Positions 1-64,000 of a DNA stretch of 64,000 bases are shown piece after piece. The stretch spans positions 1,507,698 to 1,571,697 of the forward strand of contig NZ_JAFMZZ010000001.1 of assembly GCF_017356245.1 (NCBI RefSeq), read 5' to 3'. The translations under genes and the position numbers were made by a program. This DNA comes from Bordetella petrii. Its GTDB lineage: Bacteria; Pseudomonadota; Gammaproteobacteria; Burkholderiales; Burkholderiaceae_B. Position 1 is the stretch's first letter; every line of letters begins with the position of its first letter. The notes beneath the pieces are model-generated. The model searched no databases. It saw nothing but the letters and a program-made list of their open reading frames with translations, and had not been told where the DNA came from.

Positions 1-496
1 TAATGATCACCAGCGGCCGGTGGCGCGCCGCGATGGTCTGGCGCGTTTCGTACACATGGAATTCCATGCGGTCGAGTTCGCGCAGCAGGTCGTTGGGAAA
101 CTCGATGTCGGCCTTGTCGATTTCGTCGATCAGCAGCACCACCGGCTCCGGCGCTTCGAACGCCTGCCACAGCGTGCCCTGCACGATGTAGTTGCGGATG
201 TCGCGGACTTTTTCGTCGCCCAGTTGCGAGTCGCGCAGGCGCGATACGGCATCGTATTCGTACAGGCCCTGGTGCGCCTTGGTGGTGGACTTGATATGCC
301 ATTGCAGCAGCGGCCGGCCCAGCGCCAGCGCGACTTCTTCGGCCAGCATGGTCTTGCCCGTGCCCGGTTCGCCCTTGATGAGCAGCGGGCGCTGCAGGGT
401 CAGGGCGGCGTTGACGGCCAGTTTGAGATCGTCGGTGGCAACGTAGCGTTCGGTTCCGTCGAAGCGGGGGGCGGCAGGACTCTGGGCAGCGGGCAT
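1..496 (-). CDS. MoxR-family AAA+ ATPase (partial, 3' end beyond window)
   Basis: This is the N-terminal 165 or so residues of a MoxR-type AAA+ ATPase, read on the minus strand from the ATG at 496 and running off the left edge. The Walker A motif GEPGTGKT lies near residue 40 and the Walker B segment VVLLIDEIDKAD near residue 125, both typical of the MoxR/RavA/CbbQ group. These ATPases act as cytoplasmic chaperones that mature metalloenzymes or protein complexes, usually with a VWA-domain partner. That partner would be downstream, outside the window. Its substrate cannot be told from here. It is divergent from the cytochrome pair at 649. Confidence 0.85.
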   Translation of the reverse strand, partial: MPAAQSPAAPRFDGTERYVATDDLKLAVNAALTLQRPLLIKGEPGTGKTMLAEEVALALGRPLLQWHIKSTTKAHQGLYEYDAVSRLRDSQLGDEKVRDIRNYIVQGTLWQAFEAPEPVVLLIDEIDKADIEFPNDLLRELDRMEFHVYETRQTIAARHRPLVII

Positions 497-648
497 GGGC
501 GGTGGCGGGAAAGATACGCGCGGGCAAACCGCGCAGGGGTTGGCATGGCTTGGCAACAATTATCGTACAATCGCAGGGTTTTGTTAGCCGGGCGCAGATC
601 CGGCGCTCATCCTTAGCCCAGTTTTCAGCCTTACCAAGAGCCATTCCA

Positions 649-990
649 ATGAAGTTGAGAACCTCTCTGTCCGCGCTGGCCATGGTTGCGTCCTGTTCGG
701 TCGCCGGTCAGGCGGCTGCTGCCGATGCAGCGCCGGTCGGCAATGCCCAGAACGCCCGAGACAAAATCTCCATGTGCATCGGTTGCCATGGCATCAAGGG
801 CTACAAAGCCAGTTTCCCCGAGCTGTACCACGTTCCGATGATCGCTGGGCAAAACGCCAAGTACATCGAAGCGGCCCTCAACGAGTACAAGAAAGGCGCG
901 CGTAGCCATCCCACCATGGATGCCATCGCCGGCAGCCTCAGCGACCAGGACATCGCCGACCTGGCCGCGTACTACTCCAATCTCAAGTGA
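649..990 (+). CDS. class I c-type cytochrome, periplasmic (first of a pair)
   Basis: A 113-residue secreted monoheme cytochrome. A signal peptide covers about residues 1-25 (cleavage after a QAAAA stretch). The heme-binding CIGCH is at 43-47, and M90 in a HPTM segment is the likely axial ligand. The ATG at 649 was chosen because it begins the signal peptide; an in-frame upstream start at 502 would add 49 residues that look like non-coding translation. It resembles half of a cytochrome c4 and probably carries electrons in the periplasm. It is followed 14 bases later by a second, related cytochrome, so the two are probably co-transcribed and arose by duplication. Confidence 0.85.
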   Translation: MKLRTSLSALAMVASCSVAGQAAAADAAPVGNAQNARDKISMCIGCHGIKGYKASFPELYHVPMIAGQNAKYIEAALNEYKKGARSHPTMDAIAGSLSDQDIADLAAYYSNLK

Positions 991-1004
991 TGCGAGGGCC
1001 CATC

Positions 1005-1367
1005 ATGAAACGCTATACGCTGACCCTCGCGGGCGCCATCCTGGCTGTTGCCGGCGGCGCCGCGCAGGCGCAAGACCTGGCCGCCGGCAAGGCGGTGTTC
1101 GACAAGTTCAACTGCGCGTCGTGCCACGGCGCCGACGCCAAGACGCCGGTCGACCCGGCCTACCCGATCCTGGCCGGCCAGCATGCCGACTATCTCGAGC
1201 AGGCGCTGAAGTCGTACAAGCGAGGCGCCGCCGGCGCCCCGGCCTCGTCGAACGTGCGCAAGAACCCCATCATGGGCGCGTTCGCCGTGCAGCTGTCCGA
1301 CCAGGACATCGAGAACGTCACCGCCTGGCTGGCCTCGCAGTCCAGCGACCTGGGCGTGCGCAAGTAA
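1005..1367 (+). CDS. class I c-type cytochrome, periplasmic (second of a pair)
   Basis: A 120-residue secreted monoheme cytochrome with a signal peptide ending in AQAQ at about residue 23, CASCH at 37-41 and a candidate axial M90 in NPIM. The ATG at 1005 is preferred over a GTG at 987 because it places the positively charged residues at the head of the signal peptide. Both cytochromes share an AGQxAxYxExAL block and end in a SDQDI motif, as in cytochrome c4/c5 domains. Function is inferred as periplasmic electron transfer towards a terminal oxidase. The redox partners are not in view. Confidence 0.85.
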   Translation: MKRYTLTLAGAILAVAGGAAQAQDLAAGKAVFDKFNCASCHGADAKTPVDPAYPILAGQHADYLEQALKSYKRGAAGAPASSNVRKNPIMGAFAVQLSDQDIENVTAWLASQSSDLGVRK

Positions 1368-1382
1368 ACCGCCGCGCGGCCT

Positions 1383-1426
1383 GCAGGCAAGAAAAAACGC
1401 CCCGCGGGGCGTTTTTTCTTGCCTGC
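1383..1426. terminator. bidirectional rho-independent terminator
   Basis: A perfect 44-base palindrome: two 21-base arms around a central GC. It contains an A-run, a GC-rich core and a T-run, so it can terminate transcripts from both sides. It sits between the convergent cytochrome gene and the DUF1841 gene. Confidence 0.9.
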
Positions 1427-1450
1427 GGCCAAGGGCCGGGCCGGCCCCCG

Positions 1451-1876
1451 CTAGCGTTCCGCGCGCTGGCGGATCAGCTCGATATAGGCATCGCTGTCGA
1501 GCGGCGTGCCCAGCCGCTGGGCTTCCCAGACCACCTGGCCCAGGCATTCCATGATTTCGTGCGCCGCCTGGTGGGCGTCGCCGCGGTTGACCAGCCGCTG
1601 GTAGGCCGCGCGGATGCCGCGCGGATGGTCGATGGACAGCTGCTCGGCGATGGCCAGGTGCATCGACAGGTGCAGGAACGGGTTGGTGCGGCCCTGCTCG
1701 ACCGGGTATTCGGCCGTCATGGCCTCGGGGTGTTCGAGGTCGCCGTGGTACTCGGGGTGCTCGATGACCCAGTCCAGCGCCATGGACTCCAGCGGCGTCA
1801 GGACCTCGCCGGCGCGGTGCTTGCGCCAGGTCTCGATGAAGAACTCGCGGACTTGGTCGCGGGAAGGGTTGAACAT
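1451..1876 (-). CDS. DUF1841 family protein
   Basis: A 141-residue cytoplasmic protein of the DUF1841 family, common in beta- and gamma-proteobacteria and functionally unknown. It opens with FNPSRDQVREFF and contains the NPFLHLSMHLAIAEQLSID segment that I associate with the family. No signal peptide or membrane segment is seen. It is transcribed towards the cytochromes and shares their bidirectional terminator. Confidence 0.75.
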   Translation of the reverse strand: MFNPSRDQVREFFIETWRKHRAGEVLTPLESMALDWVIEHPEYHGDLEHPEAMTAEYPVEQGRTNPFLHLSMHLAIAEQLSIDHPRGIRAAYQRLVNRGDAHQAAHEIMECLGQVVWEAQRLGTPLDSDAYIELIRQRAER

Positions 1877-2072
1877 GGGGGCTGCGGCAGGTATACGGAT
1901 GACAGGCCTTCATTTTACGCCCCTGCGCCGCCCCCGCCGGACGCGGCGCCCCAATGCGAGCTAGAATTGGGGGTTGTCCGCCATCCGGCCCGGTAGCTTC
2001 GGGGGTTTCCCGCCTGCGTCCGCGCCCCGGTCAGGCGTGCGCGCAAAACCACCCGGAGCAACTGGAGCATTC

Positions 2073-3329
2073 ATGTCCTACCAACATATCAAGGTTCCCG
2101 CAGGGGGCCAGAAAATCACGGTCAACGCCGATTTTTCGCTGAACGTGCCCGACCAGGCCATCGTTCCGTACATCGAAGGTGATGGCACGGGCGCCGACAT
2201 CACGCCCGTCATGATCAAGGTCGTGGACGCTGCCGTGCAGAAGGCCTACGGCGGCAAGCGCAAGATCCACTGGATGGAAGTCTATGCCGGCGAGAAGGCC
2301 ACCAAGGTGTACGGCCCCGATGTCTGGCTGCCCGAAGAAACCCTCGACGTGGTGAAAGACTACGTGGTGTCGATCAAGGGCCCCCTGACCACCCCGGTGG
2401 GCGGCGGCATCCGTTCGTTGAACGTGGCCCTGCGCCAGCAGCTCGACCTGTACGTCTGCCTGCGCCCGGTTCGCTACTTCAAGGGCGTGCCTTCGCCCGT
2501 GCGCGAACCTGAAAAGACCGACATGGTCATCTTCCGCGAGAACTCCGAAGACATCTACGCCGGCATCGAATACCAGGCCGAAACCGAGCAGGCCAAGGAA
2601 CTGATCCAGTACCTGCAGACCAAGCTGGGCGTGAAGAAAATCCGTTTCCCGAACACCTCGTCGATCGGCATCAAGCCGGTGTCGCGCGAAGGCACCGAGC
2701 GCCTGGTCCGCAAGGCCATGCAGTACGCCATCGACAACGACCGCGCTTCGGTCACGCTGGTGCACAAGGGCAACATCATGAAGTTCACCGAAGGTGGCTT
2801 CCGTGACTGGGGCTACGAGCTGGCCCAGAAAGAATTCGGCGCCCAGCTGATCGACGGCGGCCCGTGGTGCAAGTTCAAGAATCCCAAGACGGGCCGCGAA
2901 ATCATCGTCAAGGATTCCATCGCCGACGCCTTCCTGCAGCAGATCCTGCTGCGCCCGGCCGAATACGATGTCATCGCCACGCTGAACCTGAACGGCGACT
3001 ACATCTCCGACGCCCTGGCCGCGCAGGTCGGCGGCATCGGCATCGCCCCGGGCGCCAACCTGTCCGACTCGGTGGCCATGTTCGAAGCCACCCACGGCAC
3101 GGCGCCCAAGTATGCCGGCAAAGACTACGTCAACCCGGGTTCCGAGATCCTGTCGGCCGAAATGATGCTGCGCCACATGGGCTGGACCGAAGCCGCCGAC
3201 CTCATCATTTCCAGCATGGAAAAATCCATCCTGTCCAAGCAGGTCACGTACGACTTCGCGCGCCTGCTCGAAGGCGCCACCCAGGTGTCGTGCTCGGGTT
3301 TCGGCCAGGTAATGATCGACAATATGTAA
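2073..3329 (+). CDS. icd: isocitrate dehydrogenase (NADP+)
   Basis: A 418-residue NADP-dependent isocitrate dehydrogenase of the TCA cycle, oxidising isocitrate to 2-oxoglutarate. The substrate-loop serine is S115 in [13 protein letters not shown], equivalent to the E. coli Ser phosphorylated by AceK. Downstream blocks [13 protein letters not shown] and [17 protein letters not shown] match the family's catalytic and cofactor sites. The ATG at 2073 gives the usual family length; the open frame runs upstream to 1974 but those codons look like leader. It is a single-gene unit with its own terminator. Confidence 0.97.
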
Positions 3330-3357
3330 TTCCGGCGGCGGCATCGCCCGCCTGTCG

Positions 3358-3389
3358 CTAAAAAGCCGCCCTCGGGCGGCTTTTTTTTA
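3358..3389 (+). terminator. rho-independent terminator of icd
   Basis: Stem AAAGCCGCC / GGCGGCTTT with loop CTCG, followed by a run of eight T, about 30 bases past the icd stop. Confidence 0.9.
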
Positions 3390-3774
3390 AATGCGCGGGT
3401 TGCAACGCATGGACAAATATTGCCCGGATGTATTAAAAGCAATACCAACATTTGCGCGTGCAGATAATCACAAAAATGCGCGCATCTGCTGGCCAGGGTT
3501 GCCGCGCGGGCCTGCGGCACGGTGCAACGTCTTGCGCTCTGTTGTTAAAGCGCCATATATCCAGTGTTCATGAAAGTGTATTAAGTAACTTAATGTACTG
3601 TGCCGATATTTCTCTTCATAGGAAAATGGTGAGGTTCGCCCGGCCGCTGGAAATTTTTTGATTCCTTGTGTAGTTCCTCGTTTTGGTGGAAACACCAGCA
3701 TTCCCTAACGTATGGGTTCGAACTGTCTCCGCGGGTGGAGACAGACGGCTTTCACTCTTGATCGGGATGAGGAA
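3390..3774. other. long AT-richer non-coding region upstream of the porin gene
   Basis: About 385 bases with no convincing gene. Base composition is clearly less GC-rich than the neighbouring genes, as expected for the control region of a highly expressed porin. The only structure I can point to is the dyad at 3575-3599. Promoter elements could not be placed with confidence. Confidence 0.5.
3575..3599. promoter_or_regulatory. dyad in the porin leader, candidate operator
   Basis: A perfect core TTAAGT-A-ACTTAA (3581-3593) extends outward to 12-base arms that match at 10 of 12 positions. It lies about 175 bases before the porin start. The binding protein is unknown. Confidence 0.4.
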
Positions 3775-4911
3775 ATGAAACTAACAAAAACCTTGCTCGC
3801 CGGCGCAATTCTCGCCGGTATCGGCGGCACCGCGTACGCTGAAACGTCGGTGACCTTGTACGGCTTGATTGACGTCGGGATCACCTACCAGCGCGGCAAG
3901 GTCGGTACCGAAGACGCCAACCGCGGCCAGTATGGTGGTGACTACCAATCCCGCATCGGCATGACCGACGGCATCCAGAGCGGCTCGCGCTGGGGCCTGC
4001 GCGGCACCGAAGACCTGGGCGATGGCCTGTCGGCGGTGTTCGTGCTGGAAAGCGGTTTTGGCGCCAGCAACGGCAACAGCAAGCAGGGCGACCGCCTGTT
4101 CGGCCGTCAAGCCACCATCGGCCTGAACCACGAATCGTTCGGCCGCCTCGATCTGGGCCGCCAAACCAACATCGCGTCGAAGTACTTCGCCGACATCGAT
4201 CCGTTCTCGCTCAGCTACCTGAACTCGACCATGGGTTCGGCGTTCAGCGCGGCCAACACGGTTCGCTATGACAATATGGTGATGTACCAGACCCCCAGCT
4301 GGAGCGGCTTCCAGGGTGGCATCGGGTACTCGTTCTCGACCGATGACGTCGAAGGCCCGACCGGCTTCGAAGAAGACGACAACAACCGCGCCATCACGGC
4401 CGGTGTGCGCTACGTGGGCGGTCCGCTGCAAGTGGCCTTCACGTATGACCAGCAATTCCGCGCGCCCAGCCAGCCGCAACCCCAGCAGTTCATTCTGGGC
4501 GCGGCCTACGACTTCGAAGTGCTGAAGCTGTCGCTGGCCTATGGCCGCACCAAGGACGGCGTGTTCGTCGGCCAGGACTTCGACCTGATGGGCGGCGCTG
4601 TCAACCCCAACACGCCCGCCAAGGGCCTGGGCAATACCAACGACCGCTTCACCTGGGACGGCCTGAAGGTCAATTCGTACCTGGTCGGCGTAAGCGCGCC
4701 CATCGGCGGCGCCAGCAACGTGTTCGCCTCGTGGCAGCGCGCCGATCCGAACAAGGGTCTGGAAAACATGGACATCTACAGCGTGGGCTACACCTACGAC
4801 CTGTCCAAGCGGACCAACCTGTATGCGGTGGGCTCGTATGCCGACGGCGCTGCCTTCGTCGAAGGCAACAAGATGACGACGGTCGGCGTCGGTCTGCGTC
4901 ACCGCTTCTGA
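3775..4911 (+). CDS. major outer-membrane porin (beta-proteobacterial trimeric type)
   Basis: A 378-residue general porin. The signal peptide MKLTKTLLAGAILAGIGG ends at AYA (residue 23), and the mature protein begins ETSVTLYGLIDVGI, the hallmark start of Bordetella, Neisseria and Burkholderia porins. The chain ends in GLRHRF with the C-terminal phenylalanine required for outer-membrane assembly. The PEFGG-like loop found in related porins is not obvious. The ATG at 3775 follows a GATGAGGAA ribosome site; the frame is open upstream from 3712 but without a signal sequence. It forms a diffusion channel, probably anion- or weakly selective. Confidence 0.93.
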   Translation: MKLTKTLLAGAILAGIGGTAYAETSVTLYGLIDVGITYQRGKVGTEDANRGQYGGDYQSRIGMTDGIQSGSRWGLRGTEDLGDGLSAVFVLESGFGASNGNSKQGDRLFGRQATIGLNHESFGRLDLGRQTNIASKYFADIDPFSLSYLNSTMGSAFSAANTVRYDNMVMYQTPSWSGFQGGIGYSFSTDDVEGPTGFEEDDNNRAITAGVRYVGGPLQVAFTYDQQFRAPSQPQPQQFILGAAYDFEVLKLSLAYGRTKDGVFVGQDFDLMGGAVNPNTPAKGLGNTNDRFTWDGLKVNSYLVGVSAPIGGASNVFASWQRADPNKGLENMDIYSVGYTYDLSKRTNLYAVGSYADGAAFVEGNKMTTVGVGLRHRF

Positions 4912-4961
4912 TCAGGGTACGGGTTGCCCTTTTCCGAGCGGAGTCGGGGCACCTTGTTCTT

Positions 4962-4990
4962 GGCCATCCACACTGTGGGTGGCCTTTTTT
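4962..4990 (+). terminator. rho-independent terminator of the porin gene
   Basis: Stem GGCCATCCACA / TGTGGGTGGCC (one G-U pair) followed by seven T. Confidence 0.85.
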
Positions 4991-5382
4991 TATGGCCGCG
5001 CATCCTCGGCGTAAGCCGGCCCGCCGCGTTCGGCGATACGCCGGCGGTTCATGGCCAGCGCCTGGGGCGTGGGCGTCCAGTCGCCCCACAAGGCGGCGGG
5101 AATGTCGGCGTGCACCTCGGCCAGCGGGGCCAGGAAGGCCGGCTGGTAGCCGCGTCTTTGCATCTCGCGCACGAGTTCGCCATGGCGCCTGGCCAGATAC
5201 CCTAGCCGGGTGTAGAAAAACAGCAGGTGCCCCTTGCCCAGAGTGTAGTCGGTGGGACTGGACACCGGGCCGCGCTCGCAGGCCTTGCGGGCCAGGGCGA
5301 AAACCCGCGGCAGCTCGCGATATTCGGCCACCAGGTGCTGGCGAGTAAGTTCTTCAACCGGAACGCAGTTGATGCGGGTCAT
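4990..5382 (-). CDS. pyrimidine-dimer DNA glycosylase/AP lyase (T4 endonuclease V family)
   Basis: A 130-residue homologue of phage T4 endonuclease V (DenV). The first 28 residues align with the phage enzyme without gaps. T2 would become the N-terminal Schiff-base nucleophile after Met removal. R3, Q15, H16, R22, E23 and R26 all occupy the positions known to bind DNA or act in catalysis in T4 DenV. The enzyme removes UV-induced cyclobutane pyrimidine dimers and nicks the abasic site, a base-excision route separate from photolyase and UvrABC. The C-terminal third is divergent and slightly shorter than in T4. It stands alone, convergent with the porin gene. Confidence 0.88.
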   Translation of the reverse strand: MTRINCVPVEELTRQHLVAEYRELPRVFALARKACERGPVSSPTDYTLGKGHLLFFYTRLGYLARRHGELVREMQRRGYQPAFLAPLAEVHADIPAALWGDWTPTPQALAMNRRRIAERGGPAYAEDARP

Positions 5383-5538
5383 AGACTATGTATACAGGCG
5401 TACAAGCCGCCATTTTAGGTGGCGGAGCCAGTGGGCTCGGCGGTTTGCACCATATTGGTGCATTCAATCACATGTTTCGGCGCCGCCTTAGGGCATTCCC
5501 CTAGTGTGACAATCCCGTTCCTGGTGCAGAATCCTGTT

Positions 5539-5572
5539 CCATGCAGGTGAGGAGACAAACAGCCCTGCATGG
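5539..5572. repeat. inverted repeat, 9-base arms
   Basis: Arms CCATGCAGG (5539-5547) and CCTGCATGG (5564-5572) are perfectly complementary around a 16-base spacer. The size would suit an operator or a small RNA stem. No T-run follows, so it is not a classical terminator. Confidence 0.5.
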
Positions 5573-5626
5573 GCGACCGGCGGCACCGGTATAACAAACT
5601 GGCAGTACCCAATAAAAGCAAAATGC

Positions 5627-5660
5627 ACAACGGCTGGCACCATTTCGTGCCGGCCGTTGT
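5627..5660. repeat. long inverted repeat, 14-base arms
   Basis: Arms ACAACGGCTGGCAC and GTGCCGGCCGTTGT pair at all positions with one G-U, around the six-base loop CATTTC. It lies 66 bases before the DUF4212 start. It is not followed by a T-run. It could be a leader structure, an operator or a small RNA. Confidence 0.55.
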
Positions 5661-5725
5661 CGCTTACAAGGCTCGCTTTTGTGCATAAAGGCTTCAAGCG
5701 GCGCGTAACCGGATAATAATCACGC

Positions 5726-6004
5726 ATGCCGGCTCCCCGCACCCCGACACCCCCTGCCGCACGGCGTTACTGGCGGCGCAATCTGGTCCTGATCGCTGTT
5801 CTCACGGTCTGCTGGGCCACGCTGACCTTCCTGCCGGCCTTTTTTGCCCGCAAGCTGATGTTCGATTTCATCGGCTGGCCGTTCGCCTTCTGGATGGCGG
5901 CCTATGGGGCGCCGCTGTCGTACCTGGTGCTGATAGCCATCTATGCCCGCCTGATGAACCGCGCCGACCGGCGCGCCCGCCGTGAAGGCGAGCGGGGCGA
6001 TTGA
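5726..6004 (+). CDS. DUF4212 small subunit of a sodium:solute symporter
   Basis: A 92-residue inner-membrane protein of the DUF4212 family. It has a basic N-terminus (RRYWRRN), a first membrane helix at about 20-40 and a second at about 50-73. These proteins accompany the large VC_2705-type sodium:solute symporters, and here the stop overlaps the symporter start by one base (TGATG). The pair is therefore almost certainly translated together. It is presumed to be an accessory or stabilising subunit; the transported solute is not evident. Confidence 0.8.
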   Translation: MPAPRTPTPPAARRYWRRNLVLIAVLTVCWATLTFLPAFFARKLMFDFIGWPFAFWMAAYGAPLSYLVLIAIYARLMNRADRRARREGERGD

Positions 6005-8085
6005 TGCCATTTACCGGCGACAACCCCCGTGAATTCGAGATCCGGCTGCGCCGCATCTATGTGCTGTACACGGCCGGCTTTGCCCTGCTGATCGTGCTGC
6101 TGGCGCTGGCCGAAGTGGCGGGCATGGCCCGCAACTGGATCGGCTACGTGTTCCTGCTGGTCACCGTCAGCCTGTACGCCGGCATCGGCATTGTCTGCCG
6201 CACGTCCGACCAGGTCGAATACTACGTGGCGGGGCGGCGCGTGCCGGCCTTCTACAACGGCATGGCCACCGCCGCCGACTGGATGTCGGTGGCCTCGTTC
6301 ATCGGCGTGGCCGGCACGCTGTACCTGACCGGCTACGGCGGCCTGGCCTACATCATGGGCTGGACCGGCGGCTATGTACTGGTGGCGCTGCTGCTGGCGC
6401 CGTACCTGCGCAAGTTCGGCCAGTACACCATTCCCGATTTCATGGGCGCGCGCTATGGCGGCAACCTGGCCCGGCTGGCGGGCGTGGCCTGCGCGGTGCT
6501 GTGCTCGTTCACGTACCTGGTGGCGCAGATCTACGGCGTGGGCATCATCACCACGCGCATGACGGGCATTTCGTTCGAGCTGGGCATTTTCGTGGCCCTG
6601 GGCGGCATGCTGGTGTGCTCTTTCCTGGGCGGCATGCGGGCGGTCACCTGGACCCAGGTGGGGCAGTACATCATTCTGGTGGTGGCCTACCTGGTGCCGG
6701 TGATATGGCTGTCGGTAAAGCATACGGGCATGCCGCTGCCGCAATTGTCGGCCGGCACGGTGCTGCAGCAGGTGACCGAGCGCGAAGCCCAGCTGGGCAA
6801 AGACGTGTCCGAACTGCAGGTGCGCCAGTTGTGGAAGGCCCGCGCCGATGAAATGACCCAGCGCCTGCAGGCCCTGCCGGAATCCTGGCAGCAGGAAAAA
6901 GACAGGCTGCGCAACCGGCTGGCGAAAATGACCGCGGCCGACGCGCCCATGGTCGAAATACGCACGCTGGAGCGCGAGCTCGAGGCGTATCCCGCCAGCG
7001 TCGAACAGGCCCGCGTGGCGTGGTCGCAGGCGCGCGCCGTCTACGAGGCGCGCGGCTCGCCGCCGGTGCCGCATGCCGAGCCGTTTCCCGCCAAAGACCC
7101 GCAAGAGCGCCAGGAGATGCGGGTCAATTTCCTGGCGCTGGTGCTGTGCCTGATGCTGGGCACGGCCGGCATGCCGCACATCCTGATGCGCTCGTACACC
7201 ACCCCGTCGGTGATCGAGGCGCGCCGCTCGGTGTGCTGGTCGTTGCTGTTCATCCTGCTGCTGTATTTCATGGCGCCGGCGCTGGCATTGCTGGTCAAGT
7301 ACGAGGTCTATACCCAGGTGGTGGGCACCGATTTCGCCGCGCTGCCCAACTGGGTGCATGCCTGGAGCGCGGTCGACATCAATTTGCTGGACTTGCTGGA
7401 CGTCAACCGCGACGGCACGGTGCAGCTGGGCGAGATCAGCATGGGCGCCGACGTGGTGGTGCTGGCCATGCCCGAGATCGGCGGCCTGCCATATGTGGTG
7501 TCGGGCCTGGTGGCGGCCGGTGGGCTGGCGGCCGCGCTGTCCACGGCCGACGGCCTGCTGCTGACCTTGTCCAATTCGCTGTCGCACGACATGTGGTACC
7601 GGCTGGTATCGCCGCGCATGTCGGCCGCGCGCCGCGTGATGGTGTCCAAGATACTGCTGCTGGCAGTGGCGTTCGGGGCGGCCTGGGTGGCGGCCCGCAA
7701 GCCGGCCGACATTCTTTTCATGGTGTCGGCGGCATTTTCCTTTGCCGCCTCGTCGTTCTTCCCGGCGCTGGTAATGGGCATATTCTGGCGCCGCGCCAAC
7801 AAATGGGGCGCCACGCTGGGCATGCTGGCGGGCCTGATGATGACCTTCGGCTACATGGCGCACACGCATCCATGGCTGCGCGAATGGGTGTTCGGCGTGG
7901 ACCGCGGCCAGCCGGTGGAGCTGTGGTGGGGCATCCAGCCCATCGCGGCCGGCGTGTTCGGCGCGCCAGTGGCCTTTTTGACGATTATCGTGGTGTCGCT
8001 GCTGACGCCGCCGCCCGACCGGGCCACGGCCATGCTGGTGCAGTACCTGCGCGAGCCCGACGGCCCGCCGCCGCCGCTGCCGTGA
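6004..8085 (+). CDS. sodium:solute symporter, large subunit (VC_2705 subfamily)
   Basis: A 693-residue sodium symporter of the SSS family, related to the acetate/pyruvate transporters. The sodium-site region YYVAGRRVPAFYNGMATAADWMS is at about 73-95. A long hydrophilic, helix-prone insertion (about 255-372, rich in E, R, Q) separates two membrane blocks. Residues 466-477 form a complete EF-hand loop: D466, N468, D470, T472, Q474, E477. This is followed by PEIGGLPYVVSGLVAAGGLA, characteristic of the subfamily. The ATG at 6004 overlaps the small-subunit stop; a TTG one codon earlier is less likely. Substrate unknown, probably a small monocarboxylate. Confidence 0.85.
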   Translation: MPFTGDNPREFEIRLRRIYVLYTAGFALLIVLLALAEVAGMARNWIGYVFLLVTVSLYAGIGIVCRTSDQVEYYVAGRRVPAFYNGMATAADWMSVASFIGVAGTLYLTGYGGLAYIMGWTGGYVLVALLLAPYLRKFGQYTIPDFMGARYGGNLARLAGVACAVLCSFTYLVAQIYGVGIITTRMTGISFELGIFVALGGMLVCSFLGGMRAVTWTQVGQYIILVVAYLVPVIWLSVKHTGMPLPQLSAGTVLQQVTEREAQLGKDVSELQVRQLWKARADEMTQRLQALPESWQQEKDRLRNRLAKMTAADAPMVEIRTLERELEAYPASVEQARVAWSQARAVYEARGSPPVPHAEPFPAKDPQERQEMRVNFLALVLCLMLGTAGMPHILMRSYTTPSVIEARRSVCWSLLFILLLYFMAPALALLVKYEVYTQVVGTDFAALPNWVHAWSAVDINLLDLLDVNRDGTVQLGEISMGADVVVLAMPEIGGLPYVVSGLVAAGGLAAALSTADGLLLTLSNSLSHDMWYRLVSPRMSAARRVMVSKILLLAVAFGAAWVAARKPADILFMVSAAFSFAASSFFPALVMGIFWRRANKWGATLGMLAGLMMTFGYMAHTHPWLREWVFGVDRGQPVELWWGIQPIAAGVFGAPVAFLTIIVVSLLTPPPDRATAMLVQYLREPDGPPPPLP

Positions 8086-8411
8086 TCAGTGTCCGACCGA
8101 TTTCGAAAACACGTTCATGACCACCACGCCGGCGATGATCAGCGCGATGCCCAGCAGGGCGGGGGTGTCGAGGTGCTGCTTGAAGAACACCGCGCCCACC
8201 AGCGAGATCAGCACGATGCCCACGCCCGACCAGATCGCGTAGGCGATGCCCACCGGGATTTCGCGCAGCGTCAGCGCCAGAAAGTAGAAGGCCACGGCGT
8301 AGCCGGCCACCGTGACCAGCGAAGGCAGCAGCCGGGTGAAGCCCTCGGCGCTTTTCAGGGCGCTGGTGGCCACGATCTCGGCCACGATGGCAATGCCCAG
8401 GTATACCCATT

Positions 8412-8415
<4 letters not shown>
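8086..8415 (-). CDS. small multidrug resistance (SMR) efflux pump, EmrE-like
   Basis: A 109-residue, four-helix inner-membrane transporter of the SMR family. The essential proton/substrate glutamate is E13 in the first helix (VAEIVATSALK), and the GIAYAIWSGVGIVLISL block in helix 3 is almost identical to EmrE. It works as an antiparallel dimer exporting cationic compounds such as quaternary ammonium ions in exchange for protons. The start at 8415 overlaps the preceding Smr-domain gene stop by four bases, so expression is probably coupled. It could instead be a guanidinium exporter, but the helix 3 sequence favours the EmrE subgroup. Confidence 0.88.
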
Positions 8416-10047
<1,632 letters not shown>

Positions 10048-10068
10048 TTAGAGGGATGCCCAATTATA

Positions 10069-12441
10069 ATGAGCCGCATGCCGCGTATTTCAACTGCTTC
10101 CCCGCGCGCCTCGCGCAACACCCGAAACGGCCCTTCGCCGCTGCAGACGCGAATCTCTGCCTTGCTGCGCGAAGCCCGCTGGATCCTGTTCGCCGCCCTG
10201 GCCGCCTGGCTGACCCTGGTGCTGGCCACCTGGTCGCCCGCCGACCCGGGCTGGTCGCATTCCGTGCCCGGCGGCGTCATCCATAACCGGGGCGGCACCC
10301 TGGGCGCCTACCTGTCCGACATTCTTCTGTACCTGTTCGGCTATTCCGCCTGGTGGTGGGTCGTGCTGCTGCTGCACCGCGTGCGCGCCGGCTACCGCCG
10401 CCTGGCCAGCCACCTGCGCGCCTCCGACGGCAAGCAGCCCGAAGTCCTGCCGCGCGTGCACTGGGAAGAGGGCATCGGCTTCTTCCTGGTGCTGGTGGGC
10501 TCGCTGGGCATCGAGGCGCTGCGCCTGTACAGCTGGGGCATGCACCTGCCGGGCGGCACCGACGGCGAAAGCGGCGCGGGCGGCGTCATCGGCCAGATGC
10601 TGGCCGGCGCGCTGGCCGAGGGCGTGGGCTTCACCGGCGGCACGCTGGCGCTGCTGGTCATGCTGGCGGTGGGCCTGAGCCTGTTCTTCTCGTTCTCGTG
10701 GCTGCATGTGGCCGAACGGGTCGGCGCCTGGCTCGAAGGCCTGCTGCGGCGCGTGCGCGATTCGTACACCGCCCGCCAGGACCGCAAGGTCGGCGAGGTG
10801 GCCAAGGCGGTGCGCACCGAACAGGTCGAGGCCAAGCACGAAAAGCTTACCCACGAACAACCCGTGCGCATCGAACCGGCCATTACCGTGGTGCCGCGCT
10901 CCGACCGGGTCGAAAAAGAAAAGCAGCAGACGCTGTTCGCCCCGCCCGCCGGCGAAGGCGACCTGCCTGCCATCGGCCTGCTGGACGCGCCCGCGGCCAA
11001 CCAGGAAACCGTCTCGGCCGAAACCATCGAATTCACTTCGCGCCTGATCGAAAAGAAACTGGCCGATTTCGGCGTGAACGTCACCGTGGTGGCGGCGCAG
11101 GCCGGGCCGGTGATCACCCGCTACGAAATCGAGCCCGCCACGGGCGTGAAGGGCAGCCAGATCGTCAACCTGGCCAAAGACCTGGCGCGCGCGCTCAGCC
11201 TGGTCAGCATCCGGGTGGTGGAAACCATTCCCGGCAAGAACCTCATGGGCCTGGAACTGCCCAACCCGCGCCGCCAGATGGTCAAGCTGTCCGAGATCCT
11301 GGGCTCGCAAACCTACCACGCCAGCCATTCGGTGGTGACCATGGCGCTGGGCAAGGACATCGCCGGCAACCCGGTGGTGGCCGACCTGGCCAAGATGCCC
11401 CACTTGCTGGTGGCCGGCACCACCGGCTCGGGCAAGTCGGTCGGGATCAACGCCATGATCCTGTCGCTGCTGTACAAGGCCGGCGCGGCCGACACGCGAC
11501 TGATCCTGATCGACCCCAAGATGCTCGAAATGAGCGTCTACGAAGGCATCCCGCACCTGCTGGCGCCGGTGGTCACCGACATGCGCCATGCCGCCAACGC
11601 CCTGAACTGGTGCGTGGGCGAAATGGAAAAGCGCTACCGCCTGATGAGCAAGATGGGCGTGCGCAACCTGGCCGGCTACAACTCCAAGATCCGCGACGCC
11701 ATCAAGCGCGAAGAGCCCATTCCCAATCCGTTCTCGCTGACGCCCGACCAGCCCGAGCCGCTGGCGCCGCTGCCCACCATCGTGGTGGTCATCGACGAAC
11801 TGGCCGACCTGATGATGGTGGTGGGCAAGAAAATCGAAGAGCTCATCGCCCGCCTGGCGCAGAAGGCGCGCGCCGCCGGCATCCACCTGATCCTGGCCAC
11901 CCAGCGGCCCAGCGTGGACGTCATCACCGGCCTGATCAAGGCCAACATCCCGACGCGCATCGCGTTCCAGGTATCGTCCAAGATCGACTCGCGCACCATT
12001 CTCGACCAGATGGGCGCCGAAACCCTGCTGGGCCAGGGCGACATGCTGTACATGCCGCCCGGCACCGGCCTGCCGGTGCGGGTGCACGGCGCCTTTGTCA
12101 GCGATGAAGAAGTGCACCGCGTGGTCGAACACCTGAAGTCGCAGGGCGAGCCCAACTATGTCGACGGCCTGCTCGAAGGCGCGCTGGAAGGCGAAACCGG
12201 CGACGGCGTGGGCAGCGTTACCGGCATGACCGATTCCGAAAGCGATCCCATGTACGACCAGGCCTGCGAAGTGGTGCTGAAGCATCGCCGCGCCTCGATT
12301 TCGCTGGTGCAGCGCCATTTGCGCATTGGTTACAACCGTGCCGCACGGTTACTCGAGCAAATGGAGCAATCGGGTATGGTGTCGGCAATGCAATCCAACG
12401 GCAACCGCGAAATCCTGGTGCCGTCCAAAGAGGAAGCCTGA
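10069..12441 (+). CDS. ftsK: DNA translocase FtsK
   Basis: A 790-residue FtsK/SpoIIIE-type translocase that pumps chromosome ends through the division septum and activates XerCD at dif. The N-terminus has about four membrane helices (residues 38-230). A short hydrophilic linker follows, then the RecA-like motor with Walker [10 protein letters not shown] at about 450 and Walker [13 protein letters not shown] near 570. The C-terminal gamma winged helix (about 725-785, [27 protein letters not shown]) reads KOPS. The linker is short compared with E. coli FtsK. Its stop overlaps the lolA start (TGATG), so ftsK-lolA is an operon. Confidence 0.95.
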
Positions 12442-13067
12442 TGCCTGGTCTACGCCGGCTGGCCGCCGCGGCCGCGCTGCTGGTGCTGTGCCCGATGGCC
12501 GCCCTGGCGGCCGACGCCCGCACGCAGCTGAAGTCTTTCGTGGCCGAAATCAAGAGCGCCACGGGCAGTTTTACCCAGTCCACCACCGGGCCGCAGGGCC
12601 GCGCGCAGCGGCCGCAAAGCGGCACCTTCGCCTTCCAGCGGCCGGGCAAGTTCAAGTGGGCGGTCAGCCAGCCTTATGAACAGCTGGTGGTGTCCGACGG
12701 GCAGCAGCTGTACCAGTACGATCCCGACCTGGCCCAGGTAACCTCGCGCAAGGTCGATCAGGCCATCGGCACCTCGCCGGCGGCCATCCTGTTCGGTTCG
12801 GGCAACCTCGAACAGGCTTTCCAGGTGACGCCGCTGCCGGCGCGCGACGGGCTGGAATGGCTGCGCGCCAAGCCGCGCAACGCCGACGCCGGTTTTGCGC
12901 AGGTCGATATCGGCATGAAAGGCAACTTGCCCGTGCGCGTGGAACTGCTGGACGCCTTTGGCCAGACCACGCGGGTCGAGCTGTCCGATATCCAGGCCAA
13001 TCCCGCGCTGCCCGCCGGTGAATTCCGCTTCACGCCGCCGGCGGGAGTCGACGTCGTCAAGATGTAG
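12441..13067 (+). CDS. lolA: outer-membrane lipoprotein carrier protein LolA
   Basis: A 208-residue periplasmic chaperone that ferries lipoproteins from LolCDE to LolB. A signal peptide covers residues 1-24 ([19 protein letters not shown]). The body has the family signature [26 protein letters not shown] and [21 protein letters not shown]. Its placement directly behind ftsK and overlapping it by one base is the order seen in many proteobacteria. Its 3' end overlaps the convergent acyl-CoA ligase gene by 11 bases. Confidence 0.93.
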
Positions 13068-15153
13068 CGTCGGGCGCCTGCAAATGCAGCAGGCCGTCCA
13101 CCGCGATTACCCCATCCTGGCGCACGAATAGCGGGTTGATTTCCGCTTCGGCCACCCGCGCGCCGCGCACCCGCGCCAGCCGCGAGAAGGCCACGATGGC
13201 ATCGGCCAGGGCGTCGCAATCGCCGCGCGGCAGGCCGCGAAAGCCGCGTATCAGCTGTGTGGCGCGCACTGCTTCAATCATTTCCATGGCCTGCCGGCGA
13301 GTGACCGGCGCCAGCCGCACGGCCACGTCGGGCGACAGCTCGGCCGCCACGCCGCCGGCGCCCAGAACCACCACCGGCCCCACCAGCGGGTCGTGCCGGT
13401 AGCCCAGGATCAGTTCGAGCAGCTTGCTTTGCATCTGCTGGACCAGGACGCCATCCAGCCGCGCCTGCGGCATGCGGCGGCGGACTTCGGCCAGCATTTC
13501 GCCCGCCTGTCGCCGCAGATCGGCGGCGTCGCGGATGCCGATGCGCACGCCGCCCGCATCGGTCTTGTGCGGAATGTCGCGCGACGCGATCTTCAGCGCC
13601 ACCGGGTAGTCCAGGTCGTGGTCCGGGTTGTCGGCGGGCACCTGGCGCATGGCGGCCACGGGCACGCCCAGGCTGGCGAACACCTGGCCGGCTTCGTACT
13701 CGGTCAGCGCGCCCGCGGCCGGCAGCCCGGCGGGCCAGTCGAAGGCGGGGCCGTCGCCGGCGGGGCATGCCGCCGCCGGGCGGCGCAGGAACAGCGCCAG
13801 GGCCTCGGCGCAGGATTCGGGCGTGCGGAAGCCGGCAATGCCTTCGCGCTGCAGAACCTGCAGCGACGCCATGGCCTCGGGCGCCAGGAACGCCGCGACC
13901 GGCTTGCCGTCGGGCTTGCGGGCGCGCACCAGCGGCTGCACCGCCACTTCGGGGTGGAACTGCGCCGACGATCCGGCCACGCTGAGCACGGCATCGCACC
14001 AGTCGGAAACCAGCAACTGCTCGAGCAGGTCCTGGTACTGCGCGCTGGTGGCCGCCAGCGTCAGGTCGATGATGGGCGCCTGGCGCACGCGCAGGCCGCG
14101 TTCGGCCATGTGGGCCACGAACGCGTCCGGCGGCGTGGCCGCCACCAGGCCGCGCATGCCCAGGTTGTCGACCACTGTGGCCGCGCCGCCGCCCGTGGTG
14201 GTAATGACCGCGACGCGCGGGGCGCGCGGCGGCGGCGGGGCGTGGCGGCCGTAGCGCAAGGCCAGCGGCACGATTTCGTACAAGGTTTCCAGGGATTCCA
14301 CGCGCAGCACGCCGTGCGCGCGCAGAAAGGCATCCACGGCGGCGTCATTGCCCGCCATGGCGCCCGTATGCGACTGCGCCAGCGCGTCGCCCTGGGCCGA
14401 GCGCCCCAGTTTGTAGGCGATGACCGGCTTGCCGGCCGCCTGCGCCGCCTGCAGCGCGCGCCCCAGCACGGGCGCGTCGCGCAGCGTTTCCAGGAACAGC
14501 AGGATGGCGCCGGTCTGGCCGTCTTCGCTCAGGGCCTGGACCACTTCGCCGACGCTGATGTCGCATTCGTTGCCGACCGACACCGACTTGGCGAAGCCGA
14601 ACCCGCGCGCGCTGGCGCGCGACAGCAGCGAGCCCATCATCGAGCCGCTTTGCGAGACGATGCTGATGGCGCCCTGGCTCAGGTGGTCGGATTCGAATAC
14701 CGCATTGACCGAGATGATGGCGCCGCTGTGGATGTTGGCCAGGCCGATGCTGTTGGGGCCCAGCAGCCGCACGCCCAGTTCGCGGGCGCGGGCCACCAGG
14801 GCGTCCTGCGCGGCGCGTCCGGCCGCGCCGGTTTCGCCGAAGCCGTCGCTGTAGATGGTGGCCACCTTGGCGCCGGCGCGCGCGCAGCCTTCGAGCTGTT
14901 CGGCCACTTTCGGGCCGGGCACCATGATGAACACATGGTCTACCGGCTGCGGCAGCGCGGCCAGGTCGGGATAGGCGGGTTCACCCAGGATCTCGGCGCG
15001 GCCGGCATTGATGGGAAAAATGCGGCCGCCATAGCCGTGCTTGCGCATGAAGCGCAGCGGCCGGGCGGTGTTCTTGGCGGGATCGCCGGAAGCGCCGACT
15101 AGCGCGATGGCCTGGGGGGCGAGCAATGCTTGGGCAAAAGTACCGTTCTGCAT
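13057..15153 (-). CDS. acyl-CoA synthetase (NDP-forming), acetate-CoA ligase family
   Basis: A 698-residue fused ligase. A CoA-binding Rossmann domain (about 1-130, [22 protein letters not shown]) is followed by a succinyl-CoA-ligase-like domain with the phosphohistidine H262 in [12 protein letters not shown]-terminal ATP-grasp domain (about 480-698) contains [19 protein letters not shown]. Such enzymes convert an acyl-CoA, ADP and phosphate to acid, CoA and ATP, or the reverse. The ATG at 15153 is used; a TTG two codons upstream is possible. It lies 26 bases behind the MmgE/PrpD gene, so the two form a unit, probably activating the acid handled by this cluster. Substrate is not predictable. 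Confidence 0.85.
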
Positions 15154-15179
15154 GGGCAACTTCGAAAAAGAGAATGGGG

Positions 15180-16529
15180 TTACACCGGCTGGTGCAGCTG
15201 CAGGTCGCGCACCGCCAGCGATTCCAGGCGCCAGGCCTGTTCGCGCAATTGCCGCGTGCGGGCCTGGCCCAGTACGGGGGCGACCAGTTCATTGAATTTG
15301 TCGTTCAGGTCCGCATCGCTGAGCGGCGCCTCGGGGTCGCCTTTCCGATACGGGGCGTAGTGGCGGTGCGTGGCGCCGTCACGCGTGCGGATGGCCACCC
15401 GCGCGGCCCGCCGGCCGGGAAATGCGGCCGTCAGTTCAGGATCGGCGCGCAACTGGATGCGCGCCATCAGGCTGCGCAGGCCAGGTTCGGCCAGGCGCGC
15501 CGGCTCGAAGGCGTCCAGCCGCACCGATCCGTAGGCCAGGGCGTGGGCCACCACATAGAACAGGCTGAATTTTCCTTCGAACGGCGTGCGCGGATCGGCG
15601 TTGCCGGTGACATCCAGCGTAGTCTGGTAGGCGTCGACCTCGATGGCCTCGATGTCGGCCGGTGTCAGCCCATGCGCGGCGCGCAGCGCCAGCGCCGCGT
15701 CGATGGCGGCGAAGGTGTGGCCGCAGCAGCCGTGGTTTTTCTGGGTGATCTGCAGGATGTTGTAGCGTTCGCCCAGCGCCTGGGTGGCCTTGCTCCAGTC
15801 GGGGTGGTCGGCCAGGGCGGCGCCGAAGCCCACCGGGCCGTCCAGCATGCCGGCCGCGCCGGTCAGCCCATGGGCGGCGCCCAGCCCGGCGCGCACGCCG
15901 ACGCTGGCGGCATTGCCGGCGTGCAGCGCCTTGGTCATGGCGTCGGAACGGAAGGCCTGCTGCAGGCCGGCGGCGAAACTGGCCGCCGTGGCCAGGGCGT
16001 GGCGCATGGCGTTTGCGTTGCCGGGCGCCGCGAGCGCGGCGGTGGCGGCGGCCGCGCCGAAACAGCCTACCGTGCCGGTGGTGTGGAAGTACCGGTAGTG
16101 CGAAGGCTGCACTGCCGCGCCGATGCGCGTGGAAATCTCGTAGCCCACCACAATGGCATTGAGCAGCGCGGCGCCGCTGGCGTCCTGTTCTTCGGCCACC
16201 GCCAGGGCGGCGGCAATGACCGGGCAGCCCGGGTGATAGATCGCGTCGCGGAAAATATCGTCGAATTCCACGGCATGCGACACGCTGCCGTTGATCCAGG
16301 CCGCCGTGGGGCTGAAGGCGGTGGTGCCGCAGCCCGGCAGACTGGAGCGCCCCGATCCCAGTTCGGGCCGGTGCGCGGCCAGCAGCTGGGCGCAGGGCGC
16401 CGTGCGGGTGCCGGGATACAGGGCGGAAAACCAGTCCACCAAGGCCCGCTTGGCATGGTGGGTGACATCGGCGGGCAGGTCGCGCACGCTGTCGCGCGCC
16501 CCGTAGTGGGCCAGTTGGTCGAGAATCAT
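15180..16529 (-). CDS. MmgE/PrpD family protein
   Basis: A 449-residue member of the MmgE/PrpD fold, which includes 2-methylcitrate dehydratase, cis-aconitate decarboxylase and many uncharacterised dehydratases. Family blocks are WINGSVSHAVEFDD near 80, HPGCPVIAAALAVAE, YEISTRIG and QKNHGCCGHTFAAIDAAL. The start at 16529 has a clear GGAGACA ribosome site. It is divergent from a Bug-type binding protein gene and upstream of the acyl-CoA ligase, which suggests dehydration or decarboxylation of an imported carboxylic acid. No prpB/prpC neighbours are present, so a methylcitrate-cycle role is unlikely. Confidence 0.85.
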   Translation of the reverse strand: MILDQLAHYGARDSVRDLPADVTHHAKRALVDWFSALYPGTRTAPCAQLLAAHRPELGSGRSSLPGCGTTAFSPTAAWINGSVSHAVEFDDIFRDAIYHPGCPVIAAALAVAEEQDASGAALLNAIVVGYEISTRIGAAVQPSHYRYFHTTGTVGCFGAAAATAALAAPGNANAMRHALATAASFAAGLQQAFRSDAMTKALHAGNAASVGVRAGLGAAHGLTGAAGMLDGPVGFGAALADHPDWSKATQALGERYNILQITQKNHGCCGHTFAAIDAALALRAAHGLTPADIEAIEVDAYQTTLDVTGNADPRTPFEGKFSLFYVVAHALAYGSVRLDAFEPARLAEPGLRSLMARIQLRADPELTAAFPGRRAARVAIRTRDGATHRHYAPYRKGDPEAPLSDADLNDKFNELVAPVLGQARTRQLREQAWRLESLAVRDLQLHQPV

Positions 16530-16760
16530 GCGCTGTCTCCGGAATGCCTGGCCGGCCCTGCTGCGGATGGCGGGCAGCCGTCATGTGCAGACTACTGTAG
16601 CGGCCGGCGCCGGCGCGTGGCATGAAAAAAAAGAAACGCCTGCTATGCCGATTTTTCACACCGCGCGGGGCGTGCCGTTCCTAAGATGCTTTTCCAGGAA
16701 CGCGGCGCCCCGGATTGCCCGGCGCTGCGCGCCTGCCGATTTCAAAATGAGGAGACAAGA

Positions 16761-17756
16761 TTGAAACTGCACTTCAGCGCGCGGACCGCCGCGGCCCTGT
16801 TGACCCTGGCCGGGCTGGCCGGCCCGGCGGCGGCCGCCGACCCCGCCGCCGACTATCCCGCGCGCCCCATTACCCTGCTGGTGGGTTTCCCGGCCGGCGG
16901 TCCGTCGGACACGGCGGCGCGCATCCTGGCCAGCCGGCTCGAACACGAACTGCCGGGCGCGCGCGTGGTGGTGGAAAACCGCGGCGGCGCCAATGGCACC
17001 CTGGCGGCCGCCGCGCTGACCAAGGCGCCTGCCGACGGCTATACACTGTTCCTGGTCACCAAGAGCCACGTCAACACCAAGTGGCTGTACCGCCATCTGC
17101 CGTTCGATCCGGCTAGCGACTTCCAGCCTGTGGCGCTGCTGCTGACCATGCCGAATGTGCTGGTGGTGGGGCCTTCCATCGATGCGCCCGACTACCAGGC
17201 GTTTGCCGCCGATGCGCGCAAGCACCCCGACGACTACACCGTATTCTCTACCGGCAACGGCTCCGACCCGCACCTGGCGGCGGCGGAGTTCCAGGAAAAA
17301 ACCGGGTTGAAGTTCCGCCACATTCCGTACAAGGGCGGGGCGCAGGGCATGGTGGACATGCTGAGCGGCCGGGTGGACCTGTCGTTCGCCACGCTGGGCA
17401 CGGTCATGAGTTATCTGGGCGACAGCGGCAGCAAGGTGCGAGCGCTGGCGCTGGGCGGCGCGCAGCGCGATCCGCTGCTGCCCGACGTGCCGACCTTCGG
17501 CGAAGTGGGAGTGGCCGGTTTCGAACCGATCGCCTGGTATGGCGTGATGGCGCCAGTGGGCACGCCGCGGCCGATTCTGGAAAAACTCAACCACGCCATC
17601 AACCATGGCATGAATCAGCCCGAAGGCACTGCCCTGCTGCACAAGATGGGCGCATCGCCCGCCAATGCCTCGATCGAAGCGTTCACCGCCCTGTACCAGA
17701 AAGACATCAAGACCAACGGCGAACTGATCCGGCACCTGGGCGTGACGCTGGACTGA
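16761..17756 (+). CDS. Bug/TctC-family periplasmic solute-binding protein (TTG start)
   Basis: A 331-residue secreted binding protein of the tripartite tricarboxylate transporter (Bug) family, very expanded in Bordetella. The signal peptide ends at about residue 26 (GPAAAADPA). The mature protein begins with YPARPITLLVGFPAGGPSDTAAR, the family signature, and continues with VVVENRGGANG. I chose the TTG at 16761 because GAGGAGACA precedes it at the right distance; the ATG at 16747 is out of frame. Bug proteins bind carboxylates or amides. No TctA/TctB membrane genes are nearby, so it is an orphan, as is usual for Bug proteins. Confidence 0.88.
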   Translation: MKLHFSARTAAALLTLAGLAGPAAAADPAADYPARPITLLVGFPAGGPSDTAARILASRLEHELPGARVVVENRGGANGTLAAAALTKAPADGYTLFLVTKSHVNTKWLYRHLPFDPASDFQPVALLLTMPNVLVVGPSIDAPDYQAFAADARKHPDDYTVFSTGNGSDPHLAAAEFQEKTGLKFRHIPYKGGAQGMVDMLSGRVDLSFATLGTVMSYLGDSGSKVRALALGGAQRDPLLPDVPTFGEVGVAGFEPIAWYGVMAPVGTPRPILEKLNHAINHGMNQPEGTALLHKMGASPANASIEAFTALYQKDIKTNGELIRHLGVTLD

Positions 17757-17796
17757 GGCCCGCGCGATGAACCGGGCCGGATCGATGGCAGCGGCG

Positions 17797-18687
17797 CTAG
17801 GCGGGCTGCGACAGGAACTGCAGCAGCTCGGCCACGACCGGGCTCAGGCTGTCGGGGTCGCGCACTGCCACGAAGAAGTGGCGGGTGGCCCATTCATCGC
17901 GCAGGCGCAGCAGCACCAGCCCCATGCCGCCCAGGTAGTTGGCGGCGATGCGTTCGGGCACGATGCCGATGCCCAGCCCTTCGCGGATCATGCGGCAGCG
18001 CGTCTCGAAGTTCGACACCTGCAGCTTGACCGTGGGCGGGCGCGTGACGGTCTGGCCGATGTAGGCCAGGAACTGGTCCAGCGAATGGCGCGGAAAATAG
18101 CCCAGCAGATCGTAGTCCAGCGCCTCTTCCAGGAACAGTTCGCCGCGCCCGGCCAGCGGGTGGCCGATGGGCACCACCAGGCCGACGCGGTCGCTGGCGA
18201 AGGGCTGCGACGTGACGCCGGTGGCGGGGTGGTCGGCATGGTAAATGCCGATGTCCACCGAACCATCGATCAGCAGGCGCGGGATGTCATAGCTGTGGGC
18301 CTCGAGCAGGTCGACGCTGACGTAGTCGCGCAGCGACAGGAAGCGCCCCATGCGGTCGGGCAGGAACTGCAGAATGGTCGACGGGTTGGCGGCCAGCCGT
18401 ACCTTGGCCTGCCCGTCGGCCGAATAGACTTTCACGGCCGATTCGGCCAGCTGCACGGCGCGCAGAATGGCCTTGGCGCGCTGGTACAGCAGCGTGCCGG
18501 CCGGTGTGGGCTCGACGCCGCGCCCATGGCGCTGCAGCAGGGTGCGCTGCAGGTGGCGCTCGAGCTCGGCCACGCGCTTGCTGGCGGCCGAGGTCACCAG
18601 GTTGGCGCGTTCGGCCGCTTTCGACAGGCTTTTTTCTTCTACCGCGGCCACAAACGCCTCGAGGGCGGGGATATCCATGCCTTTCAT
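17797..18687 (-). CDS. LysR-family transcriptional regulator
   Basis: A 296-residue LysR regulator with an N-terminal winged helix-turn-helix (about 5-65, SLSKAAERANLVTSAASKRVAELERHL) and a periplasmic-binding-protein-like effector domain from about 90. The frame is open up to 18810, but the ATG at 18687 (or 18678) gives the usual family start, and upstream residues look non-coding. It is divergent from the acyl-CoA dehydrogenase at 18813, so it probably controls that gene and perhaps the Bug and PrpD genes. The coinducer would be a carboxylate or acyl-CoA metabolite. Confidence 0.88.
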   Translation of the reverse strand: MKGMDIPALEAFVAAVEEKSLSKAAERANLVTSAASKRVAELERHLQRTLLQRHGRGVEPTPAGTLLYQRAKAILRAVQLAESAVKVYSADGQAKVRLAANPSTILQFLPDRMGRFLSLRDYVSVDLLEAHSYDIPRLLIDGSVDIGIYHADHPATGVTSQPFASDRVGLVVPIGHPLAGRGELFLEEALDYDLLGYFPRHSLDQFLAYIGQTVTRPPTVKLQVSNFETRCRMIREGLGIGIVPERIAANYLGGMGLVLLRLRDEWATRHFFVAVRDPDSLSPVVAELLQFLSQPA

Positions 18688-18812
18688 CGGGAATCTCGCT
18701 GCTGCGCCGGCGGCCATGGCCGCCGGCCGGGGTCCAACCGCTTTTATCATGGCCGCACGGCGCTTGGAAAGCGCATGGCGCGGGCACTGACTTTTACTAG
18801 GTAGCCACATCT

Positions 18813-19970
18813 ATGGATTTCAACCTGAACCCGGAATACCAAGCCTATGCCGATTCGGTGCGGCGATTCGCGCGCGAGCGCCTGGCCGACGGCGCGCTGG
18901 CGCGCGCGCACGCCGATACGTATCCATGGGAAACCGCCCGCCTGCTGGCCGACAATGGCTTCCTGGGCATTGCCTTTCCCGAGGCCGACGGCGGGCAGGG
19001 CGGCACGCTGATGCACGCCGTGCTGGCCATCCAGGAAATCGCCCTGGTGTGCCCGCGCAGCGCCGACATCGTGCAGGCGGGCAATTTCGGGCCGATACGC
19101 ACTTTTGTCGAATACGCCACGCCCGAGCAGAAGGCCCGCTTTTTGCCCGACCTGCTGGGCGGGCGCAAGCTGATCTCGCTGGGCATGACCGAGCCGCAGG
19201 CCGGGTCCGCGGTCACCGAGCTGTCTACCACTGCCACGCGCGACGGCGATGAAGTGGTCATCAACGGCAGCAAGATCTTTTCCACGCACAGCCCCGAGGC
19301 CGGCGTATTTTTGGTGTACGTGCGCTTCGGCCCGGGCACGGGTGGCATCGGCTCGGTGCTGATCGAGCGCGGCACGCCCGGCTTCACCGTGGGGCAGCCG
19401 TCGCGCTTCATGAACGGCGAGCATTGGGCGCAGCTGTACTTCGACGGCGCGCGCATCCCGGCCTCGCAGATCCTGCTGGGGCCGGGCGGCTTCAAGAAGC
19501 AGATATCGGGCTTCAACGTCGAGCGCCTGGGCAATGCCTCGCGTTCGCTGGCGCTGGGCCGCCACGCCTTCAACCTGGCGCGCGAGCATGCCCTGATCCG
19601 CAAGCAGTTCGGCCGTGAACTGTGCGAATTCCAGGGGCTGCAATGGAAGTTCGCCGATATGTGGATGAAGCTGGAGCAGGCGCAGCTGCTGCTGTACAAG
19701 GCCGCCCTGGAGGGCGAGCAGGGCCTGCCCAGCGCCCAGAGCACCGCCATGGCCAAGCTGGCCTGCAACGAGGCCGGCTGGTTCGCCGCCAACGAGGCCA
19801 TGCAGGTCATGGGCGGCATGGGGTTCAGCCAGGAATCCCTGGTAGAGTACTGCGTACGCCGCACGCGCGGCTGGATGATCGCCGGGGGTTCCATCGAGAT
19901 GCTGAAAAACCGAATCGCGGAAGGGGTGTTCGAACGCAGTTTCCCGCAGCGGCCGCCCAAGGCCGCATGA
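18813..19970 (+). CDS. acyl-CoA dehydrogenase family protein
   Basis: A 385-residue FAD-dependent acyl-CoA dehydrogenase with the usual three-domain layout. FAD/substrate blocks are SLGMTEPQAGSAV near 122-134 and GSKIFSTH near 152. The C-terminal catalytic glutamate found in medium-chain enzymes (YEGT context) is absent; the equivalent site reads IAGGS. Instead E237 in SGFNVERLG aligns with the glutamate of isovaleryl-CoA and long-chain dehydrogenases, so a branched or unusual acyl-CoA substrate is inferred. It is divergent from LysR and overlaps the downstream hydrolase gene by four bases. Confidence 0.85.
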   Translation: MDFNLNPEYQAYADSVRRFARERLADGALARAHADTYPWETARLLADNGFLGIAFPEADGGQGGTLMHAVLAIQEIALVCPRSADIVQAGNFGPIRTFVEYATPEQKARFLPDLLGGRKLISLGMTEPQAGSAVTELSTTATRDGDEVVINGSKIFSTHSPEAGVFLVYVRFGPGTGGIGSVLIERGTPGFTVGQPSRFMNGEHWAQLYFDGARIPASQILLGPGGFKKQISGFNVERLGNASRSLALGRHAFNLAREHALIRKQFGRELCEFQGLQWKFADMWMKLEQAQLLLYKAALEGEQGLPSAQSTAMAKLACNEAGWFAANEAMQVMGGMGFSQESLVEYCVRRTRGWMIAGGSIEMLKNRIAEGVFERSFPQRPPKAA

Positions 19971-20836
19971 TGAGCGGGCAGCCTGCGCAAGCGTCCGTGC
20001 ATCCCGAAATCGCCCGGCTCGACGCCCTGGCCGAGCCTGTCGATATCGCCGTCGGCCCGGCCGGCACCGTGCGCTGGCACCGCCTGGGCCAGGGCGACCC
20101 GCTGGTGCTGCTGCATGGCGGGCACGGCAGCTGGCTGCACTGGCTGCGCAACATCGAGCCCCTGGCGCGGCATCGCACAGTGTGGGTGCCCGACATGCCG
20201 GGCTACCTGGATTCATCCAACGTGCCGGCGCCATCCGGGGCCGACGAACTGGTGCCCCTGGTCGACATGCTGCAGGCCGCGCTGGACCGGGCCGTGGGGC
20301 CCGATACGGCCATCGACCTGGCAGGGTTCTCGTTCGGCGGGCTGGTGGCGTCGCGGCTGGCCGCGCAGCGCCCGCACGTGCGCCGGCTGGCCCTGCTGGG
20401 GTCGGGCGGACACGGCATGCCGCGCCCCCGCGCGCTCGACATGCGGCAGTGGCGCAAAGCCGAATCGGCGGCGCAGCGGCGCGACATGCTGCGCCACAAT
20501 CTCAACCAGCTGATGCTGTACCGGCACGAGCCCGACGAGCTGGCGCTGGACATACACGAAATCAGCTGCATGGCCACGCGCTTTCGCAGCCGCACGGCAT
20601 CGCAGGGCGACGGCATGGTGCAGGCCCTGCGCCGCTACGGCGGCCCGGTGCTGCTGGTGTGGGGCGAGCACGATGTCACCGCCGCGGCGCGCCAGGTGGC
20701 GCCCGCCATCGCCGCGGCCGGGCCGCGGCGCGAGTGGCGCGTCGTGCCCGCGGCCGGGCATTGGGTGCAGTACGAAGGCGCCGCGGTGGTCAACGACCTG
20801 CTGCCGCGCTGGTTCGACGGCCTGCCCCTGCCTTAG
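19967..20836 (+). CDS. alpha/beta-fold hydrolase
   Basis: A 289-residue alpha/beta hydrolase. The oxyanion-hole motif LVLLHGGHGSW is near 44-54, the nucleophile elbow GFSFGG near 120, the acid in WGEHD near 235 and the catalytic histidine in AAGHW near 264. The order and spacing are complete. The ATGATG at 19967 overlaps the acyl-CoA dehydrogenase stop, indicating coupled translation. It may act as an esterase or thioesterase on the product of the dehydrogenase; that is inference. The long open frame upstream to 19622 is the shadow of the dehydrogenase gene. Confidence 0.82.
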   Translation: MMSGQPAQASVHPEIARLDALAEPVDIAVGPAGTVRWHRLGQGDPLVLLHGGHGSWLHWLRNIEPLARHRTVWVPDMPGYLDSSNVPAPSGADELVPLVDMLQAALDRAVGPDTAIDLAGFSFGGLVASRLAAQRPHVRRLALLGSGGHGMPRPRALDMRQWRKAESAAQRRDMLRHNLNQLMLYRHEPDELALDIHEISCMATRFRSRTASQGDGMVQALRRYGGPVLLVWGEHDVTAAARQVAPAIAAAGPRREWRVVPAAGHWVQYEGAAVVNDLLPRWFDGLPLP

Positions 20837-20857
20837 GCTTGCCGGCGGGGCCGGGCG

Positions 20858-21271
20858 CTACGGCTTCTTGTAGGCCACGCAGTCCACTTCGACCTTGGCG
20901 TCGACCACCAGCCGCGATTCCACGCAGGCCCGCGCCGGCGGATGCTCGCCGAAGGCTTCCTTGAATACCTTGTTGAAAGCGGCGAAATCGCGCGGGTCGT
21001 CCAGCCAGACGCCGCAGCGCACCACGTGCTCGGGGCCGTAGCCGGCTTCGCGCAGGATCGCCAGCACATTGCCGATGGCGACGCGCGACTGGGCCACGAT
21101 GCCGCCGTCCACCACTTCGCCGTCCTGCATGGGCACCTGGCCCGATACATACAGCCAGCCGTCGGCCTGCACGGCGCGCGCGAAGGGCATGTGCTGGCCG
21201 CCCTGGCCGGTGCCGCCGGCCACGCCATAGCGGATGATGCCGTTGGCGTCGGCGGTGGGGGGGATGCTCAT
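20858..21271 (-). CDS. RidA family enamine/imine deaminase
   Basis: A 137-residue protein of the RidA/YjgF/UK114 family, which hydrolyses reactive 2-aminoacrylate and other enamine/imine intermediates to ketoacids. The segment YVSGQVPMQDGEVVDG, the later VVRCGVWLDD and the ARACVESRLVV motif with the substrate-binding arginine are present. It has an AGGAG ribosome site. Its start overlaps the deacylase stop by four bases, and it is the last gene of the nine-gene operon. It probably clears the intermediate made by the PLP deaminase at 29110. A role limited to general amino-acid stress is the alternative. Confidence 0.88.
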   Translation of the reverse strand: MSIPPTADANGIIRYGVAGGTGQGGQHMPFARAVQADGWLYVSGQVPMQDGEVVDGGIVAQSRVAIGNVLAILREAGYGPEHVVRCGVWLDDPRDFAAFNKVFKEAFGEHPPARACVESRLVVDAKVEVDCVAYKKP

Positions 21272-22752
21272 GGCTGCTCCTGGGATGGGGAAAAAAAAGC
21301 GTTGAAGCCCGCGCGCAAGTCGCCGCCGCGCGGCAGCCAGCGGCCGGCGCGCGCGCCGGTCAGGCGCCCGGCCCGGTACGACAGCGCGCCATTGACCCAC
21401 ACCGCGGCAATGCCGTCGGCCGGCTGCTGCGGGTCGGCATAGGTGGCGCGGTCGGCCACGCGGGCCGGGTCGAACAGCACCAGGTCGGCGTGATGGCCGG
21501 CGCGCACCAGTCCGCGCTCTTGCAGGCCGAAGCGCGCCGCCGACAGGCCGGTCATCTTGTGCACTGCCTGCGCCAGCGGGAACAGGCCCAGCTCGCGGCT
21601 GTAGTGGCCCAGCACGCGCGGAAACGCGCCCCACAGGCGAGGATGCGGCAGCGGGTCGTTCGGCAGGCCGTCCGAGCCCACCATGGTCAGGCGGTGCGCC
21701 AGGATGCGGCGCACGTCGTCTTCGTGCATGCCGTGGTACACCGCGCCGGCCGGCTGCAGGCGGCGCGCGGCCTCGCGCAGCGGCACCTTCCATTGCGCGG
21801 CGATGTCGGCCAGCTTGCGGCCCGCCATGGCGGGGTGCGGGTCGGACCAGGTAATGTCGATGTCGAACTCGCCGGTCACCTGCTTCAGATCCAGCGTGGA
21901 CGAACTGGCCGAATAGGGATAGCAGTCGCAGCCCACCGGCAGGTAGCGCCCGGCGGTGTCCAGGCTGGCCAGCACTTCGCCGCTGCGGCCCCAGTTGCCG
22001 GCGCCGGCGCATTTCAGGTGCGACACGATCACCGGCACGCGCGCGTGCGCGGCGATATCGTAGGCCTCTTGCATGGCCTCGAGTATCTCGGCGAATTCAG
22101 AGCGCAGGTGCGTGGTGTACAGCGCGCCGTGGGCATCGAGCTCTTCGGCCAGCGCCTGCACCTCGGCAGTGTCGGCATGCTGGGCCGAGGCATAGGCCAG
22201 CCCGGTGCTCAGGCCGATGGCGCCGTGGCGCAGCGCGTCGCGCAGCTGCGCGCGCATGGCGGCGACCTCGGCATCGGTGGCGCGCCGGTCCAGGCGGTCC
22301 ATGTGGTTGCTGCGCAGCGCCGTGTGGCCCACCAGCGCCGCCACGTTCACGGTCGGCCGGGCGGCGTCCACCGCTTGCGTGTAGTCGGCAAAAGAGGGGT
22401 ATGCGAACGCGTCGCGGCCGCCCAGCAGATTCATCGGGTCGGGCGGTTCGCCGCGCAGGGTCACCGGCGCGGCGCTGATGCCGCAGTTGCCCACCACCAC
22501 GGTCGTCACGCCCTGTGACAGCTTGGGCAGCATGTCGGGCGTGCGGATCACATTGGTGTCGTCGTGGGTGTGCACATCGATGAAGCCCGGCGCCAGCGCC
22601 AGGCCCGCCCCGTCGATGTGTTCGCGCGCGGCGGCGCCCCGCAGCCGGCCCAGGGCGGCGATGCGGCCATCGGCCACGGCCACGTCGGCCTGGAAGCCGG
22701 CCGCGCCGCTGCCGTCCAGCACCAGCGCGCCGCCGATCAGGGTGTCGTACAT
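21268..22752 (-). CDS. N-acyl-D-amino-acid deacylase (D-aminoacylase family)
   Basis: A 494-residue amidohydrolase. Metal-ligand histidines H61 and H63 lie in PGFIDVHTHDD. C90 in VVVGNCGIS matches the bridging cysteine of Alcaligenes D-aminoacylase, and H215 (TTHLRSE) and H245 (VSHLKC) follow, with the catalytic aspartate in MVGSDG. The ATG at 22752 gives full family length; the frame stays open to 22899 only as shadow. It hydrolyses N-acyl-D-amino acids to free D-amino acids. It lies four bases behind the RpiR gene and overlaps ridA. Confidence 0.87.
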   Translation of the reverse strand: MYDTLIGGALVLDGSGAAGFQADVAVADGRIAALGRLRGAAAREHIDGAGLALAPGFIDVHTHDDTNVIRTPDMLPKLSQGVTTVVVGNCGISAAPVTLRGEPPDPMNLLGGRDAFAYPSFADYTQAVDAARPTVNVAALVGHTALRSNHMDRLDRRATDAEVAAMRAQLRDALRHGAIGLSTGLAYASAQHADTAEVQALAEELDAHGALYTTHLRSEFAEILEAMQEAYDIAAHARVPVIVSHLKCAGAGNWGRSGEVLASLDTAGRYLPVGCDCYPYSASSSTLDLKQVTGEFDIDITWSDPHPAMAGRKLADIAAQWKVPLREAARRLQPAGAVYHGMHEDDVRRILAHRLTMVGSDGLPNDPLPHPRLWGAFPRVLGHYSRELGLFPLAQAVHKMTGLSAARFGLQERGLVRAGHHADLVLFDPARVADRATYADPQQPADGIAAVWVNGALSYRAGRLTGARAGRWLPRGGDLRAGFNAFFSPSQEQP

Positions 22753-22756
22753 CGGG

Positions 22757-23626
22757 TCAGTCTCCCAGCGGCAGGCGGTTGGGCCCGCCGCGGTACTCGT
22801 CCAGCGCCAGCTTGATGCGGCGCAGCCGTTCCTGCGTGGCCTCTTGCCGGGCCAGCGCCAGCTCGGTGGCCAGGATGTCGATGGCCAGCAGCATGGCATA
22901 GCGCGACGACGACGGCTTGTAGATGAAATCGGTCTCGGCGGTGTGGATGGGCAGGACCACGTCGGCCAGCTCGGCCAGCGGCGAGGCCGGATCGGTCAGG
23001 GTGACCATGCGCGCGCCGTATTGCTTGACGATGCGCGCGCCGGCCAGGATCTCGGGCGTCAGGCCCGAAGTCGACAGCACCACCACCACATCGCGCTCGT
23101 CCAGCGTGGCCGCCACCATGCGCAGCAGCACGGCATCGCTGTAGGCCGCCACCGCGTAGCCCAGCCGCACCAGGCGCGACTGCAGTTCCTGCGACAGCAC
23201 GGCCGAGGCGCCGCCCATGCCGAACACATAGGTCATGCGCGCGTCGCGCACGATGCCGGCGGCCTGTTCGAACAGCGCCTCGGAAAACCGCGGCAGGTGC
23301 GCGCGCAGCGTGGCCTCGATGTCGGCGTACAGGCGCGCGTAGAAGGTGCTTTCTTCGGGCGTGGACGGATCCAGGAAGCGTTCGCCCACCGCGCTGGCCT
23401 GCGCCAGCTTCAGCTTCAGGTCGCGCGTGTCGTCGCAGCCCACCGAGCGCGCAAAGCGTGAGATGGTGGCGATGCTGACGCCCGCCTTGCCGGCCAGCTG
23501 GTCCACCGTGGCGCCGGCCGCGGCCGCGATGTCGTCCAGGATGGCGTCGGCCACTTTGCGTTCGGTGGCGCTCAGGGTGTCGCGGCGGCTGCGTATCTGG
23601 TAGACGATGTCGCGCGGGGTGGGCAT
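22757..23626 (-). CDS. RpiR-family transcriptional regulator (HTH plus SIS domain)
   Basis: A 289-residue regulator. The N-terminal RpiR helix-turn-helix (about 1-75, LAGKAGVSIATISRFARSVGC) is followed by a SIS domain (about 120-250, FGMGGASAVLSQELQSRLVRLG and VVVLSTSGLTPE), which usually binds a phosphosugar but in some clusters senses other ligands. The ATG at 23626 is preferred because a GGAG sits eight bases ahead. An ATG at 23680 would overlap the upstream ABC gene stop by four bases and is the main alternative. Its location inside the D-amino-acid operon makes it the likely regulator of that operon. Confidence 0.85.
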   Translation of the reverse strand: MPTPRDIVYQIRSRRDTLSATERKVADAILDDIAAAAGATVDQLAGKAGVSIATISRFARSVGCDDTRDLKLKLAQASAVGERFLDPSTPEESTFYARLYADIEATLRAHLPRFSEALFEQAAGIVRDARMTYVFGMGGASAVLSQELQSRLVRLGYAVAAYSDAVLLRMVAATLDERDVVVVLSTSGLTPEILAGARIVKQYGARMVTLTDPASPLAELADVVLPIHTAETDFIYKPSSSRYAMLLAIDILATELALARQEATQERLRRIKLALDEYRGGPNRLPLGD

Positions 23627-23676
23627 GCCGGAGGCTCCGTTGCCGTGCCGGTTGGGGGGTGTCCGGGTAGGGGGGG

Positions 23677-25664
<1,988 letters not shown>

Positions 25665-25666
25665 GT

Positions 25667-26536
25667 CTACAGCTCCTTGCGCAGGCGCGGGTCCAGCACG
25701 TCGCGCAGGCCGTCGCCCACCAGCTGCAGCGACAGCACCGACAGGACGATGGCGATGCCGGGAAACACCATGATCCAGTCGGCCGACCCCATGTACTGCT
25801 GGCCCGCGTTGATCATGGTGCCCCAGGTCGGGATGTCGGGCGATACGCCCACGCCCAGGAACGACAGCCCGGCTTCGGCCAGGATGGCGTAGGCGAAGAT
25901 GAAGGTGCCCTGCACCAGGATGGGCGAAACCAGGTTGCGCAGCACATGCACGGTGACGATGCGCCGCGTCGGCACGCCCAGCGCCCGGGCGGCCTCGACG
26001 AACGGCAGCTCGCGGATCACCAGGGTGGAAGCGCGCACGATGCGGGCCAGGCGCGGCGCGTACACGATGCCCAGCGCGATGACCACGTTCAGCAGCGACG
26101 GCCCCAGCGCCGCCACCAGCGCGATCGCCAGCAGGATGTCGGGGAAGGCCATCATCGCGTCGATCAGCCGCGACACCACTTTGTCGGCGCCGCGGAAGAA
26201 CCCCGCCACCAGGCCCAGCGCGATGCCCAACACCCCCGACAGCAGCACCACCAGGAAGCCCACCAGCAGCGATAGCCGTCCGCCGTGGATGACACGGCTG
26301 AACACGTCGCGGCCGAAGTCGTCGGTGCCGAACCAGTGCACGGCGCTGGGCGCCTGCAGGCGGCTCATGATGGACAGCTTGTACGGGTCGAACGGACTGA
26401 TCCAGGGCGCCAATGCCGCCGCCGCCACCAGCACCGCCAGCACGATCAGGCTGGCCAGCACTGTCTTGCGCGCCACCAGCAGGCGCAGGACCTGCCAGCG
26501 CTCGGCGCCGGGCCCGGAAGTGATTGCAATTGCCAT
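25667..26536 (-). CDS. peptide-type ABC transporter permease, DppC-like
   Basis: A 289-residue inner-membrane permease with about six helices. It carries the N-terminal OppC segment and the cytoplasmic EAA loop FVEAARALGVPTRRIVTVHVLRN, which docks with the ATPases. The HWFGTDDFGRDVFSRVI block is characteristic of DppC/OppC. Its ATG follows the DppB-like stop codon directly, with no bases between. Confidence 0.9.
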   Translation of the reverse strand: MAIAITSGPGAERWQVLRLLVARKTVLASLIVLAVLVAAAALAPWISPFDPYKLSIMSRLQAPSAVHWFGTDDFGRDVFSRVIHGGRLSLLVGFLVVLLSGVLGIALGLVAGFFRGADKVVSRLIDAMMAFPDILLAIALVAALGPSLLNVVIALGIVYAPRLARIVRASTLVIRELPFVEAARALGVPTRRIVTVHVLRNLVSPILVQGTFIFAYAILAEAGLSFLGVGVSPDIPTWGTMINAGQQYMGSADWIMVFPGIAIVLSVLSLQLVGDGLRDVLDPRLRKEL

Positions 26537-27478
26537 TTAGTAGCGCACCCGCGGATCGACCAGCAGGTACAGCAGGTCGATGAAAAGATTGATCAGGACA
26601 TAGATGGCGGCAATCACCAGCAGCGCGCCCTGGATGACCGGGTAATCGCGCCGCAGCACCGCCGACACCACCAGGCTGCCGACGCCGGGCAGGCCGAACA
26701 CGGTCTCGGTGACCACCGCGCCGCTGACCAGCAGGGCGGTGGTCAGGCCCAGCACGGTCAGGATCGGGATCAGCGCATTGCGCGCCGCGTGCTTCAGAAT
26801 CACCTTGCGCTCGGGCAGGCCCTTGGCGCGCGCGGTGCGCACGTAGTCGTCGCGCAGCACGTCCAGCATGCTGGCGCGGATGAAGCGGGTGATCAGCGCC
26901 GAGTTCACCAGCCCCAGCACGATGGCCGGCAGCACCAGGTGCGACAGCCGCGTGGCGATGCTGGCGTCCGGCCCGCCGTAGCCCGCCACCGGCAGCCAGC
27001 CCAGCTTCACCGAGAAAATCTGCATCAGCAGCAGCCCCAGCCAGAAACTGGGCACGCTGGACGTGAACATGGAAAACGTCACCACCGACTGGTCCAGCGC
27101 CGTGCCGCGCCGCACCGCCGACAAAATGCCCACCGGCAGGGCGATGGCGCTGGCGATGGCCAGCGACATCAGTGTCAGCCAGAAGGTCGGCTCGGCGCGG
27201 TCGGCCAGCGCGGCCAGCACCGGCTTGTCCAGGAAGATCGACTGACCCAGGTCGCCGCGCGCCAGCTGGCCCAGCCAGGTGGCGTACTGCATGGGCAGGG
27301 GCTGGTCCAGCCCCAGGCGCGCGCGCAGGGTGTCGATGTCCTGCTGGCTGGCCTGCGGGCCCAGCATCACGGCCGCCGGGTCGCCCGGGGTCAGGCGCAG
27401 GATCACGAACACGATGGTGGCCACCAGGAACATCACGGCCACCAGCCCCACCAGGCGGTTCAACAGATAGCGCAGCAC
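26537..27478 (-). CDS. peptide-type ABC transporter permease, DppB-like (GTG start)
   Basis: A 313-residue inner-membrane permease with about six helices. The N-terminus RYLLNRLVGLVAVMFLVATIVF and the ITRFIRASMLDVLRDDYVRTARAKG EAA loop are standard for DppB/OppB. Translation starts at a GTG (27478) preceded by an AAAGGAAG ribosome site. Together with the DppC-like subunit it forms the import channel fed by the binding protein at 27510. Confidence 0.9.
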   Translation of the reverse strand: MLRYLLNRLVGLVAVMFLVATIVFVILRLTPGDPAAVMLGPQASQQDIDTLRARLGLDQPLPMQYATWLGQLARGDLGQSIFLDKPVLAALADRAEPTFWLTLMSLAIASAIALPVGILSAVRRGTALDQSVVTFSMFTSSVPSFWLGLLLMQIFSVKLGWLPVAGYGGPDASIATRLSHLVLPAIVLGLVNSALITRFIRASMLDVLRDDYVRTARAKGLPERKVILKHAARNALIPILTVLGLTTALLVSGAVVTETVFGLPGVGSLVVSAVLRRDYPVIQGALLVIAAIYVLINLFIDLLYLLVDPRVRY

Positions 27479-27509
27479 GGTCGCTTCCTTTCAGGTTGGC
27501 GCGCGGGCG

Positions 27510-29069
27510 CTACTTGGCGGCCTTCCAGGCATTCCAGAAGTACGGCCATGGCGAGGGCTGCACGCCTTGCAGGGCGGGCGATTTCGCGGCCAGCGAATTG
27601 AAGTCGCCCACCTTGATGAAAGGCACTTCGTCGAACACCGCCTGCTGCACGTCGGCCCAGCGCTTGATGCGTTCTTCGGGGCTGCCCGCCTGGTTGAAGG
27701 CGTCCAGCACCTGGTTGCGGCGCGGCGTGTCCCACCAGCCCGGCGAGTCCTTGGACGGAAAGTCGATCAGCGCCGGCTCGGGCAGGAACGGGCTGTGGGT
27801 AATGAAGATGTCCCACAGGGCCGGGTCCTGGCGGCGCTGCGTCAGCGTGGCCCAGTCCACCACCTGCATGTCCACCTTGAAGCCGGCCGCCTTCAGGTAT
27901 TCGGCCGCCACCAGCGCCATCTTGTAGTGGAACTCGTACTGCTGGCTGGTCAGGATGCGGATCGTGCGGTCCTGCACCTTGGCTTCGTCCAGCAGCTTCT
28001 TGGCGCCGGCCGCGTCGCCCTGGTTGTAGACTTTGCCGCCCAGGCGGGTGGCCCATGGGTAGCCCTGCGGATACAGGTCGCCGTTCAGGCTGTAGAAGTC
28101 CTTGTTGCCGAAGGCCGCGTACAGCATGTCTTCTTCATTCAGCGCCAGCTGCACGGCGCGCCGCGCGGGCAGGCTGGACATGATGCCCTGCCTGGTGTTG
28201 AGCACCAGGCGCGGCCAGCCGAACGGCTTGAGCAGCAGCGGGTCCGAACGGCCGTTCTGCAGCTTGGCGATCGATTCCACCGGCAGCGCGTCCACGTAGT
28301 CGTACTGGCCCGCCGCCGCGCTTTCGACGCGCGTATTGGCGTTGCTGACCGGCGCGAAGCGGATCTCGTCCAGGTACTGCTTGCGCGCGCCGCCGTAGCC
28401 GTCGGGTTCGCCGGCGCGCGGCTGGTAGCCGTCGAAGCGCGTCAGCTGGATGTACTGGTCGGGCACGCGCGCCTTCAACTGGTAGGGGCCGGTGCCGATG
28501 AATGCTTTCAGGGGCGTGGCCAGTTTTTCTTGCGGCATCACCACCGCGGCGCTGTTGTTCATGGCCAGCAGCGCGGTCAGCGGCGCATAGGGCTGCTTCA
28601 GCACGATGCGCACCGTGTGCGCGTCGGGCGCCTCGATGGCGCTGATCAGCTTGGCGGCCTGCTTGCCGCGCGAGGCGGTCTCGGTCCAGCGCTTCAGCGA
28701 AGCCGCCACGTCGGCGGAATCCATGTCCGAGCCGTCATGGAACTTGATGCCCTGGCGCAGGGCAATGGTGTAGGTCAGGCCGTCGCTGCTGATCTGCGGC
28801 ATGCTGTCGGCCAACAGCGGCGTGGTGTTCCACTTGGCGTCGAAGGTGTACAGCGTTTCGAAGATGTGCTGGGTCAGGATCCCGACCAGGTCGGCCGTGC
28901 TGGCCATCGGGTCCAGGGTGGGCGGTTCGCCGATGGTGGCAACCACGATGGTGCCGCCCTTGACCGGCGCGGCGCCAAGCGCCGGGGCCGACAGGGCCGC
29001 CAGGCCGATCGCACCGGCGGCCAGCAGGCCGCGCAGCCCGCCACGGCGCCGGAAGGTACAGAAGTTCAT
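27510..29069 (-). CDS. peptide-type ABC transporter substrate-binding protein
   Basis: A 519-residue periplasmic binding protein of the SBP_bac_5 family (DppA/OppA/NikA type). An N-terminal export signal ([27 protein letters not shown]) starts with an RRR cluster. The family segments TIVVATIGEPPTLDPM, GLTYTIALRQGIKFHDGSDM and FIGTGPYQLKA follow. The ATG at 29069 has a GGAGACAG ribosome site; a further in-frame start at 29099 is less likely. Given the neighbouring deacylase and deaminase, an N-acyl-D-amino acid or D-residue peptide ligand is the best guess. Confidence 0.88.
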   Translation of the reverse strand: MNFCTFRRRGGLRGLLAAGAIGLAALSAPALGAAPVKGGTIVVATIGEPPTLDPMASTADLVGILTQHIFETLYTFDAKWNTTPLLADSMPQISSDGLTYTIALRQGIKFHDGSDMDSADVAASLKRWTETASRGKQAAKLISAIEAPDAHTVRIVLKQPYAPLTALLAMNNSAAVVMPQEKLATPLKAFIGTGPYQLKARVPDQYIQLTRFDGYQPRAGEPDGYGGARKQYLDEIRFAPVSNANTRVESAAAGQYDYVDALPVESIAKLQNGRSDPLLLKPFGWPRLVLNTRQGIMSSLPARRAVQLALNEEDMLYAAFGNKDFYSLNGDLYPQGYPWATRLGGKVYNQGDAAGAKKLLDEAKVQDRTIRILTSQQYEFHYKMALVAAEYLKAAGFKVDMQVVDWATLTQRRQDPALWDIFITHSPFLPEPALIDFPSKDSPGWWDTPRRNQVLDAFNQAGSPEERIKRWADVQQAVFDEVPFIKVGDFNSLAAKSPALQGVQPSPWPYFWNAWKAAK

Positions 29070-29109
29070 GGGTCTGTCTCCAGTGGGGGTCAACAACACG
29101 CCGTGGCGG

Positions 29110-30393
29110 TCAGAAGCAGGTGGGCGCCACGCCGGTGATCCGGTACTGCTCGTCTACCAGCAATACCTGCCGCCATTTATCGAATGTCAGGCAGGGGTGG
29201 GAAATATCGAAGGCAATCATGTCGCCGACCTGGATGTCGTCGCCGGCATCGATGTCCAGGAAGGCGTGCTGGTCCATCATGGCGGTCAGCTTCCAGTGGC
29301 CGGGCGCGGGCAGGGGCGCCGCGCTGCCGGGCCGGTAATGCACGGCCGGCACCGGCAGCCCGGCATCGAACGCCGCGTCGCGCTTGCCCAGCGCCACGAT
29401 GGCGCGGCGCTGCTCGGGCACCGACTGCACATAGGCCCACACCTGCAGGGCCGGCTGCAGGCCGGGATCCAGCCGGCGCGCCACCGGGTTGTGCGCGGCG
29501 ATGCGCTCGGCCGCGCTGCGGTAGATGCCCACGTCGTGCGACAGATAACAGCCCGGGCGCAGCACGATATCCAGCGGCATGCCGATATCCAGGCCCGAGA
29601 ACTCTTCGGCCACCACGTCGAACCAGGCCGAGCCCGCGCCGGATATCAGCGCCGGGCCGTCCTGGCGCAGCCGCCCGTCGGCCGCCAGGTCGCGCAGGGT
29701 GTTCACCGCGCGCCGCATGAATGCGCGGATGCTGTCTTCATCCTGCAGCACGCCTTCGTACACCTCGACCCCGGCCAGGGCCAGGGCCTGCGGCCAGCGC
29801 TCCAGTTCGGCCAGCAGCGCGCGCAATTGCGCCTCGTCGCGCACGCCGGTGCGCCCGCCGGCCACGCCCAGCTCGATCAGCACCGGCAGCCGCAGGCCCT
29901 GTCCGGCAAAGTAGTCGCCCAGCCGGGCGGCGTTGGCGGCCGAATCGACCAGGCAGAAATACGTAAACCCCGGATCGCGCAGCAAGTCGGCCACCATGGC
30001 CATGTTGGCCCGGCCCACCAGCTGGTTGGCCATCAGCACCGTGCGTATTCCGTGGCGGTAGGCCGCGCGCGTCTGCGGCGCCGTGGCCAGCGTGATGCCC
30101 CAGGCGCCGCCCTGCAACTGGCGATGGAACAGCGCCGGGCTCATGGTGGTCTTGCCGTGCGGCGCCAGCTTGACGCGGTAGGCCTCCATGAAGCGCTGCA
30201 TCCATTGCAGGTTGTGGCGCATGCGCGCTTCGTACAGCACGGCTACCGGCAGGCTGACGTCTTCGCGCAGCAGGTTCCAGTCCAGCGCCGCCGACTGGTC
30301 CGCCGGCCAGCCGGCGGGGAAGGCGCCCAGGCCTTTGCCGTCGGCATCCAAAGGCATGCCGGTGTCGGAGGGGGCGGGCGGGGAAGTTTCCAT
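29110..30393 (-). CDS. PLP-dependent D-amino-acid deaminase (D-serine dehydratase-like)
   Basis: A 427-residue fold-type III enzyme of the alanine-racemase-N/DSD1-like family. The PLP lysine is K81 in KLAPHGKTTMSP. The C-terminal metal pair is H399 and C401 in FDISHPCLTFDKW, as in zinc-dependent D-serine dehydratases and D-threo-3-hydroxyaspartate dehydratases. Such enzymes eliminate water and then ammonia from beta-hydroxy D-amino acids via an enamine. It is the first gene of the nine-gene operon that also encodes an importer, a deacylase and RidA. Its exact D-amino acid is not predictable. Confidence 0.85.
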   Translation of the reverse strand: METSPPAPSDTGMPLDADGKGLGAFPAGWPADQSAALDWNLLREDVSLPVAVLYEARMRHNLQWMQRFMEAYRVKLAPHGKTTMSPALFHRQLQGGAWGITLATAPQTRAAYRHGIRTVLMANQLVGRANMAMVADLLRDPGFTYFCLVDSAANAARLGDYFAGQGLRLPVLIELGVAGGRTGVRDEAQLRALLAELERWPQALALAGVEVYEGVLQDEDSIRAFMRRAVNTLRDLAADGRLRQDGPALISGAGSAWFDVVAEEFSGLDIGMPLDIVLRPGCYLSHDVGIYRSAAERIAAHNPVARRLDPGLQPALQVWAYVQSVPEQRRAIVALGKRDAAFDAGLPVPAVHYRPGSAAPLPAPGHWKLTAMMDQHAFLDIDAGDDIQVGDMIAFDISHPCLTFDKWRQVLLVDEQYRITGVAPTCF

Positions 30394-30578
30394 GGCGCGG
30401 GTGTCTTGAAAAAAATTACCGTCAAATCACTAGATTGTGATTATTATGAAAATAATTTACATATGGCAGTTGGGAGTTTCCCGTATCCCGGCGGCCGGGC
30501 GGCCCCGGCGGGGCGGCAGGGCAGCCATGGTGTAATGGCTGTTTTGGCCGCCTTGCGGCCTGCTGTCATTCCGCCGCC
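30394..30578. promoter_or_regulatory. divergent control region of the D-amino-acid operon and rarA
   Basis: This AT-rich stretch between the two divergent starts holds an inverted repeat ATTATT-ATGAA-AATAAT at 30440-30456, 47 bases before the first gene of the operon. It stands out in GC-rich surroundings and is a candidate site for the operon's RpiR regulator. A TTGACG reading towards the operon lies nearer the start, but no convincing -10 follows it. Confidence 0.45.
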
Positions 30579-31919
30579 ATGAGCAACGATCTGTTCGCCG
30601 CCGATCCCGCGCACCGGCCCTACGTTCCGCTGGCCGAGCGCCTGCGTCCGCGCACGCTGTCCGACGTGGTCGGCCAGTCGCATCTGCTGGGCCCCGACAA
30701 GCCGCTGCGCGTCGCCTTCGAGTCGGGCCGCCCGCATTCCATGATCTTCTGGGGGCCGCCCGGCGTCGGCAAGACCACGCTGGCGCGGCTGATGGCCGAC
30801 AGCTTCGACGCCCAGTTCATCGCCATTTCGGCGGTGCTGGGCGGGGTCAAGGACATCCGCGATGCCGTGGCCGTCGCGCAGGTGGCGCAAGGGCAGGGCC
30901 GCCGCACCATCCTGTTCGTGGACGAAGTCCACCGCTTCAACAAGGCCCAGCAGGATGCCTTCCTGCCCTACGTCGAAAGCGGCTTGTTCACCTTCATCGG
31001 CGCCACCACCGAAAACCCCTCGTTCGAGGTGAATTCGGCCCTGTTGTCGCGGGCGCGCGTTTATGTGCTGCAGTCGCTCAACGCCGAAGAGCTGCAGCAG
31101 CTGATCGACCGTGCCGTGCAGGCCCTGAACGACGGCCGCGAGGCCGAAGCCCGGGTGCGCTTCACGCCCGACGCGCGCGAACAGCTGGCGGCCTGGGCCG
31201 ACGGCGATGCGCGCCGCCTGATCAGCGCCGTGGAAGTCGTGGCCGAGTCGGCCCAGGCGGCCGGGCGCGACGAGGTCGACGCCGACTGGCTTGAAACTTC
31301 GCTGTCGCAGAACCTGCGCCGCTTCGACAAGGGCGGCGACGCCTTCTACGACCAGATCAGCGCGCTGCACAAGGCCGTGCGCGGCTCCGATCCCGACGCC
31401 GCGCTGTACTGGCTGGCCCGCATGCTCGATGGCGGCGCCGATCCCAAATACATGGCGCGCCGCCTGGTGCGCATGGCCATCGAAGACATCGGCCTGGCCG
31501 ATCCGCGCGCCACCGAGCTGGCCATCAACGGCGCCGACATCTACGAACGGCTGGGCTCGCCCGAAGGCGAGCTGGCGCTGGCGCAGGCCGTGGTGTACCT
31601 GGCCTGCGCGGCCAAGTCCAATGCCGTGTACAACGCCTACAATGCCGCCCGCAAGTTCGCCGCCGAACACGGCAGCGCGCCGGTGCCCATGCACCTGCGC
31701 AATGCGCCCACCAAGCTGATGAAACAGCTGGGCCACGGCCATGCCTATCGCTACGCCCACGACGAGCCGCATGGCTACGCCGCGGGCGAGCAGTATTTTC
31801 CCGACGGCGTCAAAGCCACCTTCTATCGGCCGACCGATCGCGGCCTGGAAGCTAAAATCCAGCAAAAGCTGGCGTTCCTGCGCGAACTCGACGCCCAGGA
31901 ACGCGCCAGGCAGCGGTAA
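30579..31919 (+). CDS. rarA: replication-associated recombination protein A (MgsA/RarA)
   Basis: A 446-residue AAA+ ATPase of the RarA/WRNIP1/Mgs1 family, acting at stalled replication forks. Walker [16 protein letters not shown] is near 50, Walker [18 protein letters not shown] near 110, and the sensor segment [18 protein letters not shown] near 140. The C-terminal tetramerisation region contains [19 protein letters not shown]. Length is normal. The gene directly precedes serS, an arrangement seen in many proteobacteria. Confidence 0.94.
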
Positions 31920-33311
<1,392 letters not shown>

Positions 33312-33623
33312 CGGGTTCCCCCCAGGTGTCTGACTCCGCAGGTGTCAGACACCACTGCGCGCCATGGTTGCCTCATTTGTGCGGTGTCTGACACCCTTCG
33401 GGAGCCAGACACCTGCCGGCCACCCGCCCCGGCGCCGACTTCCATTTCCGGACACACGGCCGTCATATTCCTGTCGTGTCGGCCGGTTATCCTGCCCGTC
33501 ATTCCCCGGTCTTTGATGTCAGCAATTGTATGCGGCTAAAAAAGGGCCGCATCTTTAAGGCACAATATGCGCCGGTACGCCGCAGGCGGTTTTGTCGTCA
33601 ATGAATTGGGGAGATGACTCAAC
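33312..33623. other. intergenic region between serS and a small unknown gene
   Basis: About 310 bases. The first 100 are repeat copy A. The remainder contains no credible gene but includes an A-run (33537-33543) and the promoter region of the small gene at 33624; no promoter could be placed exactly. Confidence 0.5.
33325..33413. repeat. dispersed four-arm palindromic repeat, copy A
   Basis: Four 13-base units form nested inverted repeats. The outer pair is GGTGTCTGACTCC (33325-33337) with GGAGCCAGACACC (33401-33413), complementary at 12 of 13 positions. The inner pair is GGTGTCAGACACC (33341-33353) with GGTGTCTGACACC (33383-33395), perfectly complementary. The loop is 29 bases. Each inner unit is itself a GGTGTC-N-GACACC palindrome. 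The element begins 14 bases after the serS stop. Further copies are at 46791 and 52986. Confidence 0.85.
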
Positions 33624-33872
33624 ATGAGTTCCAGGATGATCGGTGATTTTCGCGTGCGTTGCGATGTCGTTGAAGACGGAGCGCAGGGCTTTCAGGTGCG
33701 GATCTGGACTCGCCGCATCGGAGGCAACGCGCCCGAAAAGAGCTGGACCGTACCGGGCCAGCAGCCGTTCGCAACACGCCTCGAAGCCGAGCAGCGCAGC
33801 CTGCAGGTATTCGAGGGCATCAATGGAGTGCGATTCAATGGTGAACCGGAGTTCGCGCACGCGTCCGCATAA
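33624..33872 (+). CDS. small conserved-looking protein of unknown function
   Basis: An 82-residue soluble protein with no signal peptide or membrane helix. The composition is ordinary coding composition, with a predicted beta-rich first half (IGDFRVRCDVVEDGAQGFQVRIWTRR). A GGGGAG ribosome site precedes the ATG at 33624. I do not recognise the family. It stands alone between serS and a divergent secreted protein gene. Confidence 0.6.
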   Translation: MSSRMIGDFRVRCDVVEDGAQGFQVRIWTRRIGGNAPEKSWTVPGQQPFATRLEAEQRSLQVFEGINGVRFNGEPEFAHASA

Positions 33873-33986
33873 TGGCTGGTGGCGCGCGCCCAGCGCCCCG
33901 CGCCGCCTGCCCGACCCGCCGGCCTCGGGCCGGCGCCCGGCGGGCTGAAGGGCGTAGGCCAGGGCCCCATGCGGGGGCCCGGCCAT

Positions 33987-34010
33987 AAAAAAGGCTGCCC
34001 GTGGGCAGCC
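33987..34010 (-). terminator. rho-independent terminator of the secreted His/Tyr-rich protein gene
   Basis: On the minus strand, stem GGCTGCCC / GGGCAGCC with a two-base loop is followed by six T. It lies about 50 bases past the stop of the gene at 34063. Confidence 0.85.
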
Positions 34011-34062
34011 TGTGAAAAACGGGCGGCGCTACACCGCCCGTGCACCGAAACGCCAGAGGGCG

Positions 34063-34371
34063 TCAGTCGTCGTAGCGGTGATGGCCGCGGCCGTGTTTCC
34101 AGTGCTTCTTGTGATAGTGGCGATCGCCGTGGCGGCCACCGTAGTAGTACACCGGCGCGGGGTACACATAGCGCGGGCGATACACCGGCGCGGGTTGGTA
34201 GTACACCGGCGGGGGCGGCGCCACGTAGACAGGCTGCGGCGCCACATAAACCGGCGCGGGAATCATTATTCCCGGGATGCCGATGGCCACGCCGATGTCG
34301 ACGCGTGCCATGGCGGCGCTCGAGATCAGCAGCCCCGCGGCTCCGATTCCGGCTATGAACCATTTTTTCAT
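34063..34371 (-). CDS. small secreted Pro/Tyr/His-rich protein
   Basis: A 102-residue exported protein of unknown function. The signal peptide KKWFIAGIGAAGLLISSAAMA ends at about residue 22. The middle is a run of VYVAPxPVY-type repeats rich in Pro and Tyr, and the C-terminus is basic and His-rich (RHGDRHYHKKHWKHGRGHH). The ATG at 34371 starts the signal sequence; a GTG two codons earlier is possible. The composition suggests a cell-envelope or metal-binding surface protein, but this is inference only. Confidence 0.7.
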   Translation of the reverse strand: MKKWFIAGIGAAGLLISSAAMARVDIGVAIGIPGIMIPAPVYVAPQPVYVAPPPPVYYQPAPVYRPRYVYPAPVYYYGGRHGDRHYHKKHWKHGRGHHRYDD

Positions 34372-34706
34372 GTGCACCTGCCTTGCTGCGCAAGCAGCCG
34401 AGTTGATATGACGGCCCTATTGTCGGGTTTTTCCCCCGGCAGAACGTGAGCGGATCTGCGTCAATGGCGACAATCCGCAACACGGTGGCGAACGGCCCGG
34501 GCCGGCTTGCTGCGGTGCAAGGCAGGCATCCCGGCAGGGCGAAGGCGCGCGGTGTAATCGACTGAAATCGGGCATTGCCAGGGTGGCGGGCGCTATTTTG
34601 TTACATTCATGCACCAAGCGGCGTGCCCGCGTGCGGCCATTGCGCAACAGTCCGCGGCAGGGGCGCGCGGCGGTGCGAATGCCGGGTTTGTCGATATACT
34701 TTGGCG
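34372..34706. other. divergent non-coding region
   Basis: About 335 bases between two divergent small genes. A TATACT hexamer at 34695-34700 lies six bases before the ATG at 34707, which would make that mRNA nearly leaderless if it is a -10 box. No matching -35 is seen. Nothing else is recognised. Confidence 0.35.
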
Positions 34707-34904
34707 ATGCAGACCAAAATCCACGATCTCAAGCCTGGCTACTACTGGTACACCATGGCATCGGACCCGCTGGCCGTCATCCACATCCACGACGACGGCG
34801 GGGCAACCCTGATGGGCACCGATTACCGCATGGAAGCCCAGGGCGTGGCCCAGATGATCCAGCAGGGCGAACGCTTTTTCTGGATCGAACCCCCGGCGCT
34901 GTAG
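34707..34904 (+). CDS. small protein of unknown function
   Basis: A 65-residue soluble protein rich in aromatic residues (YYWYTM, RFFWIEPP). The ATG at 34707 is used because the open frame upstream to 34575 has non-coding character. I do not recognise a family. It is probably a compact alpha/beta domain. It is convergent with the GST gene, 25 bases apart. Confidence 0.6.
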   Translation: MQTKIHDLKPGYYWYTMASDPLAVIHIHDDGGATLMGTDYRMEAQGVAQMIQQGERFFWIEPPAL

Positions 34905-34929
34905 GCCCGCGCCGCGCCCTGGCCGCCGG

Positions 34930-35649
34930 TCAGGGCCGCGCCCAGTCCGCCAGTTCCGGGTAGTTCGACGGAAACAGCGCGCGCCTGGTTTCGTCGTCGT
35001 TCACCCGCTTGAATTCATGGTCCTTGCCCACCGCGCGGGCGCGCGCTGCGGCGGGGCGCGCATCAATGGCCTGGAACCAGCGCTTGATGTTCGGATAGGC
35101 CGCCAGCGGGTCTTGTTCGCCTTTCAGCACGCGCGAGGCGCGGTCCAGCCAGCCCCAGCCCGACATGTCGGCAATCGTATAGGCGTCGCCCACGATGTAG
35201 TCGCGGCCGGCCAGGTGCGTATCCAGCACCCGGTAATGGCGTTCCGCCTCGCGCCGGTAGCGGTTGGCCGCGTAGTCGTTGCCTTCCGGCGCCGCGAACT
35301 GGAAATGCACCGCCTGCCCAGAGAACGGGCCCAGGCCCGTGCCCAGGAAAAACAGCCACGACAGCAGTTCCGGCCGGTCGGCGGGCGCGCCCATGAACTG
35401 GCCGGTTTTCTCGCCCAGGTACAGCAGGATGGCGCTCGAATCGAACACCCGCGCCGCGTGGCCGCCCGGCCCTTCGGTATCGACAATGGCCGGCACCTTG
35501 CCATTGGGATTGATGGCGCGAAACGCCGCCGCGTGCTGCTCGCCCTTGCTGGTATCCACCGGCGCCACTTCATAGGCCAGCCCGGCTTCTTCCAGGAACA
35601 GCGCGACCTTGGCGGGGTTGGGGGTGGGGTGGAAATAAAAACGGATCAT
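34930..35649 (-). CDS. glutathione S-transferase family protein
   Basis: A 239-residue cytoplasmic glutathione transferase, closest to the YfcG/YghU-like group. The N-terminal thioredoxin-fold domain (about 1-85) has the cis-Pro segment NPNGKVPAI and the glutathione-binding FDSSAILLYLGEK. The C-terminal helical domain contains YIVGDAYTIADMSGWGW. The likely roles are glutathione conjugation or disulfide-bond reduction. It is divergent from a TetR regulator and shares a region with a near-perfect palindrome, which suggests induction by an electrophile. Confidence 0.87.
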   Translation of the reverse strand: MIRFYFHPTPNPAKVALFLEEAGLAYEVAPVDTSKGEQHAAAFRAINPNGKVPAIVDTEGPGGHAARVFDSSAILLYLGEKTGQFMGAPADRPELLSWLFFLGTGLGPFSGQAVHFQFAAPEGNDYAANRYRREAERHYRVLDTHLAGRDYIVGDAYTIADMSGWGWLDRASRVLKGEQDPLAAYPNIKRWFQAIDARPAAARARAVGKDHEFKRVNDDETRRALFPSNYPELADWARP

Positions 35650-35689
35650 CGGTAGTCTCCATGCCGGACGTTCGGGAATGAGGGAACGA

Positions 35690-35711
35690 TTCTAGATCGG
35701 TTGATCTAGAA
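35690..35711. promoter_or_regulatory. perfect palindrome, likely TetR operator
   Basis: Arms TTCTAGATC and GATCTAGAA are exactly complementary with a four-base spacer. The site lies between the divergent GST and TetR genes, 41 bases before the GST start and 53 before the TetR start, the right place to repress both. Confidence 0.75.
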
Positions 35712-35764
35712 TAAAGCATGAACCCCGGCGCGGCAAGATCGCCCGCCCTTGCAAGGACAACATC

Positions 35765-36346
35765 ATGGCCCGGCCACGAGAATTCAACGAAACGGCAGTG
35801 CTCGACGCGGCGGTGGGCTGCTTCTGGGCGCGCGGCTTCGAGGCGACCTCGGTACGCGAACTGGCCGAATCCATGGGCATTACCGGCGCCAGCCTGTACA
35901 ACGCGTTCGGCGACAAGCGCTCGCTGTACCGGCGCGCGCTCGACCACTACGTGGAAACCAGCTTCAGCGCGCGGGTCCGGCGCGTCGAGCCGCTGCCGCC
36001 GTGCGAGGCCCTGGCCGCGTTCTTTGCCGACATCGTCGAACGCTCGCTGGCGGACCGCCAGCGCAAGGGCTGCATGATCATCAATTCGGCGCTGGAAGTC
36101 GCGCCGCACGACCCGGAATTCCAGCAAGTGGTGGCCGGTGTCCTGGCCCGCATCGAGGCGTTTTTCCTGCGCTGCGTCACCGCCGGCCAGCAGGCCGGCG
36201 TCATCACGGCGGCCCAGCCGGCCGACGACCTGGCCCGCCTGCTGCTGAGCGTGCTGATGGGCGTGCGCGTCATGGCGCGCACCCGGCCCGAGCGCGAACT
36301 GCTGGAAGGCATGGTGCGCCCGGCGCTGGCGCTGCTGGCGGCGTAG
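35765..36346 (+). CDS. TetR/AcrR-family transcriptional regulator
   Basis: A 193-residue regulator. The N-terminal helix-turn-helix (about 5-50) reads ATSVRELAESMGITGASLYNAFGDKRSLY, a textbook TetR DNA-binding domain. The helical ligand-binding domain follows, with CMIINSALEVAPHDPEF near 105-120, typical of the YcdC/NemR-like group. The ATG at 35765 begins MARPREFNE. It is expected to repress the divergent GST gene and itself through the dyad at 35690. Confidence 0.9.
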   Translation: MARPREFNETAVLDAAVGCFWARGFEATSVRELAESMGITGASLYNAFGDKRSLYRRALDHYVETSFSARVRRVEPLPPCEALAAFFADIVERSLADRQRKGCMIINSALEVAPHDPEFQQVVAGVLARIEAFFLRCVTAGQQAGVITAAQPADDLARLLLSVLMGVRVMARTRPERELLEGMVRPALALLAA

Positions 36347-36368
36347 CCCAGGCAGGTTGCCGCGCGCC

Positions 36369-37064
36369 TTATGGCACGGTCTTGCCCATCAGTTCGAAAA
36401 TGCCGTCGATGCCGAACTGCACGCCCATGCATATCAGCAGGAATCCCATGATGCGCGAGACCGCGTCGATGCCCGACTCGCCCAGCACATGAACCACCCG
36501 CTCGGCGCTGCGCAGGCAGATCCAGAACAGCAGCGCCACCAGTATCGCCACGGAAATCACCGCCAGGTGGTGGATGGGCTGCAGTCCGCCGTGGCTTTGC
36601 AGCGCCGAGGCGCTGCTGATGATCAGCGCGATGGTGCCCGGCCCGGCCGTGCCCGGCAGGGCCAGCGGAATGAATGCGATGTCGCGCGGTTTCGGGCGCT
36701 GCGGGCCGTGCGGCGTGGCCACGTGCACGCTGGGCTCATCCGGCGCCATGTCGAGCTGTACCGAGGCCTCGGTCTGGCTGGGAAACAGCATGCCGAAGCC
36801 GATGTAGGCCACGATCAGGCCGCCGGCGATGCGCAGGCCCGGAATCGAGATGCCGAAGCCCGACATGATGGCGTTGCCGGCGTAGAAGCACACCAGAATG
36901 ATGGCCGCCACGTAAATGGTTGCGCGGTCGATCTGGCGATTGCGTTCCTGGGTGGTGTAGCCCCGGCTCAGGGCCAGCAGCAGCGTGGTGCTGGTCAGCG
37001 GGTTGGCCACGGGCAGCAGCGCCACCAGGCCCAGCCCGACATACTTCAGATATTCGAGTAGCAA
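36369..37064 (-). CDS. MarC family inner-membrane protein (TTG start)
   Basis: A 231-residue protein with about six membrane helices belonging to the MarC/UPF0056 family. NPLTSTTLLLALSRGYT near 20-36 and PLALPGTAGPGTIALII near 126-142 carry the two conserved family blocks. The TTG at 37064 is chosen because AGGAG precedes it by five bases and it places the first helix at the very start; upstream residues in the frame look non-coding. Function is unknown; an older link to multidrug resistance is not supported. Confidence 0.83.
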   Translation of the reverse strand: MLLEYLKYVGLGLVALLPVANPLTSTTLLLALSRGYTTQERNRQIDRATIYVAAIILVCFYAGNAIMSGFGISIPGLRIAGGLIVAYIGFGMLFPSQTEASVQLDMAPDEPSVHVATPHGPQRPKPRDIAFIPLALPGTAGPGTIALIISSASALQSHGGLQPIHHLAVISVAILVALLFWICLRSAERVVHVLGESGIDAVSRIMGFLLICMGVQFGIDGIFELMGKTVP

Positions 37065-37223
37065 GCGGACTCCTGGTGAAATGCCGGCGCTGGCCGGCGC
37101 CGGACCGATGGCCGGCCGGGCGGTGCAGGCCATGGTAGCACCGGACGGCGCGCCGCCGCGCATGTGGCCGTAATATCACTTCGGTTAGCATCGCGGCGAA
37201 CCTCAAACACATACCCTGCATAT

Positions 37224-38432
37224 ATGGCCGATTCCGCACCGCGCGACACCCGTCCCTGGACGGTTTTCCTGGTCTTCCTGCGCCTGGGCCTGACCTCGTT
37301 CGGCGGGCCGGTGGCCCACCTGGGTTATTTCCATGCCGAGTTCGTGGCGCGGCGGCGCTGGCTCAGCGAGCACGCCTATGCCGACCTGGTGGCGCTGTGC
37401 CAATTCCTGCCGGGGCCGGCCAGCAGCCAGGTGGGCATGGCCCTGGGGCTGTCGCGCGCGGGCTACCTGGGGGCGCTGGCCGCCTGGGCCGGCTTCACGC
37501 TGCCCTCGGCCGCGCTGCTGGTGCTGTTCGCCCTGGGCATCTCGCACTTCGGGCAGGCATTGGCGCCGGGAGTGCTGCACGGCCTGAAAGTCGTCGCCGT
37601 GGCGGTGGTGGCGCAGGCGGTCTGGAACATGGCGCGCAGCCTGTGCACCGATGCGCGGCGCGTCGGCATCATGGTCGCCGCCGCGTGCGCCGCCGCATTG
37701 CTGCCTTATGCCTGGACGCAGGTGGGCATCCTGGCGGCGGCCGCGCTGGCCGGCCGTCTGTGGCTGGCCTCGTCCAGTCCGGCGGCGCACCAGGCGTTGC
37801 CCATCGCCGTGGGGCGCCGCGCCGGGGGCGCCTGGCTGCTGCTGTTCGCGGCGCTGCTGGCGGGCCTGCCGCTGGCCGCCGCCGTGTTTCCCAGCCATGT
37901 ATTGGCGCTGGTCGACGCCTTTTACCGCGCCGGTTCGCTGGTGTTCGGCGGCGGCCATGTGGTGCTGCCGCTGCTGCAGGCCGAAGTGGTGCCGCCGGGC
38001 TGGGTCGGCAACGATGTCTTCCTGGCCGGCTATGGCGCGGCCCAGGCCGTTCCGGGGCCGCTGTTCACTTTCGCCGCCTTCCTGGGCGCCTCGCTGCAGG
38101 GCCAGCCCTCGGGCTGGCTGGGCGGCATGCTGTGCCTGGCGGCGATCTTCCTGCCGTCGTTCCTGCTGGTGGCCGGCGCGCTGCCGTTCTGGGAAAGCCT
38201 GCGGCGCGGCCCGCGCGCCAGGTCGGTGCTGGCCGGCGTCAATGCCGCGGTAGTGGGTCTGCTGGCGGCCGCCCTGTACCAGCCGGTCTGGACCAGCGCC
38301 ATCCTGCGGCCGGCGGACTTCGCCCTGGCCCTGCTGGCGCTGGCCGCGCTGACGGCCTGGAAGCTGCCCGCCTGGCTGGTGGTGGCCGGCTGCGCCGTGC
38401 TGGGCGCTTTGCTGGCCACCTGGCCGGCATAG
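37224..38432 (+). CDS. chrA: chromate transporter ChrA
   Basis: A 402-residue inner-membrane protein of the long, two-domain CHR family, which exports chromate. Each half carries the repeated family motif: LGLTSFGGPVAHLGYF and ALCQFLPGPASSQVG in the first half, GSLVFGGGHVVLPLL and AQAVPGPLFTFAAFLG in the second. About ten helices are expected. The ATG at 37224 begins a short hydrophilic N-terminus. It is convergent with a sensor kinase gene, ten bases apart. No ChrB regulator is adjacent. Confidence 0.92.
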   Translation: MADSAPRDTRPWTVFLVFLRLGLTSFGGPVAHLGYFHAEFVARRRWLSEHAYADLVALCQFLPGPASSQVGMALGLSRAGYLGALAAWAGFTLPSAALLVLFALGISHFGQALAPGVLHGLKVVAVAVVAQAVWNMARSLCTDARRVGIMVAAACAAALLPYAWTQVGILAAAALAGRLWLASSSPAAHQALPIAVGRRAGGAWLLLFAALLAGLPLAAAVFPSHVLALVDAFYRAGSLVFGGGHVVLPLLQAEVVPPGWVGNDVFLAGYGAAQAVPGPLFTFAAFLGASLQGQPSGWLGGMLCLAAIFLPSFLLVAGALPFWESLRRGPRARSVLAGVNAAVVGLLAAALYQPVWTSAILRPADFALALLALAALTAWKLPAWLVVAGCAVLGALLATWPA

Positions 38433-38442
38433 CGCCCGGCAG

Positions 38443-39837
38443 CTAGGCAGCGGCCAGGGCAGGGTCGCGCGGAAAGTGCAGGCGCACGCACAGCCCGGGC
38501 TGCGCGTTGCCCAGTTCCAGGCGGCCGCCATGCAGCCGGGCAATCGCCATGACGGTAGCCAGGCCCAGGCCGTAGCCCGGCACGTGGCGATGGGCCCGAT
38601 AGAACCGTTCGCCGATGCGCCCCATTTTTTCGGGTGGAATGCCGGGGCCGTTGTCGATGACGGTCAGCCGGGTTTCCTGGGCGGTCTGCACGGTCTCGAT
38701 ACGGATGCGCGCCGCGTCGCCGGCGTACTTCAAGGCGTTGTCCACCAGGGTGGCGATGGCGCCGGCCAGCAAGTCGGGGTCGCCCAGCAGCGGCGCGGGG
38801 CCGTCGCCGTGAAAGGTCAGCACCGCCTGCCGGTCTTCGGCCACGGCTTCGTACAGCTCGGCCACATCGCGCGCAATGACGTCCAGCCGCAGCGGTTCGA
38901 AATGCTTGCGCCGCGTGCCCGATTCCAGCTCGGCGATCTGCAGCAGCTTTTCCGATACCTTCACCAGGTCTTCCAGTTCGGCCTGCAGGCCATCGACCCG
39001 CGCCCGGATGTCCGCGCGCGAGTCCTGGTTCCAGTCGATCGTGCGCAGCCGCACCAGCATGCGCGTCAGGGGCGTGCGCAACTGGTGCGCCACGGCGTCC
39101 GACACATTGCGCACGCCGTGCATCAGCAGCTCGATGCGGTCCAGCATGCGGTTGATGTCGTTGGACAGCAGCGCGAACTCGTCCTGCCTGGGGTGCGCCG
39201 GAATGCGCTGCCCCAGTTCGCCGGCGCCGATCTGCGCCGCCGTGCGCCGGATGACCTCGACGCGGCGCTGCAGCACCCGCCGGAACAGCGCGGCGCCCAG
39301 CAGCACCAGCAGCGCAATGACGCCGGTGGCAACCAGGCTGACTTTCTGGATCAGGTCGGTCAGTTCGTACAGGTCGCGCAGGTCGTGCCCGATGATCAGC
39401 GTGGACCCGTCGCGCAGCTTGCGCGCCACCAGGTAGCCGTGCACGGGCTGCCCGCGCAATTGCACCGATCGCATCACGCCGCTGCCGTTCAGCGGCGCAT
39501 CGGATGGGTCCCAGGCGATATTGCCCGCCAGCATGCGGCCGGCGGGGTCCAGCAGCATGAACATTTCCGTGTCGGTGTTGACGTGGTCGGCCATTTCCAG
39601 CGAGATCTCGCGGGCCAGGCCCGCCAGGCCGCCCTGTTCGAAATGGGCGTTCATGCGCTGCGACGTGATCTGCACCTGGCGCGAGAATTGCGCTTCCAGG
39701 ATCTTCACGCTCTGGTAGTACATGAAGAACAGCGACAGCAGCGAGGCCAGCAATGCCAGGATGCTGTAGTTGAGCGTCAGGCGGAACGCCACCGAACTCC
39801 AGATGGCGCGCAGCCAGCGTGCCAGGCGGCCCATCAT
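38443..39837 (-). CDS. sensor histidine kinase of a two-component system
   Basis: A 464-residue membrane sensor kinase. The first helix (about 20-41), a periplasmic sensor of about 120 residues (about 42-162) and a second helix (about 165-186) are followed by a HAMP linker and the H-box AHQLRTPL with phosphorylated H251. The ATP-binding domain shows VDNALKYAG, DNGPGIPPE and GYGLGLATV. The ATG at 39837 overlaps the regulator stop by four bases. The stimulus is unknown; the QseC/BasS-like sequence suggests envelope or ionic stress. Confidence 0.9.
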   Translation of the reverse strand: MMGRLARWLRAIWSSVAFRLTLNYSILALLASLLSLFFMYYQSVKILEAQFSRQVQITSQRMNAHFEQGGLAGLAREISLEMADHVNTDTEMFMLLDPAGRMLAGNIAWDPSDAPLNGSGVMRSVQLRGQPVHGYLVARKLRDGSTLIIGHDLRDLYELTDLIQKVSLVATGVIALLVLLGAALFRRVLQRRVEVIRRTAAQIGAGELGQRIPAHPRQDEFALLSNDINRMLDRIELLMHGVRNVSDAVAHQLRTPLTRMLVRLRTIDWNQDSRADIRARVDGLQAELEDLVKVSEKLLQIAELESGTRRKHFEPLRLDVIARDVAELYEAVAEDRQAVLTFHGDGPAPLLGDPDLLAGAIATLVDNALKYAGDAARIRIETVQTAQETRLTVIDNGPGIPPEKMGRIGERFYRAHRHVPGYGLGLATVMAIARLHGGRLELGNAQPGLCVRLHFPRDPALAAA

Positions 39838-40541
39838 GAACGCGCCTGCCGGCCGGCGTCCGCCTGCGCCGCCAGGCGGTAACCCACGCCGCGCACAGTG
39901 TGGATCAGCGGCGCCTCGCCCGCGCCGTCGATCTTCTGGCGCAGCCGGCTGATATGCACATCGATCACGTTGGTCTGCGGATCGTAGTGATAACCCCACA
40001 CCGTGGCCAGCAGCATGGTACGCGTCAGTACCTGGCCGGCGTTGTTCATCATGTAGGCCAGCAGCTTGTATTCGCGCGGCTGCAGCGCGATGGTCCGGCC
40101 GCCGCGCGTGACCTGGCCGCTGACCAGGTCCAGCGACAGGTCGGCCACGGTAAGCTGGCGCTGCTCATAGCCGGACGAGGAACGGCGGATCAGCGCCTCG
40201 ACGCGCGCGGCAAGCTCGGGAAACGCAAACGGCTTGGTCAGATAGTCGTCGCCGCCCGCCTTCAGCCCGCGCACGCGCTCGTCCAGCGCCGTCAGTGCGC
40301 TCAGCACCAGCACCGGCGTCTTGCGGCCCAGCGCGCGCAGCGACCACAGAATCGACAGCCCGTCGACATCGTTGGGCAGCATGCGGTCCAGGATGATGGC
40401 GTCCCAGTGCTCGGCGGTGGCCCGCTGCAGCGCGGTCGGCCCGTCCATGGTGATGACCGGGTCGTAGCCCAGTTCTTTGAGCCCGTTGGCGATATAGCGG
40501 GCATTGTCGGCATCGTCTTCGACGATCAGGCAGCGCCACAT
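39834..40541 (-). CDS. OmpR/PhoB-family response regulator
   Basis: A 235-residue response regulator. The receiver domain has acidic D9/D10, phosphoacceptor D52 in IILDRMLP and K103 in YLTKPF. The C-terminal winged helix (about 130-225) includes LQPREYKLLAYMMNNAGQVLTR and TVRGVGYRL. A GGAGATAACC ribosome site supports the ATG at 40541. It is the upstream gene of the pair and overlaps the kinase gene, so the two form a standard two-component operon. Targets are not evident; the adjacent chrA and MarR genes are candidates. Confidence 0.92.
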   Translation of the reverse strand: MWRCLIVEDDADNARYIANGLKELGYDPVITMDGPTALQRATAEHWDAIILDRMLPNDVDGLSILWSLRALGRKTPVLVLSALTALDERVRGLKAGGDDYLTKPFAFPELAARVEALIRRSSSGYEQRQLTVADLSLDLVSGQVTRGGRTIALQPREYKLLAYMMNNAGQVLTRTMLLATVWGYHYDPQTNVIDVHISRLRQKIDGAGEAPLIHTVRGVGYRLAAQADAGRQARS

Positions 40542-40688
40542 GGTTATCTCCTGCAAGGCCTGGCGTACAGCGGCGCATTCTAGCCCAGCCCAATACGCAT
40601 TTCCCCCGTCGGGCCCGGCTGCATTACCAATAATTAACGATTCCGTAATGCCACCCGGCGGCGCCGCATGCGTACCATCGGCAGGGTA

Positions 40689-41141
40689 ATGGATGCACTG
40701 ACGCTCTCATCTTCGCATGCCCGCAACGCGCTTCGGGCGCTGCAGCCGGCCGATTTCGCCGTGCTGGCGGATTTCCGCCACGAACTGCGCCGCTTCGCCC
40801 TGTACGGCGAGGCCGAGGCGCAGGCCCAGGGGCTGGCGCCGCAGCAGCACCAGGCCCTGCTGGCCATCAAGGCCAGCCGCGGCCCCTTGACCGTTACCGA
40901 ACTGGCCCAGCGGCTGTGCATCAAATCGCACAGCGCCGCGGAACTGGTCAGCCGGCTGGTGCAAATGGGCATGCTGGCCCGCCGGGCCGACCCCAGCGAC
41001 GGCCGGCGCGCGTTGCTGCGCCTGACGCCGCAGGCCGAAAGCACGCTCGACGCGCTGGCCACGGCCCACCTCGAACAATTGCAGAGCATTCGCCCCTTGC
41101 TGGTGGGCCTGCTGCAGAAATTCGGCGCCGAAACCGAATAA
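40689..41141 (+). CDS. MarR-family transcriptional regulator
   Basis: A 150-residue winged-helix regulator. Its DNA-binding core LTVTELAQRLCIKSHSAAELVSRLVQMGMLARRADPSDGRR is at about 65-105, followed by the wing and the dimerisation helix. The start is uncertain: the ATG at 40689 has an AGGG nearby, while an ATG at 40668 would add seven residues without a clear ribosome site. It is divergent from the response regulator. The ligand and targets are unknown. Confidence 0.82.
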   Translation: MDALTLSSSHARNALRALQPADFAVLADFRHELRRFALYGEAEAQAQGLAPQQHQALLAIKASRGPLTVTELAQRLCIKSHSAAELVSRLVQMGMLARRADPSDGRRALLRLTPQAESTLDALATAHLEQLQSIRPLLVGLLQKFGAETE

Positions 41142-41157
41142 GCAGCAGGGTGCGTGG

Positions 41158-41529
41158 CTAGCCTTCGTTTACGGTATACACCCGCAGCCGGTGCCCGTCG
41201 GGGTCGGCCGCGACAAAGGTGCGGCCGAAATCCAGGTCGGTGGGCGGCAGCACAATGGCCGCGCCCTTGGCCTGCCAGTCGGCATGCAGCGCATCGACCC
41301 GGTCGGGCGCCTCGACCCTGAAGCCCAGGTCGCTGCCGCCGCCCGCAGCGGTGGGCGGCGGTTCGGCGCCCGCCTTGCCCCACAGGCCCAGCCCCAGGCC
41401 GGACGGCAGGATGAACATGGCGAAGGTGGGGCTGGCCTCGATAGGCTGCTGGTCGAGCAGCCGCGCATAAAAGCGGGCGCTGGCCGGCGCGTCGGCCACG
41501 TAAAGCAGGATGCTGTTGCGGGTGGTCAT
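41158..41529 (-). CDS. VOC-family (glyoxalase/bleomycin-resistance) protein
   Basis: A 123-residue vicinal-oxygen-chelate fold protein. It has two beta-alpha-beta-beta-beta modules: SILLYVADAPASARFYARLL in the first and a second module ending FVAADPDGHRLRVYTV. Metal-site histidine and glutamate are not all conserved, so it may bind rather than transform its ligand. The ATG at 41529 begins the first strand. It lies 63 bases behind a WYL-domain regulator gene, with a 23-base palindrome between them. Confidence 0.8.
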   Translation of the reverse strand: MTTRNSILLYVADAPASARFYARLLDQQPIEASPTFAMFILPSGLGLGLWGKAGAEPPPTAAGGGSDLGFRVEAPDRVDALHADWQAKGAAIVLPPTDLDFGRTFVAADPDGHRLRVYTVNEG

Positions 41530-41570
41530 GGAGTGTCTCCGGGTTGCGTGAACCCGTACTCTAGCCACAC

Positions 41571-41593
41571 ATACTGCCAAATTTTGGCAGTAT
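41571..41593. promoter_or_regulatory. perfect 23-base palindrome, likely WYL-regulator operator
   Basis: Arms ATACTGCCAAA and TTTGGCAGTAT are exactly complementary around one central T. The site ends at the last base of the WYL regulator gene and lies 42 bases before the VOC gene start, so it is positioned to control the VOC gene. Confidence 0.75.
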
Positions 41594-42288
41594 CAGATTT
41601 CCCGTTCGGGGATCCCTTGTGTTTCGCGCCACTGCTTCAGCAATGCCAGCCGCCGTTGCGGATACCGGCCTTCCAGCGTCTCGGCCTGCGCGATCCGGTC
41701 GGTGCGGAAATGGCGGAAATCCTGGCGCAGTTCGCACCAGGCGACCAGCACGCGCACGTGGTCGAAAAAGGCCAGCGCGAACGGCCAGATGACACGCTGT
41801 GAAACCTCGCCGGCCGCGTCGCGGTACGCCACCGACAGGCGGCGTTCGCCGCGGATGGCCGCGCGCAGGATCGACAGTGCGACGCGTTCCGCCGGCACTT
41901 GTGCGCCGGGGCCCACCAGCAGCGCGGCCGTATCGAGTTCGACCCGCAGTTCGGGCGGCAGCACCGCGGCGATGCGCGCCAGCGCGCTGACGGCTGCTTC
42001 GCGCAATTGAAGGTCGGCCCGTTCGGCCACCCAGCGCGAACCCAGCACCAGCGCTTCAAGCTCTTCGGGCGGGAACATCAGCGGCGGCAGCAGGAATCCG
42101 GGCTTCAGCACATAGCCCACGCCCGGCTCGCCCTCGATCATGGCGCCCTGGGCCTGCAGGCTGGCGATGTCCCGGTACAGCGTGCGGATACTGACGCCGG
42201 TTTCCTGCGCCAGCACCTTGCCGCTGACCGGCCGGCGGTGGCGGCGCAGCGCTTGCAGAAGGTCGAAAAGGCGTTCAGAGCGGGACAT
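41593..42288 (-). CDS. YafY/WYL-domain transcriptional regulator
   Basis: A 231-residue regulator. The N-terminal DeoR-type helix-turn-helix (about 1-60, VSGKVLAQETGVSIRTLYRDIASL) is followed by a WYL domain (about 135-205). This is normally a ligand-sensing domain for DNA or nucleotide-like effectors. The ATG at 42288 gives the normal length. It is immediately upstream of the VOC gene on the same strand, a common pair in beta-proteobacteria, and probably acts through the palindrome at 41571. Confidence 0.85.
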   Translation of the reverse strand: MSRSERLFDLLQALRRHRRPVSGKVLAQETGVSIRTLYRDIASLQAQGAMIEGEPGVGYVLKPGFLLPPLMFPPEELEALVLGSRWVAERADLQLREAAVSALARIAAVLPPELRVELDTAALLVGPGAQVPAERVALSILRAAIRGERRLSVAYRDAAGEVSQRVIWPFALAFFDHVRVLVAWCELRQDFRHFRTDRIAQAETLEGRYPQRRLALLKQWRETQGIPEREI

Positions 42289-42304
42289 GGCGGGACGCTG
42301 CGGG

Positions 42305-43171
42305 TCAGCCCCGGGCTGCAATGCCCAGCCAGCCGTGGATGCCTACGTAAAGGCCCACTGCAATAATGAGCAGGCTGGACAGATAGGGCGCGCGGCGCGC
42401 GATGGCCGACAGGCCGCTATAGCGCTTGTTGACATGGCGTACGCTCCAGGCCGCCGCCATGCCCACGGTAACCAGTGTAAGCGCCAGCCCGACCGAAAAG
42501 CACAGCACCAGCACCGCACCCAGGGATACCTGCTTCAGCTGCAGGCACAGCAGCAGCACCGTGATGGCGGCCGGGCAGGGGATCAGGCCTCCGGTCAGCC
42601 CGAAAAGCGCAATTTGCCAGTGGGTGACATTCCGGTGGGCAAAGCGGCGCTGGATGTCGTGGGCGTGCGCCAATTCATGCGCATCCTGGTAGCCTTCGTC
42701 CGGCAGGGCCGGGCCGCGCGGTTCGCCGTGGCCGTGATGCTGGCCGTGGTGATGATGGTGCGCGCTGCCTTCCGCATGGCCATGATCGTGGCCGTGATGT
42801 CCGTGGCCGGCGGCCTGGCGCAGCCGTTCTTCCTTCAGCGTGCGCAGGAACATCCATATTGCGATGGCAATGATGGCAGCCGCCGAGGCAAGCTGGAAAT
42901 AGGGCTCCATATTTTCGGCATCGATGCCGCGCCACAAATACATGCCGCCCAGGGCAATGCCCCAGACCACCAGCGTGTGGGAAATGGTGGCGGTCAGGCC
43001 GAGCAGGATGGCCTGGCCCATCGTGCCGCGGATGGCCACGATAAAGGCCGCCATCATCGTCTTCGAATGCCCCGGCTCCAGGCCGTGCAAGGCGCCCAGC
43101 ACGATGGCGCTGGGAATGAACAGCCAGGCATGGGCCGCGCCCTGCTGCATGAGTTCGGTGAATGAAAGCAC
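42305..43171 (-). CDS. rcnA: nickel/cobalt efflux protein, RcnA-like
   Basis: A 288-residue inner-membrane transporter of the NiCoT/RcnA family, exporting nickel and cobalt. About six helices surround a cytoplasmic or periplasmic loop (about 118-172) that is very rich in His (GHGHHGHDHGHAEGSAHHHHH), a hallmark of RcnA. The transport motif HGLEPGHSKTMMA is at about 29-41. It follows the metal-sensing repressor gene by 11 bases and should be induced by Ni or Co. Confidence 0.92.
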   Translation of the reverse strand: MLSFTELMQQGAAHAWLFIPSAIVLGALHGLEPGHSKTMMAAFIVAIRGTMGQAILLGLTATISHTLVVWGIALGGMYLWRGIDAENMEPYFQLASAAAIIAIAIWMFLRTLKEERLRQAAGHGHHGHDHGHAEGSAHHHHHGQHHGHGEPRGPALPDEGYQDAHELAHAHDIQRRFAHRNVTHWQIALFGLTGGLIPCPAAITVLLLCLQLKQVSLGAVLVLCFSVGLALTLVTVGMAAAWSVRHVNKRYSGLSAIARRAPYLSSLLIIAVGLYVGIHGWLGIAARG

Positions 43172-43182
43172 GGTAGCGGACT

Positions 43183-43461
43183 CTACAGGTATTTGGTGAT
43201 TGCCTTGAATTCATCGACCGTTAGGCGCTGTTCTTTGCCCACGCTGCCCACCACGTCTTCCAGGCAATGGTCGATGTGATCCTGGATAAGCAGTTTCTTG
43301 GCCTGCGTAATGGCCTTTTCCACCGCGTGCAGCTGCTGGGCGATGTCCAGGCAGGGGCGTTGCGCTTCGATCATCTGCACGACGCCGCGCAGGTGGCCCT
43401 CGGCGCGCTTCAGGCGCTTGACGACGGTGTCGTGGTGTTGATGGGGGTCGGACGTGCTCAT
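43183..43461 (-). CDS. rcnR: metal-sensing repressor of the CsoR/RcnR family
   Basis: A 92-residue all-helical repressor. Candidate ligands are C37 in RPCLDI, H62 and H65 in DHIDHC, and C66; the C-H-C set resembles CsoR/InrS more than E. coli RcnR, which uses C35/H60/H64. Residues near the N-terminus (HQHH, positions 7-10) could join a nickel site. It heads the rcnR-rcnA unit and probably binds the GC-tract dyad at 43472, releasing it when metal binds. The symbol is given by context and family, not by proven metal. Confidence 0.8.
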   Translation of the reverse strand: MSTSDPHQHHDTVVKRLKRAEGHLRGVVQMIEAQRPCLDIAQQLHAVEKAITQAKKLLIQDHIDHCLEDVVGSVGKEQRLTVDEFKAITKYL

Positions 43462-43471
43462 CGCCGCATCC

Positions 43472-43490
43472 TATCCCCCCGGGGGGGATA
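43472..43490. promoter_or_regulatory. GC-tract dyad, likely RcnR/CsoR-type operator
   Basis: TATCCCCCC-G-GGGGGGATA is perfectly symmetric. Flanking AT with a central G-tract is the pattern bound by CsoR/RcnR/FrmR proteins. It sits 11 bases before the repressor start. Confidence 0.75.
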
Positions 43491-43532
43491 TGTAAAGCGG
43501 CTTGCAGCCACTCGCCCGCTCAAGCGCGGGCC

Positions 43533-43561
43533 AAAGAAAAAGCCCCTGACAAGTCAGGGGC
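43533..43561 (-). terminator. rho-independent terminator of the tRNA-Ser gene
   Basis: On the minus strand, stem GCCCCTGAC / GTCAGGGGC with a two-base loop is followed by a T-rich run, just after the tRNA 3' end. Confidence 0.88.
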
Positions 43562-43570
43562 TTCGGTATT

Positions 43571-43663
<93 letters not shown>

Positions 43664-43962
43664 GGTGTCCGTTTTCCTTGCCGGATGTGGCCATCCGGCG
43701 GGACGCTGCCTGCGGCGCCAGGCGCCGTGGTCGTCTGGCAGACGTCCGGACCTTCGCTTTGCAAAAAAGCGAAGACCGAGACTATATCAGAAAAAAACCG
43801 GCCACGCGCACCCCCCAAAGCCAAAAACACAGGCGCCGGCCGTGCCGGCCGCCATGCCCCCGCCCGGGGTGGGGCCTCGCCGCATTGTGACGGACCGCGC
43901 GGCTACACTTGGGGCCGGTCTTCCATCCCGGGCCCGGCCCGAATCCAGACAGGAGAATTCGC

Positions 43963-44745
43963 ATGCTCAAAGGAAAAGTCGCCATCGTCACCGGTTCCAC
44001 CAGCGGCATCGGCTTGGGTATCGCCATTGCCTTTGCGCAGCAGGGCGCCGATATTGTCCTGAACGGGTTCGGCGACGCGGCCGAGATCGAGAAACTGCGC
44101 GCCGGCCTGGCCAGCCAGCATGGCGTGAAGGTGCTGTACGACGGCGCCGACCTGTCGCGCGGCGAGGCCGTGCGCCAGTTGGTGGCCAACACGGTGCAGT
44201 CGCTGGGCCGCATCGACATCCTGGTGAATAACGCCGGTATCCAGCACACCGCCCTGATCGAGGACTTCCCGGTCGAAAAATGGGACGCCATCCTGGCGCT
44301 GAACCTGTCGGCGGTGTTCCATGGCAGCGCCGCCGCGCTGCCGCACATGAAAAAGCAGGGCTGGGGGCGCATCATCAATATCGCCTCGGCCCACGGGCTG
44401 GTGGGCTCGGCCAGCAAGTCGGCGTACGTGGCCGCCAAGCATGGCGTGGTGGGCCTGACCAAGGTCACCGCCCTGGAAACCGCCGGCAGCGGCGTTACCG
44501 CCAATGCCATCTGCCCGGGCTGGGTGCGCACCGGGCTGGTGGAAAAGCAGATTACCGCCCTGGCCGAAAAAGACCATGTCGACCAGGACGCCGCCGCCCG
44601 CGAACTGCTCAGCGAAAAGCAGCCCTCGCTGCAATTCGTCACGCCCGAACAGCTGGGCGGCACGGCGGTCTACCTGGCGTCGGATGCCGCGGCCCAGGTC
44701 ACCGGCACCACCATCTCGGTGGACGGCGGCTGGACGGCCCGCTGA
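43963..44745 (+). CDS. 3-hydroxybutyrate dehydrogenase (SDR family)
   Basis: A 260-residue short-chain dehydrogenase that oxidises D-3-hydroxybutyrate to acetoacetate with NAD. The NAD motif TGSTSGIGLGIA is at 10-21 and NNAG at 89-92. The catalytic S142, Y155 and K159 sit exactly where they do in bacterial 3-hydroxybutyrate dehydrogenases. The ATG at 43963 has an AGGAGAATTCGC ribosome site. It probably serves poly-hydroxybutyrate breakdown. It stands ahead of yaaA. Confidence 0.92.
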   Translation: MLKGKVAIVTGSTSGIGLGIAIAFAQQGADIVLNGFGDAAEIEKLRAGLASQHGVKVLYDGADLSRGEAVRQLVANTVQSLGRIDILVNNAGIQHTALIEDFPVEKWDAILALNLSAVFHGSAAALPHMKKQGWGRIINIASAHGLVGSASKSAYVAAKHGVVGLTKVTALETAGSGVTANAICPGWVRTGLVEKQITALAEKDHVDQDAAARELLSEKQPSLQFVTPEQLGGTAVYLASDAAAQVTGTTISVDGGWTAR

Positions 44746-44788
44746 CCGCCTTTTCTACATACCAAGAAAAACCAAGGAACCCTGGAAC

Positions 44789-45559
44789 ATGCTGTTCTTG
44801 CTTTCTCCCGCCAAGAAACTGGACTACGACACGCCGGTCCATGTCGAGCACCACACGCAGCCGCTGTTCGTCGACCAGTCGGCCGCGCTGATCAAGGTGC
44901 TGAAGAAGCTTTCGGCCGACGAGGTTGCCGGGCTGATGAGCCTGAGCCCGGCCCTGGCCGAGCTCAACGTGGCGCGCTATGGCGCCTGGACCCGCAAGTT
45001 CACCCAGCACAACGCCCGCCAGGCCGTGCTGGCCTTCAACGGCGACGTGTACGAAGGCCTGCAGGCCGGCACGCTGTCGGCGGCCCGGCTCGACTGGGCG
45101 CAAGAGCACGTGGCCATTCTCAGCGGCCTGTACGGGGTGCTGCGCCCGCTCGACCTGATGCAGCCCTACCGGCTGGAAATGGGCACGCGCCTGGCCACAT
45201 CCAAGGGCAAGAACCTGTACGAGTACTGGGGCAGCACCATTGCCGACTATCTGAATGAACGCTTGGCCGGCCAGAAAGCGCCCATCGTGGTGAACCTGGC
45301 GTCGGAAGAGTATTTCAAGTCGGTAGACCTGAAAGTGCTGAAGGCGCGCGTGGTGCAGTGCGTGTTCCAGGACTGGAAGAACGGCGCCTGGAAAGTGATC
45401 AGCTTCCATGCCAAGCGCGCGCGCGGCCTGATGGCGCGTTATGCCATCGAGCACAAGGTCGCCAAGCCCGAAGGCCTGCAGAAGTTCGACAGCGAAGGCT
45501 ACGCCTACGACGCCTTGGCCTCCAGCGCCGACAAACTGGTGTTCCGGCGCAAAGCATAA
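44789..45559 (+). CDS. yaaA: peroxide stress protein YaaA
   Basis: A 256-residue DUF328/UPF0246 protein. The signature begins LFLLSPAKKLDYDTP and continues with FNGDVYEGLQA, LSGLYGVLRPLDLMQPYRLEMGT and NLYEYWG, all conserved in YaaA. In E. coli it lowers free iron and protects DNA during peroxide stress. The ATG at 44789 is at the conserved start; the frame upstream is a shadow of the dehydrogenase gene. It lies 43 bases behind that gene and 11 bases ahead of an MFS transporter, so the three may share a transcript. Confidence 0.92.
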   Translation: MLFLLSPAKKLDYDTPVHVEHHTQPLFVDQSAALIKVLKKLSADEVAGLMSLSPALAELNVARYGAWTRKFTQHNARQAVLAFNGDVYEGLQAGTLSAARLDWAQEHVAILSGLYGVLRPLDLMQPYRLEMGTRLATSKGKNLYEYWGSTIADYLNERLAGQKAPIVVNLASEEYFKSVDLKVLKARVVQCVFQDWKNGAWKVISFHAKRARGLMARYAIEHKVAKPEGLQKFDSEGYAYDALASSADKLVFRRKA

Positions 45560-45570
45560 AGCGGCCATTC

Positions 45571-46782
45571 ATGTCCGCTGGATTGCGCGTCTTCCTGTTT
45601 TTTTCGCTGGGCTACCTGGTTTCGTACCTGTTCCGGGGCGTCAACATCGGCTTCGGGCCGTACCTGACGCAAGAGCTGAACCTGTCGGCGGCCGACCTGG
45701 GCACCCTGACCAGCCTGTATTTCCTGGGGTTCGCGCTGATGCAGCTGCCGGCCGGGCTGTTCCTGGACACCTGGGGGCCGCGGCGCGTCAACGCGCTGAT
45801 GCTGCTGCTGGCCGCGGCGGGCACCCTGGTGTACGGGCTGTCGGATTCGCTGGCCGGCCTGATGGTGGGCCGCCTGCTCATCGGCGCGGGCGTGTGCGTG
45901 TGCCTGGGGGCCGCGTTCCAGGCCCTGGCGCAGACCTTTCCGCTGGCGCGCCTGCCCATGGTCAATGGCCTGGTCATGGCCGTGGGCGGCCTGGGCGGCG
46001 TGCTGGTCGGCTCGCCGCTGTCCTGGCTGCTGGGGCGCAGTTCGTGGCAGGCGGTCAGCGTGGGGCTGGCATTCTTCACGCTGGCGGTCGCCGCGCTGAT
46101 CTGGTTCGGCGCGCCGCGCGAAGGCGCGCGCCACCGCAGCGCGCCCTCGCTGGGCGAGCAATGGCGCGGCACCTGCGCGCTGCTGCGCGATGGCCGCTAC
46201 TGGCGGCTGGTGTCTCTGCCGGTCATGACGGGCGGGGCCTTCTATGGCGTGCAATCGCTGTGGGTGCGGCCCTACCTGATCGACGTCAACGGTCTCGATG
46301 CCGCGCATGCCGCGGGCCTGGTGTCGCTGCTGGGCTTCGCCATGATGGGCGGCAATGTGGGCCTGGGCGCCATGGCCCGCCGCATGGAGCGCCTGGGGCT
46401 GGGGCTGTACGGGTTTGGCGGTGCCTGCATGGTGCTGTTCCTGCTGACACAGGCCCTGATCATGATGCGCGCGCCGATCCCGCCCGCGGTGCTGTGGGCC
46501 TGCTACGGCGCGTTCGGCTCGGCCAACATCCTGGTCTACGCGCTGCTGGCGGGCGAGTTTCCGCCGGAACTGCTGGGCCGGGTCGCCTCGACCACCAACC
46601 TGCTGATGTTCCTGACCATCTTCCTGTGCCAGGTGGGCATGGGATGGATCGTCGACCTGTGGCCGCGCCAGGGCGGGGTGTACCCGCCCGCGGCGCACTT
46701 GTCGGCCTGGGGCGTGGTGCTGGCGCTGCAGGCGGGCGCGGCCGTCTGGTATTTCTGGCCCGCGCGCCGGCGCGCTGCGTGA
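45571..46782 (+). CDS. MFS transporter
   Basis: A 403-residue major facilitator with 12 predicted helices. The first half has the conserved loop motif LDTWGPRRVNALML near 65 and a basic loop near the middle (residues 170-180). RGVNIGFGPYLTQELNLSAADLG follows helix 1. It resembles the CynX/NimT or MdfA-like branches, but the substrate is not readable from sequence. The ATG at 45571 starts just after yaaA. The repeat element copy B starts eight bases after its stop. Confidence 0.82.
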   Translation: MSAGLRVFLFFSLGYLVSYLFRGVNIGFGPYLTQELNLSAADLGTLTSLYFLGFALMQLPAGLFLDTWGPRRVNALMLLLAAAGTLVYGLSDSLAGLMVGRLLIGAGVCVCLGAAFQALAQTFPLARLPMVNGLVMAVGGLGGVLVGSPLSWLLGRSSWQAVSVGLAFFTLAVAALIWFGAPREGARHRSAPSLGEQWRGTCALLRDGRYWRLVSLPVMTGGAFYGVQSLWVRPYLIDVNGLDAAHAAGLVSLLGFAMMGGNVGLGAMARRMERLGLGLYGFGGACMVLFLLTQALIMMRAPIPPAVLWACYGAFGSANILVYALLAGEFPPELLGRVASTTNLLMFLTIFLCQVGMGWIVDLWPRQGGVYPPAAHLSAWGVVLALQAGAAVWYFWPARRRAA

Positions 46783-46790
46783 TATTGCCA

Positions 46791-46951
46791 GGTGCCTGGC
46801 CTGCGCCAGGTGTCTGACTCCCGCAGGGTGTCAGACACCTCAGTTTCACTCCAGACCGTGGGTAATGTGCCAGGCTTCGCCAGGTGCCTGACACCGTGCC
46901 GTTGAGACGGCCGCTGCACACTTCGGTGTCTGGCCTGCGGAGCCAGACACC
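46791..46951. repeat. dispersed palindromic repeat, copy B (expanded)
   Basis: The four-arm pattern of copy A is present with extra units. GGTGTCTGACTCC lies at 46809-46821, GGTGTCAGACACC at 46827-46839, GGTGCCTGACACC at 46883-46895 and GGAGCCAGACACC at 46939-46951. A further GGTGTCTGGC at 46925-46934 pairs with GCCAGACACC at 46942-46951 around a seven-base loop, and a GGTGCCTGGC precedes the set at 46791. It starts eight bases after the MFS stop and ends 28 bases before the convergent FUSC gene stop. Confidence 0.85.
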
Positions 46952-46979
46952 TGGGGCAGAGTCGGGCAAGCCCCGCCGC

Positions 46980-49199
46980 TCAAGCCGGCACCGCCGTCGG
47001 CCGGCTGCGCGGCGGGTCGGCCACGGCGGCCAGCTCCTGCCGTATCTGCGTCGAGGCCCGCAGCATCTGCTTCAGCGGGTAGGCCAGGGCGGCCAGCTCG
47101 CCTTCGGTGTCGAACTGGCTGGGCAGATCCAGCGGCGCCGGGCGGTTGTCGTCCAGCATGTCGACGATGCCCGCCAGCGCCTGCCGCATGGGTTCGGGCG
47201 ACTGCTTCAGGCCCGCCAGAATAGGCACCGCGGCCGTGATCTGCGACGCCATGATGTGGTTCTGGATGAGCAGGTTGTTGAACTCGGGCACGTTCATCTG
47301 GTGCGAGCGCGGCTCGCTCATCATGCGGTAGAACGCCTCGGCAAAGTTGCTGAAGGCAATGTGCACGTTCTTGCGCGCCAGGCGCCAGGCGATGTCGGCC
47401 TCTTCCGCCGTGGGCGCGCCTTCGGGCGGCGCGGCGCCCGCGGCATGGGCCTGCATGGCGCGGGCGTACTGCAGGCCGGTGCGCAGGTATTCGCGGTTGG
47501 CATTGGTGGCGGCGCGCGCCAGCGGCTTCATGTAGCGCGCTTCCCACCAGGGCAGCACATAGCTGCATACCAGCGCAATGGCGCAGCCCAGCGCCGTGTC
47601 CAGCGCGCGTTCGCCGATCACTTCCATCGACACCGTGCCCGGCGCCACGAAGTGGAACACCATCACCACGAACAGCGTATTGAAGATGGCGCTGGCCATG
47701 TAATTGAGCTGCACCAGGCTGTTGCCCATGATGCAGGCCGCCAGCAGCACGGCGAACAGCGCCTCGGGGCGCGTGGTCACGCGGAACAGCGCCAGCGCCA
47801 GCAGGCAGCCGATCAGCGTGCCCATCAGGCGCCAGCCGTTGCGCTGGCGGGTCAGGGCGAAGCCGGGTTTCATGATGATGATGATCGTCAGCAGCACCCA
47901 GTAGCTGTGCGCCGACGACACCTGCGGCGTGGCCAGTTGGGCGATCAGGCCCATGGCAATGGCGGCCGCCAGGGTCACCCGCGTGGCATAGCGGAAGTAG
48001 GGCGAGTCCAGCCGCAGGTTGCTGGTCAGCATGCCCAGCCGCAATTCCTGGCGCGACATGAACTGGGTCAGTGACTTGTCGATGCGCAGCACGCTGGTGG
48101 GCTCGGCATCGGGGCGGGCCGCGGTATGGTCGGCCAGCTTGCCGACGATGCGCGCGGCATTGCGCAGGCGCCGCAGCACCTGCACGATCAGGGCCAGCAT
48201 CTCGGGCTCTTTCTCGCCCATGCCCTGCTGCTTGAACTGCTCGATCTCGTATTCGATGGCGCGCAGTTCCGCCTTGGTGCTGCTGCGGTATTGCACCGGC
48301 CGTCCGCGCGACACGTCCAGCGCGATGCGGTTCAGTTCCAGCGACATCTTGGTCAGCGCGTCGCGCATGAACATCAGGCAGTCGTGGCCGGCCAGCGCGC
48401 GCCGCAACGCGGCATAGTCGGTATGGGTGGCCACCAGCGTGTCCAGCAGCTGCAGCATGTCCACGAACATGTTCCACAGCATCACGCGCTCGCCGTCGCG
48501 GTAGCCGCCGCCGCGCGGCAGGCTGCGCAGCACGATGTCGCGCGCGGCCTGGTGCTTTTCCGTCATGACCGATTGCGACTGGATCAGCGCCCGGTAGATG
48601 TCGTCCAGGTCGGTGGTCTCGTCATAGAAGCGGCTGCGCGCGGCCATGTAGTCGGCGGTGGCGAACAGCGCCACCGACATGGCCTGGCGCTCTTCGCGCA
48701 GCCAGAAGATGCGGCTGAAGCCCAGGCTGAACACCAGGTAGAACAGGGCGCCGCCCAGCGTGGCCGCCGAATGCGCCAGCACCTGGCTGGGCGCCAGCGG
48801 CGAATGCATGGTCAGCGTCATGATCAGCATGCCGGCAAAGCCGATCAGGCCGCCGCGCTTGCCGAACACCGAGAACATCGAAAACACGAAACACTGCCCG
48901 ATCACCGCCAGCCACAGCAGCAGCGGGTAGGTGGAAGCGGCGCCGGTGATGGTGACCGCCGCGGTGGCCAGCAGCGCCCCGCCCAGCATCTCGTTGGTGC
49001 GGTGCCGCTGCGGGCCGCCGGGCTGGTCGATGATGGCCAGGCATTGGGCGCCGAAAGTGGCCACCAGCCCGAAGCTGTACTGCCCGAACAGGCCCCCCAG
49101 CACCATGACGGGCAGCAGCATGCCCACCCCTTGCCGCACCCCGCCGAAGAAGTAGTGGCTGTAAAGAAAGCGCGGAATGCTGGCGATGCGTAGATCCAT
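46980..49199 (-). CDS. FUSC family inner-membrane transporter (YccS-like)
   Basis: A 739-residue fusaric-acid-resistance/YccS-type protein. Two membrane blocks of about five helices each (about 18-155 and 415-540) flank cytoplasmic helical domains. The second block contains AHSYWVLLTIIIIMKPGF, the strongest family motif. Members are aromatic-acid or efflux-related transporters, but the substrate is not known. The gene is alone on its strand, divergent from ilvI, with a long non-coding gap. Confidence 0.82.
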   Translation of the reverse strand: MDLRIASIPRFLYSHYFFGGVRQGVGMLLPVMVLGGLFGQYSFGLVATFGAQCLAIIDQPGGPQRHRTNEMLGGALLATAAVTITGAASTYPLLLWLAVIGQCFVFSMFSVFGKRGGLIGFAGMLIMTLTMHSPLAPSQVLAHSAATLGGALFYLVFSLGFSRIFWLREERQAMSVALFATADYMAARSRFYDETTDLDDIYRALIQSQSVMTEKHQAARDIVLRSLPRGGGYRDGERVMLWNMFVDMLQLLDTLVATHTDYAALRRALAGHDCLMFMRDALTKMSLELNRIALDVSRGRPVQYRSSTKAELRAIEYEIEQFKQQGMGEKEPEMLALIVQVLRRLRNAARIVGKLADHTAARPDAEPTSVLRIDKSLTQFMSRQELRLGMLTSNLRLDSPYFRYATRVTLAAAIAMGLIAQLATPQVSSAHSYWVLLTIIIIMKPGFALTRQRNGWRLMGTLIGCLLALALFRVTTRPEALFAVLLAACIMGNSLVQLNYMASAIFNTLFVVMVFHFVAPGTVSMEVIGERALDTALGCAIALVCSYVLPWWEARYMKPLARAATNANREYLRTGLQYARAMQAHAAGAAPPEGAPTAEEADIAWRLARKNVHIAFSNFAEAFYRMMSEPRSHQMNVPEFNNLLIQNHIMASQITAAVPILAGLKQSPEPMRQALAGIVDMLDDNRPAPLDLPSQFDTEGELAALAYPLKQMLRASTQIRQELAAVADPPRSRPTAVPA

Positions 49200-49673
49200 G
49201 GACGAGCCGCTTTTCGGATGCGATCGTCCAAGTATAGAAAGATGCGCGGGGTTTTGGGGGTCGGATGGTCCGCCAGGGCGGTGCGCCAGGGCGCCCCAAG
49301 GGGCCGATTTGCCCCCGATGCCGCAACGCGGTAAATTTGCTGCCTTGCGCCGGCCTGCCTATCCGATGCCGGCGCCCAGGCCAACCGGCTGCCCGGGCTA
49401 CATTCCGGGTGCTGCGCGCCAGTAATACCTGCTGTTGGCCGCGCCACAAGCGTGTGTTGCCAAGGCTTCCATTTCGACCTCCAGCGTCCCCCAGGGGCGT
49501 TTGCGCTGCGTTCCCGACGAACGCGTGCCGGGTCGGCAGGGTGTCCGGGTGGCGAGGCTCCGTGAGCCTCAAAGCGCCAGATCATGCTGCCGTTGCCGGT
49601 CCGGGTTCAGTTGCCGCCGTATCCGGGCGTGCCACGGTCAGGAAAACAGGGCCGGTACTGAAAGGAATACAAC
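49200..49673. other. long non-coding region upstream of ilvI
   Basis: About 470 bases. A small stem GAGGCTC / GAGCCTC with a three-base loop (49554-49570) and a 25-codon open frame (49584-49661) were seen, but neither has the features of an ilv attenuator: there is no run of Leu/Val/Ile codons and no terminator. The ilvI promoter is expected here and was not placed. Confidence 0.45.
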
Positions 49674-51389
49674 ATGGAAACCATAGGCGCCGATATCGTC
49701 GTGCGCTGCCTGGCCGAAGAAGGCGTCGAGCACGTTTTCGGCTATCCCGGCGGCGCGGTGCTGTACATCTACGACGCGATTTTCAAGCAAGACAAATTCC
49801 AGCATATCCTGGTTCGTCACGAGCAGGCCGCCGTGCACGCCGCCGATGCGTATTCGCGCGCGTCGCAAAAAGTGGGCGTGTGCATCGTCACCAGCGGCCC
49901 GGGCGTCACCAATGCCGTCACCGGCATTGCCACCGCCTACATGGACTCGATCCCCATGGTCATCATCAGCGGGCAGGTGCCCACTGCGGCCATCGGCGAA
50001 GACGCCTTCCAGGAATGCGACACCGTGGGCATCACGCGGCCCTGCGTGAAGCACAACTTCCTGGTGCGCGACGTGAAAGACCTGGCCGAGACCATGCGGC
50101 GGGCCTTCTACATTGCCCGCACCGGCCGTCCCGGCCCGGTGCTGGTCGACATCCCCAAAGACGTCAGCCTGCAGCCCTGCAAGTACGTGCCGCCCAAGGG
50201 CGAAATCAGCATGCGCTCGTACGCGCCGGTCAACAAGGGCCACCAGGGGCAGATCAAGAAGGCCGTGCAGATGCTGCTGGCCGCCGAACGCCCCATGATC
50301 TACGCCGGCGGCGGGGTCATCCTGTCGGACGCTGCGGCCGAACTGCGCCACGTGGCCGATCAGCTGGGTGCGCCGTGCACCACCACGCTGATGGGCCTGG
50401 GCGGCCTGGCCGGCACCAGCCGCCAGTACGTCGGCATGCCCGGCATGCACGGCACCTACGAAGCCAACATGGCCATGCAGCACTGCGACGTGCTGCTGGC
50501 GGTGGGCGCGCGCTTCGACGACCGCGTCATCGGCAATCCCCGGCATTTTGCGCAGAACGCCCGCAAGATCATCCACATCGACATCGATCCGTCGTCCATT
50601 TCCAAGCGCGTGCGGGTCGACGTGCCGATCGTGGGCAATGTGAAAGACGTGCTGGCCGATCTCAGCGCGCAATACGATGCCGCGCGCGCCGACACCAAGC
50701 CGGCGCCGCTGGACAAGTGGTGGCAGCAGATCGAAGCCTGGCGCGGCAAAGAATGCCTGAAGTACGCCAACTCCGACGAGGTCATCAAGCCGCAGTACGT
50801 GGTTGAAAAGCTCTGGGAAGTGACCGGCGGCGACGCCTTCGTCACGTCCGACGTGGGCCAACACCAGATGTGGGCGGCGCAGTACTACAAGTTCGACAAG
50901 CCGCGGCGCTGGATCAATTCCGGCGGCCTGGGCACCATGGGAGTGGGGCTGCCGTACGCCATGGGCGTGCAGATGGCCAATCCGGGCGCGGACATCGCCG
51001 TCATCACCGGCGAAGCCTCCATCCAGATGAACATCCAGGAACTGTCCACCTGCCAGCAGTACCACCTGACGCCCAAGATCGTCTGCCTGAACAACCGCTT
51101 CCTGGGCATGGTCCGCCAGTGGCAGCAAATCGACTACGGCTCGCGCTATTCCGAGTCGTACATGGATTCGCTGCCCGATTTCGTCAAGGTGGCCGAGGCC
51201 TACGGCCACGTCGGGCTGCGCATCGAGCGGCCGGCCGACGTCGAGCCGGCGCTGCGCGAAGCATTCAAGAAGCACAAGGATCGCCTGGTCTTCCTGGACT
51301 TCATCACCGACCGCACCGAAAACGTGTGGCCCATGGTGAAGGCCGGCCGCGGGCTGACCGAGATGCTGCTCGGCTCTGAAGACCTGTAA
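49674..51389 (+). CDS. ilvI: acetolactate synthase large subunit
   Basis: A 571-residue ThDP enzyme that makes acetolactate or acetohydroxybutyrate in branched-chain amino acid synthesis. The catalytic E50 lies in LVRHEQAAVHAADAYSR, and the FAD and PYR/PP domains are complete. In the ThDP-Mg motif the segment reads GEASIQMN (447-452), where E. coli has GDGSIQMN; the Mg ligand Asp is Glu and the Gly is Ala. An AAAGGAATACAAC ribosome site precedes the ATG at 49674. It is the first gene of ilvI-ilvH-ilvC. Confidence 0.96.
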   Translation: METIGADIVVRCLAEEGVEHVFGYPGGAVLYIYDAIFKQDKFQHILVRHEQAAVHAADAYSRASQKVGVCIVTSGPGVTNAVTGIATAYMDSIPMVIISGQVPTAAIGEDAFQECDTVGITRPCVKHNFLVRDVKDLAETMRRAFYIARTGRPGPVLVDIPKDVSLQPCKYVPPKGEISMRSYAPVNKGHQGQIKKAVQMLLAAERPMIYAGGGVILSDAAAELRHVADQLGAPCTTTLMGLGGLAGTSRQYVGMPGMHGTYEANMAMQHCDVLLAVGARFDDRVIGNPRHFAQNARKIIHIDIDPSSISKRVRVDVPIVGNVKDVLADLSAQYDAARADTKPAPLDKWWQQIEAWRGKECLKYANSDEVIKPQYVVEKLWEVTGGDAFVTSDVGQHQMWAAQYYKFDKPRRWINSGGLGTMGVGLPYAMGVQMANPGADIAVITGEASIQMNIQELSTCQQYHLTPKIVCLNNRFLGMVRQWQQIDYGSRYSESYMDSLPDFVKVAEAYGHVGLRIERPADVEPALREAFKKHKDRLVFLDFITDRTENVWPMVKAGRGLTEMLLGSEDL

Positions 51390-51399
51390 GGAGGCGACC

Positions 51400-51891
51400 A
51401 TGAAACATGTGATTTCCGTGCTCATGGAAAACGAACCCGGCGCGCTGTCGCGCGTGGTGGGCCTGTTTTCCGCGCGCGGCTACAACATCGAAACCCTGAC
51501 CGTGGCGCCCACCGAAGACGCCACCCTGTCGCGCCTTACCGTGGTCACGGTGGGGTCGGACGAGGTCATCGAGCAGATCACCAAGCACCTGAACCGCCTG
51601 GTGGATGTGGTCAAGGTCGTCGACCTGACCGAAGGGGCGCACATCGAGCGCGAGCTCATGCTGATCAAGGTGCGCGCCGTCGGCAAGGAACGCGAAGAAA
51701 TGAAGCGCATGGCCGATATCTTCCGCGGCCGCATCATCGATGTCACCGACAAGTCCTACACCATCGAACTGACCGGCGTGCAGGAAAAGGTACAGGCGTT
51801 CATCGACGCCCTGGACCGCAGCGCCATCCTGGAAACCGTGCGCACCGGCGTGTCCGGCATCGGGCGCGGCGAACGGATCCTGAAACTCTGA
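51400..51891 (+). CDS. ilvH: acetolactate synthase small (regulatory) subunit
   Basis: A 163-residue ACT-domain regulatory subunit that confers valine feedback inhibition. The N-terminal ACT domain (about 4-78) starts HVISVLMENEPGALSRVVGLFSARGYNIETLTV, near-identical to IlvH/IlvN. The C-terminal domain ends GIGRGERILKL. It lies 10 bases behind ilvI with a GGAGG ribosome site and is in the same operon. Confidence 0.96.
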   Translation: MKHVISVLMENEPGALSRVVGLFSARGYNIETLTVAPTEDATLSRLTVVTVGSDEVIEQITKHLNRLVDVVKVVDLTEGAHIERELMLIKVRAVGKEREEMKRMADIFRGRIIDVTDKSYTIELTGVQEKVQAFIDALDRSAILETVRTGVSGIGRGERILKL

Positions 51892-51942
51892 AGGCCTCCG
51901 CGCCTTGTACAAACCCTCTAGAATCACCCAAAAATCGCATAA

Positions 51943-52974
<1,032 letters not shown>

Positions 52975-52985
52975 TCGCGCCGCCA

Positions 52986-53075
52986 GGTGCCTGGCTTCCC
53001 GCCAGGGGCGTCAGGCACCGAAATGGCCGGATCATCTACCCAAGGCGGTGTCTGACACCTTCGGAGTCAGGCACC
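52986..53075. repeat. dispersed palindromic repeat, copy C
   Basis: The same four-unit order as copy A, with GGTGCC variants. GGTGCCTGGCTTCC (52986-52999) faces GGAGTCAGGCACC (53063-53075). GGCGTCAGGCACC (53007-53019) faces GGTGTCTGACACC (53047-53059) with a 27-base loop. The units are more degenerate than in copy A. It starts 12 bases after the ilvC stop and ends 110 bases before pssA. Confidence 0.8.
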
Positions 53076-53185
53076 CGATGCCAAGGCATCCCCAGGCGGG
53101 ATGCTTTTTTATTGGGGGCGCACGAAGCCGCAAGCCGGCCCGGATGGGTTAACCTTTCATTTATACGCCGCCACTTTCAGTGACC

Positions 53186-53959
53186 ATGCCGAATTTCTCC
53201 ATGCGCGATTCCGAAAATCGCCACCGCAGCATCTACCTGCTGCCCAATGCCTTTACCACCGCGGCCCTGTTTGCCGGCTTCTACGCCGTGGTGCAAGCCA
53301 TGAACGACCGCTTCGAAGTCGCCGCCATCGCCATTTTCGTGGCCCTGGTGCTCGACGGCATGGACGGCCGGGTGGCGCGGCTGACCAACACCCAGTCGGC
53401 ATTCGGCGAACAGTACGACTCGCTGTCGGACATGACCTCGTTCGGCGTGGCGCCCGCCCTGGTCATGTACGAATGGATACTCAACGACCTGGGCCGCTGG
53501 GGCTGGCTGGCCGCGTTCGTTTACGTGGCGGGGGCGGCGCTGCGGCTGGCCCGCTTCAATACCAACATCGGCGTGGTCGACAAGCGCTTCTTCCAGGGGC
53601 TGCCCAGCCCGGCGGCGGCGGCCCTGGTGGCGGGCTTTGTCTGGCTGGCCATCGACAACAAGCTGCCCATCCACGACAACGTCATGGCCTGGGTGGCCTT
53701 CGGCGTCACCATGTACGCGGGCGTCAGCATGGTGTCCAACGCGTCATTCTTCAGCGGCAAAAGCTTCGCCCTGGGCCGCAGCGTGCCGTTCTGGGGCATT
53801 CTGCTGGTGGTGGCCGTATTCGTGTTCGTGTCCAGCGACCCCCCGGTGGTGCTGTTCGGCCTGTTCGTGCTGTACGGGCTGTCGGGCTGGGTGATCATGG
53901 CCTGGCGCTGGAACCGCGCCCGGCGCCTGCAGCAAGAGCGCCGTTCGCACATCGAATAG
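53186..53959 (+). CDS. pssA: CDP-diacylglycerol-serine O-phosphatidyltransferase
   Basis: A 257-residue membrane enzyme making phosphatidylserine from CDP-diacylglycerol and serine. The CDP-alcohol phosphotransferase motif is complete: DGMDGRVARLTNTQSAFGEQ, followed by YDSLSD, with its four aspartates, at about 52-78. About seven membrane helices fit the pss type II family. The ATG at 53186 is favoured over a GTG at 53180. It lies behind ilvC, with repeat copy C between them. The usual psd partner is not in view. Confidence 0.92.
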   Translation: MPNFSMRDSENRHRSIYLLPNAFTTAALFAGFYAVVQAMNDRFEVAAIAIFVALVLDGMDGRVARLTNTQSAFGEQYDSLSDMTSFGVAPALVMYEWILNDLGRWGWLAAFVYVAGAALRLARFNTNIGVVDKRFFQGLPSPAAAALVAGFVWLAIDNKLPIHDNVMAWVAFGVTMYAGVSMVSNASFFSGKSFALGRSVPFWGILLVVAVFVFVSSDPPVVLFGLFVLYGLSGWVIMAWRWNRARRLQQERRSHIE

Positions 53960-53975
53960 CGCCGGGCCGGCGCGG

Positions 53976-54494
53976 CTAGCGCCAGCGCCAGTCTTCGTCG
54001 TACATGGGGTCGGGGCCCGGATGAAAGCGCGTCACGCGCTGGCCGTCGCGGCCCATGTACACGTACATCAGCGAATTCCACACGCCCGACTGCTTGTAGC
54101 GGTACGACCACACCACCTGGCGCACGCTGGGCAGCCCCACCTCGTCCACCTGGGCCGGCGGCCCGAATTCGCAGCGCACCTGGTCGGCTGTCCAGACGCC
54201 GCTGGCCAGCACCTTGAAATGCGCGTCGGTCAGGATGGGCACCACCTGGCCGACCCGGCCGTCGGCGCCCACATTGGCGCCCCAGGCATACTGGCCGTAG
54301 GGCTGCTGGGTCCAGATGACGCGCTGGCCGCCGCCGGCGATGTCGCAGCTGAAATTGGGCCGCCCGTACTGGGCCGCTACGTCGGCCAGGGGCGTGCCGG
54401 GCGGCACCTGGGACAGGTTGCCGCAGGCGGCCAGGGCGCCCAGGGCCGCCACGGCCGCGGCGCGGCCGGCCAGACGGTAGATGTTACAAATCAT
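53976..54494 (-). CDS. predicted outer-membrane lipoprotein
   Basis: A 172-residue lipoprotein. A signal peptide ends in LAAC with the lipobox cysteine at about residue 24, followed by GNLSQVPPGT. The body is soluble and carries a WTQQPYGQYAWGAN segment and a second Trp-rich YRYKQSGVWNSLMYVYM block, suggesting tandem BamE/SmpA-like small domains (GxPxxxWxY pattern). I do not recognise a named protein. It is convergent with pssA and divergent from rpsO. Confidence 0.75.
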   Translation of the reverse strand: MICNIYRLAGRAAAVAALGALAACGNLSQVPPGTPLADVAAQYGRPNFSCDIAGGGQRVIWTQQPYGQYAWGANVGADGRVGQVVPILTDAHFKVLASGVWTADQVRCEFGPPAQVDEVGLPSVRQVVWSYRYKQSGVWNSLMYVYMGRDGQRVTRFHPGPDPMYDEDWRWR

Positions 54495-54581
54495 CCCGGT
54501 TCTCCGGTGGGCCGGCAGGGCCGGCGCGGGGGCCTGGCAGGGGGAGGCGCCGGGCCAATAGGGTAATTCTAGCGAATCGGC

Positions 54582-54587
54582 TATAAT
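54582..54587 (+). promoter_or_regulatory. candidate -10 box of the rpsO promoter
   Basis: A perfect TATAAT hexamer about 10 bases ahead of the leader hairpin at 54597. A TAGGGT at -35 distance is a poor match, so only the -10 is claimed. Confidence 0.55.
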
Positions 54588-54596
54588 CCTCGCCTG

Positions 54597-54630
54597 ATTT
54601 GCCCGGCCGCTTGTGCATGGCCGGGCAAAT
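54597..54630 (+). promoter_or_regulatory. stem-loop at the 5' end of the rpsO mRNA
   Basis: Arms ATTTGCCCGGCC (54597-54608) and GGCCGGGCAAAT (54619-54630) are perfectly complementary over 12 bases with a 10-base loop. It would form at the start of the leader transcript and could protect the mRNA 5' end or regulate translation. Confidence 0.65.
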
Positions 54631-54696
54631 TGCTAGTTGAAAGCAAGTAGTTTGAACGCAGTACCAGTGTAAAGAAGCAAGCAGTATCCAAGCATC

Positions 54697-54716
54697 ACGG
54701 CTTTTGCCGTTTTTTT
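54697..54716 (+). terminator. terminator-like hairpin in the rpsO leader (possible attenuator)
   Basis: A short stem ACGGC / GCCGT with loop TTTT is followed by seven T, 53 bases before the rpsO start. Short for a terminator, but the T-run is complete. It may attenuate rpsO-pnp transcription. Confidence 0.5.
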
Positions 54717-54768
54717 GAAACCACGGCTGGGCGCCTCGGCCCTGCCGCAAGTCCGAAGAGGTCATTAC

Positions 54769-55038
54769 ATGTCCGTAGCCGACATCAAAAAAGCCGACAT
54801 CGTCGCGCAGTTCCAACGCGCCCAGGGCGATACCGGTTCCCCCGAAGTCCAGGTGGCTCTGCTCACCGCCCGCATCAACGAACTGACCGGTCACTTCAAA
54901 GAGCACATGAAGGACCACCACTCGCGCCGCGGTCTGCTGCGCATGGTCAGCCGTCGTCGCAAACTGCTCGACTACCTCAAGGGCCGCAATCCCGATTCGT
55001 ACCGCGCACTGATCGAAAAACTCGGTCTGCGCAAGTGA
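54769..55038 (+). CDS. rpsO: 30S ribosomal protein S15
   Basis: An 89-residue S15 protein, which binds the central domain of 16S rRNA early in 30S assembly. The sequence has the signature [36 protein letters not shown] and a C-terminal [23 protein letters not shown]. The ATG at 54769 follows a GAGG site. It has a 180-base leader with structure and lies ahead of pnp, the conserved bacterial order. Confidence 0.97.
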
Positions 55039-55064
55039 TCGACGGGGCAGGCTCCCCATGACGC

Positions 55065-55107
55065 AACCGTGGCCGGTGCGACGTTTGTCGCGGCGGCCAC
55101 GGTTTTT
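55065..55107 (+). terminator. hairpin between rpsO and pnp (RNase III-site-like, partial terminator)
   Basis: Outer stem AACCGTGGCCG / CGGCCACGGTT encloses an inner stem GCGAC / GTCGC with loop GTTT, then five T. In E. coli the same gap carries an RNase III hairpin that controls pnp. By position this may do the same here; a simple terminator is the alternative. Confidence 0.7.
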
Positions 55108-55128
55108 CATTTGTAAGGAATCCTCGTC

Positions 55129-57288
55129 ATGTTCAATAAAGTGACCAAATCGTTCCAATACGGCCAGCACACGGTCGTGCTGGAAACGGGCGAAATCGCC
55201 CGCCAGGCCTCCGGCGCCGTGCTGGTGTCGGTGGACGACACCGTCGTGCTGGCCACCGTCGTGGCCGCCAAAAAGGCCAAGCCCGGCCAGACCTTCTTCC
55301 CCCTCACTGTCGACTACATCGAAAAAACCTACGCCGCGGGCCGCATCCCCGGCGGGTTCTTCAAGCGTGAAGGCAAGCCGTCCGAAAAAGAAACCCTGAC
55401 CTCGCGGCTGATCGACCGCCCGCTGCGTCCGCTGTTCCCGGAAGGTTTCTACAACGAAGTGCAGGTCGTGCTGCACACCGTGTCGGTCAATCCTGAAATC
55501 GATCCCGACATTCCCGCCATGATCGGCGCCTCGGCCGCGCTGGCCATCTCGGGCATCCCGTTCAACGGCCCCATCGGCGCGGCCCGCGTGGGCTATGTCG
55601 ACGGCCAGTACGTGCTGAACCCCACGGCCTCGCAGCTGAAGTCCTCGCAAATGGACCTGGTCGTGGCCGGCACCGAAAACGCCGTGCTGATGGTCGAATC
55701 CGAAGCCAAGCAGCTGTCCGAAGACGTCATGCTGGGCGGCGTGGTCTACGGCCACGAGCAAATGCAGGCCGCCATCAACGCCATCCATGACCTGGTGCGC
55801 GAAGCCGGCAAGCCCGACTGGGACTGGCAGCCCGAAGCCAAGAACGACGCCCTGATCGCCGCCGTGGCCGCCGCCGCGCAAGACAAGCTGGTTGCCGCCT
55901 ACCAAGAACGCCAGAAGCAGGCCCGCACCACGCTGCTGCGCAACGTCTACGCCGACGTGCATGCCGCGCTGGCCGAGCAGGCCGCCGCCGCCGGCCAGGA
56001 CGCGCCCGACGCCGTCACGGTCGACAACATCCTGTTCGACCTCGAAGCCCGCATCGTGCGCGGCCAGATCCTGAACGGCGAACCGCGCATCGACGGCCGC
56101 GACACCCGCACCGTCCGCCCCATCGAAGTCCGCCTGGGCGTGCTGCCGCGCGCGCACGGCAGCGCGCTGTTCACCCGTGGTGAAACCCAGGCGCTGGTCG
56201 TGGCCACGCTGGGCACCAAGCAAGACGAGCAGATCATCGACGCGCTCATGGGCGAATACCGCGACCGCTTCATGCTGCACTACAACATGCCGCCGTTCGC
56301 CACCGGCGAAACCGGCCGCATCGGCGTGCCCAAGCGCCGTGAAATCGGCCACGGCCGCCTGGCCAAGCGCGCCCTGGTGTCGCTGCTGCCCGCGCACGAA
56401 GATTTCCAGTACACCATCCGCCTGGTGTCCGAAATCACCGAATCCAACGGCTCGTCGTCCATGGCGTCGGTCTGCGGCGGCTCGCTGGCCATGATGGACG
56501 CCGGCGTGCCCCTGCAAGATCACGTGGCCGGCGTGGCCATGGGCCTGATCCTCGACGATGGCAAGTTCGCCGTCCTGACCGACATCCTGGGCGATGAAGA
56601 TCACCTGGGCGACATGGACTTCAAGGTGGCGGGCACGCAGAACGGCATCACCGCGCTGCAAATGGACATCAAGATCCAGGGCATCACCAAGGAAATCATG
56701 CAGGTGGCGCTGGCCCAGGCCCGCGAAGGCCGCCTGCACATCCTGGGCAAGATGCGCGACGCCCTGGAAGGCTCGCGCGGCGAGCTGTCGGCCTTCGCCC
56801 CGCGCATGCTGACCATCAAGATCAACCCCGAGAAGATCCGCGACGTCATCGGCAAGGGCGGCGCCACCATCCGCGCCCTGACCGAAGAAACCGGCACCCA
56901 GATCGACATCTCCGATGACGGCACCATCGTCATCGCCAGCGTCGACGAGGCCCAGGCCAAGGAAGCCCAGCGCCGCATCGTCGAACTGACCGCCGATGTC
57001 GAAGTCGGCCAGGTCTACGACGGCTCGGTGCTGCGCCTGCTGGATTTCGGCGCCATCGTGCAAGTGCTGCCGGGCCGCGACGGCCTGCTGCACATCTCCG
57101 AAATCGCCAACTACCGCATCGCCAACATCAACGATGTGCTCAAGGTCGGCCAGCAAGTCCGCGTCAAGGTCATCGAGGCCGACGACAAGGGCCGTCTGCG
57201 CCTGTCCATCAAGGCCATCGGCGGCATCGAGCAGCAACAGGCCGGCGGCGCCGAACCGGCATCGCAACCGGAATCGCAAGCTGAATAA
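55129..57288 (+). CDS. pnp: polyribonucleotide nucleotidyltransferase (PNPase)
   Basis: A 719-residue 3'-to-5' phosphorolytic exoribonuclease. Two RNase PH-like domains (about 1-220 and 310-545) surround the helical linker. The second has the active-site region [28 protein letters not shown] and the [19 protein letters not shown] block with catalytic aspartates. KH (about 555-620, [20 protein letters not shown]) and S1 (about 622-695) domains complete it. It degrades mRNA as part of the degradosome-like machinery. It ends with a strong terminator. Confidence 0.97.
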
Positions 57289-57307
57289 GCTTTGCGTTTC
57301 TTGAGCC

Positions 57308-57338
57308 AGAAAACGGCACCGCAAGGTGCCGTTTTTGT
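57308..57338 (+). terminator. rho-independent terminator of pnp
   Basis: Stem AACGGCACC / GGTGCCGTT with loop GCAA, followed by five T. Confidence 0.92.
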
Positions 57339-57427
57339 TGTATCTACGGTAAATTCTGGACGCGCCGGCCCGCCGCCGGCGTTTTCACCACGGAGCAGGC
57401 ATTGACCGGTACAGGAATCCACCGCGC

Positions 57428-58150
57428 ATGATGACGCCACGGCTGGCGATCCGGGCCATGGCCGGCTGCGCGCTGGCGCTGGCGGCCGGCTGCATGTCCC
57501 AGCCGGCTGCCGTCGGGCCGCGCAGCGAAGACATGTCCATGGACCAGTTCGCCCAGACTGACTTCAACCGCACGGTGACCCTGGAAATCCGCGACAACCT
57601 GCAAAGCCTGTATACCCTGCTCGACAAGCTCTACCGCCGCAATCCGCGCGAATGGCGCAAGGCGGGCGTGGCCGACCAGCCGGCCGCCGTGGCGCGCGTG
57701 CGCGCCATGATCGAAAACCGCACGCCGCCGCCCGGCCTGAACGGCCTGCGCGACATCCAGATCCTGGCGGTGTCGCTCGACCCGGCCTATCCGCGCGACC
57801 GCGTCGCGGCGTTCATCTACGGCCTGGCCGACACCCTGATCGCCGCCCACAACGACAAGACCCGCATGTACTTGTCCGACGTGCTGGACGGCCAGCGGAT
57901 CTACAACGCAGCCCGCAACGTCGAGGCGGCCGCCTGGCTGCTGGCGTCGCGCCGCGACGCGCGCGGCGAGCCGCTGCTGCTGGCCAACGAAATATCGCCC
58001 ACCGCCACCAACCTGAGTTTCGAGCGCGAGTTCGGCGCCATCATCGGCCGGCTGGACCTGATCGCCAATCTGCTGGGCGAAAACGCCCGGCGCGTGGGCA
58101 TCAACTATGCGCAGGGCCTGTTGTTCTTCAACTTCCTGCCGGTGCGCTAG
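57428..58150 (+). CDS. predicted lipoprotein of unknown function
   Basis: A 240-residue secreted lipoprotein. A signal peptide ends in LALAAGC with the lipobox cysteine at about residue 22. The mature part is mostly helical with DKLYRRNPREWRK near 66-78, where NPRE(L/W)xK resembles a family seen in Neisseria and Bordetella. No enzymatic motif is recognised. ATGATG starts at 57428 and 57431. It lies just ahead of the threonine deaminase. Confidence 0.72.
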   Translation: MMTPRLAIRAMAGCALALAAGCMSQPAAVGPRSEDMSMDQFAQTDFNRTVTLEIRDNLQSLYTLLDKLYRRNPREWRKAGVADQPAAVARVRAMIENRTPPPGLNGLRDIQILAVSLDPAYPRDRVAAFIYGLADTLIAAHNDKTRMYLSDVLDGQRIYNAARNVEAAAWLLASRRDARGEPLLLANEISPTATNLSFEREFGAIIGRLDLIANLLGENARRVGINYAQGLLFFNFLPVR

Positions 58151-58196
58151 AATGTAAGCCCACCTTCGGGGCGCCGCACGCCCACAGGCCTCTATC

Positions 58197-59414
58197 TTGA
58201 TCGATCTTGCCGCCATTCAAGCCGCCCGCGCCCGCTTGCAGGGGCAGGTACACAAGACGCCGTTCACCCATTCGCGCACGCTGTCCGACATCCTGGACGC
58301 CGAAGTCTGGCTGAAGTTCGAGAACCTGCAGTTCACGGCGTCGTTCAAAGAACGCGGCGCGCTCAACCGCATGCTGGCGCTTACCCCCGAAGAGCGCGCC
58401 AGGGGCGTCATCGCCGTGTCGGCCGGCAACCATGCCCAGGGCGTGGCCTACCATGCGCAGCGCATGGGCGTGCCGGCGGTCATCGTGATGCCGCGCTTCA
58501 CGCCCACCGTCAAGGTGGCCAACACCCGCAGATTCGGCGCCGATGTCGTGCTGCACGGCGACACCTTCGACGATGCCCAGGCGCACGGCTACGAACTGGC
58601 GCGCGAGCGCGGCCTGGTCATGATCCATCCCTACGACGATGCCGCGGTCATCGCGGGGCAGGGCACGCTGGCGCTCGAAATGCTGGAAGACCAGCCCGGC
58701 CTCGACGCCATGGTCATCGCCATCGGCGGGGGCGGCCTGATCGGCGGCATCGCCACGGCGGCGCGCGCCATCAAGCCAGGCATCGAGATCGTGGGCGTGC
58801 AGACCGAACGTTTTCCGGCCATGTACGCGGCCATGCGCGGCGTGGCGATGACCCCCGGGCACTACACCATCGCCGAAGGCATCGCCGTCAAGTCGCCCGG
58901 CGCCATCACCCAGGAAATCGTGCGGCGGCTGGTCGACCGCATCGAACTGGTCAGCGAAGCCGACATCGAGCACGCCATCGTGGTGCTGCTCGAAATCGAG
59001 AAAACCGTGGTCGAGGGCGCCGGCGCCGCCGGCCTGGCCGCCTTGCTGCACGACCAGGCCGCGGGCACCAACCGCTTTCGCGGCAAGCGCGTGGCGCTGG
59101 TGCTTACCGGCGGCAATATCGACCCCCTGATGCTGGGCGAGCTGATCGAGCGCGGCATGGTGCGGGCCGGCCGCCTGGCCCGCATCCGCGTCGACCTGCG
59201 CGATCTGCCCGGCGCCCTGGCGCACGCCACCAAGCTCATTGCCGATGCCCAGGCCAACATCACCGAAGTGCATCATCAACGCGCCTTCACGGCGCTGCCG
59301 GTGCGCAATGTGGAAGTGGATTTCGTGCTGCAAACGCGCGGCCCCGAGCACATCCAGGAAGTCATCAACGTGCTGAACGCAGCCGGCTTCGCGGCCAGCA
59401 ACCACGACCACTGA
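58197..59414 (+). CDS. ilvA: threonine ammonia-lyase (TTG start)
   Basis: A 405-residue PLP enzyme deaminating threonine to 2-oxobutyrate, the first step of isoleucine synthesis. The PLP lysine is K51 in TASFKERGA, SAGNHAQGVAYHA is the substrate/phosphate loop near 78 and GGGGLIGGIA is the PLP-phosphate loop near 182. A C-terminal ACT domain (about 328-400) binds a regulatory amino acid. The TTG at 58197 is the only start before the catalytic domain. It is shorter than E. coli IlvA and like the one-ACT-domain branch. Confidence 0.9.
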   Translation: MIDLAAIQAARARLQGQVHKTPFTHSRTLSDILDAEVWLKFENLQFTASFKERGALNRMLALTPEERARGVIAVSAGNHAQGVAYHAQRMGVPAVIVMPRFTPTVKVANTRRFGADVVLHGDTFDDAQAHGYELARERGLVMIHPYDDAAVIAGQGTLALEMLEDQPGLDAMVIAIGGGGLIGGIATAARAIKPGIEIVGVQTERFPAMYAAMRGVAMTPGHYTIAEGIAVKSPGAITQEIVRRLVDRIELVSEADIEHAIVVLLEIEKTVVEGAGAAGLAALLHDQAAGTNRFRGKRVALVLTGGNIDPLMLGELIERGMVRAGRLARIRVDLRDLPGALAHATKLIADAQANITEVHHQRAFTALPVRNVEVDFVLQTRGPEHIQEVINVLNAAGFAASNHDH

Positions 59415-59446
59415 CCCGCCGCGGGCCAGAATGGTCGCCGCGCGGC

Positions 59447-60052
59447 CTACAGCCCGTCGCGCGCCACCAGGGCCTTCAGGCGGTACAGGCGTTCACGGTG
59501 CAGCGTGGCGGCCAGAGGTTCCGGCTCGCGGCCCAGGGCCACGTAATCGTCCGGCACGGCCCGGATCGCCTCGCGCAGCCGCGCGGCGTCGGCCTGCCAC
59601 CACTGCGACAGCAGCCGGTCGGGGTTGAGCGCGTCCAGGCCCTGGCGCCGCAATTCCGAGCGGCTGAAGTCCTTCAGGTTCCAGGTGGCCACCAGTACCT
59701 GGGGCGGCTGCTGCAGGCCGCAGCGGGCCCGCCACGCCAGGCCGGCCGCGATCACGTGGAAATCCTTGGGGTCGCTGTAGCGCAGGCCTGCTTCGTAGGC
59801 CTGCAGATCGGCTTGCGCGGCTTGCGGAAAATGCCGGTTCATTTCGGCCCATTGATCGTCCAGCACATCGGCCGGAATGGCCCACAGGCGGGCTGCATTG
59901 CGGCGCCATTCCTCGCCGATGCGCTCGCTCCAGACCGGCTGGTAGACGCCGCTGGCGGCCAGCCGCAGCATCAGGCGGCGCACGATGCCGGACATCAGGA
60001 CGCAGGCGTCCAGCACGACAAAAGGGGCGGGGATCAGGTCAGGCGAGGGCAC
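59447..60052 (-). CDS. PIN-domain protein (possible toxin-like RNase)
   Basis: A 201-residue protein with a PIN domain: first aspartate in FVVLDACVLMSG (about 16), a glutamate in ERIGEEWRRN, then DPKDFHVIAAGLA and WNLKDFS with the later aspartates. PIN domains are Mg-dependent single-strand RNases, often VapC toxins. No antitoxin gene is visible next to it, so it is probably not a classical toxin-antitoxin pair. The GTG at 60052 is used; the frame stays open to 60199 without a better start. Moderate confidence in the N-terminus. Confidence 0.6.
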   Translation of the reverse strand: MPSPDLIPAPFVVLDACVLMSGIVRRLMLRLAASGVYQPVWSERIGEEWRRNAARLWAIPADVLDDQWAEMNRHFPQAAQADLQAYEAGLRYSDPKDFHVIAAGLAWRARCGLQQPPQVLVATWNLKDFSRSELRRQGLDALNPDRLLSQWWQADAARLREAIRAVPDDYVALGREPEPLAATLHRERLYRLKALVARDGL

Positions 60053-60407
60053 GGCAGCGGCGCGGGCGCGCCGGAAAAGACAGTCGACGGCCGACACTGT
60101 AGCAGGAACGTGGCCCCAGTTTCTGGTAACAATAAATTGCGGGGACGGTCTGCCGGCCCGGCCGCCCGGTCGGCCAGATGCCGTGCTGCAACAGGCCATC
60201 TCCAGACACGATATGGCTGGCGTTTTCAGCAGTTATAGATTTGTTGCATCTATTAGGGAAAACCGCCTTGAGGCGGTTTTTCACTTCAAGTAGCTTGCGC
60301 GGGTAATCCCTAATCGGCGCAGTGTATCCAGGCAGCATGACATTCGCATGAACACAGCAGGGCGGGCCCTGCATTTACCGTAAAAAGATAGTCTCGGGAG
60401 AGTACTT
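60053..60407. other. divergent region between the PIN gene and vgrG
   Basis: About 355 bases with no convincing gene. A bidirectional terminator-like stem lies in the middle, at 60259-60281. The last 120 bases before vgrG are less GC-rich and hold its promoter region, not placed. Confidence 0.5.
60259..60281. terminator. bidirectional terminator-like stem
   Basis: AACCGCCT / AGGCGGTT with a two-base loop, flanked by A-run and T-run, so it could stop transcription in either direction. Confidence 0.75.
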
Positions 60408-62291
60408 GTGGATATTCCAAGCTTCATCCAGTCCCGTCCCATCATTGCCCATACTCCCCTGGAAGGCAGCCTGACATTCAAGCAGATGACAGGCCACGAA
60501 GGCATGTCGCAATTGTTCGAATTCGATGTCGAACTGCTGGCCGACAATTTCAACCTGGATCTGAAACAGCTGCTGGGCAAGCCCCTGACGCTGGAACTCG
60601 CCACCACGTCGAAAACCCGTTACCTGAGCGGCCAGATTGTGCGCTGCGTAATGGTGGGCCGCGAAAGCAGCACGTCGCGCAACTATATCTACAAGGTCAC
60701 GGTGCGGCCCTGGCTGTGGTACCTGACGCAAACCTCGGACAACAAGATCTTCCAGCAGAAGAGCGTTCCCGACATCATCAAGGAAGTGCTGGGCGAATAC
60801 GGCTATCCGTTCGAGATGAAGCTCACGGGCAGCTACCGTTCCTGGGAATACTGCGTGCAGTACCAGGAAACCGACTTCGCCTTCATCAGCCGCCTGATGG
60901 AGCACGAGGGCATCTATTACTACTTCAAGCACGACAAAGACCAGCACACGCTGGTCATGACCGACGACATCGGTTCGCACGAGCCCGTGCCGGGCTACGA
61001 ATCGATTCCCTACTACGGCCCCGACCGCGTGTCCACGCCGCAGGAAGAATACGTTTCGATGTGGGAAATCTCGGCGCAGGTTACGCCCGACGGCTACGCC
61101 ACGGTGGACTACGATTTCACCAAGCCCGGCGCCAGCCTGGATGCCGTGTCCAAGCGGGCCGGCGGGTCCGAGCCCGGCAACCTGGAAATGTTCGAGTGGC
61201 AGGGCGGTTTCCAGGAAGCGCAGCATGGCGAGCAATACGCGCGCGTGCGCCTGGAAGAACTGCAAAGCATCCAGGAACAGGACCTGGGCATGAGCAACGC
61301 CCGCGGCCTGGCGCCCGGCCACCTTTTCACGCTGAAAAACCACCCCCGCAAGGCCGAAAACCGTGAATACCTGGTGGTGTCGGTGAATTACCGCATGAGC
61401 GTGGGCGGCTATTCCACCAACAGCGGCTCGGAAGAATTCTACGAAGAGTCCTTCTCGGCGCTGCCGTCCAGCGTGCAATTCCGCGCGCCGCGCGTCACGC
61501 CCATTCCGCGCACCCACGGCCCGCAGACGGCCCGCGTGGTGGGCCCCGCCGGTAAGGAAATCTGGACCGACAAGTACGGCCGCATCAAGATCCAGTTCCA
61601 CTGGGACCGCTACGGCCAGAAAAACGAAAGCAGTTCGTGCTGGGTGCGCGTGTCCAGCCCCTGGGCGGGCGGCGGATTCGGCGGGCTGCAATTGCCGCGC
61701 ATCAATGACGAAGTGGTGGTCGATTTCATCGGCGGCTGCCCCGATCGTCCGCTGGTGCTGGGCCGCGTGTACAACGCCAACAACATGCCGCCGGTCGAGC
61801 TGCCGGGCAACGCGAACCAGAGCGGTTTCCGCAGCCAGTCGGTGTACGGCGACCCGACCATGTGCAACAAGATGATCTTCGACGACACGCTGGGCAGCGA
61901 ACTGGTGCACCAGCGGGCGCAAAAGGACATGAACCACGAGGTGGTGAACAACCATGGGCACACGGTCGGCTCGAATTACACCGTTGATGTGGGCGAAGGG
62001 CTCAGCACGACTGCGGGAACGAAGAAAACCCACGTAAAAGGCACGACCGATTGCACCCGGGACGGCACCACCACCGTGAACCAGAAATCGTATGTCGAGA
62101 CCACGCAGGGCGTGGTGCGCCAATCGGTTACTGGCGACGTTACCCGGTCGGTTACCGGCATGCTGACCACCACCCAGATAGGGGCGCAGGCAATCACCGA
62201 AGTGAATGCGGTTGGCCATTACCTAGTGGGTTCGTATGGTTCGGTGCAGGTGGGCAGCTTCAAGAAAACGATCTTTGGCAATGTCGGTTAA
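60408..62291 (+). CDS. vgrG: type VI secretion tip protein VgrG (GTG start)
   Basis: A 627-residue spike protein of the type VI secretion system. The N-terminal gp27-like domain (about 1-370) includes GQIVRCVMVGRES and WEYCVQYQETDFAFISRLMEHEGIYYYF. The gp5-like OB fold and needle (about 380-627) contain the GRIKIQFHWDRYG and RVSSPWAGGGFGGLQLPR signatures. The end is a beta-helical tail with threonine-rich repeats. The GTG at 60408 has a GGGAG site. No other secretion genes are in view, so it is an orphan vgrG island, probably with its cargo downstream. Confidence 0.95.
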   Translation: MDIPSFIQSRPIIAHTPLEGSLTFKQMTGHEGMSQLFEFDVELLADNFNLDLKQLLGKPLTLELATTSKTRYLSGQIVRCVMVGRESSTSRNYIYKVTVRPWLWYLTQTSDNKIFQQKSVPDIIKEVLGEYGYPFEMKLTGSYRSWEYCVQYQETDFAFISRLMEHEGIYYYFKHDKDQHTLVMTDDIGSHEPVPGYESIPYYGPDRVSTPQEEYVSMWEISAQVTPDGYATVDYDFTKPGASLDAVSKRAGGSEPGNLEMFEWQGGFQEAQHGEQYARVRLEELQSIQEQDLGMSNARGLAPGHLFTLKNHPRKAENREYLVVSVNYRMSVGGYSTNSGSEEFYEESFSALPSSVQFRAPRVTPIPRTHGPQTARVVGPAGKEIWTDKYGRIKIQFHWDRYGQKNESSSCWVRVSSPWAGGGFGGLQLPRINDEVVVDFIGGCPDRPLVLGRVYNANNMPPVELPGNANQSGFRSQSVYGDPTMCNKMIFDDTLGSELVHQRAQKDMNHEVVNNHGHTVGSNYTVDVGEGLSTTAGTKKTHVKGTTDCTRDGTTTVNQKSYVETTQGVVRQSVTGDVTRSVTGMLTTTQIGAQAITEVNAVGHYLVGSYGSVQVGSFKKTIFGNVG

Positions 62292-62314
62292 TACCTTGGA
62301 TCCGGGAAGCCGCC

Positions 62315-63283
62315 ATGGGCACAGATAATATCCAGGCCATCAGCGACGAGGTCAATGCCGCGATCGAGGCGCTGGGGCCCGACGCGACCGCCGAGCAAAT
62401 AACCGCCGTCATCGAAGAACACGCCCGCAACGGTGTGATCTACGGCTCTCCGTCGCTGGGCGACGTGGCCGCCGAGGAAGCCGCCAGCGCTTATGCCGAG
62501 CAGCACCTGCCGCCCGGCGCCGCTGCGACGCTCGGGGCGGCAAAGGGCCGCCAGGAGGCGGACAAAGACAAGCCCTCCATCAGCGAGTTGGCCGCCGATA
62601 TCCGCAACCGCAATGCCAGCGCGGGCGTTCTGAGCGCCGACGACATCGCGGCGGCCACCGGCATATCGGCAGACAGCAATGACGGCATACTGAAGGACGT
62701 TACGAGCAGCCTGGCAGACCACAATGTCGATCCGGCCACGGCCAGCCTGGTTCAAAGCGCGGTCGCCAATGCAATCTCCGGCGGAGCGCTGGCGTCGGCC
62801 GGCCTGGATATACAGGGCCAATTGAAGGTCACGGTGCATGACTTCGTCGACCTGAAATTCGACAGCTCGCATATCAAGACAACCCTGGGGCAGGTTGTAT
62901 ACACCCATGAAGGGACGGTCGACATCAAGGCGCAGAGTGCCTATCTGACGGCGGGCAGCATACGCATCGAGGCCAGCCACAGCGAAACCAACATCGTCCA
63001 CGCCGAGAAAAAGTCCAATGTATCCAACTACTCTTTTTCTCGCGGCCCGTGGTATTCCAGCGACTTCGGGCATTCCCATTCGGTGTCCGACTGGTCTGTA
63101 TCGGGCGCCTTGCTCAACGCACACGTGGCGCCGGTCAAGGTGGGCGTGGCGGCCAGAATGGTTACCAACTTTGGCATACGTACCGGCATCAAAGGCGTGT
63201 CTTTCGATGATGTCGGCGACAACGTCAATAAAACCAACCTGGCGCTGATGGGCGTATCGGTGATCTTGATGATTCTTGGGTAA
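62315..63283 (+). CDS. unknown protein behind vgrG (candidate type VI cargo or adaptor)
   Basis: A 322-residue protein with no family I recognise. The N-terminal 165 residues are helical, low in aromatics and rich in Ala, with SDEVNAAIEALGP at 10-22 and LADHNVDPATAS at 133-144. The middle (about 168-245) is beta-rich (KVTVHDFVDLKF, YTHEGTVDIKAQSAYL). The C-terminus ends in a hydrophobic helix (NLALMGVSVILMILG, 308-322). It starts 23 bases after vgrG. It shares motifs with the next gene, so it is probably a duplicate partner, effector or loading protein. Confidence 0.65.
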   Translation: MGTDNIQAISDEVNAAIEALGPDATAEQITAVIEEHARNGVIYGSPSLGDVAAEEAASAYAEQHLPPGAAATLGAAKGRQEADKDKPSISELAADIRNRNASAGVLSADDIAAATGISADSNDGILKDVTSSLADHNVDPATASLVQSAVANAISGGALASAGLDIQGQLKVTVHDFVDLKFDSSHIKTTLGQVVYTHEGTVDIKAQSAYLTAGSIRIEASHSETNIVHAEKKSNVSNYSFSRGPWYSSDFGHSHSVSDWSVSGALLNAHVAPVKVGVAARMVTNFGIRTGIKGVSFDDVGDNVNKTNLALMGVSVILMILG

Positions 63284-63321
63284 ATGCATCGTTGATGCGC
63301 AACTGCGACGCTCGGTGATAC

Positions 63322-64000
63322 ATGACTTCACTGTACAAGAACATTCCCTATGTATTGCCCGGCTCGACAGCCGCCGATGCCGTTGACGAGGTGAATGCGT
63401 TCTGGCAGCGCAACGGCGGCAACGTCGCTCCGAAAGAGCTGGAGAAGTTTGTAGACAAGACGCTGCGGCAGCATGGTGTCGATCCTGTCACGGCTGCCGC
63501 ATCGGCCCGCACCGCCAGCCTGATGGCGGAAGAAAATCCCGCGGGCGCGCTGGCGTCGGCGGAACAGCTCACGGGCATCACCGTGGCCGACCCGACCCGG
63601 GTGGCCGCCACGGCCAGCGGCCGGGTGAATGCCGATCTGTCCAAGACGGGAAAGACGTTCGGCGACCTCAGCCGGGACGAGAAGATTTCTTTGGCGCAGA
63701 AAGGCGCCATGCAGACCCTGGCCGACGCGGGCGTGCCGGAAAGCGAGGCGTCCGGCCCGGTGCAGCAAGAGGTTGCCCGGCTGATCGATGCCGGCGTTCC
63801 GCCGGACGAAGCGGCCGCGGCGGCCGCAGCCGCGGTGATGAGCCAGATGCTGCCGCAGGCGGACTCGTTCAACATTTTCGGCTATCTCAGCATGATGGTT
63901 CACCAGCGTGCCGAGTACACCTTCATGAATACCGAAACGCTCGAGATCGGCGGATCGGCATTCCATACCCACGCGCAGAACACAAAATATGACATGGCCG
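63322..64000 (+). CDS. unknown protein behind vgrG, related to the preceding gene (partial)
   Basis: The first 226 codons of a gene that runs off the right edge. It starts MTSLYKNIPYVLPGST and then has VDEVNAFWQRNGG at 21-33, LRQHGVDPVTAAA at 48-60 and GALASAEQLTGI at 75-86. These match DEVNA, HNVDPATA and GALASA of the preceding protein in the same order. A beta-rich segment follows near 190-226 (AEYTFMNTETLEIGGSAF), again like the first protein. Function unknown; its membership in the vgrG island suggests a type VI cargo or adaptor. Confidence 0.65.
   Translation, partial: MTSLYKNIPYVLPGSTAADAVDEVNAFWQRNGGNVAPKELEKFVDKTLRQHGVDPVTAAASARTASLMAEENPAGALASAEQLTGITVADPTRVAATASGRVNADLSKTGKTFGDLSRDEKISLAQKGAMQTLADAGVPESEASGPVQQEVARLIDAGVPPDEAAAAAAAAVMSQMLPQADSFNIFGYLSMMVHQRAEYTFMNTETLEIGGSAFHTHAQNTKYDMA

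Follow-up and report, generated by a model that had tools for sequence, protein, structure and literature searches.

A REPIN-like repeat population of Bordetella petrii, probably derived from transposon ends and orphaned in its host

Introduction

Beginning 13 bases past the stop codon of a serS-like gene of Bordetella petrii is a compact palindromic sequence, and the locus raises the question of what kind of element this is and how it came to be there. The window, the whole stretch of 64,000 nt that was analysed (G000:C1:1507698-1571697), belongs to a host genome of 4.95 Mb in 14 contigs and contains three copies, A, B, and C. The original prediction saw in them a dispersed family of REP/BIME type, with four 13-base units in nested inverted repeats. 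Copy A is very probably a REPIN-like non-autonomous mobile element, one of a population of about 250 hairpins built by a REP-associated tyrosine transposase (RAYT), derived from a terminal inverted repeat (TIR) and orphaned in the host.

Structure of the repeats in the window

The gene before copy A (31920..33311, + strand) encodes what we take, from its protein, to be seryl-tRNA synthetase. Copy A consists of two hairpins of about 30 nt arranged head to head, a REP doublet like those of REPINs and BIMEs. The first hairpin (33325..33353, + strand), with CCA directly before it, has the arm GGTGTCTGACTCC (33325-33337), the loop GCA, and the arm GGTGTCAGACACC (33341-33353). A spacer of 29 nt (33354..33382), a length shared by 42 of the 54 doublets sampled, separates it from the second, inverted hairpin (33383..33413, - strand), which contains GGTGTCTGACACC (33383-33395) and GGAGCCAGACACC (33401-33413). 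The four 13-mers lie where they were predicted. The working unit, however, is more than a nest of four: two neighbouring 13-mers form one hairpin, and this hairpin is doubled head to head.

Copies B and C have the same hairpins, mostly more worn. Two further copies had been predicted, at 46791 and 52986, and both exist, but not with the exact unit order of copy A. Copy B is a clean single hairpin (46809..46839, + strand) followed by a diverged doublet (46866..46895, + strand, and 46925..46951, - strand), while copy C is a diverged doublet (first half, itself diverged, at 52986..53019, + strand; second half at 53047..53075, - strand).

The 95-nt element folds far below its own shuffles (RNA z -5.93, DNA z -5.06), which bears out the strong RNA hairpin foreseen for it. 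On both strands of the window, with near-palindromic units counted on each strand, GGTGTCNGACNCC has 19 matches at no more than 1 mismatch against 1.2 expected, the maximum of 100 shuffles being 5. At gathering scores, Rfam identified one tRNA in the window and nothing at the repeats, and copy A was unmatched in phage and plasmid records.

The family in the host genome

The host genome contains 223 exact copies of GGTGTCTGACNCC (116+107), and a degenerate pattern for the complete hairpin matches it 251 times (125+126); the reversed-pattern controls gave 0+0 in each case. The family is thus not confined to three copies, and its unit order is conserved elsewhere, the two points on which its existence was to be judged. 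For the pairing and tag counts, 138 hairpins were taken from 80 clusters; since these sites were located either with the exact pattern or through their resemblance to copy A, the sample over-represents good copies.

The hairpin unit has the two arms given above for the first hairpin of copy A, and a loop of mostly 3-6 nt. At two pairs' distance from this loop the stem has a single T.T mismatch, which is kept in 127 of the 138. Stem pair 7 is T-A (87), A-T (28) or C-G (3), and stem pair 9 is A-T (77) or G-C (52). The paired positions covary: among 77 distinct hairpins, 97.1% of cells pair, and there are 56 double-change cells against 19.7 in shuffles, with 0 of 500 shuffles as high. The pairs that show a double change number 4, a count that 35 of the 500 shuffles reached.

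The commonest bases at the hairpin foot are CA, found just before 108 of the 138. GT[AG]G occurs at the foot in none of the 138, in either reading direction, and at distances of 1, 2 and 3 bases in 0, 1 and 1 of them. In the sampled clusters, 50 of 54 doublets are head to head, and there are 30 singlets. These are inverted REPs with a short spacer, over-represented as doublets, extragenic (9 of the 80 sampled clusters overlap a called ORF) and of high copy number, as is required of a REPIN; they are not canonical GTAG REPs, which have GT[AG]G at the 5' foot. The proposed REP/BIME-type class accordingly holds for their small size, palindromic form, mostly intergenic location, inverted doublets and the RAYT linkage in relatives described below, but not for the tag, and no RAYT was found in the host.

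Location at gene ends and occurrence in relatives

Of the 80 clusters, 67 could be placed between neighbouring genes, 13 being set aside as overlapping an ORF (9) or having one neighbour missing (4). By a crude coding-frame caller, 40 of the 67 lie between convergent genes, 26 between tandem pairs, and one between divergent genes. Convergent pairs hold 17% and divergent pairs 13% of the intergenic bases in the background, which is the window plus 400 kb of genome G123, with ORFs as the crude caller gave them. The distance from the preceding stop codon is often 6-50 bp, so that the clusters are intergenic, as predicted, and mostly just past stops. A reading as ordinary intrinsic terminators was rejected, since a T run (5 T within 8 nt after the hairpin) follows 2 of 138 hairpins only.

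The repeats are present in six other genomes of the genus, and two match neither pattern. A covariance model, whose count was limited to about 150 scored candidates per genome and which was therefore used for presence and absence only, places the family in 7 of 9 genomes. Copy A itself is absent from the orthologous site after the serS-like gene in all six relatives that can be aligned there (G015 and G103 cannot). By eye, five of these six have a terminator-like hairpin with a T-rich tail after serS; the host does not have it and carries copy A there (window positions 33312-33520).

The other sites were also compared by eye. Site B holds family members, different or worn, in G171, G081, G141 and G123 and is without one in G053; at site C, G171 and G053 again match the unit. 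Eight further sites were aligned with G123, and six of them carry repeats in host and G123 alike, so that the copies there are mostly old. In pattern-chosen samples, the hairpins of G171 and G123 mostly retain both CA and T.T. Those of the G053 species (G053 itself has 323 hairpins by the degenerate pattern) have T.T in 91 of 100 sampled but have not kept the CA tag, and the 7 hairpins of G081 have no T.T mismatch and, in most, the tag GA.

It is possible, if doubtful, that the hairpins are kept chiefly for signalling at gene ends, in RNA or DNA, as a bidirectional barrier to transcription, a protection of mRNA 3' ends, or a site for a gyrase-type protein, and that their mobility is past or irrelevant. 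Such a role would suit the strong preference for positions past stops and between convergent genes, the stability of the fold in both RNA and DNA, the six shared sites, and the terminator-like hairpins that five relatives have in place of copy A. It would also suit the persistence of repeats in 5 of 14 repeat-rich genomes where a RAYT of the associated kind was not found. The scarcity of T runs means that ordinary intrinsic terminators are not involved, however, and selection against gene disruption would leave the same placement. The absence of copy A from all six alignable relatives, and of both repeat patterns from two genomes of the genus, also speaks against a role of this kind.

In the literature searched, no description was recognisable as the host family, and of the 20 papers listed among 78 that contain part of the sequence, none has a title on bacterial repeats. 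The repeat unit is unlike REP z1 of E. coli. The nearest candidates are the 26-30 bp 'Bor' repeats of classical Bordetella, which are of similar length, palindromic, and near genes (PMC1590033). A figure legend in the same paper, however, mentions that they share identities with REP z1 of E. coli, and on this comparison, by description only, it is improbable that the two are the same.

A transposase associated with the repeats

The REP-associated tyrosine transposase that the original prediction suggested looking for was not found in the host, where the Pfam Y1_Tnp profile has no match, but it was found in relatives, flanked by the repeats. Each of the six other repeat-bearing genomes of the genus has one Y1_Tnp match and the two without repeats have none (p 0.08 within the genus alone). 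Across the family, Y1_Tnp is present in 9 of 14 genomes with at least 20 of the 13-mers and in 50 of 236 others. Since five of the 14 (the host and four of genus g4) gave no RAYT of the REPIN-linked kind, the link between gene and repeats rests partly on presumed losses.

Palindromes lie on both sides of the gene at 8 of 9 loci (six in the genus, with G205, G213 and G132); the exception is G132, where the gene is at a contig end and no flanking palindromes are seen. At two g4 loci these are 13-mer palindromes only, the two-arm hairpin not being found (1 poor match each). Two of the proteins, from G123 and G205, were scanned against NCBIfam and match NF047646 (REP-associated tyrosine transposase) at 86.6 and 85.5 bits (cut-off 80). 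The RAYT also matches PF01797 and resembles TnpA-REP (PDB 4er8, E 1.9e-5). Judged by its HUH motif, its Y---NP motif and its NCBIfam score, the relatives' protein is a RAYT of TnpA-REP type, and a dN/dS of 0.19 for the G123/G171 pair makes it look to be under purifying selection. The G053 gene (L171) has an internal stop, although that genome has 323 hairpins. Beside the G123 gene (L173, about 4330-4450) there are, by eye, about three tandem copies of a unit of about 37 bp that ends in ATGTCAGACACC.

The same gene, presumably for a hydrolase, adjoins the RAYT in G123, G171 and G053. In G123 and G053 the RAYT lies between it and a gene that we take to be ugpC-like; G171 has the same hydrolase side and its contig ends soon after. 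At this locus the host is 92-93% identical to G123, but the 1448 bp of G123 are replaced by 182 bp that contain REPs and lack the RAYT. Since the nearest kin carry the gene here, its loss from the host is the probable explanation, perhaps through deletion between the flanking repeats.

The only RAYT relative found in the host has 30% identity and is without the catalytic H and Y residues (L180:1315-2052, minus strand; C4:918951-919361 in its own genome). Its tail is like that of the tailed relatives, and it lies, in the host, beside a presumably gltB-like gene. Similar proteins (30-32% identity to the query) are present in 12 of 13 other genomes tested, and the four repeat-bearing g4 genomes have matches of this kind only. 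The protein looks like a domesticated dead transposase.

Subclass, tail and tree of the transposase

The motifs NHVH, WE and YIELNP are present at five of the six genus loci; the G053 protein, cut by its stop, still shows NHVH. The Y motif varies to YIEMNP in G205 and G213 and to YIERNP in G132. Those of TnpA-Y1 subclass 2.1, the largest class-2 (RAYT-like) subclass of a 2018 survey, are NHVH, W[EQ] and YIELNP (PMC6006769, Table 1), and by motif the proteins would belong there (RAYT group 1, TIRYT). That paper describes subclass 2.1 genes as having no REP-like sequence nearby, whereas palindromes flank eight of the nine genes here. Nor do the REPIN-linked RAYTs have the C-terminal extra domain with HTH similarity of that subclass. 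They have 56-65 residues after the Y motif (76 in G171; G053 left out), against 100-119 in most tailed relatives. Five tailed proteins were scanned with Pfam, and they too gave no HTH.

It is very unlikely that the repeats form a REP/BIME family of the ordinary GTAG type whose tag has degenerated. Such a family would have the same RAYT linkage, doublets and intergenic location, but GT[AG]G is at the foot of none of the 138 hairpins, with CA before 108, and the transposase has the motifs of subclass 2.1 rather than of the GTAG-linked subclasses 2.2, 2.4, 2.5, 2.7 and 2.8 (PMC6006769).

In a tree of 86 rows, built without G243 (whose tail differs from that of the otherwise near-identical P0024), G056 (identical to G020) and the divergent G002, all nine REPIN-linked proteins fall in one clade of 31 rows (support 99/93). 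This clade is nearest, with midpoint rooting, to the tailed G227 protein and its relatives (88/87). Flanks were examined for these nine of its 31 rows, the other 22 being database proteins. A single clade of all 32 short-tailed rows was rejected (p-AU 1.9e-36), short-tailed P0066 (named partial) and P0069 sitting among tailed rows, and P0004, with 80 residues after the Y motif, missed the short-tail threshold. The claim of a short-tailed clade is restricted to the 31 rows.

Origin from terminal inverted repeats

Of ten other Y1 loci, four (G181, G227, G241 and G187) have tailed elements that end in AAGGTGTCAGACT. Five more distant ones (G020, G056, G145, G024 and G002) end in repeats of GGGGTCAG type, which fit the published GGGGWSAS motif (PMC3733652), and the G243 locus has no terminal repeat within 500 bp. 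AAGGTGTCAGACT is identical at 11 of 13 bases to the outer arm of the host REP with its CA, the T of the T.T mismatch included. It has 135+124 copies in G187, 7+12 in G181, 5+9 in G241 and 4+5 in G227, and 2+4 in G205, where no tailed RAYT was found. G123, G053 and G171 have one each, and the host and the other five genus genomes have none.

Read most simply, the REP consists of the old terminal repeat joined to an inverted copy of itself; since the tree is rooted at its midpoint only, the direction from TIR to REP is one that we infer. It is very improbable that the repeats are MITEs belonging to some unrelated DDE-type insertion sequence with ends that read GGTGTC by chance. A short core enclosed by nested terminal inverted repeats does resemble a MITE, but at eight of nine loci it is a Y1/HUH transposase that the palindromes flank, and their core recurs at the ends of sister Y1 elements.

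Two further genomes show related arrangements. The TIR family AAGGTGTCAGACT of G187 (L335) has 259 exact copies on several contigs, often in small groups, and this genome also has a tailed subclass-2.1-like transposase carrying AAGGTGTCAGACT ends. In G024 (L338), GGGGTCAGACCCC hairpins lie on either side of a group-1-like RAYT that extends 75 residues past its Y motif; here the change from TIR to hairpin may have happened a second time, independently.

On the preferred reading, copy A and its family would be a doublet population built in trans by a single-copy, short-tailed RAYT (HUH/Y1, subclass 2.1 by motif), acting on folded single-stranded DNA and copying the doublet to new sites. By analogy with TnpA-REP of E. 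coli and Stenotrophomonas, the enzyme would read a single strand in folded form, together with its irregularities and its tag (PMC8266576). The T.T mismatch and 5' CA are likely marks for it in the host and nearest kin, a claim softened because tag and mismatch vary in G053 and G081. Selection would remove copies in genes or promoters, leaving survivors mostly just past stops, above all between convergent genes. The host lineage would then have lost the RAYT gene rather than never having had it, which presumably leaves its copies immobile today. The source of the REP arm would be AAGGTGTCAGACT, the terminal inverted repeat found in tailed sister transposons.

A fuller history has about an even chance of being right, namely that the birth of a REPIN is recorded in this genus and its neighbours. 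A tailed Y1 transposon with plain AAGGTGTCAGACT ends would have lost its C-terminal tail once, and its end would have doubled inversely to make a hairpin, on one branch with the T.T mismatch and with CA replacing the GTAG guide. This would have spread as doublets to hundreds of copies, after which some lineages lost the enzyme and the repeats stayed at gene ends, possibly for a host function.

Comparison with known systems

The family is best read as a new REPIN variant from a TIRtron end, orphaned in the host. This links one branch with subclass 2.1 motifs to a large REPIN-like population that has a different tag, while relatives keep the presumed ancestral ends. The origin of REPs from transposon ends, and the fate of REPINs after transposase loss, become testable in one genus and its neighbours.

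The REPINs of Pseudomonas fluorescens SBW25 (PMC3116915) are like the host family in being inverted REP doublets with a short spacer, extragenic and in hundreds of copies, and their RAYT gene is close to the repeats, as it is in the relatives of the host. The host family differs in having no GT[AG]G tag, the RAYT motifs differ, and no RAYT was found in the host itself.

The TIRtrons, with their transposase TIRYT, of Di Nocera 2013 (PMC3733652) and subclass 2.1 of Quentin 2018 (PMC6006769) have the motifs NHVH, WE and YIELNP in common with the REPIN-linked RAYTs, and the AAGGTGTCAGACT ends of the sister elements are close to the published GGGGWSAS. Dimers and clusters of TIRs were already reported in 2013, as was a self-complementary TIR family in Stenotrophomonas maltophilia (PMC3733652). 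Unlike those of TIRtrons, the REPIN-linked transposases have no C-terminal tail, and the end sequence has become a hairpin doublet spread genome-wide. The 2018 survey reports no REP-like sequence near subclass 2.1 genes, whereas the REPIN-linked genes are flanked.

With the REP/BIME system of E. coli (y, z1, z2) and its TnpA-REP (PMC8266576), the family has in common a hairpin with a conserved stem mismatch, inverted combinations and an HUH/Y1 enzyme, but in the host it has CA where E. coli has GTAG. In an alignment to TnpA-REP (PDB 4er8), the residues named for GTAG contact (PMC6006769) are replaced in the REPIN-linked RAYT, Q95 by E, E100 by S, H101 by R and R104 by D.
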